Assembly (NCBI RefSeq): GCF_013155275.1 | Contig: NZ_JABJXS010000008.1 | Span: forward strand, 1 to 64,000 | Direction: 5' to 3' | Origin: Brenneria sp. hezel4-2-4 | Lineage (GTDB): Bacteria; Pseudomonadota; Gammaproteobacteria; Enterobacterales; Enterobacteriaceae | DNA: 64,000 nt | Part shown: positions 1-64,000 of the stretch, piece after piece | Layout: each line of letters begins with the position of its first letter | Position numbering within the stretch: position 1 is the stretch's first letter | Translations under genes and position numbers: made by a program | Notes under the pieces: generated by a model | The model's input: only the letters and a program-made list of their open reading frames with translations | What the model was told of the DNA's origin: nothing | The model's database searches: none

Positions 1-4
1 AATT

Positions 5-124
5 TGCCTGGCGGCGATAGCGCGGTGGTCCCACCTGACCCCATGCCGAACTCAGCAGTGAAACGCCGTAGCGCCGATGGTAGTGTGGGGTCTCCCCATG
101 TGAGAGTAGGGAACTGCCAGGCAT
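5..124 (+). rRNA. rrf: 5S ribosomal RNA
   Basis: This 120-nt segment opens with TGCCTGGCGG and closes with CTGCCAGGCAT, so its ends pair. It matches the E. coli 5S rRNA almost base for base, including the CCATGCCGAACTCAG segment. It is the last gene of an rRNA operon whose 16S and 23S genes would lie upstream of the window. The terminator at 137-170 follows directly. Confidence 0.97.
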
Positions 125-136
125 CAAACAAAGCGG

Positions 137-170
137 AAAGCCTCATGCGAAAGCATGGGGCTTTTTGTTT
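137..170 (+). terminator. rRNA operon terminator
   Basis: A 12-bp stem (137-148 with 153-164, one G-U pair) closes a GAAA tetraloop and is followed by a T-rich run. It lies 12 nt after the 5S gene, the usual place for an rrn rho-independent terminator. Confidence 0.9.
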
Positions 171-233
171 TATGTGCTGTTACCCCGGAAAAGTAGGATA
201 CTGACGTAAGACGGATATCTTGACAGCGGACTG

Positions 234-752
234 CTATCTTGACCGCTGTAACCAGCGATGGATAAATATGGCGATCTGCTCAGGTTGATTGATATCCAGC
301 TGTGGGATCGATGTTTTCAGCGCCCGATCTGAGGCAACGGCGATGACAAATTCGTCCAGTAAATCCTCCAGCGATCTTCCCAATTCCTGACGAAATAGTA
401 CGATCTTGCTGATTTTCTCCTGCTTGAATCCCTCTACTAAAATAAGATCGAGAGCGGTAGCGTCCATCTTCTTCGCCAGATCACATAAATTGGGTGTTTG
501 CTGATCCGGTGTTTCCGTCATCAAAGCCCACCGTTGGCTGCTGACCACCATGGTTTGCTCTGCCCCGGCTTTACGCAGTTCATAGCTGTCCTTGCCCGGG
601 GTATCAATGTCCATGTGATGATGCGTGTGCTTGATTAAGCCAACCCGAATGCCGCTACTCTTAAGGATGGGGATGATTTCTTTTAGTAGCGTTGTTTTAC
701 CTGTACCGCTATAAGCCGCAATAGCGAGTAGACAAGGTTGTTCAGGATTCAT
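234..752 (-). CDS. mobB: Molybdopterin-guanine dinucleotide biosynthesis adaptor MobB
   Basis: A 172-aa GTP-binding protein that assists MobA in making the bis-MGD form of molybdenum cofactor in the cytoplasm. The Walker A loop AYSGTGKTTLL lies at about residues 13-23, and the segments GLIKHTHH and LVEGFK are typical of the family. Its start overlaps the end of mobA by 11 bp, so the two are translationally linked as in E. coli. The C-terminus is near the usual length. Identification rests on family motifs and on the mobA partner. Confidence 0.93.
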   Translation of the reverse strand: MNPEQPCLLAIAAYSGTGKTTLLKEIIPILKSSGIRVGLIKHTHHHMDIDTPGKDSYELRKAGAEQTMVVSSQRWALMTETPDQQTPNLCDLAKKMDATALDLILVEGFKQEKISKIVLFRQELGRSLEDLLDEFVIAVASDRALKTSIPQLDINQPEQIAIFIHRWLQRSR

Positions 753-1320
753 GGTGGCGCCTCTGGAAGTTTGACAGGTCTTCAGGGAAATTCAGGTTAT
801 GGAATGCGTCAGGCTGGTCGGCAAATGAAACGGCGGTTGCTTCCACCTGTTCCATAAAAATCATTAGCTTACGATCGCCATGACTAAGATAATCTTCCAA
901 CGGCTTCATAAGGCATCGATTTATCAGCAGCAAAGTGGGATGACCACGGCTGCCGTCAGTGGCGTAAGCGGCGTTTTTCCCTTTCCGCTCTCTCCATAAC
1001 CGTTTTACCAGGTCTTGCGGCAGCTCAGGAACATCGCAGGGAACGAAGACAATCCATTCTGACGTTACGGCATACATGCCAGTAAGTATGCCTGCCAGCG
1101 GCCCGGAAAAATCGTTTTGGAGGTCGCTTATTACCCTACACCCGCTTTGTCGATAGACAGGAAGGTTGCGATTGGCATTAATGATGACCTCGTCGACCTG
1201 TATTCTCAGCCGTATCAGTACGTGTTGATATAACGGCATACCCTTTAGCTCCAGCAGACCTTTATCGCAACCGCCCATACGCGTTGCCTGTCCGCCAGCC
1301 AGAATCACACCAGTGATCAT
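742..1320 (-). CDS. mobA: Molybdenum cofactor guanylyltransferase MobA
   Basis: A 192-aa nucleotidyltransferase that joins GMP from GTP to Mo-molybdopterin. The N-terminus carries the signature [16 protein letters not shown] at residues 8-23, and the metal-binding Asp lies in FVPCDVPEL near residue 95. It is the first gene of mobAB and is divergent from yihD across about 120 bp. It is near the length of the E. coli protein (about 194 aa). The ATG at 1320 has a GGGGCG ribosome-binding site. Confidence 0.94.
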
Positions 1321-1443
1321 TGTTCGCCCCGGTTATCTAAGTCAGAGGTTATTTTCTGCAAACATTTACTGGAGACCAAGTTCTTTTCACACCTTAACAA
1401 GACTGTTATTTTTGTCATTGTATTTACTTCCGAGGATAAAAAA

Positions 1444-1713
1444 ATGAAATGTCATCGCGTTAATGAATTGATTGAACTGCTACATCCCGCCTGGCAAAAA
1501 GAACCTGATTTGAATCTTGTGCAATTTTTACAAAAACTTGCACAGGAGGCCGGGTTTGAGGGGCAGTTTAATGAGCTGACTGATGATATCCTTATTTATC
1601 ATCTGAAAATGCGTGACTCGGATAAAGAACAGGTCATCCCAGGGCTTAAAAAAGATTATGAAGAGGATTTCAAAACCGCATTGCTTCGTGCTCGTGGAGT
1701 AATTAAGGACTAG
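1444..1713 (+). CDS. yihD: YihD family protein (DUF1040)
   Basis: An 89-aa soluble acidic protein of the YihD family, whose function is not established. The opening [17 protein letters not shown] and the length match the enterobacterial family. A GAGG ribosome-binding site precedes the ATG. It lies between mobA (divergent) and srkA-dsbA, the same place as in E. coli. Confidence 0.92.
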
Positions 1714-1793
1714 GGCGGGGAGAAACAGAGTCTGGTCGGCACTGATATCCGCGCGTATTTATCTTACATCGCATGTTACTGGTAGTGGTTGTT

Positions 1794-2780
1794 ATGAACA
1801 GTTCGGTTTTTAATTTTCAGACGTTGTTTCCTGAGTTGATAATGGATGCATTATTGGATGCGGGGATACGTGTGGATTCTGGTTTAACAGCGCTAAACAG
1901 TTATGAAAACCGGGTATATCAGTTTACCGACGAAGATCGGAAGCGGTTTGTGGTTAAATTCTACCGTCCGGAACGGTGGAGCACCGCCCAGATTCTTGAA
2001 GAGCATGCGTTTGCCCGTGAGCTTGCAGACGATGAGGTGCCGATTGTCGCCCCATTGGATCTTAACGGCAGTACGCTGCATCTTTACCAAGGATTTCATT
2101 TTGCTGTTTTCCCGAGCGTCGGCGGTCGGCAGTATGAAATAGATAATGAAGAGCAATTAGAGTGGGTAGGGCGTTTTTTAGGCCGAATTCATCAAACGGG
2201 CCGTAAATCCTCATTCGCTGAACGACCGACAATCGGTGTGAATGAATATCTGCATGAGCCTTATACGTTGCTGGAGAGTTGTCCGCTAATACCGAAAAAA
2301 CAGCGAAATGCTTTTTTACAGGCAACCGGCAAGCTGATAGATGCCGTTGGGGCTTATTGGCATACGGATTGGCAATCGATTCGTCTGCATGGCGATTGTC
2401 ACCCGGGTAATATTTTATGGCGTGATGGCCCTCTGTTTGTTGATTTGGATGATGCGCGTAACGGCCCGGCAATACAGGATTTGTGGATGCTGCTGCATGG
2501 TGAACGCCGTGAACAGCGTATTCAGTTAGATATTTTGTTAGAAGCTTATAGCGAGTTTACTGAATTTCAGGATAAAGAGTTGGCGTTAATTGAACCGTTA
2601 CGCGCTATGCGTCAGGTTCATTATTTGGCCTGGATTATACGACGTTGGGAGGATCCTGCTTTTCCCCGAAATTTTCCCTGGATAAAAGATGGCGATTTCT
2701 GGCTTAAACAGACATCGATATTTACCGAGCAGGTTAAGCTGTTGCAGGAGCCTCCGCTACAGCTAATGCCAATGTACTGA
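1794..2780 (+). CDS. srkA: Stress response kinase A
   Basis: A 328-aa Ser/Thr kinase of the aminoglycoside-phosphotransferase fold (YihE/SrkA), linked in E. coli to the Cpx envelope-stress response and to protection from stress-induced death. The catalytic loop RLHGDCHPGNILW lies near residues 199-211 and the metal-binding VDLDDARNGP near 217-226. The ATG at 1794 gives the standard start MNSSVFNF; an in-frame ATG at 1773 would add seven hydrophobic residues not seen in the family. The length equals that of E. coli SrkA. dsbA starts 23 bp after the stop, giving the conserved srkA-dsbA operon. Confidence 0.93.
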   Translation: MNSSVFNFQTLFPELIMDALLDAGIRVDSGLTALNSYENRVYQFTDEDRKRFVVKFYRPERWSTAQILEEHAFARELADDEVPIVAPLDLNGSTLHLYQGFHFAVFPSVGGRQYEIDNEEQLEWVGRFLGRIHQTGRKSSFAERPTIGVNEYLHEPYTLLESCPLIPKKQRNAFLQATGKLIDAVGAYWHTDWQSIRLHGDCHPGNILWRDGPLFVDLDDARNGPAIQDLWMLLHGERREQRIQLDILLEAYSEFTEFQDKELALIEPLRAMRQVHYLAWIIRRWEDPAFPRNFPWIKDGDFWLKQTSIFTEQVKLLQEPPLQLMPMY

Positions 2781-2803
2781 ATTGAATGGAGAGAGAGTAT
2801 TTT

Positions 2804-3427
2804 ATGAAAAAATTATGGTTTGCGCTGATTGGCGTCGTTTTGGCATTTAGTGCGTCGGCGGCTGAATTTTCTAATGGCAAGCAATATATAGAATTGGATA
2901 AACCTGCCACTCAGGAACCTCAGGTTCTTGAGTTTTTCTCATTCTACTGTCCGCATTGTTATCAGTTTTCACTGGTTTATCATATTCCCGAAGCGGTAGA
3001 AAAAGCATTGCCCGCCGGTACGAAAATGACCCGTTATCATGTTGATTTTCTGGGACCGTTGGGAAAAGAATTGACTCAAGCCTGGGCGGTGGCGATGGCG
3101 CTGGGCGTTGAAGATAAAGTGAGTCCGCTGCTGTTTGACGCGGTGCAAAAAACGCAAGCGCTACAAAAGCCGGAGGATATTCGTAAGGTCTTTATTAGCG
3201 CGGGCGTTAGCGCAGAAGAATTTGACGGCGCATTAAATAGCTTTGTTGTGAAATCTTTAGTTGTTCAGCAGGAAAAAGCAGCGGCGGATTTACAATTACG
3301 CGGTGTTCCCGCCATGTTCGTTAATGGCAAATATATGATTAAGAATGATGGTCTGGATACCAGCTCCATGGATACATACGTCAAACAGTATGCTGAAGTT
3401 GTAAAATTCCTGATTGATAAAAAATAA
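2804..3427 (+). CDS. dsbA: Thiol:disulfide interchange protein DsbA
   Basis: The primary periplasmic oxidant that places disulfide bonds in exported proteins, including plant cell-wall-degrading enzymes and pili in this group. The 207-aa protein has a signal peptide ([19 protein letters not shown], cleaved at about residue 19), the CPHC active site in [13 protein letters not shown], and the cis-Pro loop RGVPAMF. The start at 2804 follows a GGAGAGAG site; an upstream in-frame ATG at 2786 would spoil the signal peptide. It is co-transcribed with srkA and has its own terminator. DsbB is not in the window. Confidence 0.96.
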
Positions 3428-3441
3428 ACCATCCACTCTAT

Positions 3442-3475
3442 AAACCACGCTGGTTATATCGGCGTGGTTTTATCA
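3442..3475 (+). terminator. dsbA terminator
   Basis: A perfect 9-bp stem, AAACCACGC (3442-3450) with GCGTGGTTT (3462-3470), runs into a short T-rich tail 15 bp after the dsbA stop. Confidence 0.8.
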
Positions 3476-3538
3476 TACAATCTCAATCACGGGTTTATCG
3501 GGAAACCGAGGGTTCATTAATATTGGGTGGAATAATTT

Positions 3539-3689
3539 ATATCCACAAATACGGATTGGCTTTTATTGAACATTAAAACTGATGGGTTTTATTATAAGTA
3601 TATGAAAAGCATGAATAAAAAATTAATTAAATTATTTATTAGTGTCATAAATAATTAATTTTTTATTTCTATTCACAAACTTATCCACA
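3539..3689. promoter_or_regulatory. AT-rich polA upstream region with DnaA boxes
   Basis: The 380-bp gap between dsbA and polA contains a perfect DnaA box TTATCCACA at 3681-3689. Two one-mismatch copies lie at 3539-3547 (ATATCCACA) and 3669-3677 (CTATTCACA), all on the plus strand. Between them is a very AT-rich stretch of about 100 bp (3577-3670). The polA promoter should lie between here and 3808, but I could not assign its -35 and -10 with confidence. DnaA stimulation of polA is known in E. coli; its operation here is inferred. Confidence 0.6.
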
Positions 3690-3807
3690 GGTTGATCTTG
3701 CGAGGATCTGTGCAAAAAACGAAACATATCGTGCGTTAAGGATCGTCTCTTTCCTCCAGCTATGGCATGCTTAGCAGTATGGCAGACGACAAAGATCATA
3801 ACAGGCT

Positions 3808-6597
3808 ATGGCTCAGATTGCAGAAAACCCTTTAATTTTAGTAGACGGTTCTTCCTATTTGTACCGCGCGTATCACGCATTTCCGCCGTTAAGCAATAGC
3901 GCCGGCGAACCAACGGGCGCGATGTACGGCGTACTGAATATGCTGCGGAGCTTGCTGTTGCAATATCATCCCAGTCATGTGGCGGTGGTATTTGATGCCA
4001 AGGGCAAAACGTTCCGTGATGAGTTGTTTGAGAACTATAAAGCTCATCGTCCCCCGATGCCGGATGATTTACGTGAACAGATTGAACCCTTGCATAATAT
4101 GGTAAAGGCGATGGGATTGCCGTTACTGGCGGTTTCCGGCGTGGAGGCCGACGATGTTATCGGCACGTTGGCTTTACAGGCTGAAAATGCGGGTGTCCCG
4201 GTGCTGATTAGTACCGGAGATAAAGATATGGCCCAGTTGGTTACGCCAAATGTTACGCTAATCAACACCATGAACAATACCATTCTTGGCCCACAGGAAG
4301 TATGTGACAAATATGGTATTCCACCGGAATTGATTATCGATTTCCTTGCTCTGATGGGGGACGCTTCCGATAACATTCCCGGGGTGCCCGGCATCGGCGA
4401 AAAAACGGCGCAAGCCCTGCTTCAAGGACTGGGCGGTCTGGATATGCTGTATGCGAATCTGGACAAGATTGCCGGATTGTCATTCCGCGGCGCGAAGACC
4501 CTGGCGCCGAAGCTTGAGCAGCATAAGGATGTCGCCTATCTTTCCTACCAATTGGCCACCATTAAGACGGATGTCGAATTAGCGTTAACCTGTGAACAAT
4601 TAACGGTGAATGAACCTGATGTTGATGAACTGCATCGTTTATTTGCGCGTTACGAATTTAAACGCTGGTTGTCAGATATCGAGTCTGGTACGTGGCTACA
4701 GAGTAAAAAAAGTCATCAGCCGGCGCAACAAGTCATGAGAGCGGTAGAAGAAAGCGGCAATAAGAAAGAAGAGACGATAACGCTTTCCTCTGAAGGCTAT
4801 GTCACCATCCTGGATGAGAAGACGTTGCTTGATTGGGTTGAACGCATAAAAAAAGCCGATGTTTTTGCGTTTGATACGGAAACCGATGGTCTGGATACCC
4901 TCACGGCTAATCTTATCGGGATGTCGTTTGCCGTGACGCCGGGCGAAGCCGCTTATCTGCCGCTGGCGCATGATTATCTGGATGCGCCGGAACAGTTGGA
5001 TCGGGCCCAGGTTCTGGCGCTGTTTAAACCGTTGCTGGAAGATGAGACGCTGCTCAAGGTCGGCCAGAATCTCAAGTTCGATAAAGGCGTGATGAAACGT
5101 TATGACATCGAATTACGCGGCATCGCTTTTGATACCATGTTGGAATCCTATGTTCTGGATAGCGTTGCCGGCCGTCACGATATGGACAGCCTGGCAGAGC
5201 GCCATCTTGGCCACAAAACCATCACCTTTGAAGAGATCGCGGGCAAAGGCAAAAATCAGCTCACTTTCAATCAGATTGCGCTGGAGCAGGCCGGCCCTTA
5301 TGCTGCGGAAGATGCGGATGTCACGCTGTATCTGCATCAGAAAATGTGGGCTAAATTACAGCAGCACGCAGAACTGCGTAAGGTGTTTCAGGATATTGAT
5401 ATGCCGCTGGTGCCGGTGTTATCCCGGATGGAGCGCGGCGGCGTGCTGATCGACCCCGCCATACTGGCGGAACATTCGAAAGAACTTACCCTCCGTCTGG
5501 GAGAGTTGGAAACACAGGCGTACGAACTGGCGGGCGAAGAGTTTAATCTGTCGTCAACCAAACAGCTGCAAGGCATTCTGTATGAGAAGCAGAAGCTGCC
5601 GATTCTGAAAAAAACGCCCAAAGGGGCGCCCTCCACCAATGAGGAAGTGTTGGCGGAACTGGCGTTGGACTATCCGCTGCCGAAGCTGATTCTTGAGTAT
5701 CGCGGGCTGGCGAAACTGAAATCCACCTATACGGATAAGCTGCCGCTGATGATTAATCCGGCAACCAAGCGTGTGCATACCTCTTATCATCAGGCGGTGA
5801 CGGCGACCGGTCGCTTATCCTCCAGCGATCCCAACCTGCAAAATATTCCGGTGCGTAACGACGAGGGCCGCCGGATACGGCAGGCGTTTATTGCGCCGAA
5901 GGGGTATAGCATTGTTGCCGCCGACTATTCACAAATTGAGTTGCGCATCATGGCGCACCTGTCTGGCGATAAAGGGTTGCTGCGAGCGTTCTCTGAAGGA
6001 CTGGATATTCACCGGGCGACGGCGGCGGAAGTGTTTGGACTGGCGCTGGATAAGGTGACGTCAGAGCAGCGTCGCAGCGCGAAAGCCATTAACTTTGGTT
6101 TGATTTACGGTATGAGCGCCTTTGGGTTATCTCGTCAGTTGAACATTCCACGTAGCGAATCGCAGAAATACATGAATCTGTATTTCGAGCGTTACCCAGG
6201 CGTTCATGACTACATGGAGCGAACTCGTCAGCAGGCGGCTGAACAAGGTTATGTTTCTACGCTGGACGGCCGTCGTCTTTACCTGCCGGATATTAATTCG
6301 CGTAACGCGATGGCGCGTAAAGGTGCTGAACGGGCCGCCATCAACGCGCCAATGCAGGGAACCGCTGCCGATATTATCAAGAAGGCGATGATCGCCATTG
6401 ATGGCTGGTTACAACAGGACAAACCGCTGGTAAACATGATCATGCAGGTTCACGATGAACTGGTTTTTGAGATCCATGATTCGGTTTTGGAAGAATCCAA
6501 ACGTAAAATCAGAGAGTTAATGGAAGGCTGCATGCAACTTAACGTTCCGCTGCGGGTTGATATCGGAACCGGACTGAATTGGGATGAAGCGCATTAA
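3808..6597 (+). CDS. polA: DNA polymerase I
   Basis: A 929-aa repair and Okazaki-processing polymerase with all three activities. The 5' nuclease domain is residues 1-290 ([14 protein letters not shown] and the [18 protein letters not shown] helix-hairpin region). The 3'-5' exonuclease begins near 350 ([19 protein letters not shown]). The polymerase domain has motif A (ADYSQIELR), motif B ([14 protein letters not shown]) and motif C ([10 protein letters not shown]). Its length is one residue more than the E. coli enzyme and no catalytic residue looks lost. The least conserved part is the linker at about 300-340, as expected. Confidence 0.98.
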
Positions 6598-6740
6598 GCG
6601 GGCGATGGCTTTTTCATTCTGTAATTAAATGACAGTATTGTGTGACCTGGTTTAACTTTGTGTCTTTAGCTGCGATTTTTTATGAAAGTAAACAACAAAA
6701 AAACTTTGTTCCGATGAAAAAATAATGTAGAGTTAAAGAT

Positions 6741-6846
6741 GTAGGGTACAGAGGTAAGATGTTCTATCTTTCAGACCTTTTACTTCACGTAATCGGATTT
6801 GGCTGAATATTAGCCGCCCCGGTCAGTTTTGACTGGGGCGTTTTTT
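6741..6846 (+). ncRNA. spf: Spot 42 small RNA
   Basis: This roughly 106-nt segment is nearly identical to E. coli Spot 42, starting at GTAGGGTACAGAGGTAAGA and ending with the GCCCC...GGGGC hairpin and T-run. Spot 42 is an Hfq-dependent RNA, repressed by CRP-cAMP in E. coli, that damps expression of secondary carbon-source genes. A -10-like TAGAGT at 6728-6733 lies seven bases before the start. It lies between polA and engB, exactly as in E. coli. The single-stranded pairing regions are conserved. Confidence 0.96.
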
Positions 6847-6848
6847 AT

Positions 6849-6976
6849 TCGTCTCATCCCTGAGACTCACCCTACGGGCCGTCACTACGTGACGTTGAAA
6901 AATGCTCCCGGCATTTTTTTATTCGTCACCATCCCTGATGACTCGCCCTACGGGCTACCACCATCCCTGCTGACTA
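6849..6976 (-). repeat. Three-hairpin repeat, one and a half copies
   Basis: Read on the minus strand, this is a copy of the dispersed element. Hairpin I is an AAAAATGC stem with a CGGGA loop (6898-6918). Hairpin II is GTCAC/GTGAC (6881-6893). A GGCCCGTAGGG linker follows. Hairpin III is GTCTCA-GGGA-TGAGAC (6851-6866). A second, partial unit (6923-6976) repeats the linker and hairpin III and touches the engB stop codon. It lies directly after the Spot 42 terminator. Confidence 0.8.
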
Positions 6977-7618
6977 CTCGCTTGCCTGCGGGTCTTCCTC
7001 TTCTTCCGCCTGCGGCAACGTGCTGAACCAGCTATCGAGTTTTTGGCGGAGCTTATCGACGCCTAATTTCTTCAGTGAAGAGAACGCTTCTACCTGAATA
7101 TCTCCCATAAATGGCAATACCGCTTCGCGCACCATGTTGAGCTGCGTTTTGCGTGCGCCGGAAGCCAGCTTGTCTGCTTTCGTCAGCAGAACCAGAACGG
7201 GAAGCTGCACATCGGCCGCCCATTGCAGCATTTGCTGATCGAGATCTTTCAGGGGATGGCGAATATCCATCAGCACCACCAGCCCTTTCAGGCTATTACG
7301 CTTCTGGAGATATTCCCCTAACGCGCGTTGCCACTTAAGCTTCATTTCTTCCGGCACTTCGGCGTAGCCATAGCCGGGCAAATCGACCAGGCGAATCCCC
7401 TCAGCCACTTCAAACATATTGATAAGCTGGGTTCTTCCCGGGGTTTTACTGGTACGCGCCAGATTTTTCTGATTGGTCAGCGTATTGAGCGCACTTGATT
7501 TACCGGCGTTAGAGCGCCCAGCAAAGGCAACTTCAATACCGCTATCGGTTGCCAGGTGGCGAATATCCGGGGCGCTGATGACAAAATGCGTCATATGGTA
7601 GTTATATTGCTGGGTCAC
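6974..7618 (-). CDS. engB: Ribosome biogenesis GTPase EngB (YihA/YsxC)
   Basis: An essential TRAFAC-class GTPase needed for late assembly of the 50S subunit. The 214-aa protein has G1 [11 protein letters not shown]3 DLPGYG and G4 TKADK. The chosen start is the GTG at 7618, which gives [17 protein letters not shown], close to the E. coli N-terminus. The ATG at 7594 (MTHFV) is an alternative eight codons in. A much longer in-frame extension upstream is unlikely to be translated. It is convergent with spf, as in E. coli. Confidence 0.93.
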
Positions 7619-7835
7619 AATAATTATCTCTATCTGGATCTCTGTCTGGTTGGGGATTATACCTGTAACTGACAATAAAGGCGGTTTTATCTGTGTTTGA
7701 GCGTTTGGCCGCAATCGGTAAAGATTACCGAAATAACGAAAAGCATCATTGGCTGATGTGAGCGCTTTTTTATTGCCGGGCTTTCTGCTAGATTCCGCCG
7801 CAATGACCTCCACCTGTGTACCTGAGAGCAACATG

Positions 7836-8369
7836 ATGAACCAACCAGTTAAAGGATCGGGTGGTAATGCCACCAAACCAAAAGTGAAAAGAAAAACCCG
7901 TGAAGAATTGGATCGGGAAGCGCGCGATCGCAAGCGGAAGAAAAAACATCGCGGCCATGTTGCGGGAAGCCGCGCTCAGGAAAGCGGCGCGGTAGGAAAA
8001 ACCGACGGGCAGCGTAAGCTCGCCGATCCGCGTATTGGCAGCAAAAAACCGATATCGTTGGGTAGTAAAGAAAAAACCGTCGCCAAGCCTAAGTCCGTGG
8101 CCCCGGAGACCCAACCGATCGCGCTGTCGCCGGAGGAAGAGCTGACGCAACTGGAAAACGATGCCCGCCTGGATGCGTTGCTGGATCGTCTGGATAACGG
8201 CGAAACGCTGAGTGCTAAAGATCAGGCGTGGGTGAATGTCACATTGGATCGTATCGACATATTGATGGAACAACTTGGCATTGAACTGGGCGATGACGAC
8301 GATGAAGAAGAGCAAAAGGAAGATATGCTGCAACTTCTGAAACGTAATAGCTCGAAAGACGACTTTTAA
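7836..8369 (+). CDS. yihI: Der GTPase-activating protein YihI
   Basis: A 177-aa highly charged protein that in E. coli stimulates the GTPase Der (EngA) and so tunes 50S assembly. It has a basic N-terminal half ([23 protein letters not shown], residues about 16-38) and an acidic C-terminal tail ([13 protein letters not shown]). ATG codons lie at 7833 and 7836 after a GAGAG site; either start changes only one residue. It is divergent from engB and is followed after 3 bp by a small membrane-protein gene and then hemN. Confidence 0.9.
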
Positions 8370-8372
8370 TCA

Positions 8373-8600
8373 ATGAAGTGGTTGTTCCTGCTGCTAACAT
8401 TCCTGGTTACGGTTTATCTTTTTTGTTTGTTAACCAAATTATGGATGCTGTCAAAACGCAAAGCGCGGCTGCATCGTGCGGTTTTTAACGGACGGCAGAT
8501 GCCAATGAGGCGAGTCTCAGGAATGAGCCGCGTGAAAAAACGCCGGGCGCGTTTTTCAACGTCACGCAGTGACGGCCCGAAAGGCGGTGAGCAGGGATAG
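8373..8600 (+). CDS. Small membrane protein of unknown function
   Basis: A 75-aa open frame starting three bases after the yihI stop. It has one hydrophobic helix at residues 3-27 (WLFLLLTFLVTVYLFCLLTKLW) and then a strongly basic tail. I do not recognise the family. From about residue 47 onward the coding sequence is made of the dispersed three-hairpin repeat, and the stop codon falls in the hairpin III loop (CAGGGATAG). An older gene may therefore have lost its original 3' end. The tight spacing to yihI and the membrane helix support translation; the function is open. Confidence 0.55.
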   Translation: MKWLFLLLTFLVTVYLFCLLTKLWMLSKRKARLHRAVFNGRQMPMRRVSGMSRVKKRRARFSTSRSDGPKGGEQG

Positions 8601-8611
8601 CCGCCAATAAA
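8512..8611 (+). repeat. Three-hairpin repeat inside a coding region
   Basis: A full plus-strand copy. Hairpin I is AAAAACGC-CGGGC-GCGTTTTT (8536-8556), hairpin II GTCAC-GCA-GTGAC (8561-8573), followed by the linker GGCCCGAAAGG. Hairpin III is GGCGG/CCGCC around the CAGGGATAG loop (8583-8605). A partial hairpin III-like segment (GAGTCTCAGGAATGAG) precedes it. It overlaps the 3' third of the small gene at 8373 and ends before the hemN ribosome-binding site. Confidence 0.8.
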
Positions 8612-8630
8612 AAAGACTGGAGTGAGCACG

Positions 8631-10004
8631 ATGTCTGAGCAGGCAGTTGACTGGGACCTGGCCCTGATTCAAAAATATAATTATTCCGGGCCGCGTTACA
8701 CGTCTTACCCTACCGCGTTGGAATTCAGCGAACGTTATGACGAGCCGGCTTTTCGGCAGGCTATCGCACGTTATCCGCAGCGAGCGCTTTCATTATATAT
8801 CCACATCCCGTTTTGCCATCGGCTGTGCTACTTCTGCGGCTGTAATAAGCTGGTAACGCGTCAGCAGCATAAAGCGGATGAGTATCTGGATGTGCTGGAG
8901 CAGGAAATTCGACAACGTGCTCCGCTATTTGCCGGGCGCACGGTCACGCAAATGCATTGGGGCGGCGGTACGCCGACGTATCTTAATAAAACGCAAATCA
9001 GCCGGTTGATGTCGCTATTGCGCGATCAATTTTCTTTTTCCGATCGGGCCGAACTGTCGCTGGAGGTCGATCCGCGGGAAATCGAGCTGAATATTCTGGA
9101 TCACCTGCGTGCCGAAGGATTTAATCGCCTTAGCATGGGGGTACAGGATTTTAATAAAGAAGTCCAACGGCGGGTGAACCGCGAACAAGACGAAGATTTT
9201 ATTTTCGCCCTGATTGCGCGGGCTAAGCTGCTGGGGTTCACTTCAACCAATATTGACCTGATTTACGGTTTACCGAAACAGACGCCGGAGAGTTTTGCTT
9301 TTACCTTACAGCGAGTGGCTGAATTGAACCCTCATCGGCTCAGCGTATTTAATTATGCGCATTTACCCACTTTGTTTGCCGCCCAGCGGAAAATTAAAGA
9401 GGCGGATTTACCGGACGCAGAGCAAAAGCTTGAAATACTGCAACAGACCATCAGTACCTTAACGACGGCCGGCTATCAGTTTATTGGCATGGATCACTTT
9501 GCCCGCCCGGATGATGAACTGGCGATTGCGCAACGGGCGGGGGAATTGCACCGCAACTTCCAGGGGTATACGACGCAGGGTGATAGCGACCTGCTGGGGA
9601 TGGGCGTATCGGCGATTAGTATGATCGGTGATAACTATGCTCAGAACCGCAAGGAGCTGAAGCACTATTATGCCCAGGTAGCGGAAACCGGAAATGCGTT
9701 GTGGCGAGGGTTACAGCTGACGCCGGATGACTGTATTCGGCGTGATGTGATTAAAACGCTGATATGTAATTTCCGCTTGTCCTACGCAGCGATTGAGGCT
9801 GATTACGATATCAATTTCAACGCGTATTTTGCCGAAGATATGCAACAGCTGGCGCCTTTAGCGGCCGATGGGCTGGTGGAGATACAAGAATCCGGGATTA
9901 TCGTGACGCCGAAAGGTCGTTTGTTGATCCGCAATATCTGTATGTGCTTTGACGTTTATCTGCGTAATAAAATGCGTGCAAGACAGTTTTCGCGGGTGAT
10001 CTGA
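8631..10004 (+). CDS. hemN: Oxygen-independent coproporphyrinogen III oxidase
   Basis: A radical-SAM enzyme that oxidatively decarboxylates coproporphyrinogen III to protoporphyrinogen IX for anaerobic haem synthesis. The 457-aa protein has the cluster motif HIPFCHRLCYFCGC (CxxxCxxC plus the extra Cys) at about residues 58-71, the glycine-rich WGGGTPTYL and the EVDPRE loop. The length equals that of E. coli HemN. The ATG at 8631 is eight bases after GGAG; an in-frame GTG at 8622 overlaps that site and is less likely. Confidence 0.97.
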   Translation: MSEQAVDWDLALIQKYNYSGPRYTSYPTALEFSERYDEPAFRQAIARYPQRALSLYIHIPFCHRLCYFCGCNKLVTRQQHKADEYLDVLEQEIRQRAPLFAGRTVTQMHWGGGTPTYLNKTQISRLMSLLRDQFSFSDRAELSLEVDPREIELNILDHLRAEGFNRLSMGVQDFNKEVQRRVNREQDEDFIFALIARAKLLGFTSTNIDLIYGLPKQTPESFAFTLQRVAELNPHRLSVFNYAHLPTLFAAQRKIKEADLPDAEQKLEILQQTISTLTTAGYQFIGMDHFARPDDELAIAQRAGELHRNFQGYTTQGDSDLLGMGVSAISMIGDNYAQNRKELKHYYAQVAETGNALWRGLQLTPDDCIRRDVIKTLICNFRLSYAAIEADYDINFNAYFAEDMQQLAPLAADGLVEIQESGIIVTPKGRLLIRNICMCFDVYLRNKMRARQFSRVI

Positions 10005-10051
10005 TTCCTTTCTGCCACGCTTCAGCGGTGTATTATCCGGATTTATTATGA

Positions 10052-10073
10052 CAGGGAGAGGCATCCTCTCCCT
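10052..10073. terminator. Hairpin between convergent hemN and celV
   Basis: A perfect 10-bp stem, CAGGGAGAGG (10052-10061) with CCTCTCCCTG (10064-10073), lies in the 99-bp gap between the two convergent stop codons. The T-run is weak on both sides. It probably serves both genes. Confidence 0.55.
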
Positions 10074-10103
10074 GAGTAGTATATCCGAAAGATTAAGGTT
10101 CGA

Positions 10104-11621
10104 TTAAGGTTCGGTTCCCCATATCAGTTTACCTTGGTGGTAAACGGTCATGTTGCTCCAATCGACGAAGTTCGTGGCGTCGCGGCTATAAGAGTAATCA
10201 TTGGTTTCATCATAATTACTCCAGTCGTAAGGATGGATGCGCGCCTGAATTTCGCCGCTCTGTCCTTGCGCCGGGATCGCGCCCGCGCCGCTGCTGAAGG
10301 TGAATTCCACGTAGCGGTTTGCTCGCGCGTTGCCGCCGGTAAGCGCGGTGGACGCTGTTTGAACATTGTCCGCTCCGACGGCGGCCCAGTCGATGTATCT
10401 CTGATCGCTGGTTTTACCGTCGTCGTTAAAGTAATAACGTACTTTCAGATCGCTCATCTTGATTGCGCTGCTGCCGTTATTTTTGATATTAAACGCCAGG
10501 CGGATCGAATTATCGGACGGGTTGCTGTCGTTATTGCGATATTGCAGCACCACGCTCTCGCTGCCGGTACTCGGATTTTGCGGCGTTTGCGGCGTATCGC
10601 CGTTGTTGGCGAGATCGGACCCGGCGCGAATCTGCTCCCTGACGAATTTACCCGAAGCGGACAGGTTTGCTTCCGTCCAACCGCCGGTCGTGCTGGCGCC
10701 CGGCGCCAGCGCAGCGGAGGCTTCCTGTTTATCCGACAGCGACCAGTTTACCCAACTGATGCCGCGGTTGTTGAGAAAATCGATCCAGACTTTTGATTCC
10801 GGCAGGAACGGTCCGCCGTTGCCGGATGCATCGCTGGTGCCCCATTCACTGACGAACACCGGCAGCCCCTGGTTTTGCGCGACATTAATCCGGTCGCGTA
10901 GAGACTGTCCGTGCGTACCCGCATAGAAGTGCAGCGCGTACAGGGTGTTCGCATCCGGCAGCGGATTGTTTGCCGCGTCATGGATATCCTGGCTCCAGGT
11001 GCCGGTGCCCACGATGATGATGTTGTCGGGATCCCTGGCGCGAATGACCTGCGTCACCTCGGCGGCATACGGACGGATCTGCCCGTTCCAGTTCACGTTG
11101 CCGTTCGGTTCGTTGGCGATTTCGTAAATGACGTTGGGCGAATTGCCGTAGAGTCCGGCCATTTCATTGAAAAAAGTTTTCGCCTGCGCCTTATAAGTGT
11201 TGGGATCGCCATCCGACAGAATATGCCAGTCAATGATGACGTAGACGCCAAGCTCCTGCGCGGCGGTGACGGCTTCTTTCACTTTGTCGGCGATGGAAGG
11301 GTTGGCGATATAACCGCCGTCCGCCGTGTACATGGCGGCGCGGAATACCGAGATCCCCCAGTCATCCCGCAGCCACTTAATCGCATCCCGGTTAACATAT
11401 TGGCCGTACCATTGCAGACCGTGAGAACTGATCCCTTTCAATTGCACCGGTTCGCCGTTCGCATTAACCAACCTTCCGTTCTTGACGGACAACTGGCCGT
11501 ATTTTTGCACTGGCGGGGTGGTGGCGTTTACAGAGGATGTCCAGAGGAAGAAGCTTAATATGATGGTTGCCAGGGTGGTCGCCGTTCGCCTGAGCAAACG
11601 GTTATTGACCGATATATCCAT
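10104..11621 (-). CDS. celV: Secreted endoglucanase, GH5 plus CBM3 (CelV type)
   Basis: A 505-aa endo-beta-1,4-glucanase that cuts cellulose in plant cell walls. A signal peptide covers residues 1 to about 33 (hydrophobic core [13 protein letters not shown], then SVNA). The GH5 catalytic domain (about 40-335) has the acid/base Glu in YEIANEPNG and the nucleophile Glu in [10 protein letters not shown] short Pro/Thr/Ser linker leads to a family 3 cellulose-binding module (about 355-505). In soft-rot bacteria this enzyme leaves the cell by the type II (Out) system, which is not in the window. An AAGGAG site precedes the start. Its place between hemN and yshB is absent from E. coli and suggests a gain in this lineage. 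Confidence 0.94.
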
Positions 11622-11723
11622 GTTTGTTTCTCCTTACTAAATAGTTAAATATAACTTTAGTATAAGATGTCTGTTAGACGTTCTTTTCTGCCGGCAGGTG
11701 GTAGTTTTTTTATAATGGAACGT

Positions 11724-11742
11724 GCTGAAATAACGCTTTATT
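11724..11742 (-). promoter_or_regulatory. Candidate KdgR operator upstream of celV
   Basis: On the minus strand the 19-mer AATAAAGCGTTATTTCAGC matches 16 of 19 positions of the KdgR consensus (AATRAAAYRNYRTTTYATT). It lies about 100 bp before the celV start. The rest of the 397-bp gap 11622-12018 shows a weak TATACT element near 11655 and the hairpin at 11942, but no gene that I can support. Confidence 0.5.
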
Positions 11743-11941
11743 GTTTGGCGGTTATCGCGTGGAGAGACAGTGAAATGATCTGAAAATTGGTCTCCTGACT
11801 CAAAAAACATCAGGAAAAGCATTTTTATCTTAAGTGAAATTAATTGAATTGATACGGACATCGGCGGCGGTTTATTTTATCGCTCACATGACGTAACGCG
11901 GGGTCGCTCGCTACCGTAAGGGAGAACAAAGAACAATAGTC

Positions 11942-11972
11942 CGATGCCGGTCAGTTAAACTGACCGGCATCG
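11942..11972 (-). terminator. Long perfect inverted repeat downstream of yshB
   Basis: Fifteen-base arms (11942-11956 and 11958-11972) are perfectly complementary around a single base. On the minus strand the hairpin follows yshB by about 45 bp and is followed by a T-rich but interrupted stretch. A terminator for yshB is the simplest reading. Confidence 0.55.
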
Positions 11973-12018
11973 ACCAAATCGCGGGTATTGCGCGGCATAT
12001 CCAGCCAAGTGTCGGCAC

Positions 12019-12141
12019 TTAGCTAAAGAAGTTAATCAGTGCGGCACACAGTATGGCGGCGATGGCGGCTTGCGGCGAGTGGCTGGCCGCAGAGCTTATT
12101 TCAGCGCCGTGCGTCACCACGGAAATTAATGAATCCAACAT
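12019..12141 (-). CDS. yshB: Small protein YshB
   Basis: A 40-codon open frame beginning MLDSLISVV and ending LCAALINFFS. It matches the E. coli small protein YshB (36 aa, MLESIINLVS...VLCAAMIGLFS) in both end blocks and in the central SPQAAIAAI segment. A strong GGGAGGAG site precedes the ATG. It probably has one hydrophobic C-terminal helix. YshB has been tied to intracellular fitness in Salmonella; its role here is unknown. It lies between hemN and glnG in E. coli too, with celV now inserted on the hemN side. Confidence 0.88.
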   Translation of the reverse strand: MLDSLISVVTHGAEISSAASHSPQAAIAAILCAALINFFS

Positions 12142-12167
12142 AGTGCTCCTCCCGAATCAGCGACACG

Positions 12168-12195
12168 ATCATACTGCTGACTCGGGGCAAGTAAA
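12168..12195 (-). promoter_or_regulatory. Predicted yshB promoter
   Basis: On the minus strand a TTTACT -35 (12190-12195) and a TATGAT -10 (12168-12173) are 16 bp apart. Transcription would start about 20 bp before the yshB start codon. Confidence 0.55.
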
Positions 12196-12238
12196 GGACA
12201 AATTAGCGACAATTTCGTGCGTCAGATTGTATTTCTTA

Positions 12239-12284
12239 CAGCGGGTTGTCCTTACCCGCTGTTTTGCCGGTCGCCGCCCGGCAA
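12239..12284 (-). terminator. Tandem hairpins downstream of glnG
   Basis: Two adjacent stems lie in the gap between glnG and yshB: TTGCCGG/CCGGCAA (12264-12284) and CAGCGGGT/ACCCGCTG (12239-12261). On the minus strand they follow the glnG stop by about 80 bp. They probably end or protect the glnALG transcript. Confidence 0.45.
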
Positions 12285-12362
12285 GGATAAATAACGTTTT
12301 GCCGTTTTTTACCCTCCGACGATCTTCCGGCGAACACTTGTGCAATAAAAGCGCAACCTCGG

Positions 12363-13775
12363 TTACTCCATTCCCAGCTCTTTCAGCTTGCGCGTGAGGG
12401 TATTTCGTCCCCAGCCAAGTAAACGGGCCGCTTCCTGCTTATGGCCCTGAGTATGACGCAATGCCGTTGTGAGCAGGGTTCTTTCCATCTCCGGCTGAGC
12501 TTCGGCCAACAGGTTTTGATGACCGGAACGTAACGCCCGATCCGCCCACTGGGCCAATAAGGTCGCCCAACTGTCAGGCAGCATTTGCACCGTGGCGTCG
12601 GGTGCCGTGGTTTCAAAGAGTTCCGGGGGCAAATCCTGGATCAGAACTTCTTGTCCGGCAGCCATCACGGTTAACCAGCGGCAGGTATTTTCCAACTGAC
12701 GCACGTTCCCCGGCCACGGCAGGCGCGTGAGCGCGGTTTCCGTTTCCGGATGCAGGTTTTTCGGCTCGACGCCCAATTCTTTGGCGGTGGCCTGTAAAAA
12801 ATAACGAGCCAGACGGGGAATATCTTCGCGCCGTTCACGCAGAGGCGGCAGATGAACCCGAATCACGTTCAGGCGATGGAAGAGATCATCACGAAATTTG
12901 CCTTCCTGTACCCGCAACTCAAGATTCTGATGCGTGGCGGCAATAATTCGCACGTCCACTTTTACCGCGGCATAACCGCCAACCCGATAAAACTGGCCAT
13001 CAGCCAGCACCCGCAATAAGCGGGTCTGAACATCCAGCGGCATATCGCCGATTTCATCAAGAAACAGTGTTCCGCCGTCCGCCTGTTCAAACCGTCCCTG
13101 CCGGATTTGATTGGCGCCGGTAAATGCGCCTTTTTCATGACCAAATAATTCCGATTCGATCAGATCTTTGGGGATTGCCGCCATGTTCAGCGCGATAAAC
13201 GGCGCTTTGGCGCGTGGGCTATGGCGATGTAAGGCATGAGCGACAAGCTCTTTCCCCGTACCGGATTCGCCGTTGATCAATACGCTAATGGAAGAGCGTG
13301 AAAGACGGCCGATAATGCGGAATACGTCCTGCATCGCCGGCGCTTCGCCGATGATATCCGTCGTCGGGCCGTTGCTCGGCTGATTGCGAACCGGTTGCTG
13401 TTGTTCCAGATAATGGCTGATGGCGCGTTCGACCAAGGCCACCGCTTCGTCAATATCAAAGGGTTTCGGTAAATAATCAAAAGCGCCCTGTTGATAAGCG
13501 CTGACGGCGGCATCAAGATCGGAATGCGCCGTCATGATGATGACTGGCAGCATCGGATGCCGTTGTTTTATTTGCTGCAATAACGCCAGCCCATCCATTC
13601 CGGGCATGCGGATATCGGACAACAGGACGTCTGGCGTTTGCGTCGCCAGAGCGTGCAGAGCCTGATTTCCGTTATCAAACGTGGCGCAGGTCAAGCCCGC
13701 GCCAGTGAGCGCGCGTTCGAGCACCCAACGGATGGAGCTATCGTCATCGACAATCCAGACTATCCCTCGTTGCAT
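12363..13775 (-). CDS. glnG: Nitrogen regulation response regulator NtrC
   Basis: A 470-aa sigma54 activator of nitrogen-limitation genes. The receiver domain has the acidic pair DDD at 10-12 and the phospho-acceptor Asp in LLSDIRMPGMDG. The AAA+ domain has Walker A GESGTGKE, the sigma54-contacting GAFTGAN loop and Walker B GGTLFLDEIGD. The C-terminal Fis-type helix-turn-helix is QEAARLLGWGRNTLTRKLKELG. The start MQRGIVWIVDDD matches E. coli; an in-frame extension to 13832 overlaps glnL. It is the third gene of glnALG, 8 bp after glnL. Confidence 0.97.
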   Translation of the reverse strand: MQRGIVWIVDDDSSIRWVLERALTGAGLTCATFDNGNQALHALATQTPDVLLSDIRMPGMDGLALLQQIKQRHPMLPVIIMTAHSDLDAAVSAYQQGAFDYLPKPFDIDEAVALVERAISHYLEQQQPVRNQPSNGPTTDIIGEAPAMQDVFRIIGRLSRSSISVLINGESGTGKELVAHALHRHSPRAKAPFIALNMAAIPKDLIESELFGHEKGAFTGANQIRQGRFEQADGGTLFLDEIGDMPLDVQTRLLRVLADGQFYRVGGYAAVKVDVRIIAATHQNLELRVQEGKFRDDLFHRLNVIRVHLPPLRERREDIPRLARYFLQATAKELGVEPKNLHPETETALTRLPWPGNVRQLENTCRWLTVMAAGQEVLIQDLPPELFETTAPDATVQMLPDSWATLLAQWADRALRSGHQNLLAEAQPEMERTLLTTALRHTQGHKQEAARLLGWGRNTLTRKLKELGME

Positions 13776-13783
13776 TGTGAACC

Positions 13784-14833
13784 TCACTGGCGAATGGGCA
13801 GGTAAACCGAGAATTCGGTATGACCTGGCCAACTGTTAAATTCAATTTTACCGGAGTGTTGATCGATAAGGCTGCGGGCAATCGATAATCCCAAACCGGT
13901 CCCCCCCTCGCGTCCGCTTACCATGGGGTAAAACAGCGTATCCTGTAGCTGGGCGGGGATGCCGGGGCCGTCATCTTCAATATCAATACGCGCGGCAAGA
14001 CGGTAACGCACACCATGTAAGGTGAGCTGAAATGCGGTGCGGGTACGTAAAGTAATGGTGCCGCCTTCTTCACCCAGCGCCTGTAACGCATTGCGCATGA
14101 TATTCAGCAATACCTGCTCAATCTGATCCGGATCGTGTGTAAGCTCCGGTAGACTGGGGTCATAATCTTTCACCAGCGTCACGTTGTCCGGTTTTTCCAA
14201 TGAAACAAGCTGGCACACCCGTTCCGCCACCTGATGGATGGTTTGAGTTACATGCAGACCGGGTTGCTGCGGGCCGAGCAGGCGATCGACCAGATTACGC
14301 AGGCGATCGGCCTGTTCGATGATAACTTTGGTGTATTCGGTCAGCGCCGGATCGGGCAAGGCTTTGGATAGCAGTTGCGCCGCGCCGCGTAACCCGCCGA
14401 GCGGATTTTTAATCTCATGGGCCAGCCCTCTGACCAGATCGCGGGCCGCCTGCTGTTGGGCCTGCTGGAGCTGCTCCTGGCTAAGGCGGCGTTGGTTATC
14501 CATTGGCGCCATCTCAAGCAGAATGAAGTTATTCTGTATCCGCTGGGCCGTGAGCGACATAATATGCGCTTTGCCGTCGATAACAATTGTGACTTCGTTA
14601 TCCGTAAAACCTTGCCCTGAATCCAGACTTTCACGCATCAAATCTATATTCAGAGAAAAGTACCCCAGCAAATCCGGCAGCGGCGTACCTGACAATTTAC
14701 GCGAGCTTTGCGCCAGTAGTTGTTGTGCTGCTGGGTTGGAATAATGAATAGACAGATCGTTATCCAATAACAAAATGCTGTTTATTAAAGAATTTAGGAT
14801 CTGCCCAGCATCGGGCAGCGTGCCTGTTGCCAT
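13784..14833 (-). CDS. glnL: Nitrogen regulation sensor kinase/phosphatase NtrB
   Basis: A 349-aa cytosolic histidine kinase that phosphorylates NtrC under nitrogen limitation and, bound by PII, dephosphorylates it. It has a PAS domain (about 10-80), the phospho-acceptor in [16 protein letters not shown], the N box [14 protein letters not shown], and the G boxes DDGPGIP and GGTGLGLS. The length is the same as in E. coli. The start chosen is [10 protein letters not shown] at 14833. A terminator lies between glnA and glnL, so glnLG are read partly by passage through it. Confidence 0.97.
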
Positions 14834-14910
14834 AACGCAGACTCCCGCACCGTATAAGTGCATAGTAGTGTAGATGATGGATAAGATGCCGCAACTTCAG
14901 AGCCGGTGGA

Positions 14911-14936
14911 GAAAAAAGCCCATCCTGAGATGGGCT
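14911..14936 (-). terminator. glnA terminator / attenuator before glnL
   Basis: On the minus strand the stem AGCCCAT/ATGGGCT (14917-14936) is followed directly by six T residues. It lies between glnA and glnL, where a partial terminator keeps glnLG below glnA in related bacteria. Confidence 0.8.
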
Positions 14937-14954
14937 GAAAAGTTTCCACGGCAA

Positions 14955-14995
14955 CAAAAAATTTTCAGGAAAATTTTTAATAACGCAAAGCGTTA
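14955..14995 (+). repeat. Partial three-hairpin repeat in the glnA-glnL gap
   Basis: An AAAAATTTT/AAAATTTTT stem around a short AGG-containing loop is followed by a TAACGC-AAA-GCGTTA stem. The order and spacing are those of hairpins I and II of the dispersed element, but the GGCCCGTAGGG linker and hairpin III are not clear. This is the most diverged copy. Confidence 0.45.
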
Positions 14996-15127
14996 GCTCG
15001 ACGGCTTTCCTGGAATGACGGGCATGGTTAGCCGGTCACAAAAACTATCTTAAAAACGGTGGTTCCGGCGGTAGCCTGACCGTCAGCACGATCAAACTAC
15101 CGCCTTACTTATGATGCAGCGCGGTGA

Positions 15128-16537
15128 TTAAACGCTGTAGTACAGTTCGAACTCAACCGGATGCGGCGTCATGCGAACGCGGTCATTTTCCGCTTTACGC
15201 AGTTCGATATAGGCATCAATCGTGTCATCGGTGAATACGCCGCCACGAGTCAGGAATTCGCGATCCGCATCCAGCGCGTTCAGCGCTTCCTCCAGCGAAC
15301 CTGCAACCGTTGGGATTTCGCTCGCTTCTTCCGGCGGCAAATCGTACAGGTTCTTATCCATCGCATCGCCAGGATGGATCTTGTTGATGATCCCGTCCAG
15401 GCCGGCCATCAGCAGCGCAGAGAATGCCAGATACGGGTTAGCGGCCGGATCCGGGAAACGGACTTCAATACGGCGCGCTTTCGGGCTGGCAACCACCGGG
15501 ATACGGATAGAGGCGGAACGGTTACGTGCGGAATAAGCCAGCATGACCGGCGCTTCGTAGCCAGGAACCAGACGCTTGTAGGAGTTGGTGCTGGGGTTGG
15601 TCAGCGCGTTGATGGCTTTCGCGTGTTTGATGATACCGCCGATATAGAACAGCGCGGTTTCAGACAGGCCGCCGTATTTGTCGCCGGAGAATAAATTGGC
15701 GCCGTTTTTGGCTAACGACATATGGCAGTGCATACCGGAACCGTTATCGCCGAACATCGGCTTAGGCATAAAGGTGGCGGTTTTGCCGAAAGCGTGAGCA
15801 ACGTTGTGCACCACGTATTTGTAGATCTGAATTTCGTCAGCTTTTTTGGTCATGGTGTTGAAGCGGGTAGCCACTTCGTTCTGACCAGCGGTTGCGACTT
15901 CGTGGTGATGAGCTTCAACCACCAGTCCCATTTCCTCCATGGTCAGACACATGGTGGAACGGATGTCCTGTGAAGAATCTACCGGAGGAACCGGGAAGTA
16001 ACCGCCTTTTACCGCCGGACGGTGACCTTTGTTGCCGCCTTCGTATTCTTTGCTGGAGTTCCAGGCGCCTTCGATGTCATCGATAGTGACATGGGAGCCG
16101 GAGATGCTGCTGCCGAAACGAACGTCGTCAAACAGGAAAAACTCAGGTTCCGGCCCGAACAGAACGGTATCGGCAATGCCGGAAGAACGCAGGAAATCTT
16201 CAGCGCGTTTGGAGATGGAACGCGGATCGCGGTCATAACCCTGCATGGTGCCGGGTTCCAGGATGTCACAACGGATGATCAGCGTGGATTCTTCAAAGAA
16301 CGGATCGATGACCGCAGTGCTGGCATCCGGCATCAATACCATGTCGGATTCGTTAATGCCTTTCCAGCCGCCAATCGAGGAACCATCAAACATTTTGCCT
16401 TCTTCAAAGAAATCGGCATTAACTTGGTGAGCCGGAATGGTGACGTGCTGTTCTTTGCCTTTGGTATCGGTGAAGCGCAAATCAACAAACTTCACTTCAT
16501 GTTCATTCAGCATCGTCAAAACATGTTCTGCGGACAT
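15128..16537 (-). CDS. glnA: Glutamine synthetase, type I
   Basis: A 469-aa dodecameric enzyme that makes glutamine from glutamate, ammonia and ATP, the main ammonia-assimilation step under limitation. The N-terminal beta-grasp contains [11 protein letters not shown]. The ATP/glutamate site includes GPEPEFF and [14 protein letters not shown]. The adenylylation site Tyr lies in [11 protein letters not shown] near residue 398. The length equals the E. coli subunit and the sequence is close throughout. It is transcribed from a sigma54 promoter at 16616-16633 under NtrC control. Confidence 0.98.
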
Positions 16538-16615
16538 ACTTGGTTCTCCCGATTGTCATTTATCGTCGTGGAACGAATATCGTTGTGGATTGATGTTGTT
16601 ACCGTGAGTAGACTA

Positions 16616-16633
16616 AAGCTAAAAGTGTGCCAA
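16616..16633 (-). promoter_or_regulatory. glnAp2-type sigma54 promoter
   Basis: On the minus strand TTGGCACACTTTTAGCTT matches the -24/-12 pattern of E. coli glnAp2 (TTGGCAC...GCTT). Transcription would begin near 16605, leaving a leader of about 70 nt before glnA. Confidence 0.8.
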
Positions 16634-16707
16634 CTTTTTAAATTAGTGCGATGTGTTGCCCTTTGGGGCTTTCCTTATCAAAACCCGCTGCACCATTATA
16701 GCAGATG

Positions 16708-16754
16708 GCACCAAAATGGTGCTTTATGGGTAAATGTGTGCACTAATATGGTGC
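16708..16754. promoter_or_regulatory. Two strong NtrC binding sites
   Basis: The palindromes GCACCAAAATGGTGC (16708-16722) and GCACTAATATGGTGC (16740-16754) fit the NtrC consensus. Their centres are 32 bp apart, and about 110 and 142 bp upstream of the inferred glnAp2 start. This is the E. coli -108/-140 enhancer layout. A weaker half-site, TTGCACCGTG, lies near 16780. With the sigma54 promoter this explains most of the 369-bp gap between glnA and typA. Confidence 0.85.
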
Positions 16755-16906
16755 GCAAGTGCCAACTTGTAGCGCTTTTGCACCGTGAAAGGGATCACAA
16801 AGTAAGCAGCATCAGGTTGTTTATCATAGATGCTTGTGATCTTGTTTAGTCCCTCGATTAATACGTGTACAATAGCGCGCTATTTCTAAATGCCTGAGGC
16901 AAAGCT

Positions 16907-18730
16907 GTGATCGAAAATTTGCGTAACATCGCCATTATTGCGCACGTTGACCATGGGAAAACCACCCTGGTTGATAAGTTGTTGCAACAATCCGGAACTT
17001 TCGGAGAACGCACTGAAGCAACCGAACGTGTAATGGACTCCAACGATTTGGAGAAAGAGCGTGGAATTACCATCCTCGCCAAAAATACCGCCATTAATTG
17101 GAAAGACTACCGTATTAACATCGTGGATACACCGGGACACGCCGACTTTGGCGGTGAGGTTGAACGTGTTATGTCGATGGTCGACTCGGTGCTGTTAGTC
17201 GTTGATGCAATGGATGGCCCGATGCCGCAGACCCGTTTCGTGACCAAAAAAGCATTCGCTAATGGTCTGAAACCGATCGTGGTAATCAACAAGGTCGACC
17301 GCCCCGGCGCGCGTCCAGACTGGGTTGTCGATCAGGTGTTCGACCTGTTCGTGAACCTGGACGCCACCGATGAACAACTCGATTTCCCCATTATCTACGC
17401 GTCGGCGCTGATGGGGATCGCGGGTAACGATCACAATGATATGGCGGAAGATATGACCCCGCTGTATCAGGCGATCGTCGACCATGTTTCCGCGCCGAAA
17501 GTCGAGCTTGATGCGCCGTTCCAGATGCAAATCTCTCAGTTGGACTATAACAATTACGTGGGTGTTATCGGCATCGGCCGTATCAAACGCGGTAAAGTTA
17601 AGCCTAACCAGCAGGTCACCATCATCGACAGCGAAGGCAAAACCCGTAACGGCAAAGTCGGTAAGGTTCTGACCCATATGGGTCTGGAGCGTATCGAAGC
17701 GACGGAAGCCGAAGCCGGCGACATCATCGCTATCACCGGTCTGGGCGAACTGAACATCTCCGACACGGTTTGTGATGTGAACGCGGTTGAAGCGTTGCCG
17801 GCGCTGTCCGTTGATGAACCGACCGTAACCATGTACTTCAACGTCAACACCTCGCCGTTCTGTGGTAAAGAAGGTAAGTACGTGACTTCACGTCAAATCC
17901 TTGACCGCCTGAACAAAGAGCTGGTGCACAACGTGGCGCTGCGGGTTGAAGAAACTGAAGATGCCGATGCGTTCCGCGTTTCGGGCCGTGGTGAACTTCA
18001 CCTGTCGGTGCTGATCGAAAACATGCGTCGTGAAGGTTTCGAACTGGCCGTTTCACGTCCTAAAGTTATCAATCGTAAAATCGATGGCCGTATGCAAGAG
18101 CCATTCGAAAACGTGACGCTGGATATTGAAGAGCAGCACCAGGGTTCAGTGATGCAAGCCATGGGCGAGCGCAAGGGCGATGTCAAAGACATGGTTCCTG
18201 ATGGCAAGGGCCGTATTCGTCTGGATTACCTGATCCCCGCTCGTGGTCTGATCGGTTTCCGTACCGAATTCATGACCATGACGTCCGGCACCGGTCTGCT
18301 GTACTCTACCTTTAGCCACTACGATGACGTGCGTCCGGGCGAAATCGGTCAACGTCAGAACGGCGTACTGATCTCCAACGGTCAGGGTAAAGCGGTCGCT
18401 TTCGCCCTGTTCAGTTTGCAGGATCGCGGTAAACTGTTCTTGGGGCACGGCGCTGAAGTGTATGAAGGCCAGATTATCGGTATTCACTCGCGTTCCAACG
18501 ATCTGACGGTAAACTGTCTGACCGGTAAGAAACTGACCAACATGCGTGCTTCCGGTACGGATGAAGCAACGACGCTGGTTCCGGCGATTAAAATGTCGCT
18601 GGAGCAAGCGCTGGAATTCATCGATGATGACGAACTGGTCGAGGTTACGCCATCATCCGTGCGTATTCGTAAGCGTCATTTGACCGAAAACGATCGTAAA
18701 CGCGCGAACCGCGGTCCTAAAGAAGGCTGA
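16907..18730 (+). CDS. typA: Ribosome-binding GTPase BipA/TypA
   Basis: A 607-aa EF-G-like translational GTPase that binds the 70S ribosome and helps 50S assembly and growth at low temperature and under stress. It has G1 [10 protein letters not shown], the switch [15 protein letters not shown]3 DTPGHADFG and G4 NKVDRP. EF-G-like domains follow, then the BipA-specific C-terminus ending in [16 protein letters not shown]. The start is a GTG with a TGAGG site, as in E. coli. TACAAT at 16868-16873 is a plausible -10. It is divergent from glnA, as in E. coli. Confidence 0.97.
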
Positions 18731-18757
18731 TTTTTATCAGTAGCTTCTTATGTGTAA

Positions 18758-18786
18758 CAGGGCGCCTTTGGGCGCCCTGAGTTTTA
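18758..18786 (+). terminator. typA terminator
   Basis: A perfect 9-bp stem, CAGGGCGCC/GGCGCCCTG (18758-18779), with a TTTG loop is followed by AGTTTT, about 30 bp after typA. Confidence 0.8.
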
Positions 18787-18889
18787 TCTGATTCTCTCCG
18801 CTTTCATGTTTCCCGCTTTTCCTCCCTGTTCAGCTTTGCTATTTCCCGTTACAGTGAAAATCCCACGGTTACATCAGGAGGAAGATGCC

Positions 18890-19501
18890 ATGCTTTATAT
18901 CTTTGATTTGGGTAATGTCGTCATAGATATTGATTTCAATCGGGTGTTGGGCGTCTGGAGCAAGCTGAGCAGCGCGCCGTTGGCGACGCTGAAAGAGCGT
19001 TTTGTGATGGGCGAAACTTTTGAACAACATGAACGCGGCGAAATCAGTGATGAGGCGTTTGCTGAACGGTTATGCCATGAAATGGGCATCTCGCTGAGCT
19101 TTGAGCAGTTTTCCGCCGGATGGCAGGCTATTTTTGTGGCGTTGCGCCCTGAGGTCATCAATATTATGCAGCGGCTGCGCCGCCAGGGGCATCGGGTGGT
19201 GATCCTGTCCAACACCAATCGTCTGCATTGCGGTCACTGGCCGGTATTGTTCCCGGAAGTGGAAGAGGCCGCCGATCGTCTTTATCTCTCGCAGGATATC
19301 GGGTTGCGTAAACCTGAAGCCGCTATTTATCACCATGTTCTGACGCAGGAAGGGGTAACGCCCGATCAAGCCATCTTCTTTGATGATAATCCTGCCAATG
19401 TCGCCGCCGCCCAGAAATTGGGCATCCACAGTATTCTGGTGACAGACCCTCAGGTGGTGCCGGATTTTTTTGCCTCGCAAGTAGCTGCTATCAATGAGTA
19501 A
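18890..19501 (+). CDS. yihX: HAD-family alpha-D-glucose-1-phosphate phosphatase YihX
   Basis: A 203-aa haloacid-dehalogenase phosphatase; E. coli YihX acts on alpha-D-glucose 1-phosphate. HAD motif I is FDLGNVVID at residues 5-13 (the second acidic position is Asn, typical of YihX), motif II ILSNTN, motif III Lys in GLRKPEA, and motif IV FFDDNPAN. The ATG at 18890 follows a strong AGGAGGAAG. An in-frame ATG at 18806 is rejected. The gene normally between yihX and dtd (rbn) is absent here. Confidence 0.92.
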   Translation: MLYIFDLGNVVIDIDFNRVLGVWSKLSSAPLATLKERFVMGETFEQHERGEISDEAFAERLCHEMGISLSFEQFSAGWQAIFVALRPEVINIMQRLRRQGHRVVILSNTNRLHCGHWPVLFPEVEEAADRLYLSQDIGLRKPEAAIYHHVLTQEGVTPDQAIFFDDNPANVAAAQKLGIHSILVTDPQVVPDFFASQVAAINE

Positions 19502-19575
19502 CTCACCGCGTGGGGTTTGCGGCTGATTTTGCCGCGAATCTTTCAAAATAATGAAAACAGGAGCTGTAACATTCG

Positions 19576-20013
19576 ATGATCGCGTTAATTCAGCGAGTCT
19601 CCAGCGCCAGCGTTACGGTGGAAAATGCCGTTGTTGGGGAAATCGGAGCCGGGTTGCTGGTGTTGCTGGGGGTTGAGCAAGGTGATGATGAGCAAAAAGC
19701 CGTGCGGCTTTGTGAGCGGGTTCTGGGTTACCGTATCTTCAGTGATGATAATGGCAAAATGAACCTCAACGTCCGCCAGGCGGGCGGCAGCGTACTGGTT
19801 GTGTCGCAGTTTACGCTGGTGGCCGACACCCAAAAGGGAATGCGCCCCGGTTTTTCCCGCGGCGCGCCCCCGGCACAAGCCGATCGCCTGTATCAGTATT
19901 TTGCCGAACAGTGCCGCGAGCGGGGTATTCACACGGAAACGGGGCGTTTTGCGGCCGATATGAAAGTCGCATTGGTTAATGACGGGCCGGTGACGTTCTG
20001 GCTGCATATATAA
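19576..20013 (+). CDS. dtd: D-aminoacyl-tRNA deacylase
   Basis: A 145-aa homodimeric enzyme that hydrolyses D-amino acids, and glycine mischarged on tRNA-Ala, from tRNA. The two defining motifs are intact: SQFTLVADT near residues 78-86 and the C-terminal NDGPVTFWL, which carries the Gly-cisPro pair. It starts 74 bp after yihX with an ACAGGAGC site and is followed by fabY after 42 bp, so yihX-dtd-fabY is a likely transcription unit. Confidence 0.95.
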
Positions 20014-20055
20014 GGCGAAGATGTTCTTGTCACTATTTTTTAATGAGGCATGTTT

Positions 20056-20997
20056 ATGTATCACCTGAGAGTACCTGAAAGCGCAGAAGAACTTGATGCG
20101 TACTATCAATTCCGTTGGGAGATGCTGCGTAAACCCCTGCACCAACCGCTGGGCTCTGAGCGCGATGCCTATGACGCACTGGCGCACCATCAGACGGTGG
20201 TGGATGAACAAGGGCGGCTGGTGGCGATCGGCCGCTTGTCCATCAATGCAGACAATGAAGCGGCGATGCGTTTTTTGGCCGTTCATCCCGATGTCCGTGG
20301 CAAAGGATTAGGGACGTTGCTGGCGATGGCGCTGGAATCGGTCGCGCGTCAGGAAGGGGCGAAGCGCGTCGTCTGTAGCGCCCGCGAGGACGCGATAGAT
20401 TTTTTCGCCAAACTTGGTTTTGTGAATCAGGGGGAAATCACTGCGCCGCAAACCACGCCGATACGCCATTTTCTGATGATCAAACCGGTCGTGACGCTGG
20501 ATGATATTTTGCACCGCCCTGACTGGTGCGGGCAGTTGCAGCAGGCCTGGTATCAGCACATCCCGTTGAGTGAAAAAATGGGCGTACGTATTAGTCAGTA
20601 TACCGGTCAAAAATTTATTACCACCATGCCGGAAACCGGTAATCAGAACCCCCACCATACGTTGTTCGCCGGTAGCATGTTTTCTCTCGCCACCCTGACG
20701 GGCTGGGGATTGATCTGGTTGCTACTGCGTGAAAGGCATTTGGGCGGCACGATTATTCTGGCCGATGCGCACATTCGCTACAGTACGCCGGTAACGGGCA
20801 GACCAAGCGCGATTGCCGATCTCGGTTCGTTGAGCGGGGATTTGGATCGTCTGGCCCGGGGACGTAAAGCCAGGGTGCAACTGAATGTGGATCTGTTCGG
20901 CGATGATAAAAAAGGCGCGTTGTTCGAGGGGGTCTATATTGTCTTACCCGCTACGCCGAAAGAGCCGCTGGAACTGGGGGGATCCGAAATACGTTGA
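20056..20997 (+). CDS. fabY: Probable acyltransferase FabY (YiiD)
   Basis: A 313-aa two-domain protein. The N-terminal GNAT domain (1 to about 150) has the acetyl-CoA loop [12 protein letters not shown]. The C-terminal hotdog/thioesterase-like domain (about 160-313) has [20 protein letters not shown]. coli YiiD (named FabY) is implicated in initiating fatty-acid synthesis without FabH. The start at 20056 is seven bases after GAGG; the ATG at 20050 is too close to that site. Similarity to E. coli YiiD runs over the whole length. Confidence 0.9.
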
Positions 20998-21027
20998 TGG
21001 CGGCAAGGCCATCAACGGTGATTAGCG

Positions 21028-22722
21028 TTACTGTGCGGTCTGGCTCAATGCGCCTTGCCGCATTTGCTGATTGATCGGTTGTCCGCTGCTGTCAGCCCCC
21101 TGAAGAGAACCGTTCAACGTCGGCTTGAGCGGCGTATCGGCGGCGAGCCGCCCATTAAGCTGCAATTGCAGATTGGAATTGCCCGTGGGGTCGGAAGACG
21201 ATGCCGGCCATCCCCAGCGGGTTAATATATCCAATGGAACGGAGCGCCCGGTCATCGTAACCGAAAAGACCCGGGCGGGGTGTTGCTCGATGGTTGCCTT
21301 GGCTTCCAGCAAGCCGTTTTGGGTAAAGGCGCTGAGATCGGTGAATGCGATCTGCCCCTCATTGGCGGTTAAGGCCAAAGAGGGGCGGCGGATATCGACT
21401 TTATTGAATGTTGCATCGCTGGCGTTCAGGTTCAGCGAACCGCTCCAGATACCCCACTGATGATTGCGCGCCAGCAGCAGATCGCTGCCGTTTCCATCCA
21501 GAGCGGTAAGCTGAAATGGAAAATCCGGGTTGATATCAATCAACAGATTACGGTTGGCGGTGAATTTCCTGATATTCACTTCCGCCAGCCAGTCCGGCAG
21601 CGTGGTTTGCCAACGCTGACGCCAGTCGGCCGGTAACGTGTATTCCATGCCCGCCACCACGAATTCATTCAGTTGCAAACGATGGTTGCTGCGTTGCCAG
21701 TTGCCGTCGGTACGCAACAGCCCTCTTTCCCAGCGGGTGGTAAACTGTTTGATTTCAACCCCGCTGGGGGAGAGTGTCAGGTTAACGATAGGGTCGATCA
21801 GATGCATATCGCCGTTGACGATATCCGTGGCATTGAACGACAGTTCGCCGCCATCGCTTTGCCAGTCGTCTTGTTTGAATGTGACGTTTTGCAGGGTGAC
21901 GTCGAGATCGATAAACGCCCACCCCGGCCCTTCAATACGGGCATCGATCAAATCAAAACGGGAGACGGCAACCGAAGGCAACGCGGTAATCGGTTGCCAG
22001 AATTCCCGTAGGGTGCTTGGCGTTTGCAAGCGAACCTTGCTGAGACGCAGGTTGCCAATCTGCCAACTGCCGTCTTCCGCCCGACTGGCGCTGCCGGTTA
22101 ACTGGCCTTGCGCCACGTCGGCGCCGAAATTCCCCAGGATAAGCTGATTATGATTAATTTCTCCCTGCATCAGCACCTGGCTGGCGGGGATATCATTGAG
22201 CCGCAACGAACGGGCGCTGAGTTGAAAATGCCCCTGTTTGCCGAGTAAACGCCCCGCTTCAGGCTGCCAGGGCATGATCCCGCCATTGACCTGTTGGCCG
22301 TTCAAGCGCCAGTCATCATCCTGCGCTTGAAGCGCCATCGTCCGTAGTTGTAATACATCGGCTTCGATCGGCAGGGTCGCGGCGGCGGGGGAGAGATTCA
22401 GCGTACCGCCTTCCAGTTCCAGACTGGAAAAATGGCGGGGGTCGGTTATCTGACGCGCGCTCAGCCCTGCCGAAATTTGTTTGGCGGTCAGCGTCGGCGG
22501 CTGATCCTTATGGCCGAATATGACGTCCTTCAGCAGAATCCGATCGGGCTTGGACCAGCTATGGTCAATTTTCCCCAATGAGATCTGATAGTCCGTGTTT
22601 TGATTCACCCAGTTGCCGATCCGGCTTGAGGCCCAGGTGGTTTGCAGTATTACGTACAATATCACCAGCGCCAGTAATGCCAGCAGCAGTAGGGTCAGCA
22701 ATAATTTCCCGATAAATCTCAT
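21028..22722 (-). CDS. yicH: AsmA-family protein YicH
   Basis: A 564-aa protein with one N-terminal membrane anchor (LLLTLLLLALLALVILYVI, about 7-25) and a long periplasmic beta-rich body with AsmA-type blocks (LLKDVIFGHKDQPPTLTA near residues 64-81). The family is linked to lipid transport and outer-membrane assembly; the precise role of YicH is not settled. E. coli YicH is about 569 aa. It lies next to xanP on the same strand, as in E. coli. A terminator and 160 bp separate the two. Confidence 0.9.
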   Translation of the reverse strand: MRFIGKLLLTLLLLALLALVILYVILQTTWASSRIGNWVNQNTDYQISLGKIDHSWSKPDRILLKDVIFGHKDQPPTLTAKQISAGLSARQITDPRHFSSLELEGGTLNLSPAAATLPIEADVLQLRTMALQAQDDDWRLNGQQVNGGIMPWQPEAGRLLGKQGHFQLSARSLRLNDIPASQVLMQGEINHNQLILGNFGADVAQGQLTGSASRAEDGSWQIGNLRLSKVRLQTPSTLREFWQPITALPSVAVSRFDLIDARIEGPGWAFIDLDVTLQNVTFKQDDWQSDGGELSFNATDIVNGDMHLIDPIVNLTLSPSGVEIKQFTTRWERGLLRTDGNWQRSNHRLQLNEFVVAGMEYTLPADWRQRWQTTLPDWLAEVNIRKFTANRNLLIDINPDFPFQLTALDGNGSDLLLARNHQWGIWSGSLNLNASDATFNKVDIRRPSLALTANEGQIAFTDLSAFTQNGLLEAKATIEQHPARVFSVTMTGRSVPLDILTRWGWPASSSDPTGNSNLQLQLNGRLAADTPLKPTLNGSLQGADSSGQPINQQMRQGALSQTAQ

Positions 22723-22810
22723 CGTGTCAGTCCATGCCAGTCGTCAGGGATAACTGTTTTTATGCCGCAATTACCCCGCAGGCTCAATAGCTAATGCTGT
22801 TACAGACCGT

Positions 22811-22845
22811 AAAAAGCGACCGGTGTTGCACCCGCGGTCGCTTTT
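22811..22845. terminator. xanP terminator
   Basis: A 10-bp stem AAAAGCGACC/GGTCGCTTTT (about 22812-22845) has T-runs on both strands. It lies between the end of xanP and the start of yicH, so it probably ends the xanP transcript. Confidence 0.75.
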
Positions 22846-22882
22846 ATTCACGCTTATCAGAAATTATTGAAGCGAGTACGAA

Positions 22883-24274
22883 TTATTTTTCTTCCGGGGG
22901 GAAAACCAGATTCAGCACAATCGCCGTAATACCGCCGGCGGCGATACCGGAAGACAGCAGCGTTTTCATCCAGTCGGGCGCGAATTGCAGAATCAGCGGT
23001 TGCTGCGAAACCCCCAGCCCCACGGCCAACGAGAGGGCGATAATCATGATGGCGCGACGGTTCAGCGGTTCACGCGACACGATACGCACGCCGGAAGCGG
23101 CGATCGTACCAAACATGACGATGGTTGCGCCGCCGAGCACCGGTTCCGGAATATGCTGCACAAAGCCGCTGACCGCCGGGAAAAGCCCCAGAATAATCAG
23201 CATCAGCGCCACCACAAAGCCGACGTAGCGGCTGGCGACGCCGGTAAGCTGGATAACGCCGTTATTCTGGCCGAAACAGGAGTTTGGAAAGGTATTGAAG
23301 ACGGCGGACAGACAAGAGTTCAGGCCGTTCGCCAGTACGCCGCCTTTCAGACGCTTCATGTACAACGGCCCGCTGACCGGCTGTTCTGAGACATCGGATG
23401 TGGCGGTGATATCGCCGATGGTTTCCAGCGATGTCACCATAAACACCAGCATCAGCGGGATCAGCAGATTCCAGTCAAAGCCCAGGCCGTAATAGAGCGG
23501 TGTGGGCACCATGATGAATGAATGCTGTTCCGCCGGCGCGCTGTCGGGCAACATCCCCATCAGCCAGGCGCCCAGATAACCGACCGCCATGGCGATGACC
23601 AGTGAGGCCACGCGCAGATAAGGGTTACGCTGGCGGTTCAGCAGGATAATGATCAACAGTACGATACCCGCCAGCAACAGATTCTTCGGTGCGCCAAAGG
23701 TGTTGTTATTCATTGCCGCATAGCCGCCGCCGATGGAGGTCAGGCCGACCTGAATCAGCGACAGACCGATGATCATCACCACAATGCCGGATACCAGCGG
23801 CGTAATGATTCGGCGCGCAAGGTGCAAGAAGCGCGACAGAATAACTTCCGTCATGGAGGCGACCATTAGCGTGCCAAACAGCGCCGCCATCATGGTGGGG
23901 ACATCCGCTCCACCATTTTTCAGCGCCAGCCCGCCCATGATTAATGGCGTAACGAAGTTAAAGCTGGTGCCTTGAATGGACAGTAGACCCGATCCTACCG
24001 GCCCCCAGGTTTTTATTTGCAGAATAGAGGCCAGACCGGAAGCGAACAGCGACATACTGATGATGTGTTGCGTATCTTGCGCGGGTAAACCAAGCGCCTG
24101 ACAGATCAACAGCGCGGGAGTGATCACCGCGACAAACATCGCCAGCAGGTGCTGGCTGGCGGCAAACAGGGTTTGCGGCAGAGGAGGACGGTCTTCCAGA
24201 CGATAAATCAACTCGCTGTGCTTGGGCGCGGCGGGACTGTCGGTTTGGTGGGTATCCGTGGTGGCGGTCGTCAT
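22883..24274 (-). CDS. xanP: Xanthine permease XanP (NCS2 family)
   Basis: A 463-aa inner-membrane proton-xanthine symporter of the nucleobase-ascorbate (NCS2) family. It has about 14 hydrophobic segments, the QHLLAMF motif of TM1 and the NAT signature near ...[20 protein letters not shown]. It aligns with E. coli XanP end to end, with the same length. A perfect PurR palindrome lies about 60 bp upstream. gltS, which lies between xanP and recG in E. coli, is not present here. Confidence 0.95.
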
Positions 24275-24332
24275 AATAGTTGGCGTTCCTGAAACGACAA
24301 AGAGGGCATTTTAATGATCTCTTTAACAAAAG

Positions 24333-24344
24333 CAAACGTTTGCG
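24333..24344. promoter_or_regulatory. PurR operator upstream of xanP
   Basis: GCAAACGTTTGC is a perfect palindrome matching the core of the PurR consensus (ACGCAAACGTTTGCGT). The flanks AA and GG also fit partly. It lies 59 bp before the xanP start, where bound PurR would block transcription when hypoxanthine or guanine is plentiful. Confidence 0.75.
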
Positions 24345-24425
24345 GAACGGCGTTTCTGATATGAAATTTGTCTGGCTGGTAATGCCTTATTATTTAAAGG
24401 GATATTGTGCTGAATGATGGCGCCG

Positions 24426-26504
24426 TCAGGCATTGGTATAACGGGTTCTTTCGGGTAACCAGCGTTCAATCAACGCCTTGGCGTGTTCCGGGTAGCGTTG
24501 ATGGAGATGACGGGCGACGCGCTGCACCTGCGGGATCAGTGCCTGATCGCGGAGTAAATCGGCGACTTTAAATTCCGCGGCGCCGGTTTGGCGCGTACCC
24601 AGCAGTTCACCCGGGCCGCGAATTTCCAAATCACGTTGCGCAATGACAAAGCCATCGTTGCTGTCGCGTAATACCTGAAGCCGTTTTTGCGCCGTTTTGC
24701 TCAACGGGGTTTTGTAAAGCAGCACACAATGAGAAGCGACCGCGCCCCGTCCAACGCGGCCGCGTAACTGGTGAAGCTGCGCAAGGCCAAGCCTTTCAGG
24801 ATTTTCGATAATCATCAGGCTGGCGTTAGGCACGTCAACCCCCACTTCAATCACCGTGGTGGCGACCAACAATTGCAGTTCGCCTTGTTTAAAAGCCTGC
24901 ATGACAGCCTGTTTTTCCTGCGCTTTCATGCGTCCGTGGACTAATCCGACGGTGATGTCAGGCAGGGCGGCGGTTAATTCCTGGCAGGTCGCTTCGGCGG
25001 CCTGGGCTTCCAACAGATCGGACTCTTCAATCAGCGTACAGACCCAATAGGCTTGCCGGCCTTCTTGCCGGCAGGCGTTATCGACGCGTTGAATAATCTC
25101 ATTACGGCGCGTATCCGGTATGGCAACCGTGGTGACGGGCGTTCTGCCTGGCGGCAGTTCATCAATGACCGAGGTATCCAGATCGGCGTAAGCCGTCATC
25201 GCCAGCGTGCGGGGGATCGGGGTGGCGGTCATAATCAACTGATGTGGGTGGAACCCCTGTTGTTCGCCTTTTTCCCACAATGCCAGACGCTGATGTACGC
25301 CGAAACGGTGTTGTTCATCAATAATCACCAGCGCCAGCCCGTTGAATTTGACCTGTTGCTGGAAGATGGCGTGAGTGCCCAAGACCATGGATACCTGACC
25401 GCTGGCAATGGCGTCCTGCTGCGCCTGTCGGGCTTTTCCTTTCTGCTTGCCGGCCAGCCAGCCCACCTCAATCCCCAGTGGCGCAAACCACTGGCGAAAG
25501 TTATGGGCATGTTGTTCCGCCAGCAGCTCGGTCGGCGCCATTAGCGCGACCTGTTTTCCGTTCGCTATCGCCCGTAGCGCGGCCAGCGCGGCAACCAGCG
25601 TTTTTCCTGACCCGACATCCCCTTGTACCAATCGCATCATGGGGAACTCTTTTGCCAGATCGGCTTCAATTTCACCAACCACGCGTTCCTGCGCGGCAGT
25701 CGGCGTAAACGGCAGCGCCGTCAGCAGGCGTAGTTTAAGAGAATCATCAGCCGCCAGGGATAATGCCCGGTAGCTTTGCGCGCCGGCGCGAACGGCCAGC
25801 ATGCTTAAGTTATGCGCCAGCAGTTCTTCCATAATCAGCCGCTGTTGAGCCGGGTGTTTACCCAGTTCCAGTTCGCTGAGTTGAATGTCCGGCGGGGGAC
25901 GGTGCAGGATATGCAGGGCTTCGGGCAGGCTGATGAGCGATCGACTCAGTTCTTGCGGCAGCAGTTCGTCGATCGGATTGGCGTCCAGCAGCGCCAGCGC
26001 CTGATCGGTCAGTTTACGCAATGTTGCCTGACGAACGCCTTCGGTGGTGGGATAAACCGGCGTCAGCGATCCCTGTAATTCCACCGGTGTGTTATCGCCC
26101 TGTAGGTGATATTCCGGGTGGATAATTTCAGCGCCGATTTTGCCGCGCTTGATTTCACCGTAGGCGGTGACCCGCTGACCCGGCGCCAGACTGTTCTTCA
26201 TGGCGGCGTTGAAATTGAAAAAACGCATGGTCAGCACGCCGCTGCCATCGCTGATTTGGCAAGTCAGCATACGCCGATTGCCGAAGGTAATGTCGTGGCG
26301 CAGAATTTCGCCTTCCACCGTGGCAAACATGCCGGGGAGCAGGTCGCCAATCGGGTAAAGGCGAGTGCGGTCTTCGTAGCGTAACGGCAGATGCAGCAAC
26401 AGATCCTGCACGGTTTCCAGCCCGAGGCGGGCAAGTTTAGCCGCCTGACTGCTACCCACGCCGGCAAGCGTGCTCAACGGTTGGGTATTCAGGCGGCCTT
26501 TCAT
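24426..26504 (-). CDS. recG: ATP-dependent DNA helicase RecG
   Basis: A 692-aa branch-migrating helicase that remodels stalled forks, R-loops and Holliday junctions. The N-terminal wedge domain binds the junction (OB fold about 60-150). Superfamily 2 motifs follow: Walker A GDVGSGKT, DEQH (IIDEQHRFG), TATPIPRTLA, and the helicase motif VI QLRGRVGRG. The C-terminal hook includes GPGELLGTRQTG. The start at 26504 shares one base with the trmH stop (TGATG), indicating translational coupling. Nearly the same length as E. coli (693 aa). Confidence 0.97.
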   Translation of the reverse strand: MKGRLNTQPLSTLAGVGSSQAAKLARLGLETVQDLLLHLPLRYEDRTRLYPIGDLLPGMFATVEGEILRHDITFGNRRMLTCQISDGSGVLTMRFFNFNAAMKNSLAPGQRVTAYGEIKRGKIGAEIIHPEYHLQGDNTPVELQGSLTPVYPTTEGVRQATLRKLTDQALALLDANPIDELLPQELSRSLISLPEALHILHRPPPDIQLSELELGKHPAQQRLIMEELLAHNLSMLAVRAGAQSYRALSLAADDSLKLRLLTALPFTPTAAQERVVGEIEADLAKEFPMMRLVQGDVGSGKTLVAALAALRAIANGKQVALMAPTELLAEQHAHNFRQWFAPLGIEVGWLAGKQKGKARQAQQDAIASGQVSMVLGTHAIFQQQVKFNGLALVIIDEQHRFGVHQRLALWEKGEQQGFHPHQLIMTATPIPRTLAMTAYADLDTSVIDELPPGRTPVTTVAIPDTRRNEIIQRVDNACRQEGRQAYWVCTLIEESDLLEAQAAEATCQELTAALPDITVGLVHGRMKAQEKQAVMQAFKQGELQLLVATTVIEVGVDVPNASLMIIENPERLGLAQLHQLRGRVGRGAVASHCVLLYKTPLSKTAQKRLQVLRDSNDGFVIAQRDLEIRGPGELLGTRQTGAAEFKVADLLRDQALIPQVQRVARHLHQRYPEHAKALIERWLPERTRYTNA

Positions 26505-27196
26505 CAGCGCTCCGAGGATTGCATTGAGGCCCACCAGGCGGTATCGGCAACGATCTGGCCGCTGCTATCAATATAAGGGCGCGGCAGCCCCTTACGTTTG
26601 GCGACTCGCGCCAGCACTGGGTAGCCGCCTTCAAACAGCAACCGCTGTTGCTCTTCTTCGTCCAATGGGCTGTCCTCGCGCTGGTACATGCCGGCTAACT
26701 GACGCTGGCGCTGAGCTTCATACAGAATCAATGCGGATGCGACGGAGACATTCAGCGACTGCACCATGCCGGTCATCGGAATAATGATATCTTTATCGGC
26801 CAGCTTTAGCGCTTCCGGGCTAATACCGGTTTTTTCCTGCCCCAGTAAAATACAGGTCGGGCGGGTATAATCAATGTCGCGGAAATCGACGGCCTGTTCA
26901 GAAAGGTGCGTCGCCAGAATCTGCATGCCTGCCGTTTGCAGGTGGCTGACGGCGTCATGAATGGTGCGATGGGTTTTAACCTGTACCCAGCTATTGCTGC
27001 CGGCGGCGGAAGATACCAGCGTTTTCATTCTGCTGGTGGGCCATATGGCATGGATCTGATGGACGCCCACGGCATCGGCCGTACGAATAACGGCGGAAAC
27101 ATTATGCGGCTTATGCACTTGCTCCATGCAGATTGTCAGATCAGGCTGACGGCAGGTCAGCATCTCTCTTATGCGTGCATAGCGTTGAGGCGTCAT
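26504..27196 (-). CDS. trmH: tRNA (guanosine(18)-2'-O)-methyltransferase TrmH
   Basis: A 230-aa SPOUT-class enzyme that makes 2'-O-methylguanosine at position 18 of the tRNA D-loop. Motif 1 is KPHNVSAVIRTADAVG, motif 2 LGQEKTGIS, and motif 3 IPMTGMVQSLNVSVASALILYE forms the SAM-binding trefoil knot. It sits 5 bp downstream of spoT and overlaps recG by one base in the conserved spoT-trmH-recG operon. Confidence 0.97.
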   Translation of the reverse strand: MTPQRYARIREMLTCRQPDLTICMEQVHKPHNVSAVIRTADAVGVHQIHAIWPTSRMKTLVSSAAGSNSWVQVKTHRTIHDAVSHLQTAGMQILATHLSEQAVDFRDIDYTRPTCILLGQEKTGISPEALKLADKDIIIPMTGMVQSLNVSVASALILYEAQRQRQLAGMYQREDSPLDEEEQQRLLFEGGYPVLARVAKRKGLPRPYIDSSGQIVADTAWWASMQSSER

Positions 27197-27201
27197 AACG
27201 G

Positions 27202-29301
27202 TTAATTTCGGTTACGGTTAACTTTTATTACATCCGGCATTACGCGGATTTTGCGCATAATATTCGCCAGATGAACGCGGTCGAGCGTGGTGAGTCGGAT
27301 AAACGCGCTGTATACGCGGCCGTCTTTTTCTTCGGTATTGATGCTCTGGATATTTGAGTTCGCCGTATTGATTGCGGCGGCCAGATTAGCCAGCGCGCCC
27401 TGATGGTTGAACATATCCACCTTGATTTCGGCGATAAATTCTTGATCGGTCACCTTATCCCACTCCACGGCCATAAACTTTTCCGGCTCTTTCTGATAAC
27501 CGCGGATGTTGCGGCAGGATTCGTGGTGGATAACCAGTCCTTTACCGGGGCTGACGTGAGCGATAATCGGATCGCCCGGAATAGGGCGACAGCATTTGGC
27601 GAATGAAATCATCACGCCATCCGCGCCTTTAATCGGCAATTTGCGCAGCCCGGTATTTTCCAACTGGGATTGTTCGTTCAGCAGATTTTTCGCCACCACC
27701 ACGCTCATGGCATTGCCCAGCCCGATTTCCGCCATCAGATCGTCCAGCGTGGCAAGCTTCATTCGGTCAAGCTCAAGCTGAATATTTTTTTCCGGAATAT
27801 CAGACAGTTTACGGCCGCTGCCCAGAGCATGGTTCAGCAAACGACGGCCCAGACTGACGGAGTCATCGCGCTTAAGGTTTTTCAGCATCTGGCGGATTTT
27901 GGCGCGCGCTCGAGAGCTGACGACGAAGTTCAGCCAGGCGGCGTTTGGTCTGGCGCCTGGCGCGGTAATGATCTCAATGGTCTGCCCGCTGGTCAGCGGC
28001 TGCGACAACGGATAGGGCTGGCGATCGACTCTGGCGCCGACGCAGGCATGACCGATATCGGTATGTACGGCATAGGCGAAATCGACCGGCGTTGCGCCGG
28101 CGGGCAATTCCACAATCCGGCCTTCCGGCGTGAAGACATACATTTCGTCGGGAAAGAGGTCGGACTTAACGCTTTCGATAAATTCAAACGAACTGCCCGC
28201 GCTCTGCTGCAATTCCAGCAGGCTTTGCATCCAGCGCTGGGCGCGAACCTGGGCGGTGGTGCTGCTTTCGCCTTCTTTATAGGCCCAATGCGCGGCAACG
28301 CCCATTTCCGCCATCTGATCCATATCGTCGGTGCGGATCTGCACTTCCACCGGAACGCCGTGCGGACCAATCAGCGAAGTATGCAGCGACTGATAGCCGT
28401 TCGCCTTGGGAATGGCGATATAATCCTTTACCCGGCCGGGGCGGGGTTTATACAGACTATGCACCTGACCCAACACGCGATAGCAGGTATCCAGTTCCTT
28501 AACGATCACCCGAAAAGCGTAAATGTCCATAATGGAATGAAAACGCTGTTCTTTCAGATGCATCTTGCAGTAGATGGAATAAAGGTGTTTTTCACGGCCG
28601 CTTACCCGGCAGGCAATTCCGGCTTCGGTCAAACGGCCTTCAATCTCGGCAAGGATTTTCTGGATCATCTCTTTCCGGTTGCCGCGGGCGGCTTTGACCA
28701 CCTCTTTGATTACGCGGTAACGGTTGGGATAGAGCGCTTCAAAACCCAGCTCTTCAAGCTCGGTTTTCAGGTGATGGATACCCAGCCGATGCGCCAGCGG
28801 ACTGTATATTTCCAGCGTTTCGCGGGCAATGCGCCGGCGCTTATCCGGGCGTAAAGAACCCAGCGTGCGCATATTGTGGGTACGGTCGGCCAGTTTGATC
28901 AGAATGACGCGGATGTCCTGCACCATCGCCATGATCATCTTGCGAAAGTTCTCAGCCTGCGCTTCTTTCTTATCGCGGAACTTCAACTTGTCGAGTTTGG
29001 AGACGCCTTCCACCAGTTCGGCGACGCTCTTGCCGAAGAGCTGTTCCATGTCCTGATAGGTGGCGGGGGTGTCTTCTATCACATCGTGCAACAGCGCGGC
29101 CATCAGCGTTTCATAGTCAAGACGCATCTCGGCCAGAATACAGGCAACGGCAATCGGGTGAGTGATATAGGGTTCGCCACTGGAGCGAGTCTGCCCCTCG
29201 TGAGCATCACGTGCAACAAGGTAAGCCTGGCGTAAACGTTTAATCTGCTCTTCCGGCAGATAACGTTGAATCAGCAGATTAAGGCTTTCAAAAAGGTACA
29301 A
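27202..29301 (-). CDS. spoT: Bifunctional (p)ppGpp synthetase/hydrolase SpoT
   Basis: A 699-aa stringent-response enzyme, mainly the (p)ppGpp hydrolase. The HD hydrolase domain (about 20-200) has HDVIED and the DRTHNMRTL segment. The synthetase domain has YQSLHTSLIGPHG. TGS (VYVFTPEGRIVELPAGATPVDFAYAVHT), helical and C-terminal ACT domains follow; the ACT region is near residues 620-699. E. coli SpoT is 702 aa. It is 18 bp after rpoZ in the gmk-rpoZ-spoT-trmH-recG operon. Confidence 0.97.
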   Translation of the reverse strand: MYLFESLNLLIQRYLPEEQIKRLRQAYLVARDAHEGQTRSSGEPYITHPIAVACILAEMRLDYETLMAALLHDVIEDTPATYQDMEQLFGKSVAELVEGVSKLDKLKFRDKKEAQAENFRKMIMAMVQDIRVILIKLADRTHNMRTLGSLRPDKRRRIARETLEIYSPLAHRLGIHHLKTELEELGFEALYPNRYRVIKEVVKAARGNRKEMIQKILAEIEGRLTEAGIACRVSGREKHLYSIYCKMHLKEQRFHSIMDIYAFRVIVKELDTCYRVLGQVHSLYKPRPGRVKDYIAIPKANGYQSLHTSLIGPHGVPVEVQIRTDDMDQMAEMGVAAHWAYKEGESSTTAQVRAQRWMQSLLELQQSAGSSFEFIESVKSDLFPDEMYVFTPEGRIVELPAGATPVDFAYAVHTDIGHACVGARVDRQPYPLSQPLTSGQTIEIITAPGARPNAAWLNFVVSSRARAKIRQMLKNLKRDDSVSLGRRLLNHALGSGRKLSDIPEKNIQLELDRMKLATLDDLMAEIGLGNAMSVVVAKNLLNEQSQLENTGLRKLPIKGADGVMISFAKCCRPIPGDPIIAHVSPGKGLVIHHESCRNIRGYQKEPEKFMAVEWDKVTDQEFIAEIKVDMFNHQGALANLAAAINTANSNIQSINTEEKDGRVYSAFIRLTTLDRVHLANIMRKIRVMPDVIKVNRNRN

Positions 29302-29319
29302 GGGCGACTCGCGGTCTGA

Positions 29320-29595
29320 TTAACGGCGGCCTTCAGCAATCGCGGTGACCGCCTGAATTTCCGCGGCTTCCTGCTCTTGCTGCTCCTGACGGTCACGAAC
29401 GTCCAGGATTTGGGCGTTGATCAGGCCTTCTTCGATCTCGCGCAGGGCGATCACGGTGTACTTATCGTTTTCTTCCGCTACCAGCGGCTCTTTACCACCA
29501 GTCTGGATCTGACGGGCGCGACGAGCAGCGACCAACACCAGGTCAAAACGATTACCAATTTTCTCTACAGCGTCTTGAACAGTTACGCGTGCCAT
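29320..29595 (-). CDS. rpoZ: RNA polymerase omega subunit
   Basis: A 91-aa subunit that helps assemble RNA polymerase by holding beta-prime and forms part of the ppGpp site 1. The N-terminus [20 protein letters not shown] and the RARQ segment involved in ppGpp contact are intact. It lies between gmk and spoT, linking it to the stringent-response enzyme it works with. Confidence 0.98.
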
Positions 29596-29649
29596 AATGT
29601 GCTACTCCACAGGGAAATAAAATGACTGGGCATCATACTGAAAGAGCCG

Positions 29650-30282
<633 letters not shown>

Positions 30283-30309
30283 TTATTAATTGCAATTAAT
30301 TATTGATAT

Positions 30310-30343
30310 AAATGCGGCGGAACCCGCATTTCCCCACATTATA
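30310..30343 (-). promoter_or_regulatory. gmk operon promoter and leader hairpin
   Basis: The 315-bp gap between gmk and ligB holds, on the minus strand, a TATAAT -10 (30338-30343). An AAATGCGG/CCGCATTT hairpin (about 30310-30332) lies inside the leader. The -35 is weak. A 14-bp perfect palindrome TTAATTGCAATTAA lies close to the gmk start, near 30285-30299. Nothing else in the gap is coding as far as I can see. Confidence 0.4.
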
Positions 30344-30477
30344 CACGCCAATACGCCATCAGTCGCGCTGTGATAAATGTCATTGCAGAATGTTTTACCG
30401 TTATGCCACCAGAAATGCTTTCTGCCAACCTTTTCCGCATACGTTGCGCAGCCGTTCCCGGTGATTTTTCATACTGA

Positions 30478-32340
<1,863 letters not shown>

Positions 32341-32423
32341 TAGCCAGTGCCGAAACGGACGGGAAAAAATTAAAGCATCATTAAAGGCTATAACACTACC
32401 GGACATATTAGATATTAGCGCAA

Positions 32424-32546
32424 TAATCATAAATAACATTTATGATTAGCCATCGGATTTATCTATTTTTTGTAATTATTGTCGCATACGGGAAAGAATA
32501 AATGCGAGGTTTAGTAATGAACTCCCTCATTGCCCCGTTGTCCTAC
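32424..32546. promoter_or_regulatory. eptB upstream region: inverted repeat and sigmaE-like promoter
   Basis: A perfect 10-bp inverted repeat, TAATCATAAA/TTTATGATTA (32424-32448), lies 80 bp after ligB and has no T-run, so it may be an operator rather than a terminator. Further on, TGAACT (32518-32523) and TCCTAC (32541-32546) are 17 bp apart and resemble a sigmaE promoter. E. coli eptB is sigmaE-dependent; the assignment here is inference. Confidence 0.35.
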
Positions 32547-32588
32547 TAGCTTCAGATAATAATTCGTTTTATCGGAGCACTTGAAGCG

Positions 32589-34268
32589 ATGAAGTTTGGC
32601 CCCGCGATTTCACAGCCTAAGTTATCGTTCTTTCTGGCAATATATATCGGTCTTTTCCTTAATCTTTCAGTCTTTTATCGAAGATTTGATGCTTTTTCGG
32701 TATTTACAGGTAAGCAGCTATCAAAATTTACCCCGGCAATAATTGAATTGCTGGCCTGTATATTGTTTACCTTTTTTCTTATGCGGATTATTTCTCTGGG
32801 CGGGCGCTATTTTTATCGCGTCGTTGCCTCACTGCTGGTGCTGATTTCTGTCGCCGCCAGTTATTACATGACGTTTTTTAATGTCGTTATCGGCTACGGC
32901 ATTATTGCCGCGGTTATGACGACGGACATTGATCTTTCTAAAGAAGTTATCGGTTTCCGTTTTATTCTGTGGATGCTGGCGGTAAGCGCATTACCCTTGT
33001 TATTGATTTGGAAAAATGCCTTACGTCATACACTAATTGAACAGCTAACGTCGCCGGGGAAACGCCTGACGCCGGTGTTGATCTTACTGGCTGTGGTTGC
33101 CCTGGTATGGTTACCGATCCGCTATATGGATAAGGCCCAGTCGGTCTCGGAAAAGCTCTCTAATGTTGACTTACCCAGCTATGGCGGCGTGGTTGCGCAT
33201 TCGTATCTGCCATCGAACTGGCTGTCTGCTTTGGGATTATTTGCCTATACGAAATATGACGAAAGTCAGGACGCGACGAATTTGTTCGATCCCGGCAAAC
33301 ATTTTACTTACCTTCCGCCAACCGGGATTGATGATACCTATGTGGTTTTCATCATTGGCGAAACCACCCGTTGGGATCACATGGGGCTGTTAGGGTATGA
33401 GCGCGATACCACGCCCCGCTTGTCGAAAGAAAAAAATCTGGTGGCTTTCCGCGGAAAATCCTGTGATACCTCGACCAAACTCTCCATGCGTTGCATGTTT
33501 GTACGGGAAGGTGGTACGGAAGATAATCCTCAGCGGACATTGAAGGAGCAGAATATCTTTGCGGTATTAAAGGAACTGGGGTTCACGTCCGAGCTATTCG
33601 CGATGCAGAGTGAAGTTTGGTTCTATAACAGCATTGAAGCCGATAACTACTCTTTCCGTGAAATGATCGCGTCGGAAAAAAGCAACGACGGTAAGTCGGT
33701 GGATGACATGCTGCTGGTGGATGAAGTCAGGGAGTCGCTGGAGCGCTACCCGAAAGGTAAGCATCTGATTGTGCTGCATACCAAGGGGTCCCACTATCTT
33801 TACTCGATGCGCTATCCCCGTAGCTATGCCCGCTATCAGCCGGAATGTATGGGCGTCGATGCATCCTGTTCCCGTGAACAGCTGATTAATGCGTTTGATA
33901 ATAGCGTGCTGTACACCGATAGCTTTATCGAAAACGTGATTAACCAGGTGCGGGATAAGAAAGCATTGGTGTTTTATGCCTCCGATCACGGTGAATCCAT
34001 CGATGATAACTATCATTTACACGGTACGCCGCGCCAAATGGCGCCGCCGGAACAGTTCCGATCGCCGATGATAGTCTGGGCATCGGATAAATTTCTGGCT
34101 GACTCAGGTAATATGAATGCGTTTGATCGGTTAAAAGCACAGCAGCGAATCGGCAAAACCCATCGCCATGAAGAGCTGTTTGATACCATTTTGGGATGTC
34201 TGGGATATACCTCGCCGGATGGCGGCATCAACCCGAAAAACAACTGGTGCAACAAGACCGGAAGCTGA
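32589..34268 (+). CDS. eptB: Kdo2-lipid A phosphoethanolamine 7''-transferase EptB
   Basis: A 559-aa inner-membrane enzyme that moves phosphoethanolamine from phosphatidylethanolamine to the outer Kdo of LPS, altering surface charge and resistance to cationic peptides. There are about five N-terminal membrane helices (residues 15-175) and a periplasmic sulfatase-fold domain. Metal and catalytic parts are IIGETTRWDHMG, the nucleophile Thr in SCDTSTKLSMRC, and SDHGES. It follows E. coli EptB over its whole length, including YTSPDGGIN near the end. Confidence 0.94.
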   Translation: MKFGPAISQPKLSFFLAIYIGLFLNLSVFYRRFDAFSVFTGKQLSKFTPAIIELLACILFTFFLMRIISLGGRYFYRVVASLLVLISVAASYYMTFFNVVIGYGIIAAVMTTDIDLSKEVIGFRFILWMLAVSALPLLLIWKNALRHTLIEQLTSPGKRLTPVLILLAVVALVWLPIRYMDKAQSVSEKLSNVDLPSYGGVVAHSYLPSNWLSALGLFAYTKYDESQDATNLFDPGKHFTYLPPTGIDDTYVVFIIGETTRWDHMGLLGYERDTTPRLSKEKNLVAFRGKSCDTSTKLSMRCMFVREGGTEDNPQRTLKEQNIFAVLKELGFTSELFAMQSEVWFYNSIEADNYSFREMIASEKSNDGKSVDDMLLVDEVRESLERYPKGKHLIVLHTKGSHYLYSMRYPRSYARYQPECMGVDASCSREQLINAFDNSVLYTDSFIENVINQVRDKKALVFYASDHGESIDDNYHLHGTPRQMAPPEQFRSPMIVWASDKFLADSGNMNAFDRLKAQQRIGKTHRHEELFDTILGCLGYTSPDGGINPKNNWCNKTGS

Positions 34269-34293
34269 CGATGATGTTTGGCGCGGTTAAGCC

Positions 34294-34456
34294 TAGACTG
34301 GGCAGAGGTTGCTGACAAAGTCGTTTGTAAGCCTGAGATACCCGGGCCTAGCGTACCGAGGGGCGCTCCGGCGGCTTACGCCGCTACGGCCCCTAGCCAC
34401 GTTCTCCCTAATAACGGGCTTTGTCAACGGTTTGAGCCCAGTCGATAGACTGGGCA
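34294..34456. mobile_element. MITE-like palindromic element
   Basis: This roughly 160-bp non-coding element has imperfect 25-bp terminal inverted repeats (34296-34320 and 34419-34443, 18 of 25 matching, both starting GACTGGGC and ending TGACAAAG). The 11-bp direct repeat TAGACTGGGCA flanks it (34294-34304 and 34446-34456). The centre folds as AGGGGC...GGCGGC-TTAC-GCCGCT...GCCCCT. No transposase is present. It lies between the convergent eptB and uhpT stops. Confidence 0.5.
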
Positions 34457-34475
34457 ATGGCATATTATCAACCGG

Positions 34476-35867
34476 TCACGCGGATTTCAGTTGATGAACC
34501 TGTTTTTCGCGGCGGATTTTACGTTCTTCCATCACCGCAACGATGGCCATCAGACAGATACAGCAGATGGCGGCCGTATCCAGCGCGGCGAAAGTGCCGG
34601 CCCAGCCGGTCAGACCGAAGATCGGCGTACCGTCCGCAATCATCCCCAGGCCCAGTTTCGCGAAGCTATCGCCAATCAGGTAGGCAAAGGTGCCTTTAAT
34701 GCCGTCGGCCGCACTAATGGCTTTTTTCGGTACAAAGCCTACGGCGGCGACGCCAATCAGCAGTTGCGGACCAAAGACCAGAAAACCCAGCGCAAACAGC
34801 GAGGAGAGGTAAACGTACGCATTGCTGGCATGCTGGTAGACGCTGAGGGTGGCAATGATCAGCGCCAGCGCGATACAGGCAACCAGGGCGCGGCGGCCGT
34901 TGGCAAGGTCGGAGAGATAGCCCCACAGCAGCGTACCGACCAGCGCACCGGCTTCAAACAGGGTAAAGCCCTGAATCGCCACTTCTTTTGACAGCTTCAG
35001 TTCCTGAAAGGCGTAGACCGTCGACCATTGGTCGATACCGATACGCACCACATAAAGGAAGACATTGGAGAAACACAGCAGCCAGATCACTTTGTTCTTC
35101 AGCACGTACTCGACAAAGATCTGCCATTTGGTCATCGAGCCGTCTTCCGTCTCTTTGTCCTCATCGCTGATCGCTTCGCCAAACAGCTCTTCCGCTTTAC
35201 CCAGACCGTAAGCTTCCGGCGAGTCGCTGCCGTAGCGCAGACCGATAAAGCCGACAATCAGCGCGATAACCGACGGTACGATAAACATACCGATCACATG
35301 GCCGTCGAACAGGTAGTTCGCGCCGAACAGCGCCACGCCCGCCGCGCCCGCGCCACCCAGATTATGCGAGATGTTCCACATGCCAAGATAGGTTCCGCGC
35401 TTACGGCGCGGCGTCCATTTAGTGATCGTGGAATAGCTGCACGATCCGCCGGTGCTCTGGAAGAACCCGCTCAGCGCGTAGAAGGCAATCATCAAAAACA
35501 GGCTGATGGAGCCGGAACCCATGCTGGCGCTGAAGCCAAGCATACAGATACTGGACAGGATCAGCATCAGCGGCAGGAACTGCTTGGTGTTTTTGCCATC
35601 CGCATAATAGGAGACCAGCGTTTTCCCCACGCCGTAGGTGATGGAGAAGCCCAGACCAATCATCCCCAGTTGAGTCATACTCAAGCCGTAGGTGGAGATC
35701 ATGTCATTCTGCGCGATATTAAAATTCTTGCGGATCAGGTACATGGTCAGGTAGCCGATAAAGACCACCAGATAGGACTGCATAAAGGGCTTGAACCACA
35801 TTTTGCGCCGCTCTTCGAGCGGCAGATTCAGGGTCGGCTTGCGCACCTGATTAAGAAAGGCCAGCAT
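34476..35867 (-). CDS. uhpT: Hexose-6-phosphate:phosphate antiporter UhpT
   Basis: A 463-aa major-facilitator protein with 12 membrane helices that imports glucose 6-phosphate and related esters in exchange for phosphate; it is also the entry route for fosfomycin. It is nearly identical to E. coli UhpT, including [19 protein letters not shown] and the essential Arg at position 46 in that segment. A palindrome GGAAATTTTCC near 35961 and a TACAAT -10 (35908-35913) lie in the 141-bp gap upstream; the palindrome is a candidate UhpA site. Confidence 0.97.
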
Positions 35868-36008
35868 GGTTGTCTCCTCTTACTACGCAAACGCTGGAAG
35901 TGGCTGCATTGTAAGAAACGGAGGTCGGTACTGGCTTAAGACATCATCCAGTAAAAACTAGGAAATTTTCCCGGTTTTGGTCTTTGAGGTGAAAAAGAGT
36001 GAAGTGAG

Positions 36009-37349
36009 TCACGCTTCTGCGGGGATTTTTGCTCCGCTGCGCGGCGCCTGAGCATTTAAAAACGGCAGCAGCAGCAGAGCGGAGACGCCGGCCGCCACCG
36101 CAATGACCGCAAAAAAACCGGTCCAGTGCCAGATATCCATAATTTGCGCCAGCGGCCAGCCGGAAAGCGATGCGCCGAGATAGGCAAATAGTCCGACGAA
36201 GCCGGTGGCGGCCCCCGCCGCGTCTTTGTGCGAGCATTCCGCCGCCGCCATGCCAATCAGCATCTGCGGGCCAAAGACAAAAAAGCCGGTGGTAAAGAAA
36301 CAGGCTGCCTGCATCACATAGCTGGCGAACGGCATTAGCCAAAGCGAGCCGACCGATAGCAGGATGCCGGCCGCGAAGATCAGATTCATCGGCCCGCGAT
36401 TGCCGTTGAACAGTTTGTCCGACCCCCAGCCCGCAACCAGCGCGCCAATAAATCCGCCCAGTTCGAACATGGTTACCGCCGAATTGGCGGTGACCAGGTT
36501 TACGCCGAGCGTCTCTGACATATACAGATTGCCCCAGTCGTTGATGGCCGCCCGCACCACGTAAACCAGCACATAGCACAGCGCCAGCAGCCAGATGTAA
36601 GGGTTGGTGAGTACGTACTTATGGAGAATTTCCCGGTGCGACAGCCCCACGCCTTCCTGCTGTTGCGCGATCTCCAACGCATCGCGGCGCCACTCGCCCA
36701 CGCTGGGTAGCCCCAGGGTTTGCGGACGATCGCGCAGCCGCCAGCATAAAAACAGCCCGACCAGAATAGCCAGCGTTCCGGCGATAATCAGCCCGGCTCG
36801 CCAGCCGTAGTGCAGCGCCGCCGCACCCACCACCATCGGTATCAACGCGCCGCCCACGTTATGCGCCGTGTTCCACACCGCCCACCAGCCGCCGCGCTCG
36901 GTACGCGAGTACCAGGTAGTGAGTAAACGCGCGCACACCGGCGAGCCCCAGCCCTGAAAGAACGCATTCGCTACCCACAGTAGGGCGAATACCCATAGCG
37001 ACGAGGAAAAGCCGAACAGAATGTTCACCACGCCGCTGGCAATCAGCCCCAGCCCCATAAAGTAGCGGGCGTTAGACTGGTCGCTGACGATACCGGAAAA
37101 GAATTTCGACACGCCGTAAGTGACGTAAAACAGCGTGGCGAGCAGGCCGATGTCGCTGCGCGTCAAAATGCCGTTAACCAGAATTTCCGGCACCGCTGCG
37201 TTAAAACTTTTACGCGTAAAGTAAAATAGCGCGTAGCCCAGATAGATAGAGATAAGAATGTGCCGTCGCCAGTAGCGGTAAGTTTCGTCAATCGCTTGCC
37301 GATCGGTGAGCGGCGGTATGCCGGGCGGAATTTTCAGAAAACCAAACAT
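36009..37349 (-). CDS. uhpC: Hexose-phosphate sensor/transport regulator UhpC
   Basis: A 446-aa UhpT-like protein of the organophosphate antiporter family. It senses external glucose 6-phosphate and activates UhpB rather than acting as the main importer. Twelve hydrophobic segments are visible, with the family segment YLGYALFYFTRKSFNAA in TM1 and GWGSPVCARLLTTWYSR. It starts 8 bp after uhpB in the uhpABC operon, as in E. coli. Confidence 0.96.
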   Translation of the reverse strand: MFGFLKIPPGIPPLTDRQAIDETYRYWRRHILISIYLGYALFYFTRKSFNAAVPEILVNGILTRSDIGLLATLFYVTYGVSKFFSGIVSDQSNARYFMGLGLIASGVVNILFGFSSSLWVFALLWVANAFFQGWGSPVCARLLTTWYSRTERGGWWAVWNTAHNVGGALIPMVVGAAALHYGWRAGLIIAGTLAILVGLFLCWRLRDRPQTLGLPSVGEWRRDALEIAQQQEGVGLSHREILHKYVLTNPYIWLLALCYVLVYVVRAAINDWGNLYMSETLGVNLVTANSAVTMFELGGFIGALVAGWGSDKLFNGNRGPMNLIFAAGILLSVGSLWLMPFASYVMQAACFFTTGFFVFGPQMLIGMAAAECSHKDAAGAATGFVGLFAYLGASLSGWPLAQIMDIWHWTGFFAVIAVAAGVSALLLLPFLNAQAPRSGAKIPAEA

Positions 37350-37357
37350 GACGATCC

Positions 37358-38860
37358 TTATTGATTACGCAGCGGCAGACTGACGGTGACGCGGGTTCCG
37401 CGGGTGCAGGAGATAGTCAGCGAACCACCGAGGGCCGATACCCGTTCGCGCATGCCGGTCAGGCCCAGGCCCAACTGTCCTGAATTCGGCGGCAGGCCGC
37501 AGCCGTCGTCTTCAATCACCAGCAGGAGTTGATTGTCTTTGCACCCGCATTGCAGCGTGACCGTACTGGCGTTGGCGTGTTTGACGATGTTGTTCAGTCC
37601 TTCCTGACAGACGCGGAACAGCGTGACGCGCTGGCTTTCGCTGAGCATCGCTTCGTCAATTTGCCAACTAAGGCGGCTTACGATGCCGCGCGCTTCCAGT
37701 TCCATCTCTCGCGTCAACGAACGCATCGCCTGCTCAAGAGAAAGATCGTCCAACTGGCGCGGCCGCAGGCGGCCCAGCAAACGGCGCACCGAATCGTAAA
37801 CGCCAAGAGACAGCGTCTCAATCAACGCGCCGCTCTGCTTCACTCCGGCATTTTCCGGCGCCAGCCGTTGCAAAATACCGGCTTGCGTGCGGATCGCGGT
37901 GATGGTCTGGCCGATATCATCGTGCAGTTCGCGCGCTACTTCCCGCCGGACGCTCTCTTCGGTTTCCAGCAGCCGCTCAGCAAGGCGATGATTGCGGGCC
38001 AACTGGTTTTGCAGGGACAGATTAAGTTCCCTTAAGCGCTGGATGCCCGCCCCCAGCAGCAACCCCGTCAGGCTCTGGGCCAGCAACGAGAGCAGTAAAT
38101 CCACCTGATGATCGTGCCAGGTCTGACTGGCGATCAGGGCAATGGCATTCATCAGCGTCGCGATGAGCGCCCCCTGCCAACCGTAATGCCAGGCGAGGGC
38201 GATAATCGGCAGCGCCAGACAAAACGGCGTAAAGCGCGCCAGCTCATTCGGCAGCCCTAACTGTAGCCATAGGCTGACGGCAAACAGCAGCAGATACCAG
38301 AGCAGATGCCGGGTGCGCCAGTTGATCGGCTGTGAAACCAGCGCCGGGCCGAGCGGCAACCAGGTGGCGCTGGTGAGATAGTGCCAGATAACCAGACAGG
38401 TGGGCGCCAGCGTGAGTCCGCCAGTCAGGGTCAACAGCAGTACGGTAAGCGCGTCTTCCCCGCTTCCAATCCAGGGCAGAGACTGTAATAGCGCGGCGGC
38501 GATCAGGGCGCCGCCCTGTAGCAACAAGGTATGCCAGTCATTCGGGCGTCGCCGGCGGCTGACCAATGCGACGGGCAACAGTGACAGCAGGCTTCCGATC
38601 GTCAATAAGGGCAGGTGAAGCAGGTTCACTTCCTGCGACAGCCAAACCAACAGCAGCCATTCACTGGCGAGCAATACCGGCCAGTAACTGCGCGGGCATT
38701 GCAACATCAATCCCAGACGCAAACCAAACGGAAACAGCAACGCCGCCAGCTCCGGTCGCTCCACCAGATGCAGGCTAATGCCCCACAGGCAGAACCACGC
38801 GGCGGAGAAAATAAAGAAGCTGGCGGTAACGGAGATGAGCCGGGCGAGTAACGGATGCAT
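37358..38860 (-). CDS. uhpB: Sensor histidine kinase UhpB
   Basis: A 500-aa kinase with about eight membrane helices in the first 270 residues (MASE1-like). The HisKA_3 phospho-acceptor is [13 protein letters not shown] near residue 313, and the ATPase domain has EDDGCGLPP and [11 protein letters not shown]. It phosphorylates UhpA when UhpC reports glucose 6-phosphate. The start ATG overlaps the uhpA stop (TAATG). The length is the same as in E. coli, supporting 38860 rather than an upstream TTG. Confidence 0.95.
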
Positions 38861-39450
38861 TACCAACCAGCGAATAGTCGACGGGCCAGTTCGACGTCAT
38901 TGCTGATGCCGAGTTTTTCCATCAGGTTGGCACGGTGAACATGCACGGTTTTCGGCGATAGCCCCAGTTCGGCGGCGATCTCTTTGACCGCCATCCCCTG
39001 CGCGAGTTTTTCCGCTACCTGATGTTCGCGGCGGGTCAGCGGATCCTGCTTGGCGGAGGCGAGTTTCAGGGCCACATCCGGCGTGAGGTAGCAGCCGCCG
39101 GCCGTCACCGTACGGACAGCGGCAATCAGTTCATCGGGGCTGCAACGTTTGGACAGAAATCCGTGCGCGCCGGCATTCAGCGCCTGTTCAATCAGCGCCG
39201 GGCTATCGTGGACGGAGAGCATCACCACCGCCATGCCTTTCGGCAACTGGCTTAAAAGTTCCAGACCGGAAATATCCGGCATCGAGATATCGCATATGCA
39301 GACCTGCACGGCGCGCCCCGGTAGCCCGGCCAGCGCCTCGCGGCCTGAACCAAACTCGCCGACAACCTGCATATCCGGTTCAAGCGCCAGCAATTGGGCG
39401 AAACCAGAACGAACGATACGGTGATCGTCAATGAGAGCAATCGTGATCAT
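38860..39450 (-). CDS. uhpA: Transcriptional activator UhpA (NarL/FixJ type)
   Basis: A 196-aa response regulator that switches on uhpT. The receiver domain has DDH at about 8-10 and the phospho-acceptor in [13 protein letters not shown] (Asp 54 region). The LuxR-type helix-turn-helix is [25 protein letters not shown]. The start [10 protein letters not shown] gives exactly the E. coli length; the longer frame to 39624 is not supported. First gene of uhpABC, with uhpT as the downstream target. Confidence 0.96.
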
Positions 39451-39652
39451 GGGGGTGAACCAGGCGATATAATAAGCGAGTACCTTAACGTCACTGATAG
39501 TGTCGTTCAAGTCTTGTTGGCGTGTTCCGTATTTAACACGTTTTCCAAACCGTAATTCGCCCGATCGCCGTGGATTTGCATTCGGGGGATTGGGGGAGAG
39601 ATCGGTTACTGGATACTTTACCAACAGGCATAATCCTTTTTCTAAAAAGGGA

Positions 39653-39681
39653 TTGACGCTTCAATGGGGTAGCAGTAATAT
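39653..39681 (+). promoter_or_regulatory. tRNA-Pro promoter
   Basis: TTGACG (39653-39658) and TAATAT (39676-39681) are 17 bp apart and are followed by the GC-rich discriminator GCGCCCGC. This is the arrangement of a strong, stringently controlled stable-RNA promoter. The tRNA begins 12 bp later. Confidence 0.85.
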
Positions 39682-39692
39682 GCGCCCGCATT

Positions 39693-39769
<77 letters not shown>

Positions 39770-39823
39770 AATCGACTTTCGGTAAGGATCTGGAATAGAC
39801 GGATATCACCGGAAAGTACCAAG

Positions 39824-39857
39824 AAACCCGCATCCTGTCTGGATTGGCGGGTTTTTT
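39824..39857 (+). terminator. tRNA-Pro terminator
   Basis: The perfect stem AAACCCGC (39824-39831) / GCGGGTTT (39847-39854) is followed by a T-run, about 55 bp after the tRNA. Its 3' arm and flank are repeated at 40713-40768. Confidence 0.85.
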
Positions 39858-39886
39858 AATGCCCGTTATCTATCGGTATACCCCGT
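39831..39886 (+). repeat. Direct repeat, left copy (tRNA side)
   Basis: This 56-nt segment is repeated at 40713-40768 with 50 of 56 identical positions. It starts CATCCTGTCTGGATTGGCGG and ends TATACCCCGT. The similarity extends patchily further (GTATAACTAC, then GAAATCAAA.CCGC near 39960). The rest of the 393-bp gap 39770-40162 is AT-rich and has no gene that I can support. Confidence 0.75.
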
Positions 39887-40162
39887 TTACAGCTGGAAAG
39901 TTTAGTTATACCACCCCATATAATTACGATGGCACGTATAACTACCCCTCTGACCAATACCGAAATCAAATCCGCAAAACCTGCCGAGACGGAATACACG
40001 TTACAGAACGAGAATGTTTTAAGAATTAATAACCTACTTACCAAGCCCAAGAGCCCTTGGCTATTTTTTCCTATTATGAGCAAGGATTACCCCTCCCCTT
40101 GCACCTGAGTAAAAAAAGCGCGACACTACGTAAAGACATATGTAAATACAAAGGTGAACATG

Positions 40163-40402
40163 ATGGGTAGCATTAATCTCCGTATCGATGATGATCTTAA
40201 AGCACGCTCCTACGCCGCACTTGAAAAATTGGGGGTTACGCCTTCTGAAGCATTGCGTCTTACGCTGGAATACATTGCTGAAAATGAACGTCTTCCCTTC
40301 AAACAAACGTTACTTAGTGATGAAGATGCTGAATTAGTAGAAATTGTCCGTGAACGCCTTCGCAACCCTAAACCAGTACGTGTGACGTTGGATGATCTTT
40401 AA
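40163..40402 (+). CDS. relB: Antitoxin RelB
   Basis: A 79-aa antitoxin and autorepressor. The ribbon-helix-helix N-terminus SINLRIDDDLKARSYAALEKLG binds the operator, and the C-terminal part (RERLRNPKPVRVTLDDL) wraps RelE. It is close to E. coli K-12 RelB along its full length, ending one residue before the relE overlap. The start MGSIN at 40163 follows AAGG. The segment TATGTAAATACAAA near 40139-40152 could be the operator. Likely horizontally spread. Confidence 0.95.
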   Translation: MGSINLRIDDDLKARSYAALEKLGVTPSEALRLTLEYIAENERLPFKQTLLSDEDAELVEIVRERLRNPKPVRVTLDDL

Positions 40403-40689
40403 TGTCGTATTTTCTGGATTTTGACGAACGCGCACTAAAGGAATGGCGCAAGCTGGGCGAGACGGTTCGCAATCAATTCAAAAAGAAACTGGCCGATATT
40501 CTGGAAGCACCGCGTATAGAAGCAAACAAATTACGAGGGATGCCGGACTGCTACAAAATAAAGCTGCGTTCTGCTGGCTACCGGTTGGTTTACCAGGTTC
40601 AGGATGAAAAAGTGGTGGTTTTTGTCGTGTCAGTTGGCAAACGTGAGCACTCCGAAACCTACGACGATGCGATAAAACGATTACGCTAG
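40402..40689 (+). CDS. relE: mRNA interferase toxin RelE
   Basis: A 95-aa ribosome-dependent endonuclease that cuts mRNA in the A site under stress. All catalytic residues known from E. coli RelE are in place: Lys52, Lys54, Arg61, Arg81 and Tyr87, so the toxin should be active. The start overlaps the relB stop (TAATG), giving coupled translation. The pair is inserted between the tRNA-Pro terminator and a second copy of its 3' flank. Confidence 0.95.
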   Translation: MSYFLDFDERALKEWRKLGETVRNQFKKKLADILEAPRIEANKLRGMPDCYKIKLRSAGYRLVYQVQDEKVVVFVVSVGKREHSETYDDAIKRLR

Positions 40690-40712
40690 TAATAAATACA
40701 TCCCTCCTTCAG

Positions 40713-40768
40713 CATCCTGTCTGGATTAGCGGGTTTTTTATTGCCTGTTGTCCATCGGTATACCCTGT
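40713..40768 (+). repeat. Direct repeat, right copy
   Basis: This is the second copy of the 56-nt tRNA-flank segment, 24 bp after relE, and keeps the CGGGTTTTTT run. Beyond it the 40690-41177 gap contains the short shared piece GTATAACTAC...GAAATCAAA and then a very AT-rich stretch (40940-41060). That stretch probably carries the promoter of the ail-like gene; I see no further gene. Confidence 0.75.
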
Positions 40769-41177
40769 ATAACTACTTCTGAAATCAAAGCCGCGTAACT
40801 GTTCATCTCCGTCGCTCGCTGTGTTTTTTACTTACCGGTAAAAGGAGGCATTCACGGAGTTTACTCAGAATATGATTTTGAAAGCGATGTTCCCAGCCAA
40901 GCCTGCCGCTTATGGTTTTTTACACTTCCCTTACCTAAGAAATTTCTCAAAATCACGTTTCAAACTGGCTTTGTTTTGTTGTTTTTGTTTTATAACATTT
41001 TGTTTTTTAATTAATTTAATGTATCCATTTTATAAGTTATCTCAGATAACCGGCTTTACATGATTTTTATTAAATGCAATTTTGTGTGCGAAAAAAATAC
41101 GTACAGTGTCCGGATGTTACTGAATTCATACGCTGTATGGCTCACTTTTGTATTGTTCAAACATGGAAGATATGTTG

Positions 41178-41711
41178 ATGATGAAAAAAACGACACTGCT
41201 GCTTTCCGCCCTGGCTGCCTGCGGTATGGGAATGTCTGTTGCTCATGCGGCGCAAACGATCTCCTTAGGTTATGCGCAAGCGAACGTTGATGGTTTCAAA
41301 GATCTGAAAGGTATTACCGCCAAGTATCATTATCAGGGAACGTCTCCTGTCGGCATTATCGGCTCTTTTACCTACCTGAGTGGAAAAGACGATTATTACG
41401 ATTCGGAGTTTAATTCCAACGATAGCTTTAAAGTGAAGTACTACTCCCTGATGGCCGGCCCGTCTTATCGCTTTAACGATCTGGTAAGCATCTATGGTCT
41501 GGCCGGTATCGGTCATGGGAAAATTGACTGGAAATATAACTACGGCCCATTTGTTGAATCAGGAAGTGAGGATGAGTCGCGTTTTGCTTATGGCTTAGGT
41601 ATTCAAATCACGCCAGCGGTTAACTGGGCGATTGATATCGGCTATGAAGGCACCAAAATTGATGACGCAAAAATCGACGCCTTCAATATCGGTGTAGGCT
41701 ACCGCTTCTGA
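41178..41711 (+). CDS. Ail/Lom/OmpX-family outer membrane protein
   Basis: A 177-aa eight-stranded beta-barrel protein. It has a signal peptide (MMKKTTLLLSALAACGMGMSVAHA), then ISLGYAQANVDGFKDLKGITAKYHY, VGIIGSFTYLSG, the AGPSYRF turn and the C-terminal aromatic VGYRF expected of barrel proteins. Relatives act in adhesion, serum resistance (Ail) or envelope stress (OmpX). Start choice: ATG 41178 is seven bases after GGAAGA; 41172 and 41181 are alternatives. It stands alone after relBE, so it may belong to the same accessory insertion. Confidence 0.85.
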   Translation: MMKKTTLLLSALAACGMGMSVAHAAQTISLGYAQANVDGFKDLKGITAKYHYQGTSPVGIIGSFTYLSGKDDYYDSEFNSNDSFKVKYYSLMAGPSYRFNDLVSIYGLAGIGHGKIDWKYNYGPFVESGSEDESRFAYGLGIQITPAVNWAIDIGYEGTKIDDAKIDAFNIGVGYRF

Positions 41712-41748
41712 TTTAGAGTATAAATAGCCGGCGAGGAAAACCTGCTGG

Positions 41749-43353
41749 CTATTTTTCGTCCTGAGCATCGTCTTTTATCATAAAACTCTCCAATGATTTA
41801 TCGTGGTTGTAACGTAGCCAGGCGATTAACGATTCGTTGTCCATGGGTCTGGCGTAAAGAAACCCCTGCATGTAAATCACACCGCGCTGTTTTAAGTAAG
41901 TCAGTTGTCTGGCGTTTTCAACGCCTTCCGCCACCATTTTAAGCTTCATCCGGTGGCTTAGGTTAATGATGGCATCAAGTATTGGCGCGTCCTCATCCAA
42001 TGACGAGATGGCGCTGACGAATCCCTTATCGATTTTCAGATAATCCAAAGGGAAGTTTTGCAGGTATGAGAGCGAACAATGACCGGTGCCAAAATCGTCA
42101 ATAGCTATCAGGAAACCCTCTTCACGCAGTTGATGTAACCGCTGTATGACGTCGGAACCATTGCTGATAAGGCTTCGTTCCGTAAGCTCCAGCGTAATCT
42201 TCAGTTGGTGAGACGCGACCTTGGCTTCGAAACGGCGGACGTCTGAAACAAAAGTCGGATGCTGTAAATGTTCCGCGGCGACATTGAGGCCCAGATGGAA
42301 CCCCGGACTTACCCGCCAGCCCGCGATGTCCGTCGCGACGAGGTCAAACAGGTGTCGGGTAATGGGAATAATCATGTTTTCCGCTTCGGCGGCCGCGATA
42401 AAGATGTCCGGCCTAATCCATTTTCCGCTGTTACGTCGCCAGCGCAGTAGCGCTTCGACGCCGAGACAATGGTTTTCCGCTGAGTCGTAGATTGGCTGGT
42501 AATAAACGGAGAATTCACCATTAGCGATCCCTTTTTTAATTTCATCCCGAAATAATAGCTTGCGCTTTTGCCAGTTCCACACGCCGAAGGTAAAAAACAG
42601 GGATAAGATTAACGTGATGGGAAGAAAGGTAAAAAACGTTTGTTTCCAGGTTCTTATCGATTCTTCGATCGGCGCGGTCACCTGTACGGCAATCGGGAAC
42701 TTATCCGATTTTATTTCAAACTCAGCGAGGGGAAAGAGGCCTGAAACCGCAGGGAATGGCTGGCCAACCTGAATGGGATAGCCGTTATTTACCGTTAACG
42801 TCAATTGGTAGCCACGCGCCTCCCCGATCGCCAGCATCAGGTCGATAAGATATTGGGCGTCGACCATGGCGTAGGCGCCATAGCCATGGAGCGGCATTTG
42901 AACGAAGATGATTCCCGGGCGGCTTTTCACACTGGATGAGCCAGCGATTGACAGACTCCAGCGTGTTGGCAGAGGGGAAGGTAAAGGCTGCATGATCACG
43001 ACGTCCATGGGGGGAGAGGCATGACGGAACGTCGACGAACAGTAGACAGTAGTATCCTTGGTGACGCCGATCGCGCGAAAGTAGGAAAACACCGAGCCAA
43101 GCCGCTGCAATTCAGCGCCGATCACATTGCATGGCTGACCGCTCAAGCGCTGGATTTCGGCAACCATCTCCCACGCTTGTTCGGTGATGTTTTCCGCGTG
43201 ATGCAGAGCGATTAACGCAGTAGATTCGAGATTCCGTTTAACCATCACCCGGGATTCGACGAAGGTGAATAGCAATCCAAGTAGCAGCGGTAATACACTT
43301 GCTGTCAGCAATAACGGCCAGTGACTTTTATATTTGCCATATCCGGGAATCAT
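41749..43353 (-). CDS. CSS-motif EAL-domain c-di-GMP phosphodiesterase
   Basis: A 534-aa membrane protein likely to hydrolyse cyclic di-GMP to pGpG. An N-terminal helix (about 14-35) and a second near residue 245 enclose a periplasmic CSS domain with the Cys-Ser-Ser motif (TTVYCSSTF). The EAL domain (about 275-520) has VEALLRW, LNVAAEH, ELTERS, DDFGTG, KIDKGF, AEGVEN and QGFLYARP, so the metal and catalytic residues look complete. There is no GGDEF domain. The family resembles E. coli PdeB/PdeC/PdeD. The start at 43353 follows AAGGAG by six bases. Confidence 0.9.
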   Translation of the reverse strand: MIPGYGKYKSHWPLLLTASVLPLLLGLLFTFVESRVMVKRNLESTALIALHHAENITEQAWEMVAEIQRLSGQPCNVIGAELQRLGSVFSYFRAIGVTKDTTVYCSSTFRHASPPMDVVIMQPLPSPLPTRWSLSIAGSSSVKSRPGIIFVQMPLHGYGAYAMVDAQYLIDLMLAIGEARGYQLTLTVNNGYPIQVGQPFPAVSGLFPLAEFEIKSDKFPIAVQVTAPIEESIRTWKQTFFTFLPITLILSLFFTFGVWNWQKRKLLFRDEIKKGIANGEFSVYYQPIYDSAENHCLGVEALLRWRRNSGKWIRPDIFIAAAEAENMIIPITRHLFDLVATDIAGWRVSPGFHLGLNVAAEHLQHPTFVSDVRRFEAKVASHQLKITLELTERSLISNGSDVIQRLHQLREEGFLIAIDDFGTGHCSLSYLQNFPLDYLKIDKGFVSAISSLDEDAPILDAIINLSHRMKLKMVAEGVENARQLTYLKQRGVIYMQGFLYARPMDNESLIAWLRYNHDKSLESFMIKDDAQDEK

Positions 43354-43549
43354 CCACATCTCCTTTTTTGGCGGATCCAATGCCTAGGATGAGGATACGT
43401 GAGTCGACGGCAGTGGCAAGTCTACAGAACCAGAAGATGTTGTATTCACTCTTAATTTCTGAGGCTGCTCGAATAAGTCGTGTCCGTAAAAAGCCTTTCT
43501 CTCAAGGTGATGGCGATTGGATATAACCAGGCAATTATTATTATAGTTT

Positions 43550-44749
43550 CTATTTCACGGCTACGAGCGCTTGGGCGCAGGCCCAGGCCGAACTCCAGGC
43601 CCATTGGAAGTTGTAGCCGCCGAGCCAGCCGGTGACGTCGACCACCTCGCCGATAAAATACAATCCCGGAACGTTGCGGGCTTCCATCGTTTTGGAGGAT
43701 AACTCACGGGTATCCACGCCGCCTAACGTCACTTCCGCCGTCCGATAGCCTTCTGTGCCATTGGGTTGCACCCGCCATTGCTGGAGGTTGGTTTCAATTT
43801 GCTGTTGCTGGATGTTGTTCAACTGCTTCAGCGTGACGTCCGGCAATTGTCCCAGCGTTTGCAGACAGTCGACCAGCCGTTTTGGCAGCCATTGCGCCAG
43901 GGTGGTTTTCAGACTTTGATTGGGGTGAGCCGCCCGTTCATCATTAATCAGCGCCGCCAAATCCTGATGCGGCAGCAAATTGATCGTGACGAACTCGCCG
44001 GCCTGCCAGTAGCTGGAGAGTTGCAGCACCGCCGGGCCGGAAAGCCCCCGATGCGTAAACAGCATGTTTTCCCGGAACGTCGCGCCGTTTTCGGCCGTTA
44101 TCACCGCGGGTACGGAGACGCCGGATAGCGTCTGCAAGTGTTCCAGCAATGGTTTATGCAGCGTAAAGGGCACCAGCGCCGCGCGCGTCGGCAGGACGTT
44201 TAACCCAAATTGCCGGGCGATTTGATAACCAAACGGCGTCGCCCCCAGGCCCGGCATCGACAGGCCGCCGCTGGCGATCACCAGCGCCGGGCTATGAAGC
44301 GTCGTACCGTCGGCTAATTGCAAAATGAACGCACCATCCGGTTTTTCCACCGTCGCCACTTCGCTGCGTAAACGCATCGTGACGTTAGCCTGCTCGCATT
44401 CCTTAAGCAACATATCGACGATCTGCTGAGCGGAATCATCGCAAAACAGTTGACCGAGGGTTTTCTCGTGGTAGGCGATATTGTGGCTATTCACCAGGCT
44501 GATAAAGTCCCATTGGGTATAGCGCGCCAGGGCCGATTTACAAAAGTGGGGATTTTGGGACAGATAAGCCGCCGGCTCGGCGTACAGATTGGTAAAGTTG
44601 CAGCGTCCCCCTCCGGACATCAAAATTTTACGTCCGGGTTTTTTACCATTGTCGAGCAGCAGAACGCGCAGTCCCTGTTGTCCGGCCTGTGCGGCACAGA
44701 ACAATCCCGCGGCTCCGGCGCCGATAATGACAACGTCAAACTGTTCCAC
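43550..44749 (-). CDS. yhiN: FAD-dependent oxidoreductase YhiN (HI0933 family)
   Basis: A 399-aa flavoprotein of unknown substrate. The N-terminal dinucleotide fold is VVIIGAGAAGLFCAAQAGQQG, followed by GGGRCNFTN. The C-terminal GEVVDVTGWLGGYNFQWAWSSA is typical of the BaiN/HI0933 family. It is divergent from pitA across 280 bp, as in E. coli. That gap holds a TATAAT-like element at about 44881 but no clear gene. Confidence 0.92.
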   Translation of the reverse strand: MEQFDVVIIGAGAAGLFCAAQAGQQGLRVLLLDNGKKPGRKILMSGGGRCNFTNLYAEPAAYLSQNPHFCKSALARYTQWDFISLVNSHNIAYHEKTLGQLFCDDSAQQIVDMLLKECEQANVTMRLRSEVATVEKPDGAFILQLADGTTLHSPALVIASGGLSMPGLGATPFGYQIARQFGLNVLPTRAALVPFTLHKPLLEHLQTLSGVSVPAVITAENGATFRENMLFTHRGLSGPAVLQLSSYWQAGEFVTINLLPHQDLAALINDERAAHPNQSLKTTLAQWLPKRLVDCLQTLGQLPDVTLKQLNNIQQQQIETNLQQWRVQPNGTEGYRTAEVTLGGVDTRELSSKTMEARNVPGLYFIGEVVDVTGWLGGYNFQWAWSSAWACAQALVAVK

Positions 44750-45029
44750 AATGGTTTCTCCGGTTATTGGCGCTGGCGTCCTCTGCCCTGACAGGAAGCC
44801 TGCAACGTTCAGGGCGGCAAATTGTAGTGTCCGTTTCTGTCAGATGCCAGCGTAACAATTTGCGTGTTTTGGTAAAAATGTATAATACATTGATTTTTAT
44901 TGACTAAGTGGACTTTTCATCCGTATCCATCACACCCTAAGTCAAAAAAAAGTCATATTTCCCTTTTCCCCGCCCCCGCTTGTCGCCGATAATGCGCCGC
45001 GTTCATGACCACTAAATGGCCTAACGCTT

Positions 45030-46538
45030 ATGCTACATTTATTTGCCGGACTGGATTACTACACCGGCCTGATGTTGATACTGGCTTTGTTGTTTGTATT
45101 ATTTTATGAAGCCATCAATGGCTTTCACGATACAGCCAACGCTGTCGCTACCGTTATTTATACCCGTGCCATGCGAGCGCAGTTCGCTGTCGTTATGGCG
45201 GGCGTGTTTAATTTTTTCGGCGTGCTGCTGGGGGGACTCAGCGTTGCTTACGCAATTGTCCATCTGCTCCCCACGGATTTATTGCTGAATGTCAGTTCAG
45301 CTCACGGGCTGGCGATGGTCTTTTCCATGCTGCTGGCCGCCATCATCTGGAATCTCGGCACCTGGTATTTCGGGCTTCCCGCCTCAAGTTCGCACACGTT
45401 GATCGGCGCCATCATCGGTATTGGTTTAACCAACGCCTTACTGACGGATACCTCCGTGGTGGATGCGCTCAATGTTCCCAAGATGATCGCTATTTTCCTG
45501 TCGTTAATTTTATCGCCGATCGTCGGGATGATTATTGCGGGTCTGATGGTTTTCCTGTTACGCCGTTTCTGGAGCAACAGTAAAAAACGCAAGCGGGTAC
45601 ACCTTACGCCAAGCGACCGTGAAAAACAGGATGGTAAACGCAAGCCGCCATTCTGGACGCGTACCGCGCTGATTTTATCCGCTATCGGCGTCAGCTTTTC
45701 ACACGGCGCGAATGATGGTCAGAAAGGTATTGGTCTGATCATGCTGGTACTGATTGGCGTGGCGCCCGCCGGCTTTATCGTCAATATGAACGCCTCCGGC
45801 TATGACATCAGCCGTACCCGCGATTCCGTGGTCAATTTACAGGAGTATTATCAGCAACACGGCGCGGCGCTGGCGCATGTCATCGACCTTTCTCCGCCGC
45901 TGATCCCGGCGCCGGAAAAAACCATTCCGGCGAACGGCAACGTCGATTTTCACTGCGATAGCTCGCGCGTCATGATTGCCATCGAGCAAACCCAGGTGTT
46001 GTTGAGCAACCTGAAAAGCTACGAGCAGTTAAGCGCGGACGATCGCGGTAAAGTGCGCCGCTTGCTGATGTGTATTGCCGATACCATGGATCGGATCGTC
46101 AAACTGCCGGAAACGCCGACGGAAGATAGGCGCTACCTGAGCAACCTGCGTAACGACCTGCTGCATACCATTGAGTATGCGCCTATCTGGATCATCATCG
46201 CCGTCGCGCTGGCGCTCTCTCTGGGTACGATGGTGGGCTGGAAGCGTGTTGCAACCACGATTGGCGAGAAAATCGGCAAGAAAGGAATGACCTATGCGCA
46301 GGGCGTCTCGGCGCAGGTCACCGCCGCGCTGTCGATTGGCGTCGCCAGCTATACCGGGATGCCGGTCTCCACCACCCACGTGTTGTCATCGGCGGTCGCC
46401 GGGACGATGATCGTTGATGGCGGCGGCGTTCAGGGTAAAACGGTGAAAAATATCCTGCTGGCCTGGGTATTGACGCTGCCGGTATCGTTGTTGCTGTCCG
46501 GCACCTTGTACTGGTTGGCATTAAAAATTATTTTGTGA
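45030..46538 (+). CDS. pitA: Low-affinity inorganic phosphate transporter PitA
   Basis: A 502-aa metal-phosphate/proton symporter of the PiT family with about ten membrane helices. The paired family signatures are [18 protein letters not shown] near residues 32-49 and its repeat [12 protein letters not shown]. The charged cytoplasmic loop between about 180 and 200 and the segment [16 protein letters not shown] are also typical. It is E. coli-like throughout. Its stop codon touches the first unit of the 73-bp repeat array. Confidence 0.95.
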
Positions 46539-46717
46539 GGGTGATGGGCAGGGATAGCCCACATAAAAAATTTCCTGGAGAAATTTTTAACGTCGCTTGC
46601 GACAGCCCGCAGGGTGATGGGCAGGGATAGCCCACATAAAAAATTTCCTGGAGAAATTTTTAACGTCGCTTGCGACGGCCCGTAGGGTGATGGGCAGGGA
46701 TAGCCCATCATAAAAAA
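46538..46717 (+). repeat. 73-bp tandem array of the three-hairpin repeat
   Basis: Two complete 73-bp units start at 46538 and 46611 and a third is cut off after hairpin III at 46684. Each unit has hairpin III (TGGGC...GCCCA around CAGGGAT), hairpin I (AAATTTC-CTGGA-GAAATTT) and hairpin II (GTCGC-TT-GCGAC). The two full units are almost identical, pointing to recent duplication. The array fills the space between the pitA stop codon and the terminator. Confidence 0.9.
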
Positions 46718-46745
46718 GGCGATTCTTACAGGATCGCCTTTTTAT
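46712..46745. terminator. Bidirectional pitA/uspB terminator
   Basis: The stem AAAAAGGCGAT/ATCGCCTTTTT (about 46713-46743) has T-runs on both strands. It lies between the convergent pitA and uspB genes. Confidence 0.88.
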
Positions 46746-46768
46746 TACTCTGGATAACCGTTCATTGT

Positions 46769-47104
46769 TTAATACCAAATCAGCATCGCTACCAAGCTGA
46801 TGACCACTAATCCGCATAAGGCTGTCGTGAGCAGAAACTGACCGCGCACCCTTTCACAGCGCCGCATAAACTCAGGATCGTGATGTTCAAGATAACGCTG
46901 CGCGTAGATATAACGTACCAGTCTGATTTGTTTGCTTGGCTGACCGTGTGATGTGAAAAAACCACCCCCATCCACGTACTGATAAAGCAACGGGTCACAG
47001 TCACGTAATATCAGCAGTAATACGCGTAATGAGGAATAATATCGCGCCATATTGATGATGCAGACAACACATAAAGCCCAGAAAAGCGCAAATGTACTGA
47101 TCAT
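46769..47104 (-). CDS. uspB: Universal stress protein B
   Basis: A 111-aa integral membrane protein with two predicted helices (about 1-21 and 88-110). It is nearly identical to E. coli UspB, including the block [19 protein letters not shown]. coli uspB is induced in stationary phase by RpoS and affects ethanol tolerance; the mechanism is unknown. The start MISTFALFW gives the E. coli length; an in-frame codon at 47146 is not used. It is divergent from uspA. Confidence 0.95.
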
Positions 47105-47670
47105 GCTCCCCTCCCGGTTCCCGATTGTGTTATTCGTCGGAGGCAATGGCTATACAGGTTTTGCCGGCGGCGCCTCGGCGAATATTTATGCCACACGTTC
47201 TTGACGTGATTTTATCATGCGGCCGGATGATCAATTTCATCACCGTTAACCCCATTGTTATTTCTCACCCTTTGAGAATGGCGGCATGCGCCGGCCGCTC
47301 TCACTTTTATTGTAGAAGAGGAACGTATTTTTTTGCTACAGATAGAGCAAAATCGGCGCAGTAGGCGACTTTCTCTGCCGTAATGCCCTCAGTCGAAGAA
47401 CAAACTGCGTGATTTGACCGCGAAAAGAAGCGCTTTCTACTACACTTACTCATAATATTGACAGGATTGAAAACAGTCTTTGATGAGATAATCAAGATGT
47501 TAGGTCTTCATAACCCGCGGTTTTCCTCATGACTGGCTAAAACGTGGCGTTGTGATCTGCTGAACATAACCATAATGCAGTGAAGTGTTATCATATAAGC
47601 CGCTGTTAAGTATCAGATTGGCAGGAAAATCTGCTGACCGATTATTAGTCTTTACGGAAGGAGTCTTATT
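47105..47670. other. uspB-uspA intergenic region
   Basis: This 566-bp stretch between two divergent stress genes holds no open frame that I can support. Several promoter-like elements are present, among them TTGACC near 47414 and an AT-rich TATCATATAAG segment about 75 bp before uspA. None is clear enough to assign. The length leaves room for an unrecognised small RNA or distal regulatory sites. Confidence 0.5.
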
Positions 47671-48108
47671 ATGGCTTACAAACATATCCTTATTGCTGTT
47701 GACCTTTCTCCGGAAAGCAAAGTGTTGGTGGAAAAAGCGGTCTCTATGGCGAGGCCGTATAACGCAAAGATTTCCTTAATTCATGTCGATGTGAATTACT
47801 CCGATCTTTATACCGGGCTTATCGACGTCAATCTGGGCGATATGCAGCAACGTATCTCTGAAGAAACCCAGAATGCGTTGACCGAACTTTCTCAGAATGC
47901 CGGTTATCCCATTACCGAAACATTAAGCGGCAGCGGCGATCTGGGGCAGGTGCTGGTGGATGCGATCAAAAAATATGATATGGATTTGGTGCTGTGCGGT
48001 CATCATCAGGATTTCTGGAGCAAACTGATGTCTTCCGCGCGTCAGCTGATTAATACCGTACATATCGATATGCTGATTGTTCCGCTGCGCGAAGATGACG
48101 ATGAATAA
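47671..48108 (+). CDS. uspA: Universal stress protein A
   Basis: A 145-aa cytoplasmic homodimeric stress protein, abundant in growth arrest. It starts [23 protein letters not shown] and is close to E. coli UspA throughout, including [17 protein letters not shown] and [21 protein letters not shown]. Like E. coli UspA it lacks the GxxGx(9)GS ATP loop of other family members. An AAGGAG site precedes the ATG. Terminator at 48146. Confidence 0.97.
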
Positions 48109-48145
48109 AAAGTGGGTGCGGGCTGATTGATCTATTCCGATAACC

Positions 48146-48177
48146 AAAAGGCATGGCTTGTACGCTGTGCCTTTTTT
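48146..48177 (+). terminator. uspA terminator
   Basis: The stem AAAAGGCA (48146-48153) / TGCCTTTT (48168-48175) is followed by a T-run, about 40 bp after the uspA stop. Confidence 0.85.
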
Positions 48178-48243
48178 GTATAATAAAAAATTATCTCTTA
48201 TCCGATAAGCGCGTTTGTCCGCGGAGGAAAGGGGAAAGCAAGC

Positions 48244-48600
48244 TTAAAGCTGATTGTGGGGGATGCCGGCAGCCTGTGAAGTGACGGTCTGGTTTTGCTG
48301 TTCGCTGTGTAGAATACGATCGTGCGTCGAGGTGCTGGTTTTATCACGGTCCGCCCGGTAATAGTCATAGGGCAATAGTAGCGTGTCCGCCACGGCGGAG
48401 AACGGCAGATCGAGCGCCACCAGCGGCATCATCACCCAACTGGTGTCGTCATCGCGCAGCATATCCATACTGGCGCGCGTGCCGGCATAGTAGCCCTGAT
48501 CGGCGCCGGTGTGGGTCATCACGCTGGAACAACCGCTGATTGCCATCACTCCGCTGCCGGTGATGATGAAAGAAAACAGAGCACTTTTCAGTATGGTCAT
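48244..48600 (-). CDS. yidQ: YidQ/YceK-family lipoprotein (DUF1375)
   Basis: A 118-aa predicted lipoprotein. The lipobox is ISGC (Cys at about residue 24) after a hydrophobic N-terminus. The body has the family segments SSVMTHTGADQGYYAGTRAS and LDLPFSAVADTLLLPYD. The function is unknown. It lies divergently upstream of ibpA, as in E. coli, and shares the 321-bp intergenic region that carries the heat-shock promoter. Confidence 0.88.
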   Translation of the reverse strand: MTILKSALFSFIITGSGVMAISGCSSVMTHTGADQGYYAGTRASMDMLRDDDTSWVMMPLVALDLPFSAVADTLLLPYDYYRADRDKTSTSTHDRILHSEQQNQTVTSQAAGIPHNQL

Positions 48601-48778
48601 ATTATCGTCCGTTAGAGCAGAGCGAACCTTGCCTCGGTTATAAAACGCGGCGTCGGATAAGCGAACATCCGGTGGTTACGCGACGGCCTTCTTGTCTATC
48701 TCATCATTGAGTGTATGTGATAACACGCGCTTCATCGGTGAATATTGCATGAAAAACGCCAATTTTTCTTTTCGAGCT

Positions 48779-48806
48779 ATTGAAAGTCTGAGAGGGGTCA
48801 CCATAT
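48779..48806 (+). promoter_or_regulatory. Sigma32 promoter of ibpA
   Basis: TTGAAA (48780-48785) and CACCATAT (48799-48806) are 13 bp apart and resemble the heat-shock consensus CTTGAA...CCCCATNT. Transcription would start near 48812, giving a leader of about 110 nt. Nothing else in the yidQ-ibpA gap looks coding. Confidence 0.65.
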
Positions 48807-48811
48807 TGATG

Positions 48812-48924
48812 ACAAGCCTGATGAGAAAGATATGCCGTAAGGGTATCGCTTCAGGCGGCTAACCTGTCCCGAGGGAAGGTTGATGGTTAAATCCTCGCTG
48901 AATGTTTTAGGAGGCTGTTTTATG
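48812..48924 (+). ncRNA. ROSE-like RNA thermometer, ibpA leader
   Basis: Close to the start codon, CCTCGCT (48893-48899) can pair with the ribosome-binding site AGGAGG (48909-48914), leaving one unpaired G opposite the site. This bulged-G pairing is the mark of ROSE elements, which melt at heat-shock temperature. E. coli ibpA is controlled this way. The upstream part of the leader can form further hairpins. Confidence 0.7.
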
Positions 48925-49335
48925 CGTAACCCTGATTTTTCACCGCTTTATCGTTCCGCCATTGGTTTTGATCGCCTGTTCAATCTGTTGGAAACCGGCC
49001 AAACCCAAAGCAACGGCGGCTACCCTCCCTACAACGTCGAGTTAGTCGACGAAAACCAATATCGTATCGCGATTGCCGTCGCCGGTTTTGCCGAACAGGA
49101 ACTGGATATTACGGCCCACGACAATTTATTGATCGTGAAAGGGGCTCATGCCGGCGAACCGGTGGCTCGTAACTATTTATATCAAGGTATTGCCGAGCGT
49201 AATTTTGAACGCAAGTTCCAGTTGGCCGAGCATATTCAGATCAAAGGCGCCAATCTGGAAAACGGTTTGCTGTATATCGATCTGGAACGCGTTGTGCCGG
49301 AAACGATGAAGCCGCGTCGGATCGAAATCAAATAA
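48922..49335 (+). CDS. ibpA: Small heat shock protein IbpA
   Basis: A 137-aa alpha-crystallin-type chaperone that binds unfolding proteins in aggregates with IbpB and passes them to DnaK/ClpB. The alpha-crystallin domain (about 35-125) starts [22 protein letters not shown], and the C-terminal RRIEIK carries the IxI-type motif. The start [20 protein letters not shown] is set by AGGAGG; 14 upstream in-frame codons are not used. First gene of ibpAB. Confidence 0.97.
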
Positions 49336-49410
49336 CCGCGGCCGACGGCCACCTATTTATTGCGTTAATGAACCAAACATCGTCCGCCGAATGGGGACGA
49401 ACCCAGTAAC

Positions 49411-49458
49411 GTTCCGTGACTGGGAGAAATTGTCTCGCTTCATAGAAGGAGTAATAGT
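49411..49458 (+). ncRNA. ROSE-like RNA thermometer, ibpB leader
   Basis: CTCGCTT (49434-49440) pairs with the ibpB ribosome-binding site AAGGAG (49446-49451), again with one bulged G, as in the ibpA leader. A CCCAGT/ACTGGG hairpin (49411-49433) stands just upstream. Heat control of ibpB translation is known in E. coli. Confidence 0.65.
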
Positions 49459-49911
49459 ATGCGTAACTACGATTTATCACCCTTATTGCGTCAGTGGATC
49501 GGTTTCGACAAATTAGCCAGTTCGATGCAGGGGGGACAGGAGTCTATTGAGTTTCCTCCCTATAACATTGAGAAAAAAGACGATAATCATTATCGCATCA
49601 CGCTGGCTTTGGCCGGTTTCCAGCAAAGCGAGCTGGAAATTGAAGTGGAAGGCCCGCGCCTGACGGTGAAAGGCAATCCGACGCCGACAGAGAAAAAAGT
49701 GGAATATCTGCATCAGGGGTTGGTGTTTAAGCCATTTTCCCTGAGCTTTACGCTGGCGGAACATCTGCACGTCTCCGAGGCGCAGTTTGAACATGGGTTG
49801 CTGCATATCGATCTGGTGCGCGACGTGCCGGAAGCATTGCAGCCGCAGCGGATTGCCATCGGCAATAGCCGCCCGGTATTGACCCAGTCATCTGCTGATG
49901 ATGAAGCATAA
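49459..49911 (+). CDS. ibpB: Small heat shock protein IbpB
   Basis: A 150-aa partner of IbpA, starting [20 protein letters not shown]. It has the alpha-crystallin domain ([22 protein letters not shown] to about residue 125) and the RIAI C-terminal motif. It follows ibpA by 123 bp with its own thermometer leader. The C-terminal tail is a few residues longer than in E. coli. Confidence 0.97.
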
Positions 49912-49939
49912 TTTCCGTTGATCATCGTTTTGTTTGTTG

Positions 49940-49974
49940 CGCCCGCTGCTTAGCCGAGTAGCGGGCGTTTTTTT
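49940..49974 (+). terminator. ibpAB terminator
   Basis: The stem CGCCCGCT (49940-49947) / AGCGGGCG (49960-49967) is followed by seven T residues, about 30 bp after ibpB. Confidence 0.9.
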
Positions 49975-49975
49975 G

Positions 49976-50048
49976 CGTGCTATCCCTGCCCGCCCCCTGA
50001 CGGGCCGACGCTTCGCGTTGTTGAAAAACGCTCCCGGCGTTTTTTTCT
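49976..50048 (-). repeat. Three-hairpin repeat between ibpB and yidE
   Basis: Read on the minus strand: hairpin I AAAAACGC-CGGGA-GCGTTTTT (50024-50044), hairpin II ACGC-GAA-GCGT (50008-50018), linker GGCCCGTCAGG, and a degenerate hairpin III around CAGGGATAG (49976-49997). Hairpin II differs from the other copies yet stays paired. Confidence 0.75.
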
Positions 50049-50190
50049 TATGGAAACTTTTTGTGCTGCCCGCCACGTTTCCTACGGTGTCATTCTGCCA
50101 GAATCAGTGACAGTAAAAGCTAATGCTTAACTAAAGAGCGTGTTTTTAGTTTTCTTTCCAATAAGATACGTCCGCACAAGGATACAAGGT

Positions 50191-51849
50191 ATGAGTGATA
50201 TCGCGCTTACCGTTAGTATGTTGGCGCTGGTGGCGGTTTTAGGGTTATGGATCGGCAACTGGCGGATTTACGGGGTAGGTCTAGGGATTGGCGGGGTGTT
50301 GTTCGGCGGGATCATCGTCGGACACTTTGCTCAGAGCTATCAGTTCACCCTGAATGACGACATGCTGCATTTTATTCAGGAGTTTGGGCTAATTCTGTTT
50401 GTGTATACCATCGGTATTCAGGTCGGGCCGGGTTTTTTCTCTTCATTACGCGTTTCCGGGCTGCGCCTCAACGGTTTTGCGATCCTGACCGTGTTGCTTG
50501 GCTGTGTGGTGACGGTGATTATTCATAAAATGTTCAATGTGCCGTTGCCGATTATTCTGGGGATTTTTTCGGGCGCCGTTACCAATACGCCTTCTTTGGG
50601 GGCGGCTCAGCAAATCCTGACCGATCTCGGTTCCAGCGGAACGCTGGTCAATCAGATGGGGATGGGGTATGCGATGGCTTACCCGCTGGGCATCTGCGGC
50701 ATTTTGCTGGTGATGTGGCTGCTGCGCGTTGTGTTTCGCGTGGTGGTGGATGCGGAAGCCAGGCAGTTTGAGAACAGCAACGGCATGCATCATGAACAAC
50801 TGCATACCATGAATGTGGCCGTCTCCAACTCAAACCTGCAAGGGCTGGCGATACAGGACGTTCCCATTCTGAATCGCGACGCCATTGTGTGCTCCCGTCT
50901 CAAGCGCGGAGATGACCTGATGGTGCCGTCTCCCGCAACCATTATTCAACTGGGCGACTATTTACATCTGGTCGGCGCGAAAAGCGATCTGGAACAGGCC
51001 CGGCTGGTGATCGGCAATGAAGTGGACACGTCATTGTCGACCCGCGGCACAGAGTTGCATGTCGAGCGGGTGGTGGTGACCAATGAAAAAGTGCTGGGGC
51101 GCAAGATCCGTGAATTAAACCTGAAGCAAAATTATGACGTGGTGATTTCCCGCCTTAACCGTGCCGGCGTCGAACTGGTCGCCAGCAATAACGCCAGTCT
51201 GCAATTCGGCGATATTCTTAATCTGGTCGGGCGCAAGAGCGCGATTGACGCCGTGGCGGATATTGTGGGGAATGCTCAGCAGAAGCTCCAGCAGGTGCAA
51301 ATGTTGCCGGTGTTTATTGGCGTCGGCCTCGGCGTGTTGCTGGGATCTATTCCGCTGTTTATTCCCGGTTTTCCGGTCGCCTTACGGTTGGGGCTGGCCG
51401 GCGGGCCGCTGGTGGTGGCCTTGATTCTGGGGCGTATCGGCGGTATCGGTAAGCTGTATTGGTTTATGCCTCCCAGCGCTAACCTTGCCTTGCGCGAACT
51501 GGGAATTGTGTTGTTTTTAGCGGTGGTCGGGCTGAAGTCCGGCGGGGATTTTGTGGAAACGTTGTTGCATGGTGATGGTATATGGTGGATTGGCTACGGG
51601 GGCTTAATCACCATTATTCCTTTATTGATTGTCGGGACGCTGGCGCGCGTTGTCTGCAAAATGAATTACCTGACGCTGTGCGGCATGTTGTCAGGATCGA
51701 TGACGGACCCGCCGGCGCTGGCGTTCGCCAATGGGCTGCATCCCACCAGCGGCGCGGCGGCATTGTCCTATGCCACGGTGTACCCGTTAGCGATGTTTTT
51801 GCGCATTATTTCGCCACAGCTTCTGGCCGTCCTGTTTTGGGCGATGTGA
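50191..51849 (+). CDS. yidE: AspT/YidE-family putative transporter
   Basis: A 552-aa inner-membrane protein with about ten helices in two halves and two central RCK/TrkA_C domains (about 190-360: [16 protein letters not shown] and [16 protein letters not shown]). The family includes the aspartate:alanine exchanger AspT; the YidE substrate is unknown. Family glycine-rich blocks [18 protein letters not shown] and [19 protein letters not shown] are present. The start MSDIALTVS is 17 codons inside the longest frame and matches E. coli. Confidence 0.9.
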
Positions 51850-51898
51850 CAAAGGCTTAGGCGGGGATGGCAAGGTCATTGTTATGACTGGAAATAAA

Positions 51899-51934
51899 AT
51901 AATAAAGGAGGGGGAAACCTCTCCTTTATTATTT
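51899..51934 (+). terminator. yidE terminator
   Basis: The stem AATAAAGGAG (51901-51910) / CTCCTTTATT (51921-51930) lies 50 bp after the yidE stop. A-rich and T-rich flanks allow use in both directions. Confidence 0.7.
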
Positions 51935-52166
51935 AGGGCGAGGATAATTATCGGGAAAAATAAATAAAAATTTGTTATTTATCTTTTTTAATGGTTAGTT
52001 TTACCGTCTTTAATAATTCCAGTGTTTTATATTTTATTTATAAAAAATGAATCAGGTTAATTTTATGTGCCTTAATTGTTATTTATCCTTGTTTTTAGCG
52101 TTTAATATTTATTTTTAGAAAATATCGATTCGATATATAAGTTAATAAACAGCTTTAGTAACTAAA

Positions 52167-52270
52167 GTAACACGGCTTTCACTATGTGTTATAATATTAT
52201 ATTTCCATGAATTATTGGATTTGATAGGGCGAGAAAAATACCGTGGCACGACTATTTTCTCGCCTTTTTT
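52167..52270 (+). ncRNA. Candidate small RNA or attenuated leader
   Basis: In the 563-bp gap between yidE and the DASS transporter, GTAACA (52167-52172) and TATAAT (52190-52195) are 17 bp apart. About 30 bp downstream a strong terminator GGCGAGAAAA/TTTTCTCGCC (52228-52264) with six T residues closes the unit. A transcript of about 70 nt would result. It holds a five-codon frame (MNYWI) at about 52207. It could be a free sRNA or a leader that stops transcription before the transporter. The rest of the gap is AT-rich and empty. Confidence 0.4.
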
Positions 52271-52412
52271 CTACTGATGTTTCCTGTTGCGCGAGTTAAT
52301 GGGTTATTGACCGGCAGGGTGATGAAGGAAGAATAAAAGAAACGCCGACTCCTCCGCACGGAACATCCGTTGTGAATTAGTGAATTTTGTTTCAATGGAG
52401 AGTGGTGTTCCT

Positions 52413-53825
52413 ATGTCTGCAAATAGTAGCAGGTTGTTAAAGCTTCTGATTATATTCTGTATCGCCGGTGGATTGTGGTTACTCCCGGTTCCTGACGGCG
52501 TTAAGCCCGATGCCTGGCACTTAATGGCGATTTTCGTTGCCACAGTGGTCGGCCTGATCCTTTCCCCTTACCCTTTGGGCGCGATGGCGATGTTCAGCCT
52601 GACATCGGTCGCCATTCTGGGTTTGCTCTCCATTAAAGATGTTCTGGCTGGCTTCAGCGATCCGACTATCTGGATGATTGCCTGCGCATTCTTTATTTCC
52701 CGCGGCTTTATTAAAACCGGGTTTGGCCGGCGCATCGGTTTGCTGTTTATCAGCAAGTTGGGTAACAGTTCGCTGGGCCTGGCTTACGGGCTGGTGTTCA
52801 CCGATTTGCTGTTCGCCCCGGCGATGCCGTCGACGTCCGCACGCTGCGGCGGGATTATTACTCCGCTGTTCCGTTCCATCGCCGAGGCATACGACTCAAC
52901 GCCGGAAAAAGGCACACAACGGCGTATCGGCGCCTTTCTGGTGCAGTCCATTTTCCAGTGTAACGCCGTGACTTCCGCCATGTTTATGACCTCCATGGCC
53001 GGTAACCCGATGGTGGCGAAACTGGCTTCTCAGTTCGGCATTCATATCAGTTGGACTGACTGGGCGCTGGCAACGCTGCTGCCCGGTTTCCTCTCGCTGG
53101 CCCTGATCCCGTACCTGATTTACCGCTTCTATCCGCCGGAACTGAAGAAAACCTCGGAAATGCGCGCGATTGCCGTTGAAAGATTGCGTGAAATGGGGGC
53201 GATGAGCCGCGACGAGTGGGTGGTGTTAGGCGTATTCCTGGGGCTGGTCACATTCTGGGTGTTGGGTTCCACGCTGAATATTGACGCGACGCTGACCGCG
53301 CTGGCGGGCCTGAGCGTTCTGTTGCTCAGTCGCGCGTTGAGCTGGGATGATGTGATCGGCGAAAAAGAAGCCTGGCATACCGTGGTATGGTTCGCCGTGC
53401 TGATGACGCTGGCCGGGCAGCTCAACAAAATGGGTCTGATTTCCTGGCTTGGCGGTCTGGCCGGCAACGCGGTAAGCGGTATGCACTGGCTGCCGATGCT
53501 GGGCCTGCTGCTGCTGATTTACTACTACAGCCACTATCTGATGGCGAGCGCGATCGCCCATATCAGCGCGATGTATGCGATTTTCGTTTCGATTGCGCTG
53601 GCGGCGGGCGCGCCACCGATGCTGACGGTGTTAGTCTTCGGTATTTTCAGTAACCTGTTTATGTCCACCACCCACTACTCCAGCGGCCCTGCGCCGATTC
53701 TGTTCGGCTGTGGTTACATGCCGCTGAGCACCTGGTGGAAGATCGGTTTCCTGGTCAGCCTGGTGATTATCCCCATCTGGCTGGGCGTCGGCGGCATGTG
53801 GTGGAAACTGCTCGGTTTTTGGTAA
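52413..53825 (+). CDS. DASS-family di/tricarboxylate transporter
   Basis: A 470-aa inner-membrane permease of the divalent-anion:sodium symporter family, the group of CitT and TtdT. It has about 12 helices. PVPDGVKPDAWHL near the start, the substrate-loop segments APAMPSTSARCGG and FMTSMAGNPMVAKLA, and the second-half TTHYSSGPAPILFGCGY fit the family. The substrate is probably a C4-dicarboxylate or citrate, inferred from the neighbouring DcuS/DcuR pair. The start at 52413 follows GGAGAG; an in-frame ATG at 52380 has no such site. Confidence 0.85.
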   Translation: MSANSSRLLKLLIIFCIAGGLWLLPVPDGVKPDAWHLMAIFVATVVGLILSPYPLGAMAMFSLTSVAILGLLSIKDVLAGFSDPTIWMIACAFFISRGFIKTGFGRRIGLLFISKLGNSSLGLAYGLVFTDLLFAPAMPSTSARCGGIITPLFRSIAEAYDSTPEKGTQRRIGAFLVQSIFQCNAVTSAMFMTSMAGNPMVAKLASQFGIHISWTDWALATLLPGFLSLALIPYLIYRFYPPELKKTSEMRAIAVERLREMGAMSRDEWVVLGVFLGLVTFWVLGSTLNIDATLTALAGLSVLLLSRALSWDDVIGEKEAWHTVVWFAVLMTLAGQLNKMGLISWLGGLAGNAVSGMHWLPMLGLLLLIYYYSHYLMASAIAHISAMYAIFVSIALAAGAPPMLTVLVFGIFSNLFMSTTHYSSGPAPILFGCGYMPLSTWWKIGFLVSLVIIPIWLGVGGMWWKLLGFW

Positions 53826-53875
53826 TACCCGATAGATCCCTTTGGTTATAACGATTTACGTTCCTTCCTAAGATG

Positions 53876-53905
53876 ATGCGCTCTGCCCCCGGAGGTAGAG
53901 CGCAT
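53876..53905 (+). terminator. Hairpin between the DASS gene and dcuS
   Basis: A perfect 9-bp stem ATGCGCTCT (53876-53884) / AGAGCGCAT (53897-53905) lies 50 bp after the transporter stop and has no T-run. It could be a rho-independent-like stop, a processing site or an operator for dcuS. Confidence 0.4.
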
Positions 53906-53984
53906 TCAGCGTCCTCCTCGACACGCGAAAAGCGACGAAACAGTATAAGATGGCGGTGTAACGATGGTCATTCCGGAGAGCGAC

Positions 53985-55598
53985 ATGAGTATGAAAAAAA
54001 CACCGTTGAAATTGGGAACTTCGGTGTTTCTGATGGTTTCGGCGGTGATTGGCGCTGTGCTGTTGGTCGTATACGCCTTACTGTTTTTCCGCATTAACCA
54101 GCTATCAGAGGATCATCTGCGGGAAAAAGCCTTCGCCATTGCCCGCACATTTGCCGCTTCACCGGTGGTCATTAATGAGTTACAGGGGGTCGGCAATCCA
54201 AAAGCGGTGCAGGATTCGGCGGAAGTGATCCGCCTGCGTAACCAGTTGCTCTTTGTGACCGTCACCGATATGGACACCGTTCGCCATACCCATCCCGAGC
54301 GGGAAAGGATTGGTGAATATTTTGCGGGGCGGGATATTTATCCGGCCTTGCTGGGGATGGAGAACACGTCTATTAGCCGGGGAACGCTTGATCCGGCGCT
54401 ACGGGTTTTTACGCCGGTCTTTGACGGTAATCACCGGCAGATTGGCGTGGTGGCCTTGGGGATCGCACTGACTAGCGTGCAAAAGGTCATCAGCGAGAAC
54501 CGCTGGATGATCCCCTGGACTATCCTGGCCGGCGCGCTGGTTGGCTGGTTCGGCACCTTGATTCTGGTGAAAATACTCAAACGAATCATGTTGGGTTTTG
54601 AGCCGTTTGAGATCTCTAATCTGTTTGAGCAGCGCAACGCGATGTTGAAGCAGATTAAGGAAGGGGTGATAGCGGTTGACCGGCATGCTCGCATTACGGT
54701 GATCAATGATGAAGCCAAGCGGTTGTTTCGACAAAGTAATCCGACGACCAATAAGTCGACCGAGAGCGTCAGCGAACAGTGGCTGGAGCATCTGCATCTG
54801 AAACAGGTTCTGGAGAGCGGCACTCCGTGCCGCGATGAAGAAATCAACGTTAACGGACATCTGTTGCTGACCAATACGGTGCCGGTGTTTGTTAAAGGCG
54901 ATATTATCGGGGCCATCGCCACATTTCGTGATAAAACGGAAATCAGCCAGCTGCTACAGCGTTTGAGCGGTATGTCCTATTATGCGGACGCCCTGCGGGC
55001 GCAGTCGCATGAATTTATGAATAAGCTGCACGTGATATTGGGAATGCTGCACTTAAAATATTATCCTCAACTGGAGGATTATATTTTGAAAACCGCCAAT
55101 AATTATCAGGCGGAAATCGGCTCCATTATTCGTAAGGTAAAATCGCCGGTGATCGCTGGTTTCCTGTTGGGTAAAATTAACCGCGCCCGCGATCTTGGCA
55201 TCGTGTTATCCATCAGCGAAGAAAGCCTGCTGCCGGATACGGATGATGTCGATGCCACCAATGAATTGATTACTGTGTTGGGTAACCTGATTGAAAACGC
55301 CATGGACGCCATAAACGGCCAGGAAAATTGCGAAATCAGCGTCAGTTTCCATCATCAGGATGGGCGTTTGCATGTTACCGTCGGTGATGACGGGCCTGGG
55401 ATTGCGTTGGCGGATCAGGAACGTATTTATGAACAGGGTTTTTCCACCAAAGGCAGTGGACGCGGTATTGGTCTGTATCTGACCAAACAGAGTCTGGAGA
55501 AGATCGGCGGCAACATCGATTTTGAGTCGGAACCTGAGGTATACACCCAGTTTTTCGTTAATATTCCTTATCAAGCAAGGCTGTTTGACCATGATTAA
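53985..55598 (+). CDS. dcuS: C4-dicarboxylate sensor kinase DcuS (CitA family)
   Basis: A 537-aa membrane histidine kinase for external C4-dicarboxylates or citrate. Two membrane helices (about 13-35 and 172-195) enclose a periplasmic PAS domain with the ligand-binding segments MDTVRHTHPER and LRVFTPVFD, both matching E. coli DcuS. A cytoplasmic PAS follows, then the phospho-acceptor block LRAQSHEFMNKLHVI, the N box LIENAMDAI and G boxes DDGPGIA and GRGIGLYLTKQ. The start at 53985 follows GGAGAG. It overlaps dcuR by 8 bp. Confidence 0.92.
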   Translation: MSMKKTPLKLGTSVFLMVSAVIGAVLLVVYALLFFRINQLSEDHLREKAFAIARTFAASPVVINELQGVGNPKAVQDSAEVIRLRNQLLFVTVTDMDTVRHTHPERERIGEYFAGRDIYPALLGMENTSISRGTLDPALRVFTPVFDGNHRQIGVVALGIALTSVQKVISENRWMIPWTILAGALVGWFGTLILVKILKRIMLGFEPFEISNLFEQRNAMLKQIKEGVIAVDRHARITVINDEAKRLFRQSNPTTNKSTESVSEQWLEHLHLKQVLESGTPCRDEEINVNGHLLLTNTVPVFVKGDIIGAIATFRDKTEISQLLQRLSGMSYYADALRAQSHEFMNKLHVILGMLHLKYYPQLEDYILKTANNYQAEIGSIIRKVKSPVIAGFLLGKINRARDLGIVLSISEESLLPDTDDVDATNELITVLGNLIENAMDAINGQENCEISVSFHHQDGRLHVTVGDDGPGIALADQERIYEQGFSTKGSGRGIGLYLTKQSLEKIGGNIDFESEPEVYTQFFVNIPYQARLFDHD

Positions 55599-56313
55599 TG
55601 TACTGATTGTTGATGACGATGCCATGGTTGCAGAGCTGAATAAATCATATCTGAATCAGGTTTCCGGATTTAGCTGTTATGCGACGGTGCCCACCTTGCA
55701 GCAGGCGAGAAATCTACTGATGCAACCGAATTCCGATATCGATCTGGTATTGCTGGATATCTATATGCAGCAGGATAACGGGCTGGATTTATTGCCCACC
55801 ATCCGTGAATTCAGCGAGAAGACGGATGTGATCATTATTTCTTCCGCCAGCGACGTCCATACCATCAAAAAAGCGCTGCACTACGGCGTGGTGGATTACC
55901 TGATCAAGCCTTTCCAGTTCTCACGATTTGAACAGGCATTGACGGCTTATCGTGAAGAAGCCAATTTACTGAAACACCGCGATTTCGTTGCGCAGTCCGA
56001 TATTGATAATCTGATCCGCCGCACCAGCGGCAATTCAGCCAGCGAGCGTAAGAAATTGCCGAAAGGGCTGACCAGCTTAACGCTGCGCACCGTGTGCGAA
56101 TGGATTGAAGGGAATCAGGGCGCGGAGTTTTCAACGGAAATGCTGGCCAATGCGATCGGCATTTCTCGTGTCTCATGCCGTAAATATCTGATCTATCTGG
56201 CTGAAACCGGGATTCTGGCGACCAATATTCTGTACGGCTCTACGGGTCGCCCGGTCTATCTCTATCGCCTGTTGCCGGAAAAGCAGGATGCATTGCGGCA
56301 GTATTGCGAATAG
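55591..56313 (+). CDS. dcuR: Response regulator DcuR
   Basis: A 240-aa CitB-type response regulator. The receiver has VDDDAMVAELN and the phospho-acceptor in LVLLDIYMQQDNGLDLLP (Asp near 57). KPFQFSRFEQAL matches DcuR. The C-terminal helix-turn-helix is ISRVSCRKYLIYL with GRPVYLYR. It is read with dcuS by 8-bp overlap. In E. coli DcuR turns on fumarate respiration and carboxylate transporters; here the likely targets are the two flanking transporter genes. Confidence 0.92.
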   Translation: MINVLIVDDDAMVAELNKSYLNQVSGFSCYATVPTLQQARNLLMQPNSDIDLVLLDIYMQQDNGLDLLPTIREFSEKTDVIIISSASDVHTIKKALHYGVVDYLIKPFQFSRFEQALTAYREEANLLKHRDFVAQSDIDNLIRRTSGNSASERKKLPKGLTSLTLRTVCEWIEGNQGAEFSTEMLANAIGISRVSCRKYLIYLAETGILATNILYGSTGRPVYLYRLLPEKQDALRQYCE

Positions 56314-56341
56314 GCGACGTTCCCACCGCTTTTTTCGTAAA

Positions 56342-56371
56342 AAAACGCCACGGCAACCACCGTGGCGTTTT
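56342..56371. terminator. Bidirectional terminator between dcuR and the 2HCT gene
   Basis: The perfect 12-bp stem AAAACGCCACGG (56342-56353) / CCGTGGCGTTTT (56360-56371) lies between the convergent stops, with T-runs both ways. Confidence 0.9.
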
Positions 56372-56395
56372 GCATTATGGATGAATCGTTGGGGG

Positions 56396-57748
56396 CTATA
56401 CCATCCAGCCGAGCAGCAACGTCGCGCCGATAACCGTTGAGGCACCGCCGATGCGGGTAGCGATCTGTGCGAACGGCATCAGTGACATACGGTTAGATGC
56501 TGACAGAATCGCAACATCACCCGTACCGCCCAGCCCGCTGTGGCAGGTGGTGACGATAGAGGCTTCTATCGGGTACATGTTCAGGTAAGGGGCGATGAAG
56601 AAGCTCACCAGAGCCATGGAGAGCACCACTGAGCCACAAACGATCACATATCCAACAGAGAATACGGCCACGACGCTTTCTAACGGGATATATAGCATAC
56701 CTAGCCCAATCATCAGCGGCCATACCAGCGAACTGGACACAAACTTGTAAACGCTGTGCGCGCCGGTTTCCATGCTGGAAGGGATCACTCGGCTGTATTT
56801 ACAGAACACGGCGATCAGAATCATGAGCACGGGGCCTGGAATATGCACCAGTTGTTCAAACAGACCGCCGACGATGAAGAAGGCGCAAATCATCAGTAAA
56901 CCACCGCCCATCAGATGAAAATCAACCGGTTTAGGCGCCTCGGTCACGTTGAATAGCGCATTATCTTCATCGCTGCGTACCAGACGGCCTTCACCGTTCA
57001 GGTCTTTACGACGCATGCCAAGACGGGACAATATGCCGGCACAGAAAATAGCAAAGATATTGCCGACAACGGCGGCCGGCGCCAACTGTGCGACATAGAC
57101 ATCCGGTGTTTGCCCTAAAATGGCGGAATATGCCAGTGATAACGGCAGAATACCTTCGCCGATCCCGCCGCCGATAATTGGAACGATGATAAAAAAGAAC
57201 GTGTGGTAGACGCTGTAACCACAGAGCTTACCGACGAGCAAGCCTGTCACCAATGCGGTTGCAGTGCCGACAACCAGCGGAACGAACATGCGAATCATCC
57301 CTTGAATCAGGATTTTCCGATTCATTCCCAGAATGCTGCCGACAACCAGGCAGGCAATAACGAAATAAAGGAAATTCGCTTCCTTCATCAGCAGGTGGAC
57401 CGTTTTCATGGTGTTGTCATTGAATAAATGAAAATACACCAGAATGGATGGCACCATCAGACAAAGAATCGCCGGACCGCCGATATCTTTAAATACCGGT
57501 ATTTTATGTCCGATATGGGCCAGTAAAAACCCCATGGTCATGATAACGGCAAAGCCGCCAATCATATTCTTAGGCAGAAATCCTTTATAGGCGGCAATAA
57601 ACACAATGGCGCTAATTGCAATAAAGAGAGCAACAGGAACGGAGCCAATGGTTTTTTTTAAGAGACGTATCACAAATGATGAAGCAGATGGTGATGTTTC
57701 GATGGCGAGATTGCTCTCACATAAAATATCAGTTTCTATTTTTTTCAT
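56396..57748 (-). CDS. 2-hydroxycarboxylate transporter (CitS/CimH/MaeN family)
   Basis: A 450-aa sodium-coupled citrate or malate symporter. There are about 11 helices and both re-entrant-loop motifs: GGGIGEGILPLS in the first half and CHSGLGGTGDVAIL in the second, with the family's RIGG block near the C-terminus. It lies convergent to dcuSR, so DcuR control from the long 1.15-kb upstream gap is plausible. The ATG at 57748 follows AGGGTG; a GTG three codons upstream is an alternative. Citrate versus malate cannot be told from sequence. Confidence 0.9.
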   Translation of the reverse strand: MKKIETDILCESNLAIETSPSASSFVIRLLKKTIGSVPVALFIAISAIVFIAAYKGFLPKNMIGGFAVIMTMGFLLAHIGHKIPVFKDIGGPAILCLMVPSILVYFHLFNDNTMKTVHLLMKEANFLYFVIACLVVGSILGMNRKILIQGMIRMFVPLVVGTATALVTGLLVGKLCGYSVYHTFFFIIVPIIGGGIGEGILPLSLAYSAILGQTPDVYVAQLAPAAVVGNIFAIFCAGILSRLGMRRKDLNGEGRLVRSDEDNALFNVTEAPKPVDFHLMGGGLLMICAFFIVGGLFEQLVHIPGPVLMILIAVFCKYSRVIPSSMETGAHSVYKFVSSSLVWPLMIGLGMLYIPLESVVAVFSVGYVIVCGSVVLSMALVSFFIAPYLNMYPIEASIVTTCHSGLGGTGDVAILSASNRMSLMPFAQIATRIGGASTVIGATLLLGWMV

Positions 57749-58411
57749 TATATTCACCCTACCGGATAGTTGGTACAGAAACAGTCTGTATTTATCTTCA
57801 GAAAGTAAGAAAATTAGTTTTTTTGTTTTTTATCAACAAGTAACAAAAAAATAAAAATAGTGAAGTGTATTTAACCCTGTCTCAGGTTGGAGGGTAATTT
57901 AGCATGAGTAAATGTTAAAAATAATACGTCCTCCCGCAATTTATGGCATATTTGTGAACTTATCAGCAACTCCTTTTTAAATAACTTATCTTCTTTTTTT
58001 GTAATTAAAATAATTTATATGGCGGAGGTTGACGTATTTTGAGGTGGAATGTGAGTATGCGATAGAAAATATCACGTTATAGAAATAAGTAAATAGCAAG
58101 GATTGATGTTAATAAAAATATTTCCATAACTATAATTTTAATTTGTTTTTAGCGTAAATTAAAGGGATCGGCAGGTCATTTTTGTGTTTTATCGCCGGAA
58201 GCTATTTGTATGTTGCTTCTTGTTTTCCATGTTACCTAACCATGCCTTAACCCGGCATTCCTTTGCTCTGTCATCTTTACACACAAAACACATCCTGCAT
58301 TGGTTCGAACCCGTTTGTCGTCAAGCGTCGGTATGCATCTATGCGAGTCATACTCCGGTTATAAAGTTTTTTTATGCAGCGTAGATAGTCAGTTGATGGC
58401 TTATGAAGTAG

Positions 58412-58640
58412 GTGGATATATCACTTTTACTTATTATCTGGCAGGATTTTCACCTGTTGTTAACGTCTTTTGCAAAAAATAGTGCTCATATTGTAGGCAT
58501 GCCGCAGATCATTATTATAGTTTTTTTAACGGTGGTAATTTCTTTGATTGCACCACTTAATGGAGTATATAACTGGTTTTTATTATTTTAGTGAACAATA
58601 AAACTTAGTTTTTTTCTTATTGTTATATTTTAAACCTATG
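58412..58640 (+). pseudogene. Possible decayed low-affinity iron permease fragment
   Basis: A 59-codon frame (58412-58591, starting GTG) contains FAKNSAHIVGMPQ, a strongly hydrophobic stretch and APLNGVYNW. In spacing this recalls the first helix of the low-affinity iron permease family (FA...H..G.P ... PL ... W). After two stops the same frame continues with TIKLSFFLIVIF, again like the next helix of that family. By-eye similarity only; AT-rich DNA yields hydrophobic frames by chance, so this is a weak call. Confidence 0.25.
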
Positions 58641-58871
58641 AGGAGGGCGGCGCGGGTTTGTAAATCCTTACAGCTTGTATTGACGTTAGGATGATCTGTT
58701 GACAGATTTAAGCTGTCATTGAGAAAGAAAACAGCGGATGCCTGAAGATTCCAGGTATTCATAGGGTGTTTCTTGCACTCTGTTACAGGGCTTCCTCCGT
58801 TATTTTAATTTCGCGCCTTCGGGCAAGGTACGGGCCATTGCAGTTAAAAATACCGGTCTGGCCGAATGAAT

Positions 58872-58886
58872 ACACAACATCATCCA
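58872..58886 (+). promoter_or_regulatory. Likely GcvB sRNA target in the dppA leader
   Basis: The CA-rich segment ACACAACATCATCCA lies 17-31 nt before the dppA start. GcvB represses E. coli dppA by pairing its GU-rich region with such a CA-rich leader just upstream of the ribosome-binding site. The GcvB gene itself is not in the window. Confidence 0.5.
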
Positions 58887-58902
58887 TAGTGGAGCACAAA
58901 TA

Positions 58903-60510
58903 ATGGGAAATTCCTTGGCTAAATCAAGGGTACTGACGCTGGGGCTTGGTCTGCTGGCCATGTCTGTCGCGGCCGGATTACAGGCTAAAACGCTCGTCTA
59001 TTGTTCAGAAGGTTCCCCGGAAGGGTTTAACCCGCAGCTGTTTACTTCCGGCACCACCTTTGATGCCAGCTCTATTCCGATTTATAACCGCTTAATCGAG
59101 TTTAAAAGCGGGACAACGGATATCGAGCCGGGTCTGGCGGAGAAATGGGACATCAGTGAAGATGGCAAAACCTACACTTTTCACCTGCGTAAAGGGGTGA
59201 AGTGGCAGGACAGTAAAGACTTTAAACCGTCACGTGATTTCAATGCCGATGACGTGCTGTTCTCATTCCTGCGTCAGCAGGATGTGAACCACCCTTACCA
59301 TAAAGTTTCCGGCGGCAGCTATGAGTACTATCAGGGCATGGGGATGCCGGATCTGATTAGCAAGATTGAAAAAGTGGACGATTACACCGTTCGCTTCGAA
59401 CTGACCCGTTCGGAAGCCCCATTCCTGGCCGACCTGGCGATGGACTTCGCGTCCATTATGTCGGCGGAGTACGGCGACAACATGCTGAAAGCCGGTTCGC
59501 CGGAGAAAATCGACCTGAATCCGATCGGCACCGGGCCGTTCAAATTGCAGCAATACCAGAAAGATTCCCGCATTCTGTACACCGCGTTTGACGGCTTCTG
59601 GGGCAAAAAACCGGGCATCGACCGCCTGGTGTTCTCCATCACCCCGGATGCTTCCGTACGTTATGCCAAACTCCAGAAAAATGAATGTCAGATTATGCCG
59701 TACCCCAATCCGGCCGATCTGGCGCGTATGAAGCAGGATAAAAATATTACGCTGCTGGAAAAACCGGGGCTTAACGTCGGTTATCTGGCGTTCAATGTGC
59801 AGAAAAAGCCGCTGGATAATGTGAAAGTCCGTCAGGCGCTGACCTATGCGGTGAATAAGAGCGCGATTATTGATGCGGTCTATCAGGGCGCGGGGCAAGC
59901 GGCTAAAAACCTGATCCCGCCGACCATGTGGGGCTATAACGATGACGTTCAGGACTACAGCTACGATCCGGAAAAAGCCAAAGCGTTGCTGAAAGAAGCG
60001 GGGGGGGCGGACGGTTTCACGATTGACCTGTGGGCGATGCCGGTACAGCGTCCTTATAACCCGAATGCGCGCCGGATGGCCGAAATGATTCAGTCGGATT
60101 GGGCTAAAGTCGGGGTGCAGGCCAAGATTGTCACCTATGAATGGGGCGAGTATCTCAAACGCGCCAAAGACGGCGAGCATCAGACGGTGCTGATGGGATG
60201 GACCGGCGACAACGGCGATCCGGATAACTTCTTCGCCACGCTGTTCAGCTGCGACGCATCGGAAAAAGGTTCGAACTACTCCAAATGGTGCTATAAGCCG
60301 TTTGAAGATCTGATCCAGCCGGCGCGTACCACCTCCGATCATGAAAAACGTATCGAACTGTACAAACAGTCGCAGGTGGTGATGCACGATCAGGCGCCGG
60401 CATTGATTGTGGCGCACTCCACCGTGTATGAGCCGATCCGCAACAACGTGAAAGGCTATGTTATCGAGCCGCGCGGCGTACACAGTTTCAACAACGTGTC
60501 GCTGGATTAA
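58903..60510 (+). CDS. dppA: Dipeptide-binding protein DppA
   Basis: A 535-aa periplasmic substrate-binding protein for dipeptides, also used for haem and 5-aminolevulinate uptake and taxis in E. coli. The signal peptide is residues 1 to about 28 (LTLGLGLLAMSVAAGLQA). The mature start KTLVYCSEGSPEGFNPQLF and the family signature around AEKWDISEDGKTYTFHLRKGVKW match E. coli DppA. A GTGGAG site precedes the ATG. First gene of dppABCDF, separated from dppB by a terminator-like hairpin and a repeat copy. Confidence 0.97.
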   Translation: MGNSLAKSRVLTLGLGLLAMSVAAGLQAKTLVYCSEGSPEGFNPQLFTSGTTFDASSIPIYNRLIEFKSGTTDIEPGLAEKWDISEDGKTYTFHLRKGVKWQDSKDFKPSRDFNADDVLFSFLRQQDVNHPYHKVSGGSYEYYQGMGMPDLISKIEKVDDYTVRFELTRSEAPFLADLAMDFASIMSAEYGDNMLKAGSPEKIDLNPIGTGPFKLQQYQKDSRILYTAFDGFWGKKPGIDRLVFSITPDASVRYAKLQKNECQIMPYPNPADLARMKQDKNITLLEKPGLNVGYLAFNVQKKPLDNVKVRQALTYAVNKSAIIDAVYQGAGQAAKNLIPPTMWGYNDDVQDYSYDPEKAKALLKEAGGADGFTIDLWAMPVQRPYNPNARRMAEMIQSDWAKVGVQAKIVTYEWGEYLKRAKDGEHQTVLMGWTGDNGDPDNFFATLFSCDASEKGSNYSKWCYKPFEDLIQPARTTSDHEKRIELYKQSQVVMHDQAPALIVAHSTVYEPIRNNVKGYVIEPRGVHSFNNVSLD

Positions 60511-60539
60511 TTCAACCCGTTATTTTATGGGTAAACGCT

Positions 60540-60590
60540 AAGCCCTGCCTCCGTCGCGTCGTCGCCGATGCGGTGGAGGCAGGGCTTTAA
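60540..60590 (+). terminator. Hairpin after dppA
   Basis: The stem AAGCCCTGCCTCC (60540-60552) / GGAGGCAGGGCTT (60575-60587) lies 30 bp after dppA. The T-run is short (CTTTAAG), so partial read-through into dppB is likely. This would fit the usual excess of binding protein over permease. Confidence 0.7.
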
Positions 60591-60603
60591 GCCTATCCAT
60601 TTT

Positions 60604-60678
60604 ATCACGGGTGTCCTTGCCCGTTACCCTACGGGCCGTCGCACGCGACGTTTAAGATCGCTCCCGGCGATTTTTTGT
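60604..60678 (-). repeat. Three-hairpin repeat between dppA and dppB
   Basis: Read on the minus strand: hairpin I ATCGC-CGGGA-GCGAT (60657-60671), hairpin II CGTCGC-GT-GCGACG (60637-60650), linker GGCCCGTAGGG, hairpin III ACGGG/CCCGT around CAAGGACA (60607-60624). It lies inside the operon and may act on the transcript. Confidence 0.8.
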
Positions 60679-60744
60679 TGTGAGCATACATAAGTCCGGT
60701 CGCCGATGAGCGCTCGGACAGGTAAATTTAAGAGAATTCGGGAT

Positions 60745-61764
60745 ATGTTGCAGTTCATACTCCGGCGTTTGGGGCTGGTTATCCCAACGTTTATTGGCAT
60801 TACGCTACTGACTTTTGCTTTCGTGCATATGATCCCTGGCGACCCGGTGATGATCATGGCCGGGGAACGCGGAATTTCCGCCGAGCGCCACGCGCAGCTG
60901 ATGGCTGAAATGGGGTTGGATAAGCCGCTGTGGCAGCAATACGTCAACTACATTGGCGGCGTATTACATGGCGATTTGGGCATTTCCCTTAAGAGCCGCA
61001 TCCCCGTCTGGGACGAATTCGTTCCGCGTTTTAAGGCCACGCTGGAATTAGGCGTCTGCGCGATGATATTCGCCATCAGCGTAGGTATTCCCGTCGGCGT
61101 ACTGGCCGCGGTAAAACGCGGTTCCATCTTCGATCACGCTTCCATCAGCCTGGCGTTAACGGGTTACTCCATGCCCATTTTCTGGTGGGGCATGATGCTG
61201 ATCATGCTGGTGTCGGTTCACCTTAACCTGACGCCGGTATCCGGCCGCATCGGCGATACGGTTTTTCTCGATGAAAGCTTGCCGCTTACCGGGTTTATGC
61301 TGATCGATACCTTTTTCTGGGGCGAGTCCGGCGACTTCATCGATGCGGTGGAGCACATGATCTTGCCCGCCGTGGTGCTGGGCACCATCCCGCTGGCGGT
61401 GATTGTGCGTATGACGCGCTCCGCCATGCTGGAAGTATTGGGCGAGGACTATATCCGCACCGCCCGCGCCAAAGGATTGAGCCGGCTGCGGGTGATTGTG
61501 GTGCATGCGTTGCGCAACGCCATGCTGCCGGTGGTGACGGTTATCGGGTTGCAGGTCGGGACGATGCTGGCCGGCGCCATCCTGACGGAAACCATCTTCT
61601 CCTGGCCGGGGCTGGGACGCTGGCTGATCGACGCCTTGCAGCGCCGTGATTATCCGGTGGTGCAGGGGGGCGTTCTGCTGGTGGCGACCATGATTATTCT
61701 GGTTAACCTGCTGGTGGATGTGCTCTACGGCGTCGTCAATCCACGCATCCGACATAAGAAATAA
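60745..61764 (+). CDS. dppB: Dipeptide ABC transporter permease DppB
   Basis: A 339-aa inner-membrane subunit with six helices. The N-terminus MLQFILRRLGLVIPTFIGIT and the binding-protein-dependent transport signature RTARAKGLSRLRVIVVHALRNAMLP (the EAA loop that contacts the ATPases, near residues 240-265) are present. The length equals E. coli DppB. The start at 60745 was chosen over an in-frame ATG at 60706 by homology; the ribosome-binding site is weak (CGGGA). Confidence 0.96.
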   Translation: MLQFILRRLGLVIPTFIGITLLTFAFVHMIPGDPVMIMAGERGISAERHAQLMAEMGLDKPLWQQYVNYIGGVLHGDLGISLKSRIPVWDEFVPRFKATLELGVCAMIFAISVGIPVGVLAAVKRGSIFDHASISLALTGYSMPIFWWGMMLIMLVSVHLNLTPVSGRIGDTVFLDESLPLTGFMLIDTFFWGESGDFIDAVEHMILPAVVLGTIPLAVIVRMTRSAMLEVLGEDYIRTARAKGLSRLRVIVVHALRNAMLPVVTVIGLQVGTMLAGAILTETIFSWPGLGRWLIDALQRRDYPVVQGGVLLVATMIILVNLLVDVLYGVVNPRIRHKK

Positions 61765-61777
61765 GGGGGAGGCTGAG

Positions 61778-62680
61778 ATGACACAAATTATTGAGCCTGT
61801 TGTAAACAGCGCGCCTAAGCCGATGACCCCGCTACAGGAATTCTGGCATTACTTCAAACGTAATAAAGGGGCTGTGGTCGGCATGATCTATGTCGTGCTG
61901 ATGCTGCTTATTGCGGTCGGCGCTAACATACTGGCCCCTCATGCGCCGGCCGAGCAGTTTCGCGATGCGCTGCTTCATCCGCCGGTCTGGCAGGAGGGGG
62001 GAAGCTGGAAGTTTATTCTGGGCACCGACGATGTCGGCCGCGACGTGCTGTCCCGGCTGATGTATGGTGCGCGTTTGTCGCTGCTGGTGGGATGTCTGGT
62101 GGTGGCGCTGTCGCTGGTTCTGGGGGTGATTTTCGGCCTGCTGGCGGGCTACTTCGGCGGCGTGGCGGATGCCATTATCATGCGTGTCGTCGACATTATG
62201 CTGGCGTTGCCCAGTCTGCTATTGGCGCTGGTGCTGGTGGCGGTCTTCGGGCCGTCGATTGTCAACGCCTCGCTGGCGCTGACGTTCGTGGCGCTGCCGC
62301 ACTATGTCCGTTTAACCCGCGCCGCCGTGCTGGTGGAAGTGAACCGTGACTATGTGACGGCTTCGCGGGTGGCGGGCGCGGGCGCGCTGCGCCAAATGTT
62401 CGTCAATATTTTGCCCAACTGTCTGGCGCCGTTGATCGTGCAGGCTTCGCTGGGTTTTTCTAACGCCATTCTTGATATGGCTGCTTTGGGTTTCCTCGGT
62501 ATGGGCGCTCAGCCGCCAACGCCGGAGTGGGGCACCATGCTTTCCGACGTTTTGCAGTTTGCGCAGAGCGCCTGGTGGGTGGTGACGTTCCCCGGCGTGG
62601 CGATTTTACTGACGGTGTTGGCATTTAACCTGATGGGGGACGGCTTGCGTGATGCTCTCGACCCCAAACTCAAGCAGTAA
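61778..62680 (+). CDS. dppC: Dipeptide ABC transporter permease DppC
   Basis: A 300-aa permease, partner of DppB. A cytoplasmic N-terminal stretch precedes six helices, and the EAA-type loop is [47 protein letters not shown] is the family's conserved N-terminal block. GGGGAGG precedes the ATG, 13 bp after dppB. Confidence 0.96.
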
Positions 62681-62693
62681 CCGAGGTAGAGAG

Positions 62694-63674
62694 ATGGCGT
62701 TACTTAATATAGATAAACTGTCGGTTCACTTTGGCGATGAGGACGTACCGTTTCGCGCGGTCGACCGTATCAGTTACCGGGTGGAACAAGGGCAGGTCGT
62801 GGGGATCGTGGGTGAGTCCGGTTCCGGCAAATCGGTCAGTTCGTTGGCGATCATGGGATTGATTGATTATCCCGGTAAAGTGATGGCCGACAAGCTGGAG
62901 TTCGACCAGCGTGATTTGACGCGTATCTCGGAGAAAGAACGGCGTCAGTTGGTCGGGGCGGAAGTGGCGATGATTTTTCAGGATCCGATGACCAGCCTCA
63001 ACCCCTGCTATACCGTGGGGTTCCAGATTATGGAAGCCATTAAGGTGCATCAAGGCGGCAACCGCAGAACCCGCCGCCAGCGGGCGGTTGATTTGCTGAC
63101 GCTGGTGGGCATTCCCGATCCGGATTCACGGCTGGATGTGTATCCGCATCAGCTTTCGGGCGGGATGAGCCAGCGCGTGATGATCGCCATGGCTATCGCC
63201 TGTCGGCCGAAGCTGCTGATTGCCGATGAGCCGACGACCGCGCTGGATGTGACGATTCAGGCGCAGATTATCGAACTGCTGCTTGAATTACAGCAGCGCG
63301 AGAACATGGCATTGATTCTGATCACCCACGATCTGGCGCTGGTGGCGGAAGCGGCGCATCAGATCATCGTGATGTACGCCGGGCAGGTGGTGGAGTCGGG
63401 CAAGGCGACGGATATTTTTCGTGCGCCCCGCCATCCCTATACGCAGGCGCTGCTGCGCGCCCTGCCGGAATTTGCGGCGGATAAGGCGCGTCTGGCGTCG
63501 CTGCCGGGCGTGGTGCCGGGTAAATATGACCGTCCTGACGGTTGCCTGCTGAATCCGCGCTGTCCCTATGCGCATGACCGTTGCCGCCGGGAAGAGCCGG
63601 CACTGCGGGAGATACCCGGTCGTCAGGTTAAATGTCACACGCCGCTGGATGACGCGGGGAGGCCGACCCTATGA
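62694..63674 (+). CDS. dppD: Dipeptide ABC transporter ATPase DppD
   Basis: A 326-aa ATPase: Walker A GESGSGKS near residues 42-49, Q-loop [10 protein letters not shown], signature LSGGMSQR, Walker [13 protein letters not shown] and switch His in THDLAL. The C-terminal oligopeptide-transporter extension contains four Cys around RCPYAHDRC, as in family members that bind an Fe-S cluster. It starts 13 bp after dppC and overlaps dppF by 4 bp. Confidence 0.96.
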
Positions 63675-64000
63675 ACCAAACTAACCTTACATCGCCGGCG
63701 CATTTGCTGCATGCGATTGATTTGAAAAAGCATTATCCGGTAAAAACCGGCTTCTTCGCGCCGGAGAGAATGGTCAAGGCGCTGGACGGCGTCTCTTTCA
63801 CCCTGGAACGGGGAAAAACGCTGGCGGTGGTCGGCGAGTCCGGCTGCGGCAAGTCGACGCTCGGCCGCCTGCTGACGATGATCGAAATCCCCTCCGGCGG
63901 CGAACTTTACTATCAGGGACAGGATCTGCTGAAGCCGGATCAAACGGCGGAGAAGCTGCGTCGTCAGAAGATCCAGATCGTGTTTCAGAATCCTTACGGA
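63671..64000 (+). CDS. dppF: Dipeptide ABC transporter ATPase DppF (5' part)
   Basis: The first 110 codons of the second ATPase are present; the frame is open to the end of the window. They start [24 protein letters not shown] and include Walker [10 protein letters not shown] and the Q-loop FQNPYG at the very edge. The ATG overlaps the dppD stop (ATGA). The signature motif and Walker B lie beyond the window. Confidence 0.95.

Follow-up and report, generated by a model that had tools for sequence, protein, structure and literature searches.

The 64-kb stretch of Brenneria sp. hezel4-2-4 DNA analysed here, referred to below as the window, carries a dispersed repeat that probably belongs to the family of Escherichia coli RrA, RrB and RrF, a module made of four RNA hairpins. 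Within this kinship, the window repeat is a variant of the tRNA-linked repeat (TLR)/Rr family: it is homologous to the known members, yet two features that define TLRs, the setting in an RNA operon and the copied 3' end of the upstream RNA gene, are missing.

An earlier note had proposed that six loci of the window share one repeat architecture, and the window sequence bears this out, all six carrying the repeat on the strands then assigned to them. The unit is 73-82 nt long and comprises, in this order, an A-tract, hairpin I, AACG with hairpin II, the stretch GGCCC-NNN-GGG, hairpin III and usually ATAAAAAA, with which most window units end. Between tandem units, CATAAAAAA is common to both neighbours. 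Hairpins I, II and III were recovered as previously described, and the stretch then taken as a linker (GGCCCGTAGGG) was found to fold itself, as GCCC-NNN(N)-GGG. The unit is thus best read as four hairpins, the fourth being suggested more by folding and invariance than by covariation. Its loop is GTA in just 6 of 26 aligned units of the source genome, and two-sided changes affect 0, 1, 1 and 2 of its pairs in four alignments (A1, A3, A2 and A7, respectively; see below). Folded singly, five of seven units adopted the four-hairpin shape; among the five window units folded, it was clear for those at 46638 and 6839 (z -3.40 and -2.85), present with variation at 8534 (z -1.64), and absent at 60596 and 49965 (z -1.13 and -1.61).

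Copies were searched with a covariance model, R1, built from 26 hand-picked units of the source genome (alignment A1), 14 of 40 loose core matches having been dropped as degenerate or due to chance. In the window, R1 identified eight units at seven places, with partial units flanking three of these places; a ninth match (46582-46662, minus strand, 21.9 bits) is the mirror of an array. This array contains the best window copy, a complete unit at 46638-46718 (plus strand, 102.6 bits) with a predicted four-hairpin fold of -27.8 kcal/mol. Its hairpin I (46639-46661, plus) has an A/T-rich outer stem and a CTGGA loop that contains GGA, with 4 of 8 pairs covarying, and its hairpin II (46664-46677, plus) is of the CGTCG/CGACG type, with a loop devoid of GGA and 3 of 6 pairs covarying. 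They are followed by the small fourth hairpin, GCCC-GTA-GGGT (46678-46688, plus), whose loop is variable and in which 0 of 4 pairs covary, and by hairpin III (46689-46709, plus), with a GGA-containing AGGGATA loop and 4 of 7 covarying pairs. Upstream lie a second complete tandem unit (46565-46637, plus, 71.7 bits) and, immediately adjoining the stop codon of the gene that precedes the array, a 5'-truncated unit consisting of hairpin III alone (46539-46564, plus). Downstream, sequence and relatives point to a terminator-like hairpin (GGCGATTC..GGATCGCC followed by T5; 46718-46743, plus), whose A-tract coincides with the ATAAAAAA that closes the array. A simple terminator scan of the array region reported nothing, including at this hairpin.

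The other window copies are scattered on both strands. A complete unit (6840-6920, minus, 80.4 bits) separates the gene at the engB position from the terminator of the Spot 42 RNA, which Rfam places at 6731-6847, and is accompanied by a partial upstream unit with the mini-hairpin and hairpin III (6921-6976, minus). Another one (8534-8615, plus, 79.9 bits) has a CGGGC loop without GGA in hairpin I and follows a partial, hairpin III-like unit (8510-8533, plus). Two further complete units are found, one at 49965-50046 (minus, 76.3 bits), in direct contact with a terminator-like hairpin encoded on the other strand, and one at 60597-60676 (minus, 81.0 bits). To these were added a weak degenerate copy at 12231-12311 (minus, 27.6 bits, E 6.8e-6), which had escaped the earlier note, and an old degenerate copy between the glnL and glnA positions (plus, 52.5 bits, supported by relatives); a partial copy had been described there at 14955-14995, but the worn copy is longer and spans 14956-15046. 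As first proposed, copies are mostly located between genes or at their ends, except that a 75-codon ORF upstream of hemN (8373-8600, MKWLFLLLTF...) runs into the 8534-8615 unit, the repeat supplying its last codons; in relatives, the hemN-side site contains different repeat debris. Rfam searches of the window matched a soft-rot-enterobacteria 3' UTR, and no family, RtT (RF00391) included, matched the repeat copies at gathering score. The window also begins with a 5S gene (7-122), in the next 180 bases of which no unit was found, while two other 5S-type tails of the genome have one.

Extending the R1 search to the whole source genome, as the earlier note had advised, returned 106 matches at E<=1 and 94 at E<=1e-3, the E-values of this model and of R2 (see below) being rough. 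Removing three matches on contig C7 that mirror contig C6 left 91 units in 73 arrays; the mirrored matches of these two contigs look as though the assembly contained one portion in duplicate. Of the 73 arrays, 4 adjoin 5S or tRNA genes and 13 comprise more than one unit, all on the same strand by the merging rule used, which leaves inverted pairs outside that count. Scoring 78 candidates per genome gave between 42 and 78 matches in each of the eight other genomes of the genus, and an R1 match at E<=1e-3 was found in 29 of 59 genomes, including the source genome.

A simple pattern restricted to hairpin II and the mini-hairpin matched at least 115 stretches. Those listed were derived from Serratia, Citrobacter, Pectobacterium, Brenneria, Pantoea, Yersinia and Dickeya, as well as from Pseudomonas, Stenotrophomonas, Alcanivorax, Zetaproteobacteria and others; many of them contain a complete unit, and some a tandem period of 73-76 bases. 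In Pectobacterium polonicum, for instance, the pattern matched nine times in one tandem array (L098:2533-3153), in most cases 74 bases apart. Two matches stand apart: the one in Celeribacter (L137) looks fortuitous, and the Bacillus subtilis entry (L153) reads as a contaminant. Early counts omitted 35 of the 115 listed loci, which were added in the loop count of 119 units given below; L358 was left out. A second covariance model, R2, was built with the loops of hairpins I and III masked, from 16 training units taken among R1 and pattern matches. At E<=1e-6, R2 detected the module in 89 of 369 genomes of the class Gammaproteobacteria, source genome included, and R1 in 94 of 369. In a sample of the phylum, 41 of 299 genomes matched; 24 of these were outside the class, 21 of them belonging to one family.

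The covariation of stems noted in the window was borne out by larger alignments. In A1 (26 units), two-sided changes occurred in 11 of 25 pairs (shuffle mean 6.0, with 0 of 500 shuffles as high) and 91.0% of paired cells were complementary, compared with a mean of 84.7 after shuffling and 37.7-48.8% when partners were slid; of the five measures used, further pair types discriminated least, 27 of 500 shuffles doing as well. Instead of vanishing as sequences were added, an outcome that the earlier note had envisaged, covarying pairs rose to 21 of 25 in A2 (80 of the 115 listed stretches, contributing 117 distinct matches, some of them on the reverse strand), 22 of 25 in A3 (41 distinct matches at 29 class-wide loci) and 20 of 24 in A7 (46 distinct units of 40 other genomes, collected with the loop-blind model). 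For A7, the score was 0.477, against 0.149 for shuffled alignments and at most 0.069 for slid partners. Fitting to the structure model makes A2, A3 and A7 lean towards it, the slid controls having been run on the same alignments, and the shuffles ignore kinship among sequences.

The identity of the repeat was revealed by the E. coli copy that follows 5S rRNA, which R1 matched end to end (73.2 bits, E 1.3e-22). In Citrobacter, a copy lies directly 3' of 5S rRNA, and a 141-base query consisting of this unit and its flanks found a match in 3950 of 5426 E. coli genomes; in the one genome inspected, the copy lies between rrf and mobB. According to PMC8144298, E. coli RrA, RrB and RrF correspond to the T1-T2 spacers of rrnA, rrnB and rrnD and are small RNAs of the TLR class, a group with no known function before that study. 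RrB was recovered by pull-down of CsrA, a global regulator, and bound it in vitro in mobility shift assays at about 100 nM, the shift being lost within the tested range once three GGAs, both loop ones included, were changed to UUU; the in vivo effects of RrA/B/F were modest and alike for deletion and overexpression (PMC8144298). In the same text, scores as CsrA RNAs are below 0.01 for the 19 remaining TLRs of E. coli, and the homologs given for Rr are 5S-linked and span 12 genera and no fewer than 31 species, exclusively Enterobacterales, with Brenneria and Pectobacterium included. A literature search, covering titles and abstract starts of mostly open literature, recognised no paper on dispersed or class-wide TLR/Rr members.

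The source genome holds the unit in three settings: dispersed, 5S-linked (C8:182 and C10:42390) and tRNA-linked (C23:484134 and C23:484390). With E. coli RrA/B/F, the family shares an 80-nt unit from end to end, the order of hairpins and GGA in loops I and III, and its linked members also share strand-specific linkage to a stable RNA gene. The window copies, in contrast, are outside RNA operons, between protein genes or at Spot 42, and are found in tandem and dispersed at about 70 places; and where TLR units are followed by an 18-19 nt copy of the 3' end of the upstream RNA gene, window units have A-tracts instead. The two tRNA-linked copies of the source genome overlap Rfam RtT (RF00391) and are devoid of GGA loops, while the window copies fall below the gathering score of that family. 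The possibility that the repeat was already described, raised in the earlier note, is therefore half true: it is homologous to RrA/B/F and two copies overlap RtT, but its window copies match no Rfam family.

Linkage to stable RNA genes was assessed in a loop-blind sample, which excluded the source genome and six training genomes and took one unit from each of the 40 best-scoring of the other 82. A tRNA gene lies within 150 nt of the unit in 22 of these 40, with 25 neighbours on the same strand and 1 on the opposite one, and an exact repeat of 14-20 nt out of the last 26 nt of the tRNA follows the unit in 15. Moreover, the T-arm halves TTCGA and ATCC bracket the unit in 17 of the 40, as in 15 of 32 units of the R1 set. 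Same-strand tRNA neighbours and T-arm bracketing indicate that linked units are in sense with the stable RNA.

A second recurrent feature is the occurrence of GGA, scored in the loop plus closing pair, in hairpins I and III. Among 119 distinct units of the 115 listed stretches (133 matches, 4 of them too close to an end), GGA was present in 87 of 114 detected hairpins I and 80 of 111 detected hairpins III, and the first 80 listed stretches gave 66 of 85 and 64 of 83, respectively; among the units without GGA are copies of Enterobacterales that are linked to 5S and whose loops are of the GAAA or GAAT type. With loop-masked R2, the best 40 of 82 genomes had GGA in 37 hairpins I, 32 hairpins III and 2 hairpins II, counting as misses one unit with masked letters in loop I (L391) and two in which GGA was seen by eye in hairpin III (L380 and L406). 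Across the R2 units, stems vary and loops stay. Class-wide R1 matches gave 32 of 32 and 29 of 32, figures that are biased by the GGA loops contained in R1, and 15 R1 matches from 14 of the 24 genomes outside the class gave 11 and 13, which is likewise biased upwards. In the source genome, GGA was found at hairpin I in 59 of all 91 units and at hairpin III in 43, and both loops of the 5S- and tRNA-linked copies are without it. Unit loops such as CAGGAAG, CAGGACG and AAGGAT agree with the CsrA recognition rules given in PMC7652899, namely the CsrB repeat CAGGA(U/A/C)G, the SELEX consensus RUACARGGAUGU and the ANGGAN hexaloop.

The tRNA- and rRNA-linked members most likely bind CsrA, a property that was shown in vitro for E. 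coli RrB and that the kept loops suggest elsewhere, and the family as a whole has the look of an ancient RNA module of the CsrA type that is synthesised together with stable RNAs. The source genome has one csrA; to our knowledge, CsrA is general in the Gammaproteobacteria, so that its co-occurrence with the module is no test of this idea. As for the question whether a folded RNA or a cruciform is under selection, RNA is favoured for the tRNA/rRNA-linked members, given their same-strand linkage and conserved GGA loops, but the dispersed copies of the window show no strand bias. CsrB/CsrC and RsmX/Y/Z are dedicated small RNA genes that also consist of series of GGA-loop hairpins, and they are candidates for RNAs that work alike, through a likeness of architecture, homology aside.

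These observations can be tentatively assembled into a broader scenario, which we regard as a serious possibility. An ancient proteobacterial module of tRNA and rRNA transcripts, present across the Gammaproteobacteria and in at least one further class (probably Zetaproteobacteria), would free a CsrA decoy in proportion to stable-RNA synthesis, tying CsrA to growth rate, and may have escaped in several lineages to become a high-copy, terminator-side repeat. The core of this reading is more probable than the scenario as a whole. The module is composed of four short hairpins, with GGA in loops I and III as in CsrA/RsmA sites. In many proteobacteria it is transcribed as part of a tRNA or rRNA operon, and is hence produced whenever stable RNA is made, with a copy of the 3' end of the RNA gene following more than one third of the sampled units. 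Such linked RNA most likely binds CsrA; it would be released by tRNA/rRNA processing, which would couple it to growth rate. The module also occurs outside RNA operons in Brenneria and in some members of Pectobacterium, Pseudomonas, Stenotrophomonas and Alcanivorax; in the source genome, it has colonised about 70 sites, many of them next to terminator-like hairpins, and has multiplied in tandem. The scattered copies are probably passengers for the most part, and only those that happen to be transcribed in sense could bind CsrA.

The history of individual sites illustrates this dispersal. At the pit locus, the array occurs in the source genome and one other (G004) and is absent from the other seven of nine species, in which the stop codon is followed by ATAAAAAA and by this terminator-like hairpin. 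Between glnL and glnA, a unit match was detected in 8 of 9 species, with shared flanks visible in 7 of the 8 and G004 assigned by position; in this old copy, hairpin II is worn and much of it is lost in several of the 8 species. On the Spot 42 side, a match was assigned by position in 6 of 9 species, with weak scores in two (28.1 and 21.4 bits), and the flanks of the copies at 49976 and 60604 found no match among the stretches of relatives compared. Genome-wide, the gene upstream of the 73 arrays is on the same strand in 31 cases and on the opposite strand in 40, with none in 2 (home-made gene caller), and 62 arrays of other genera, at 61 of the 115 listed loci, gave 29 and 33. Retention of GGA was also comparable in antisense copies (28 of 38 hairpins I and 20 of 38 hairpins III) and in sense copies (18 of 35 for both). 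Together, spread, presence/absence, lack of strand bias and decay of the old copy argue against a general role at mRNA 3' ends, and the scattered window copies look more like passengers than working switches. Elsewhere in the genome, unit-like matches at C1:225280, C5:21743 and C23:75398 end next to ERIC-like sequences, as if they had been inserted into ERIC or alongside it.

Dispersal raises the question of a mobile element acting at the DNA level, REP- or MITE-like, in which a transposase or another enzyme would recognise folded single-stranded DNA and GGA loops would serve as marks. This is an unlikely reading, to which the patchy occurrence at the pit locus, tandem growth, the absence of strand bias and the terminator-side position nevertheless lend some weight. 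It also draws on a MITE-like repeat of about 205 bp, six copies of which, 93-99% identical, each include one unit (C1:243971, C12:4649, C12:11888, C5:14541, C6:10561 and C23:447130-447326). By eye, this repeat has ends of the TGACAAAG..CTTTGTCA type, and its hairpin III, GGGGCACAAGGATGTGTCCC in some copies, is near the CsrA SELEX consensus. Similarly, Stenotrophomonas units (L103, L107, L113, L123, L150, L167 and others) appear by eye to sit between the two halves of GTAG-type REP-like palindromes, a composite that might be moved by a RAYT. However, no Y1/RAYT gene (PF01797) was detected in the source genome or in G002, G004 and G008, with 73-76 scored matches each, none of the 30 Y1 loci examined (of 64 matches) has a unit within about 1.5 kb, and a mobile element leaves the same-strand tRNA linkage unexplained.

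A REP/RAYT system had been our first idea, based on a GTAG in the linker and AACGTC in hairpin II that fitted PMC3733652. With REP/BIME elements, with which the earlier note suggested a comparison, the unit shares its short, palindromic, intergenic and clustered nature and its many copies. It differs in that the GTAG lies in the loop of the mini-hairpin and is not conserved (6 of 26 units), that the CGTC bases are paired and do not form a free tag, and that no Y1 transposase was found linked to it in the genomes and loci examined, and the idea was dropped on these grounds. ERIC is likewise an intergenic enterobacterial repeat; as generally described, its sequence and architecture are different from those of the unit. 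CsrR1 of Alcanivorax, located in the 5' UTR of hfq according to PMC9788540, was also rejected: R1 found nothing at hfq in the two genomes behind L091 and L096, and a motif inspection of three loci showed no hfq.

Returning to the preferred reading of dispersed passengers descended from an RNA module, it has to be weighed against copies that act in place, as CsrA-binding hairpins in mRNA 3' ends forming a distributed sponge or a stability element. A 3'-UTR CsrA sponge was once considered as the general role of the dispersed copies and was lowered to a rival by the strand counts; we now hold it to be somewhat less credible still than a mobile element. It would account for the pit array, placed exactly between stop codon and terminator-like hairpin, for full units that offer up to two GGA loops, and for a strong hairpin found directly beyond 33 of the 73 arrays, compared with 11.9% when 4000 positions were drawn at random and 138 of 564 for A6 runs, a control that includes the A-tracts of the units themselves. 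Against it stand the nearly even strands of upstream genes, both in the source genome and in other genera, the equal conservation of GGA in antisense and sense copies, and the loss of much of hairpin II from the glnL-glnA copy. Finally, that ordinary terminators or mRNA-stabilising hairpins recurred by convergence is highly improbable and, as a whole explanation, is refuted by homology: the A-tract and T-tract of hairpin I do resemble a two-way terminator, but the four hairpins have a fixed order and conserved loops, an 80-nt end-to-end match extends across genera and orders, and the pit locus has a separate terminator-like hairpin beyond the unit.

While the Rr homologs in PMC8144298 are confined to Enterobacterales, a loop-blind search found the module here, its loops included, in 89 of the 369 gammaproteobacterial genomes sampled. 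TLRs can thereby be defined by a structure that they have in common, and the rrnB T1-T2 cassette proves to contain a member of the family. This cassette is present in many cloning vectors. A link between stable-RNA synthesis and CsrA becomes testable in many bacteria, and the Brenneria copies suggest a route by which dispersed repeats can arise from a regulatory RNA.
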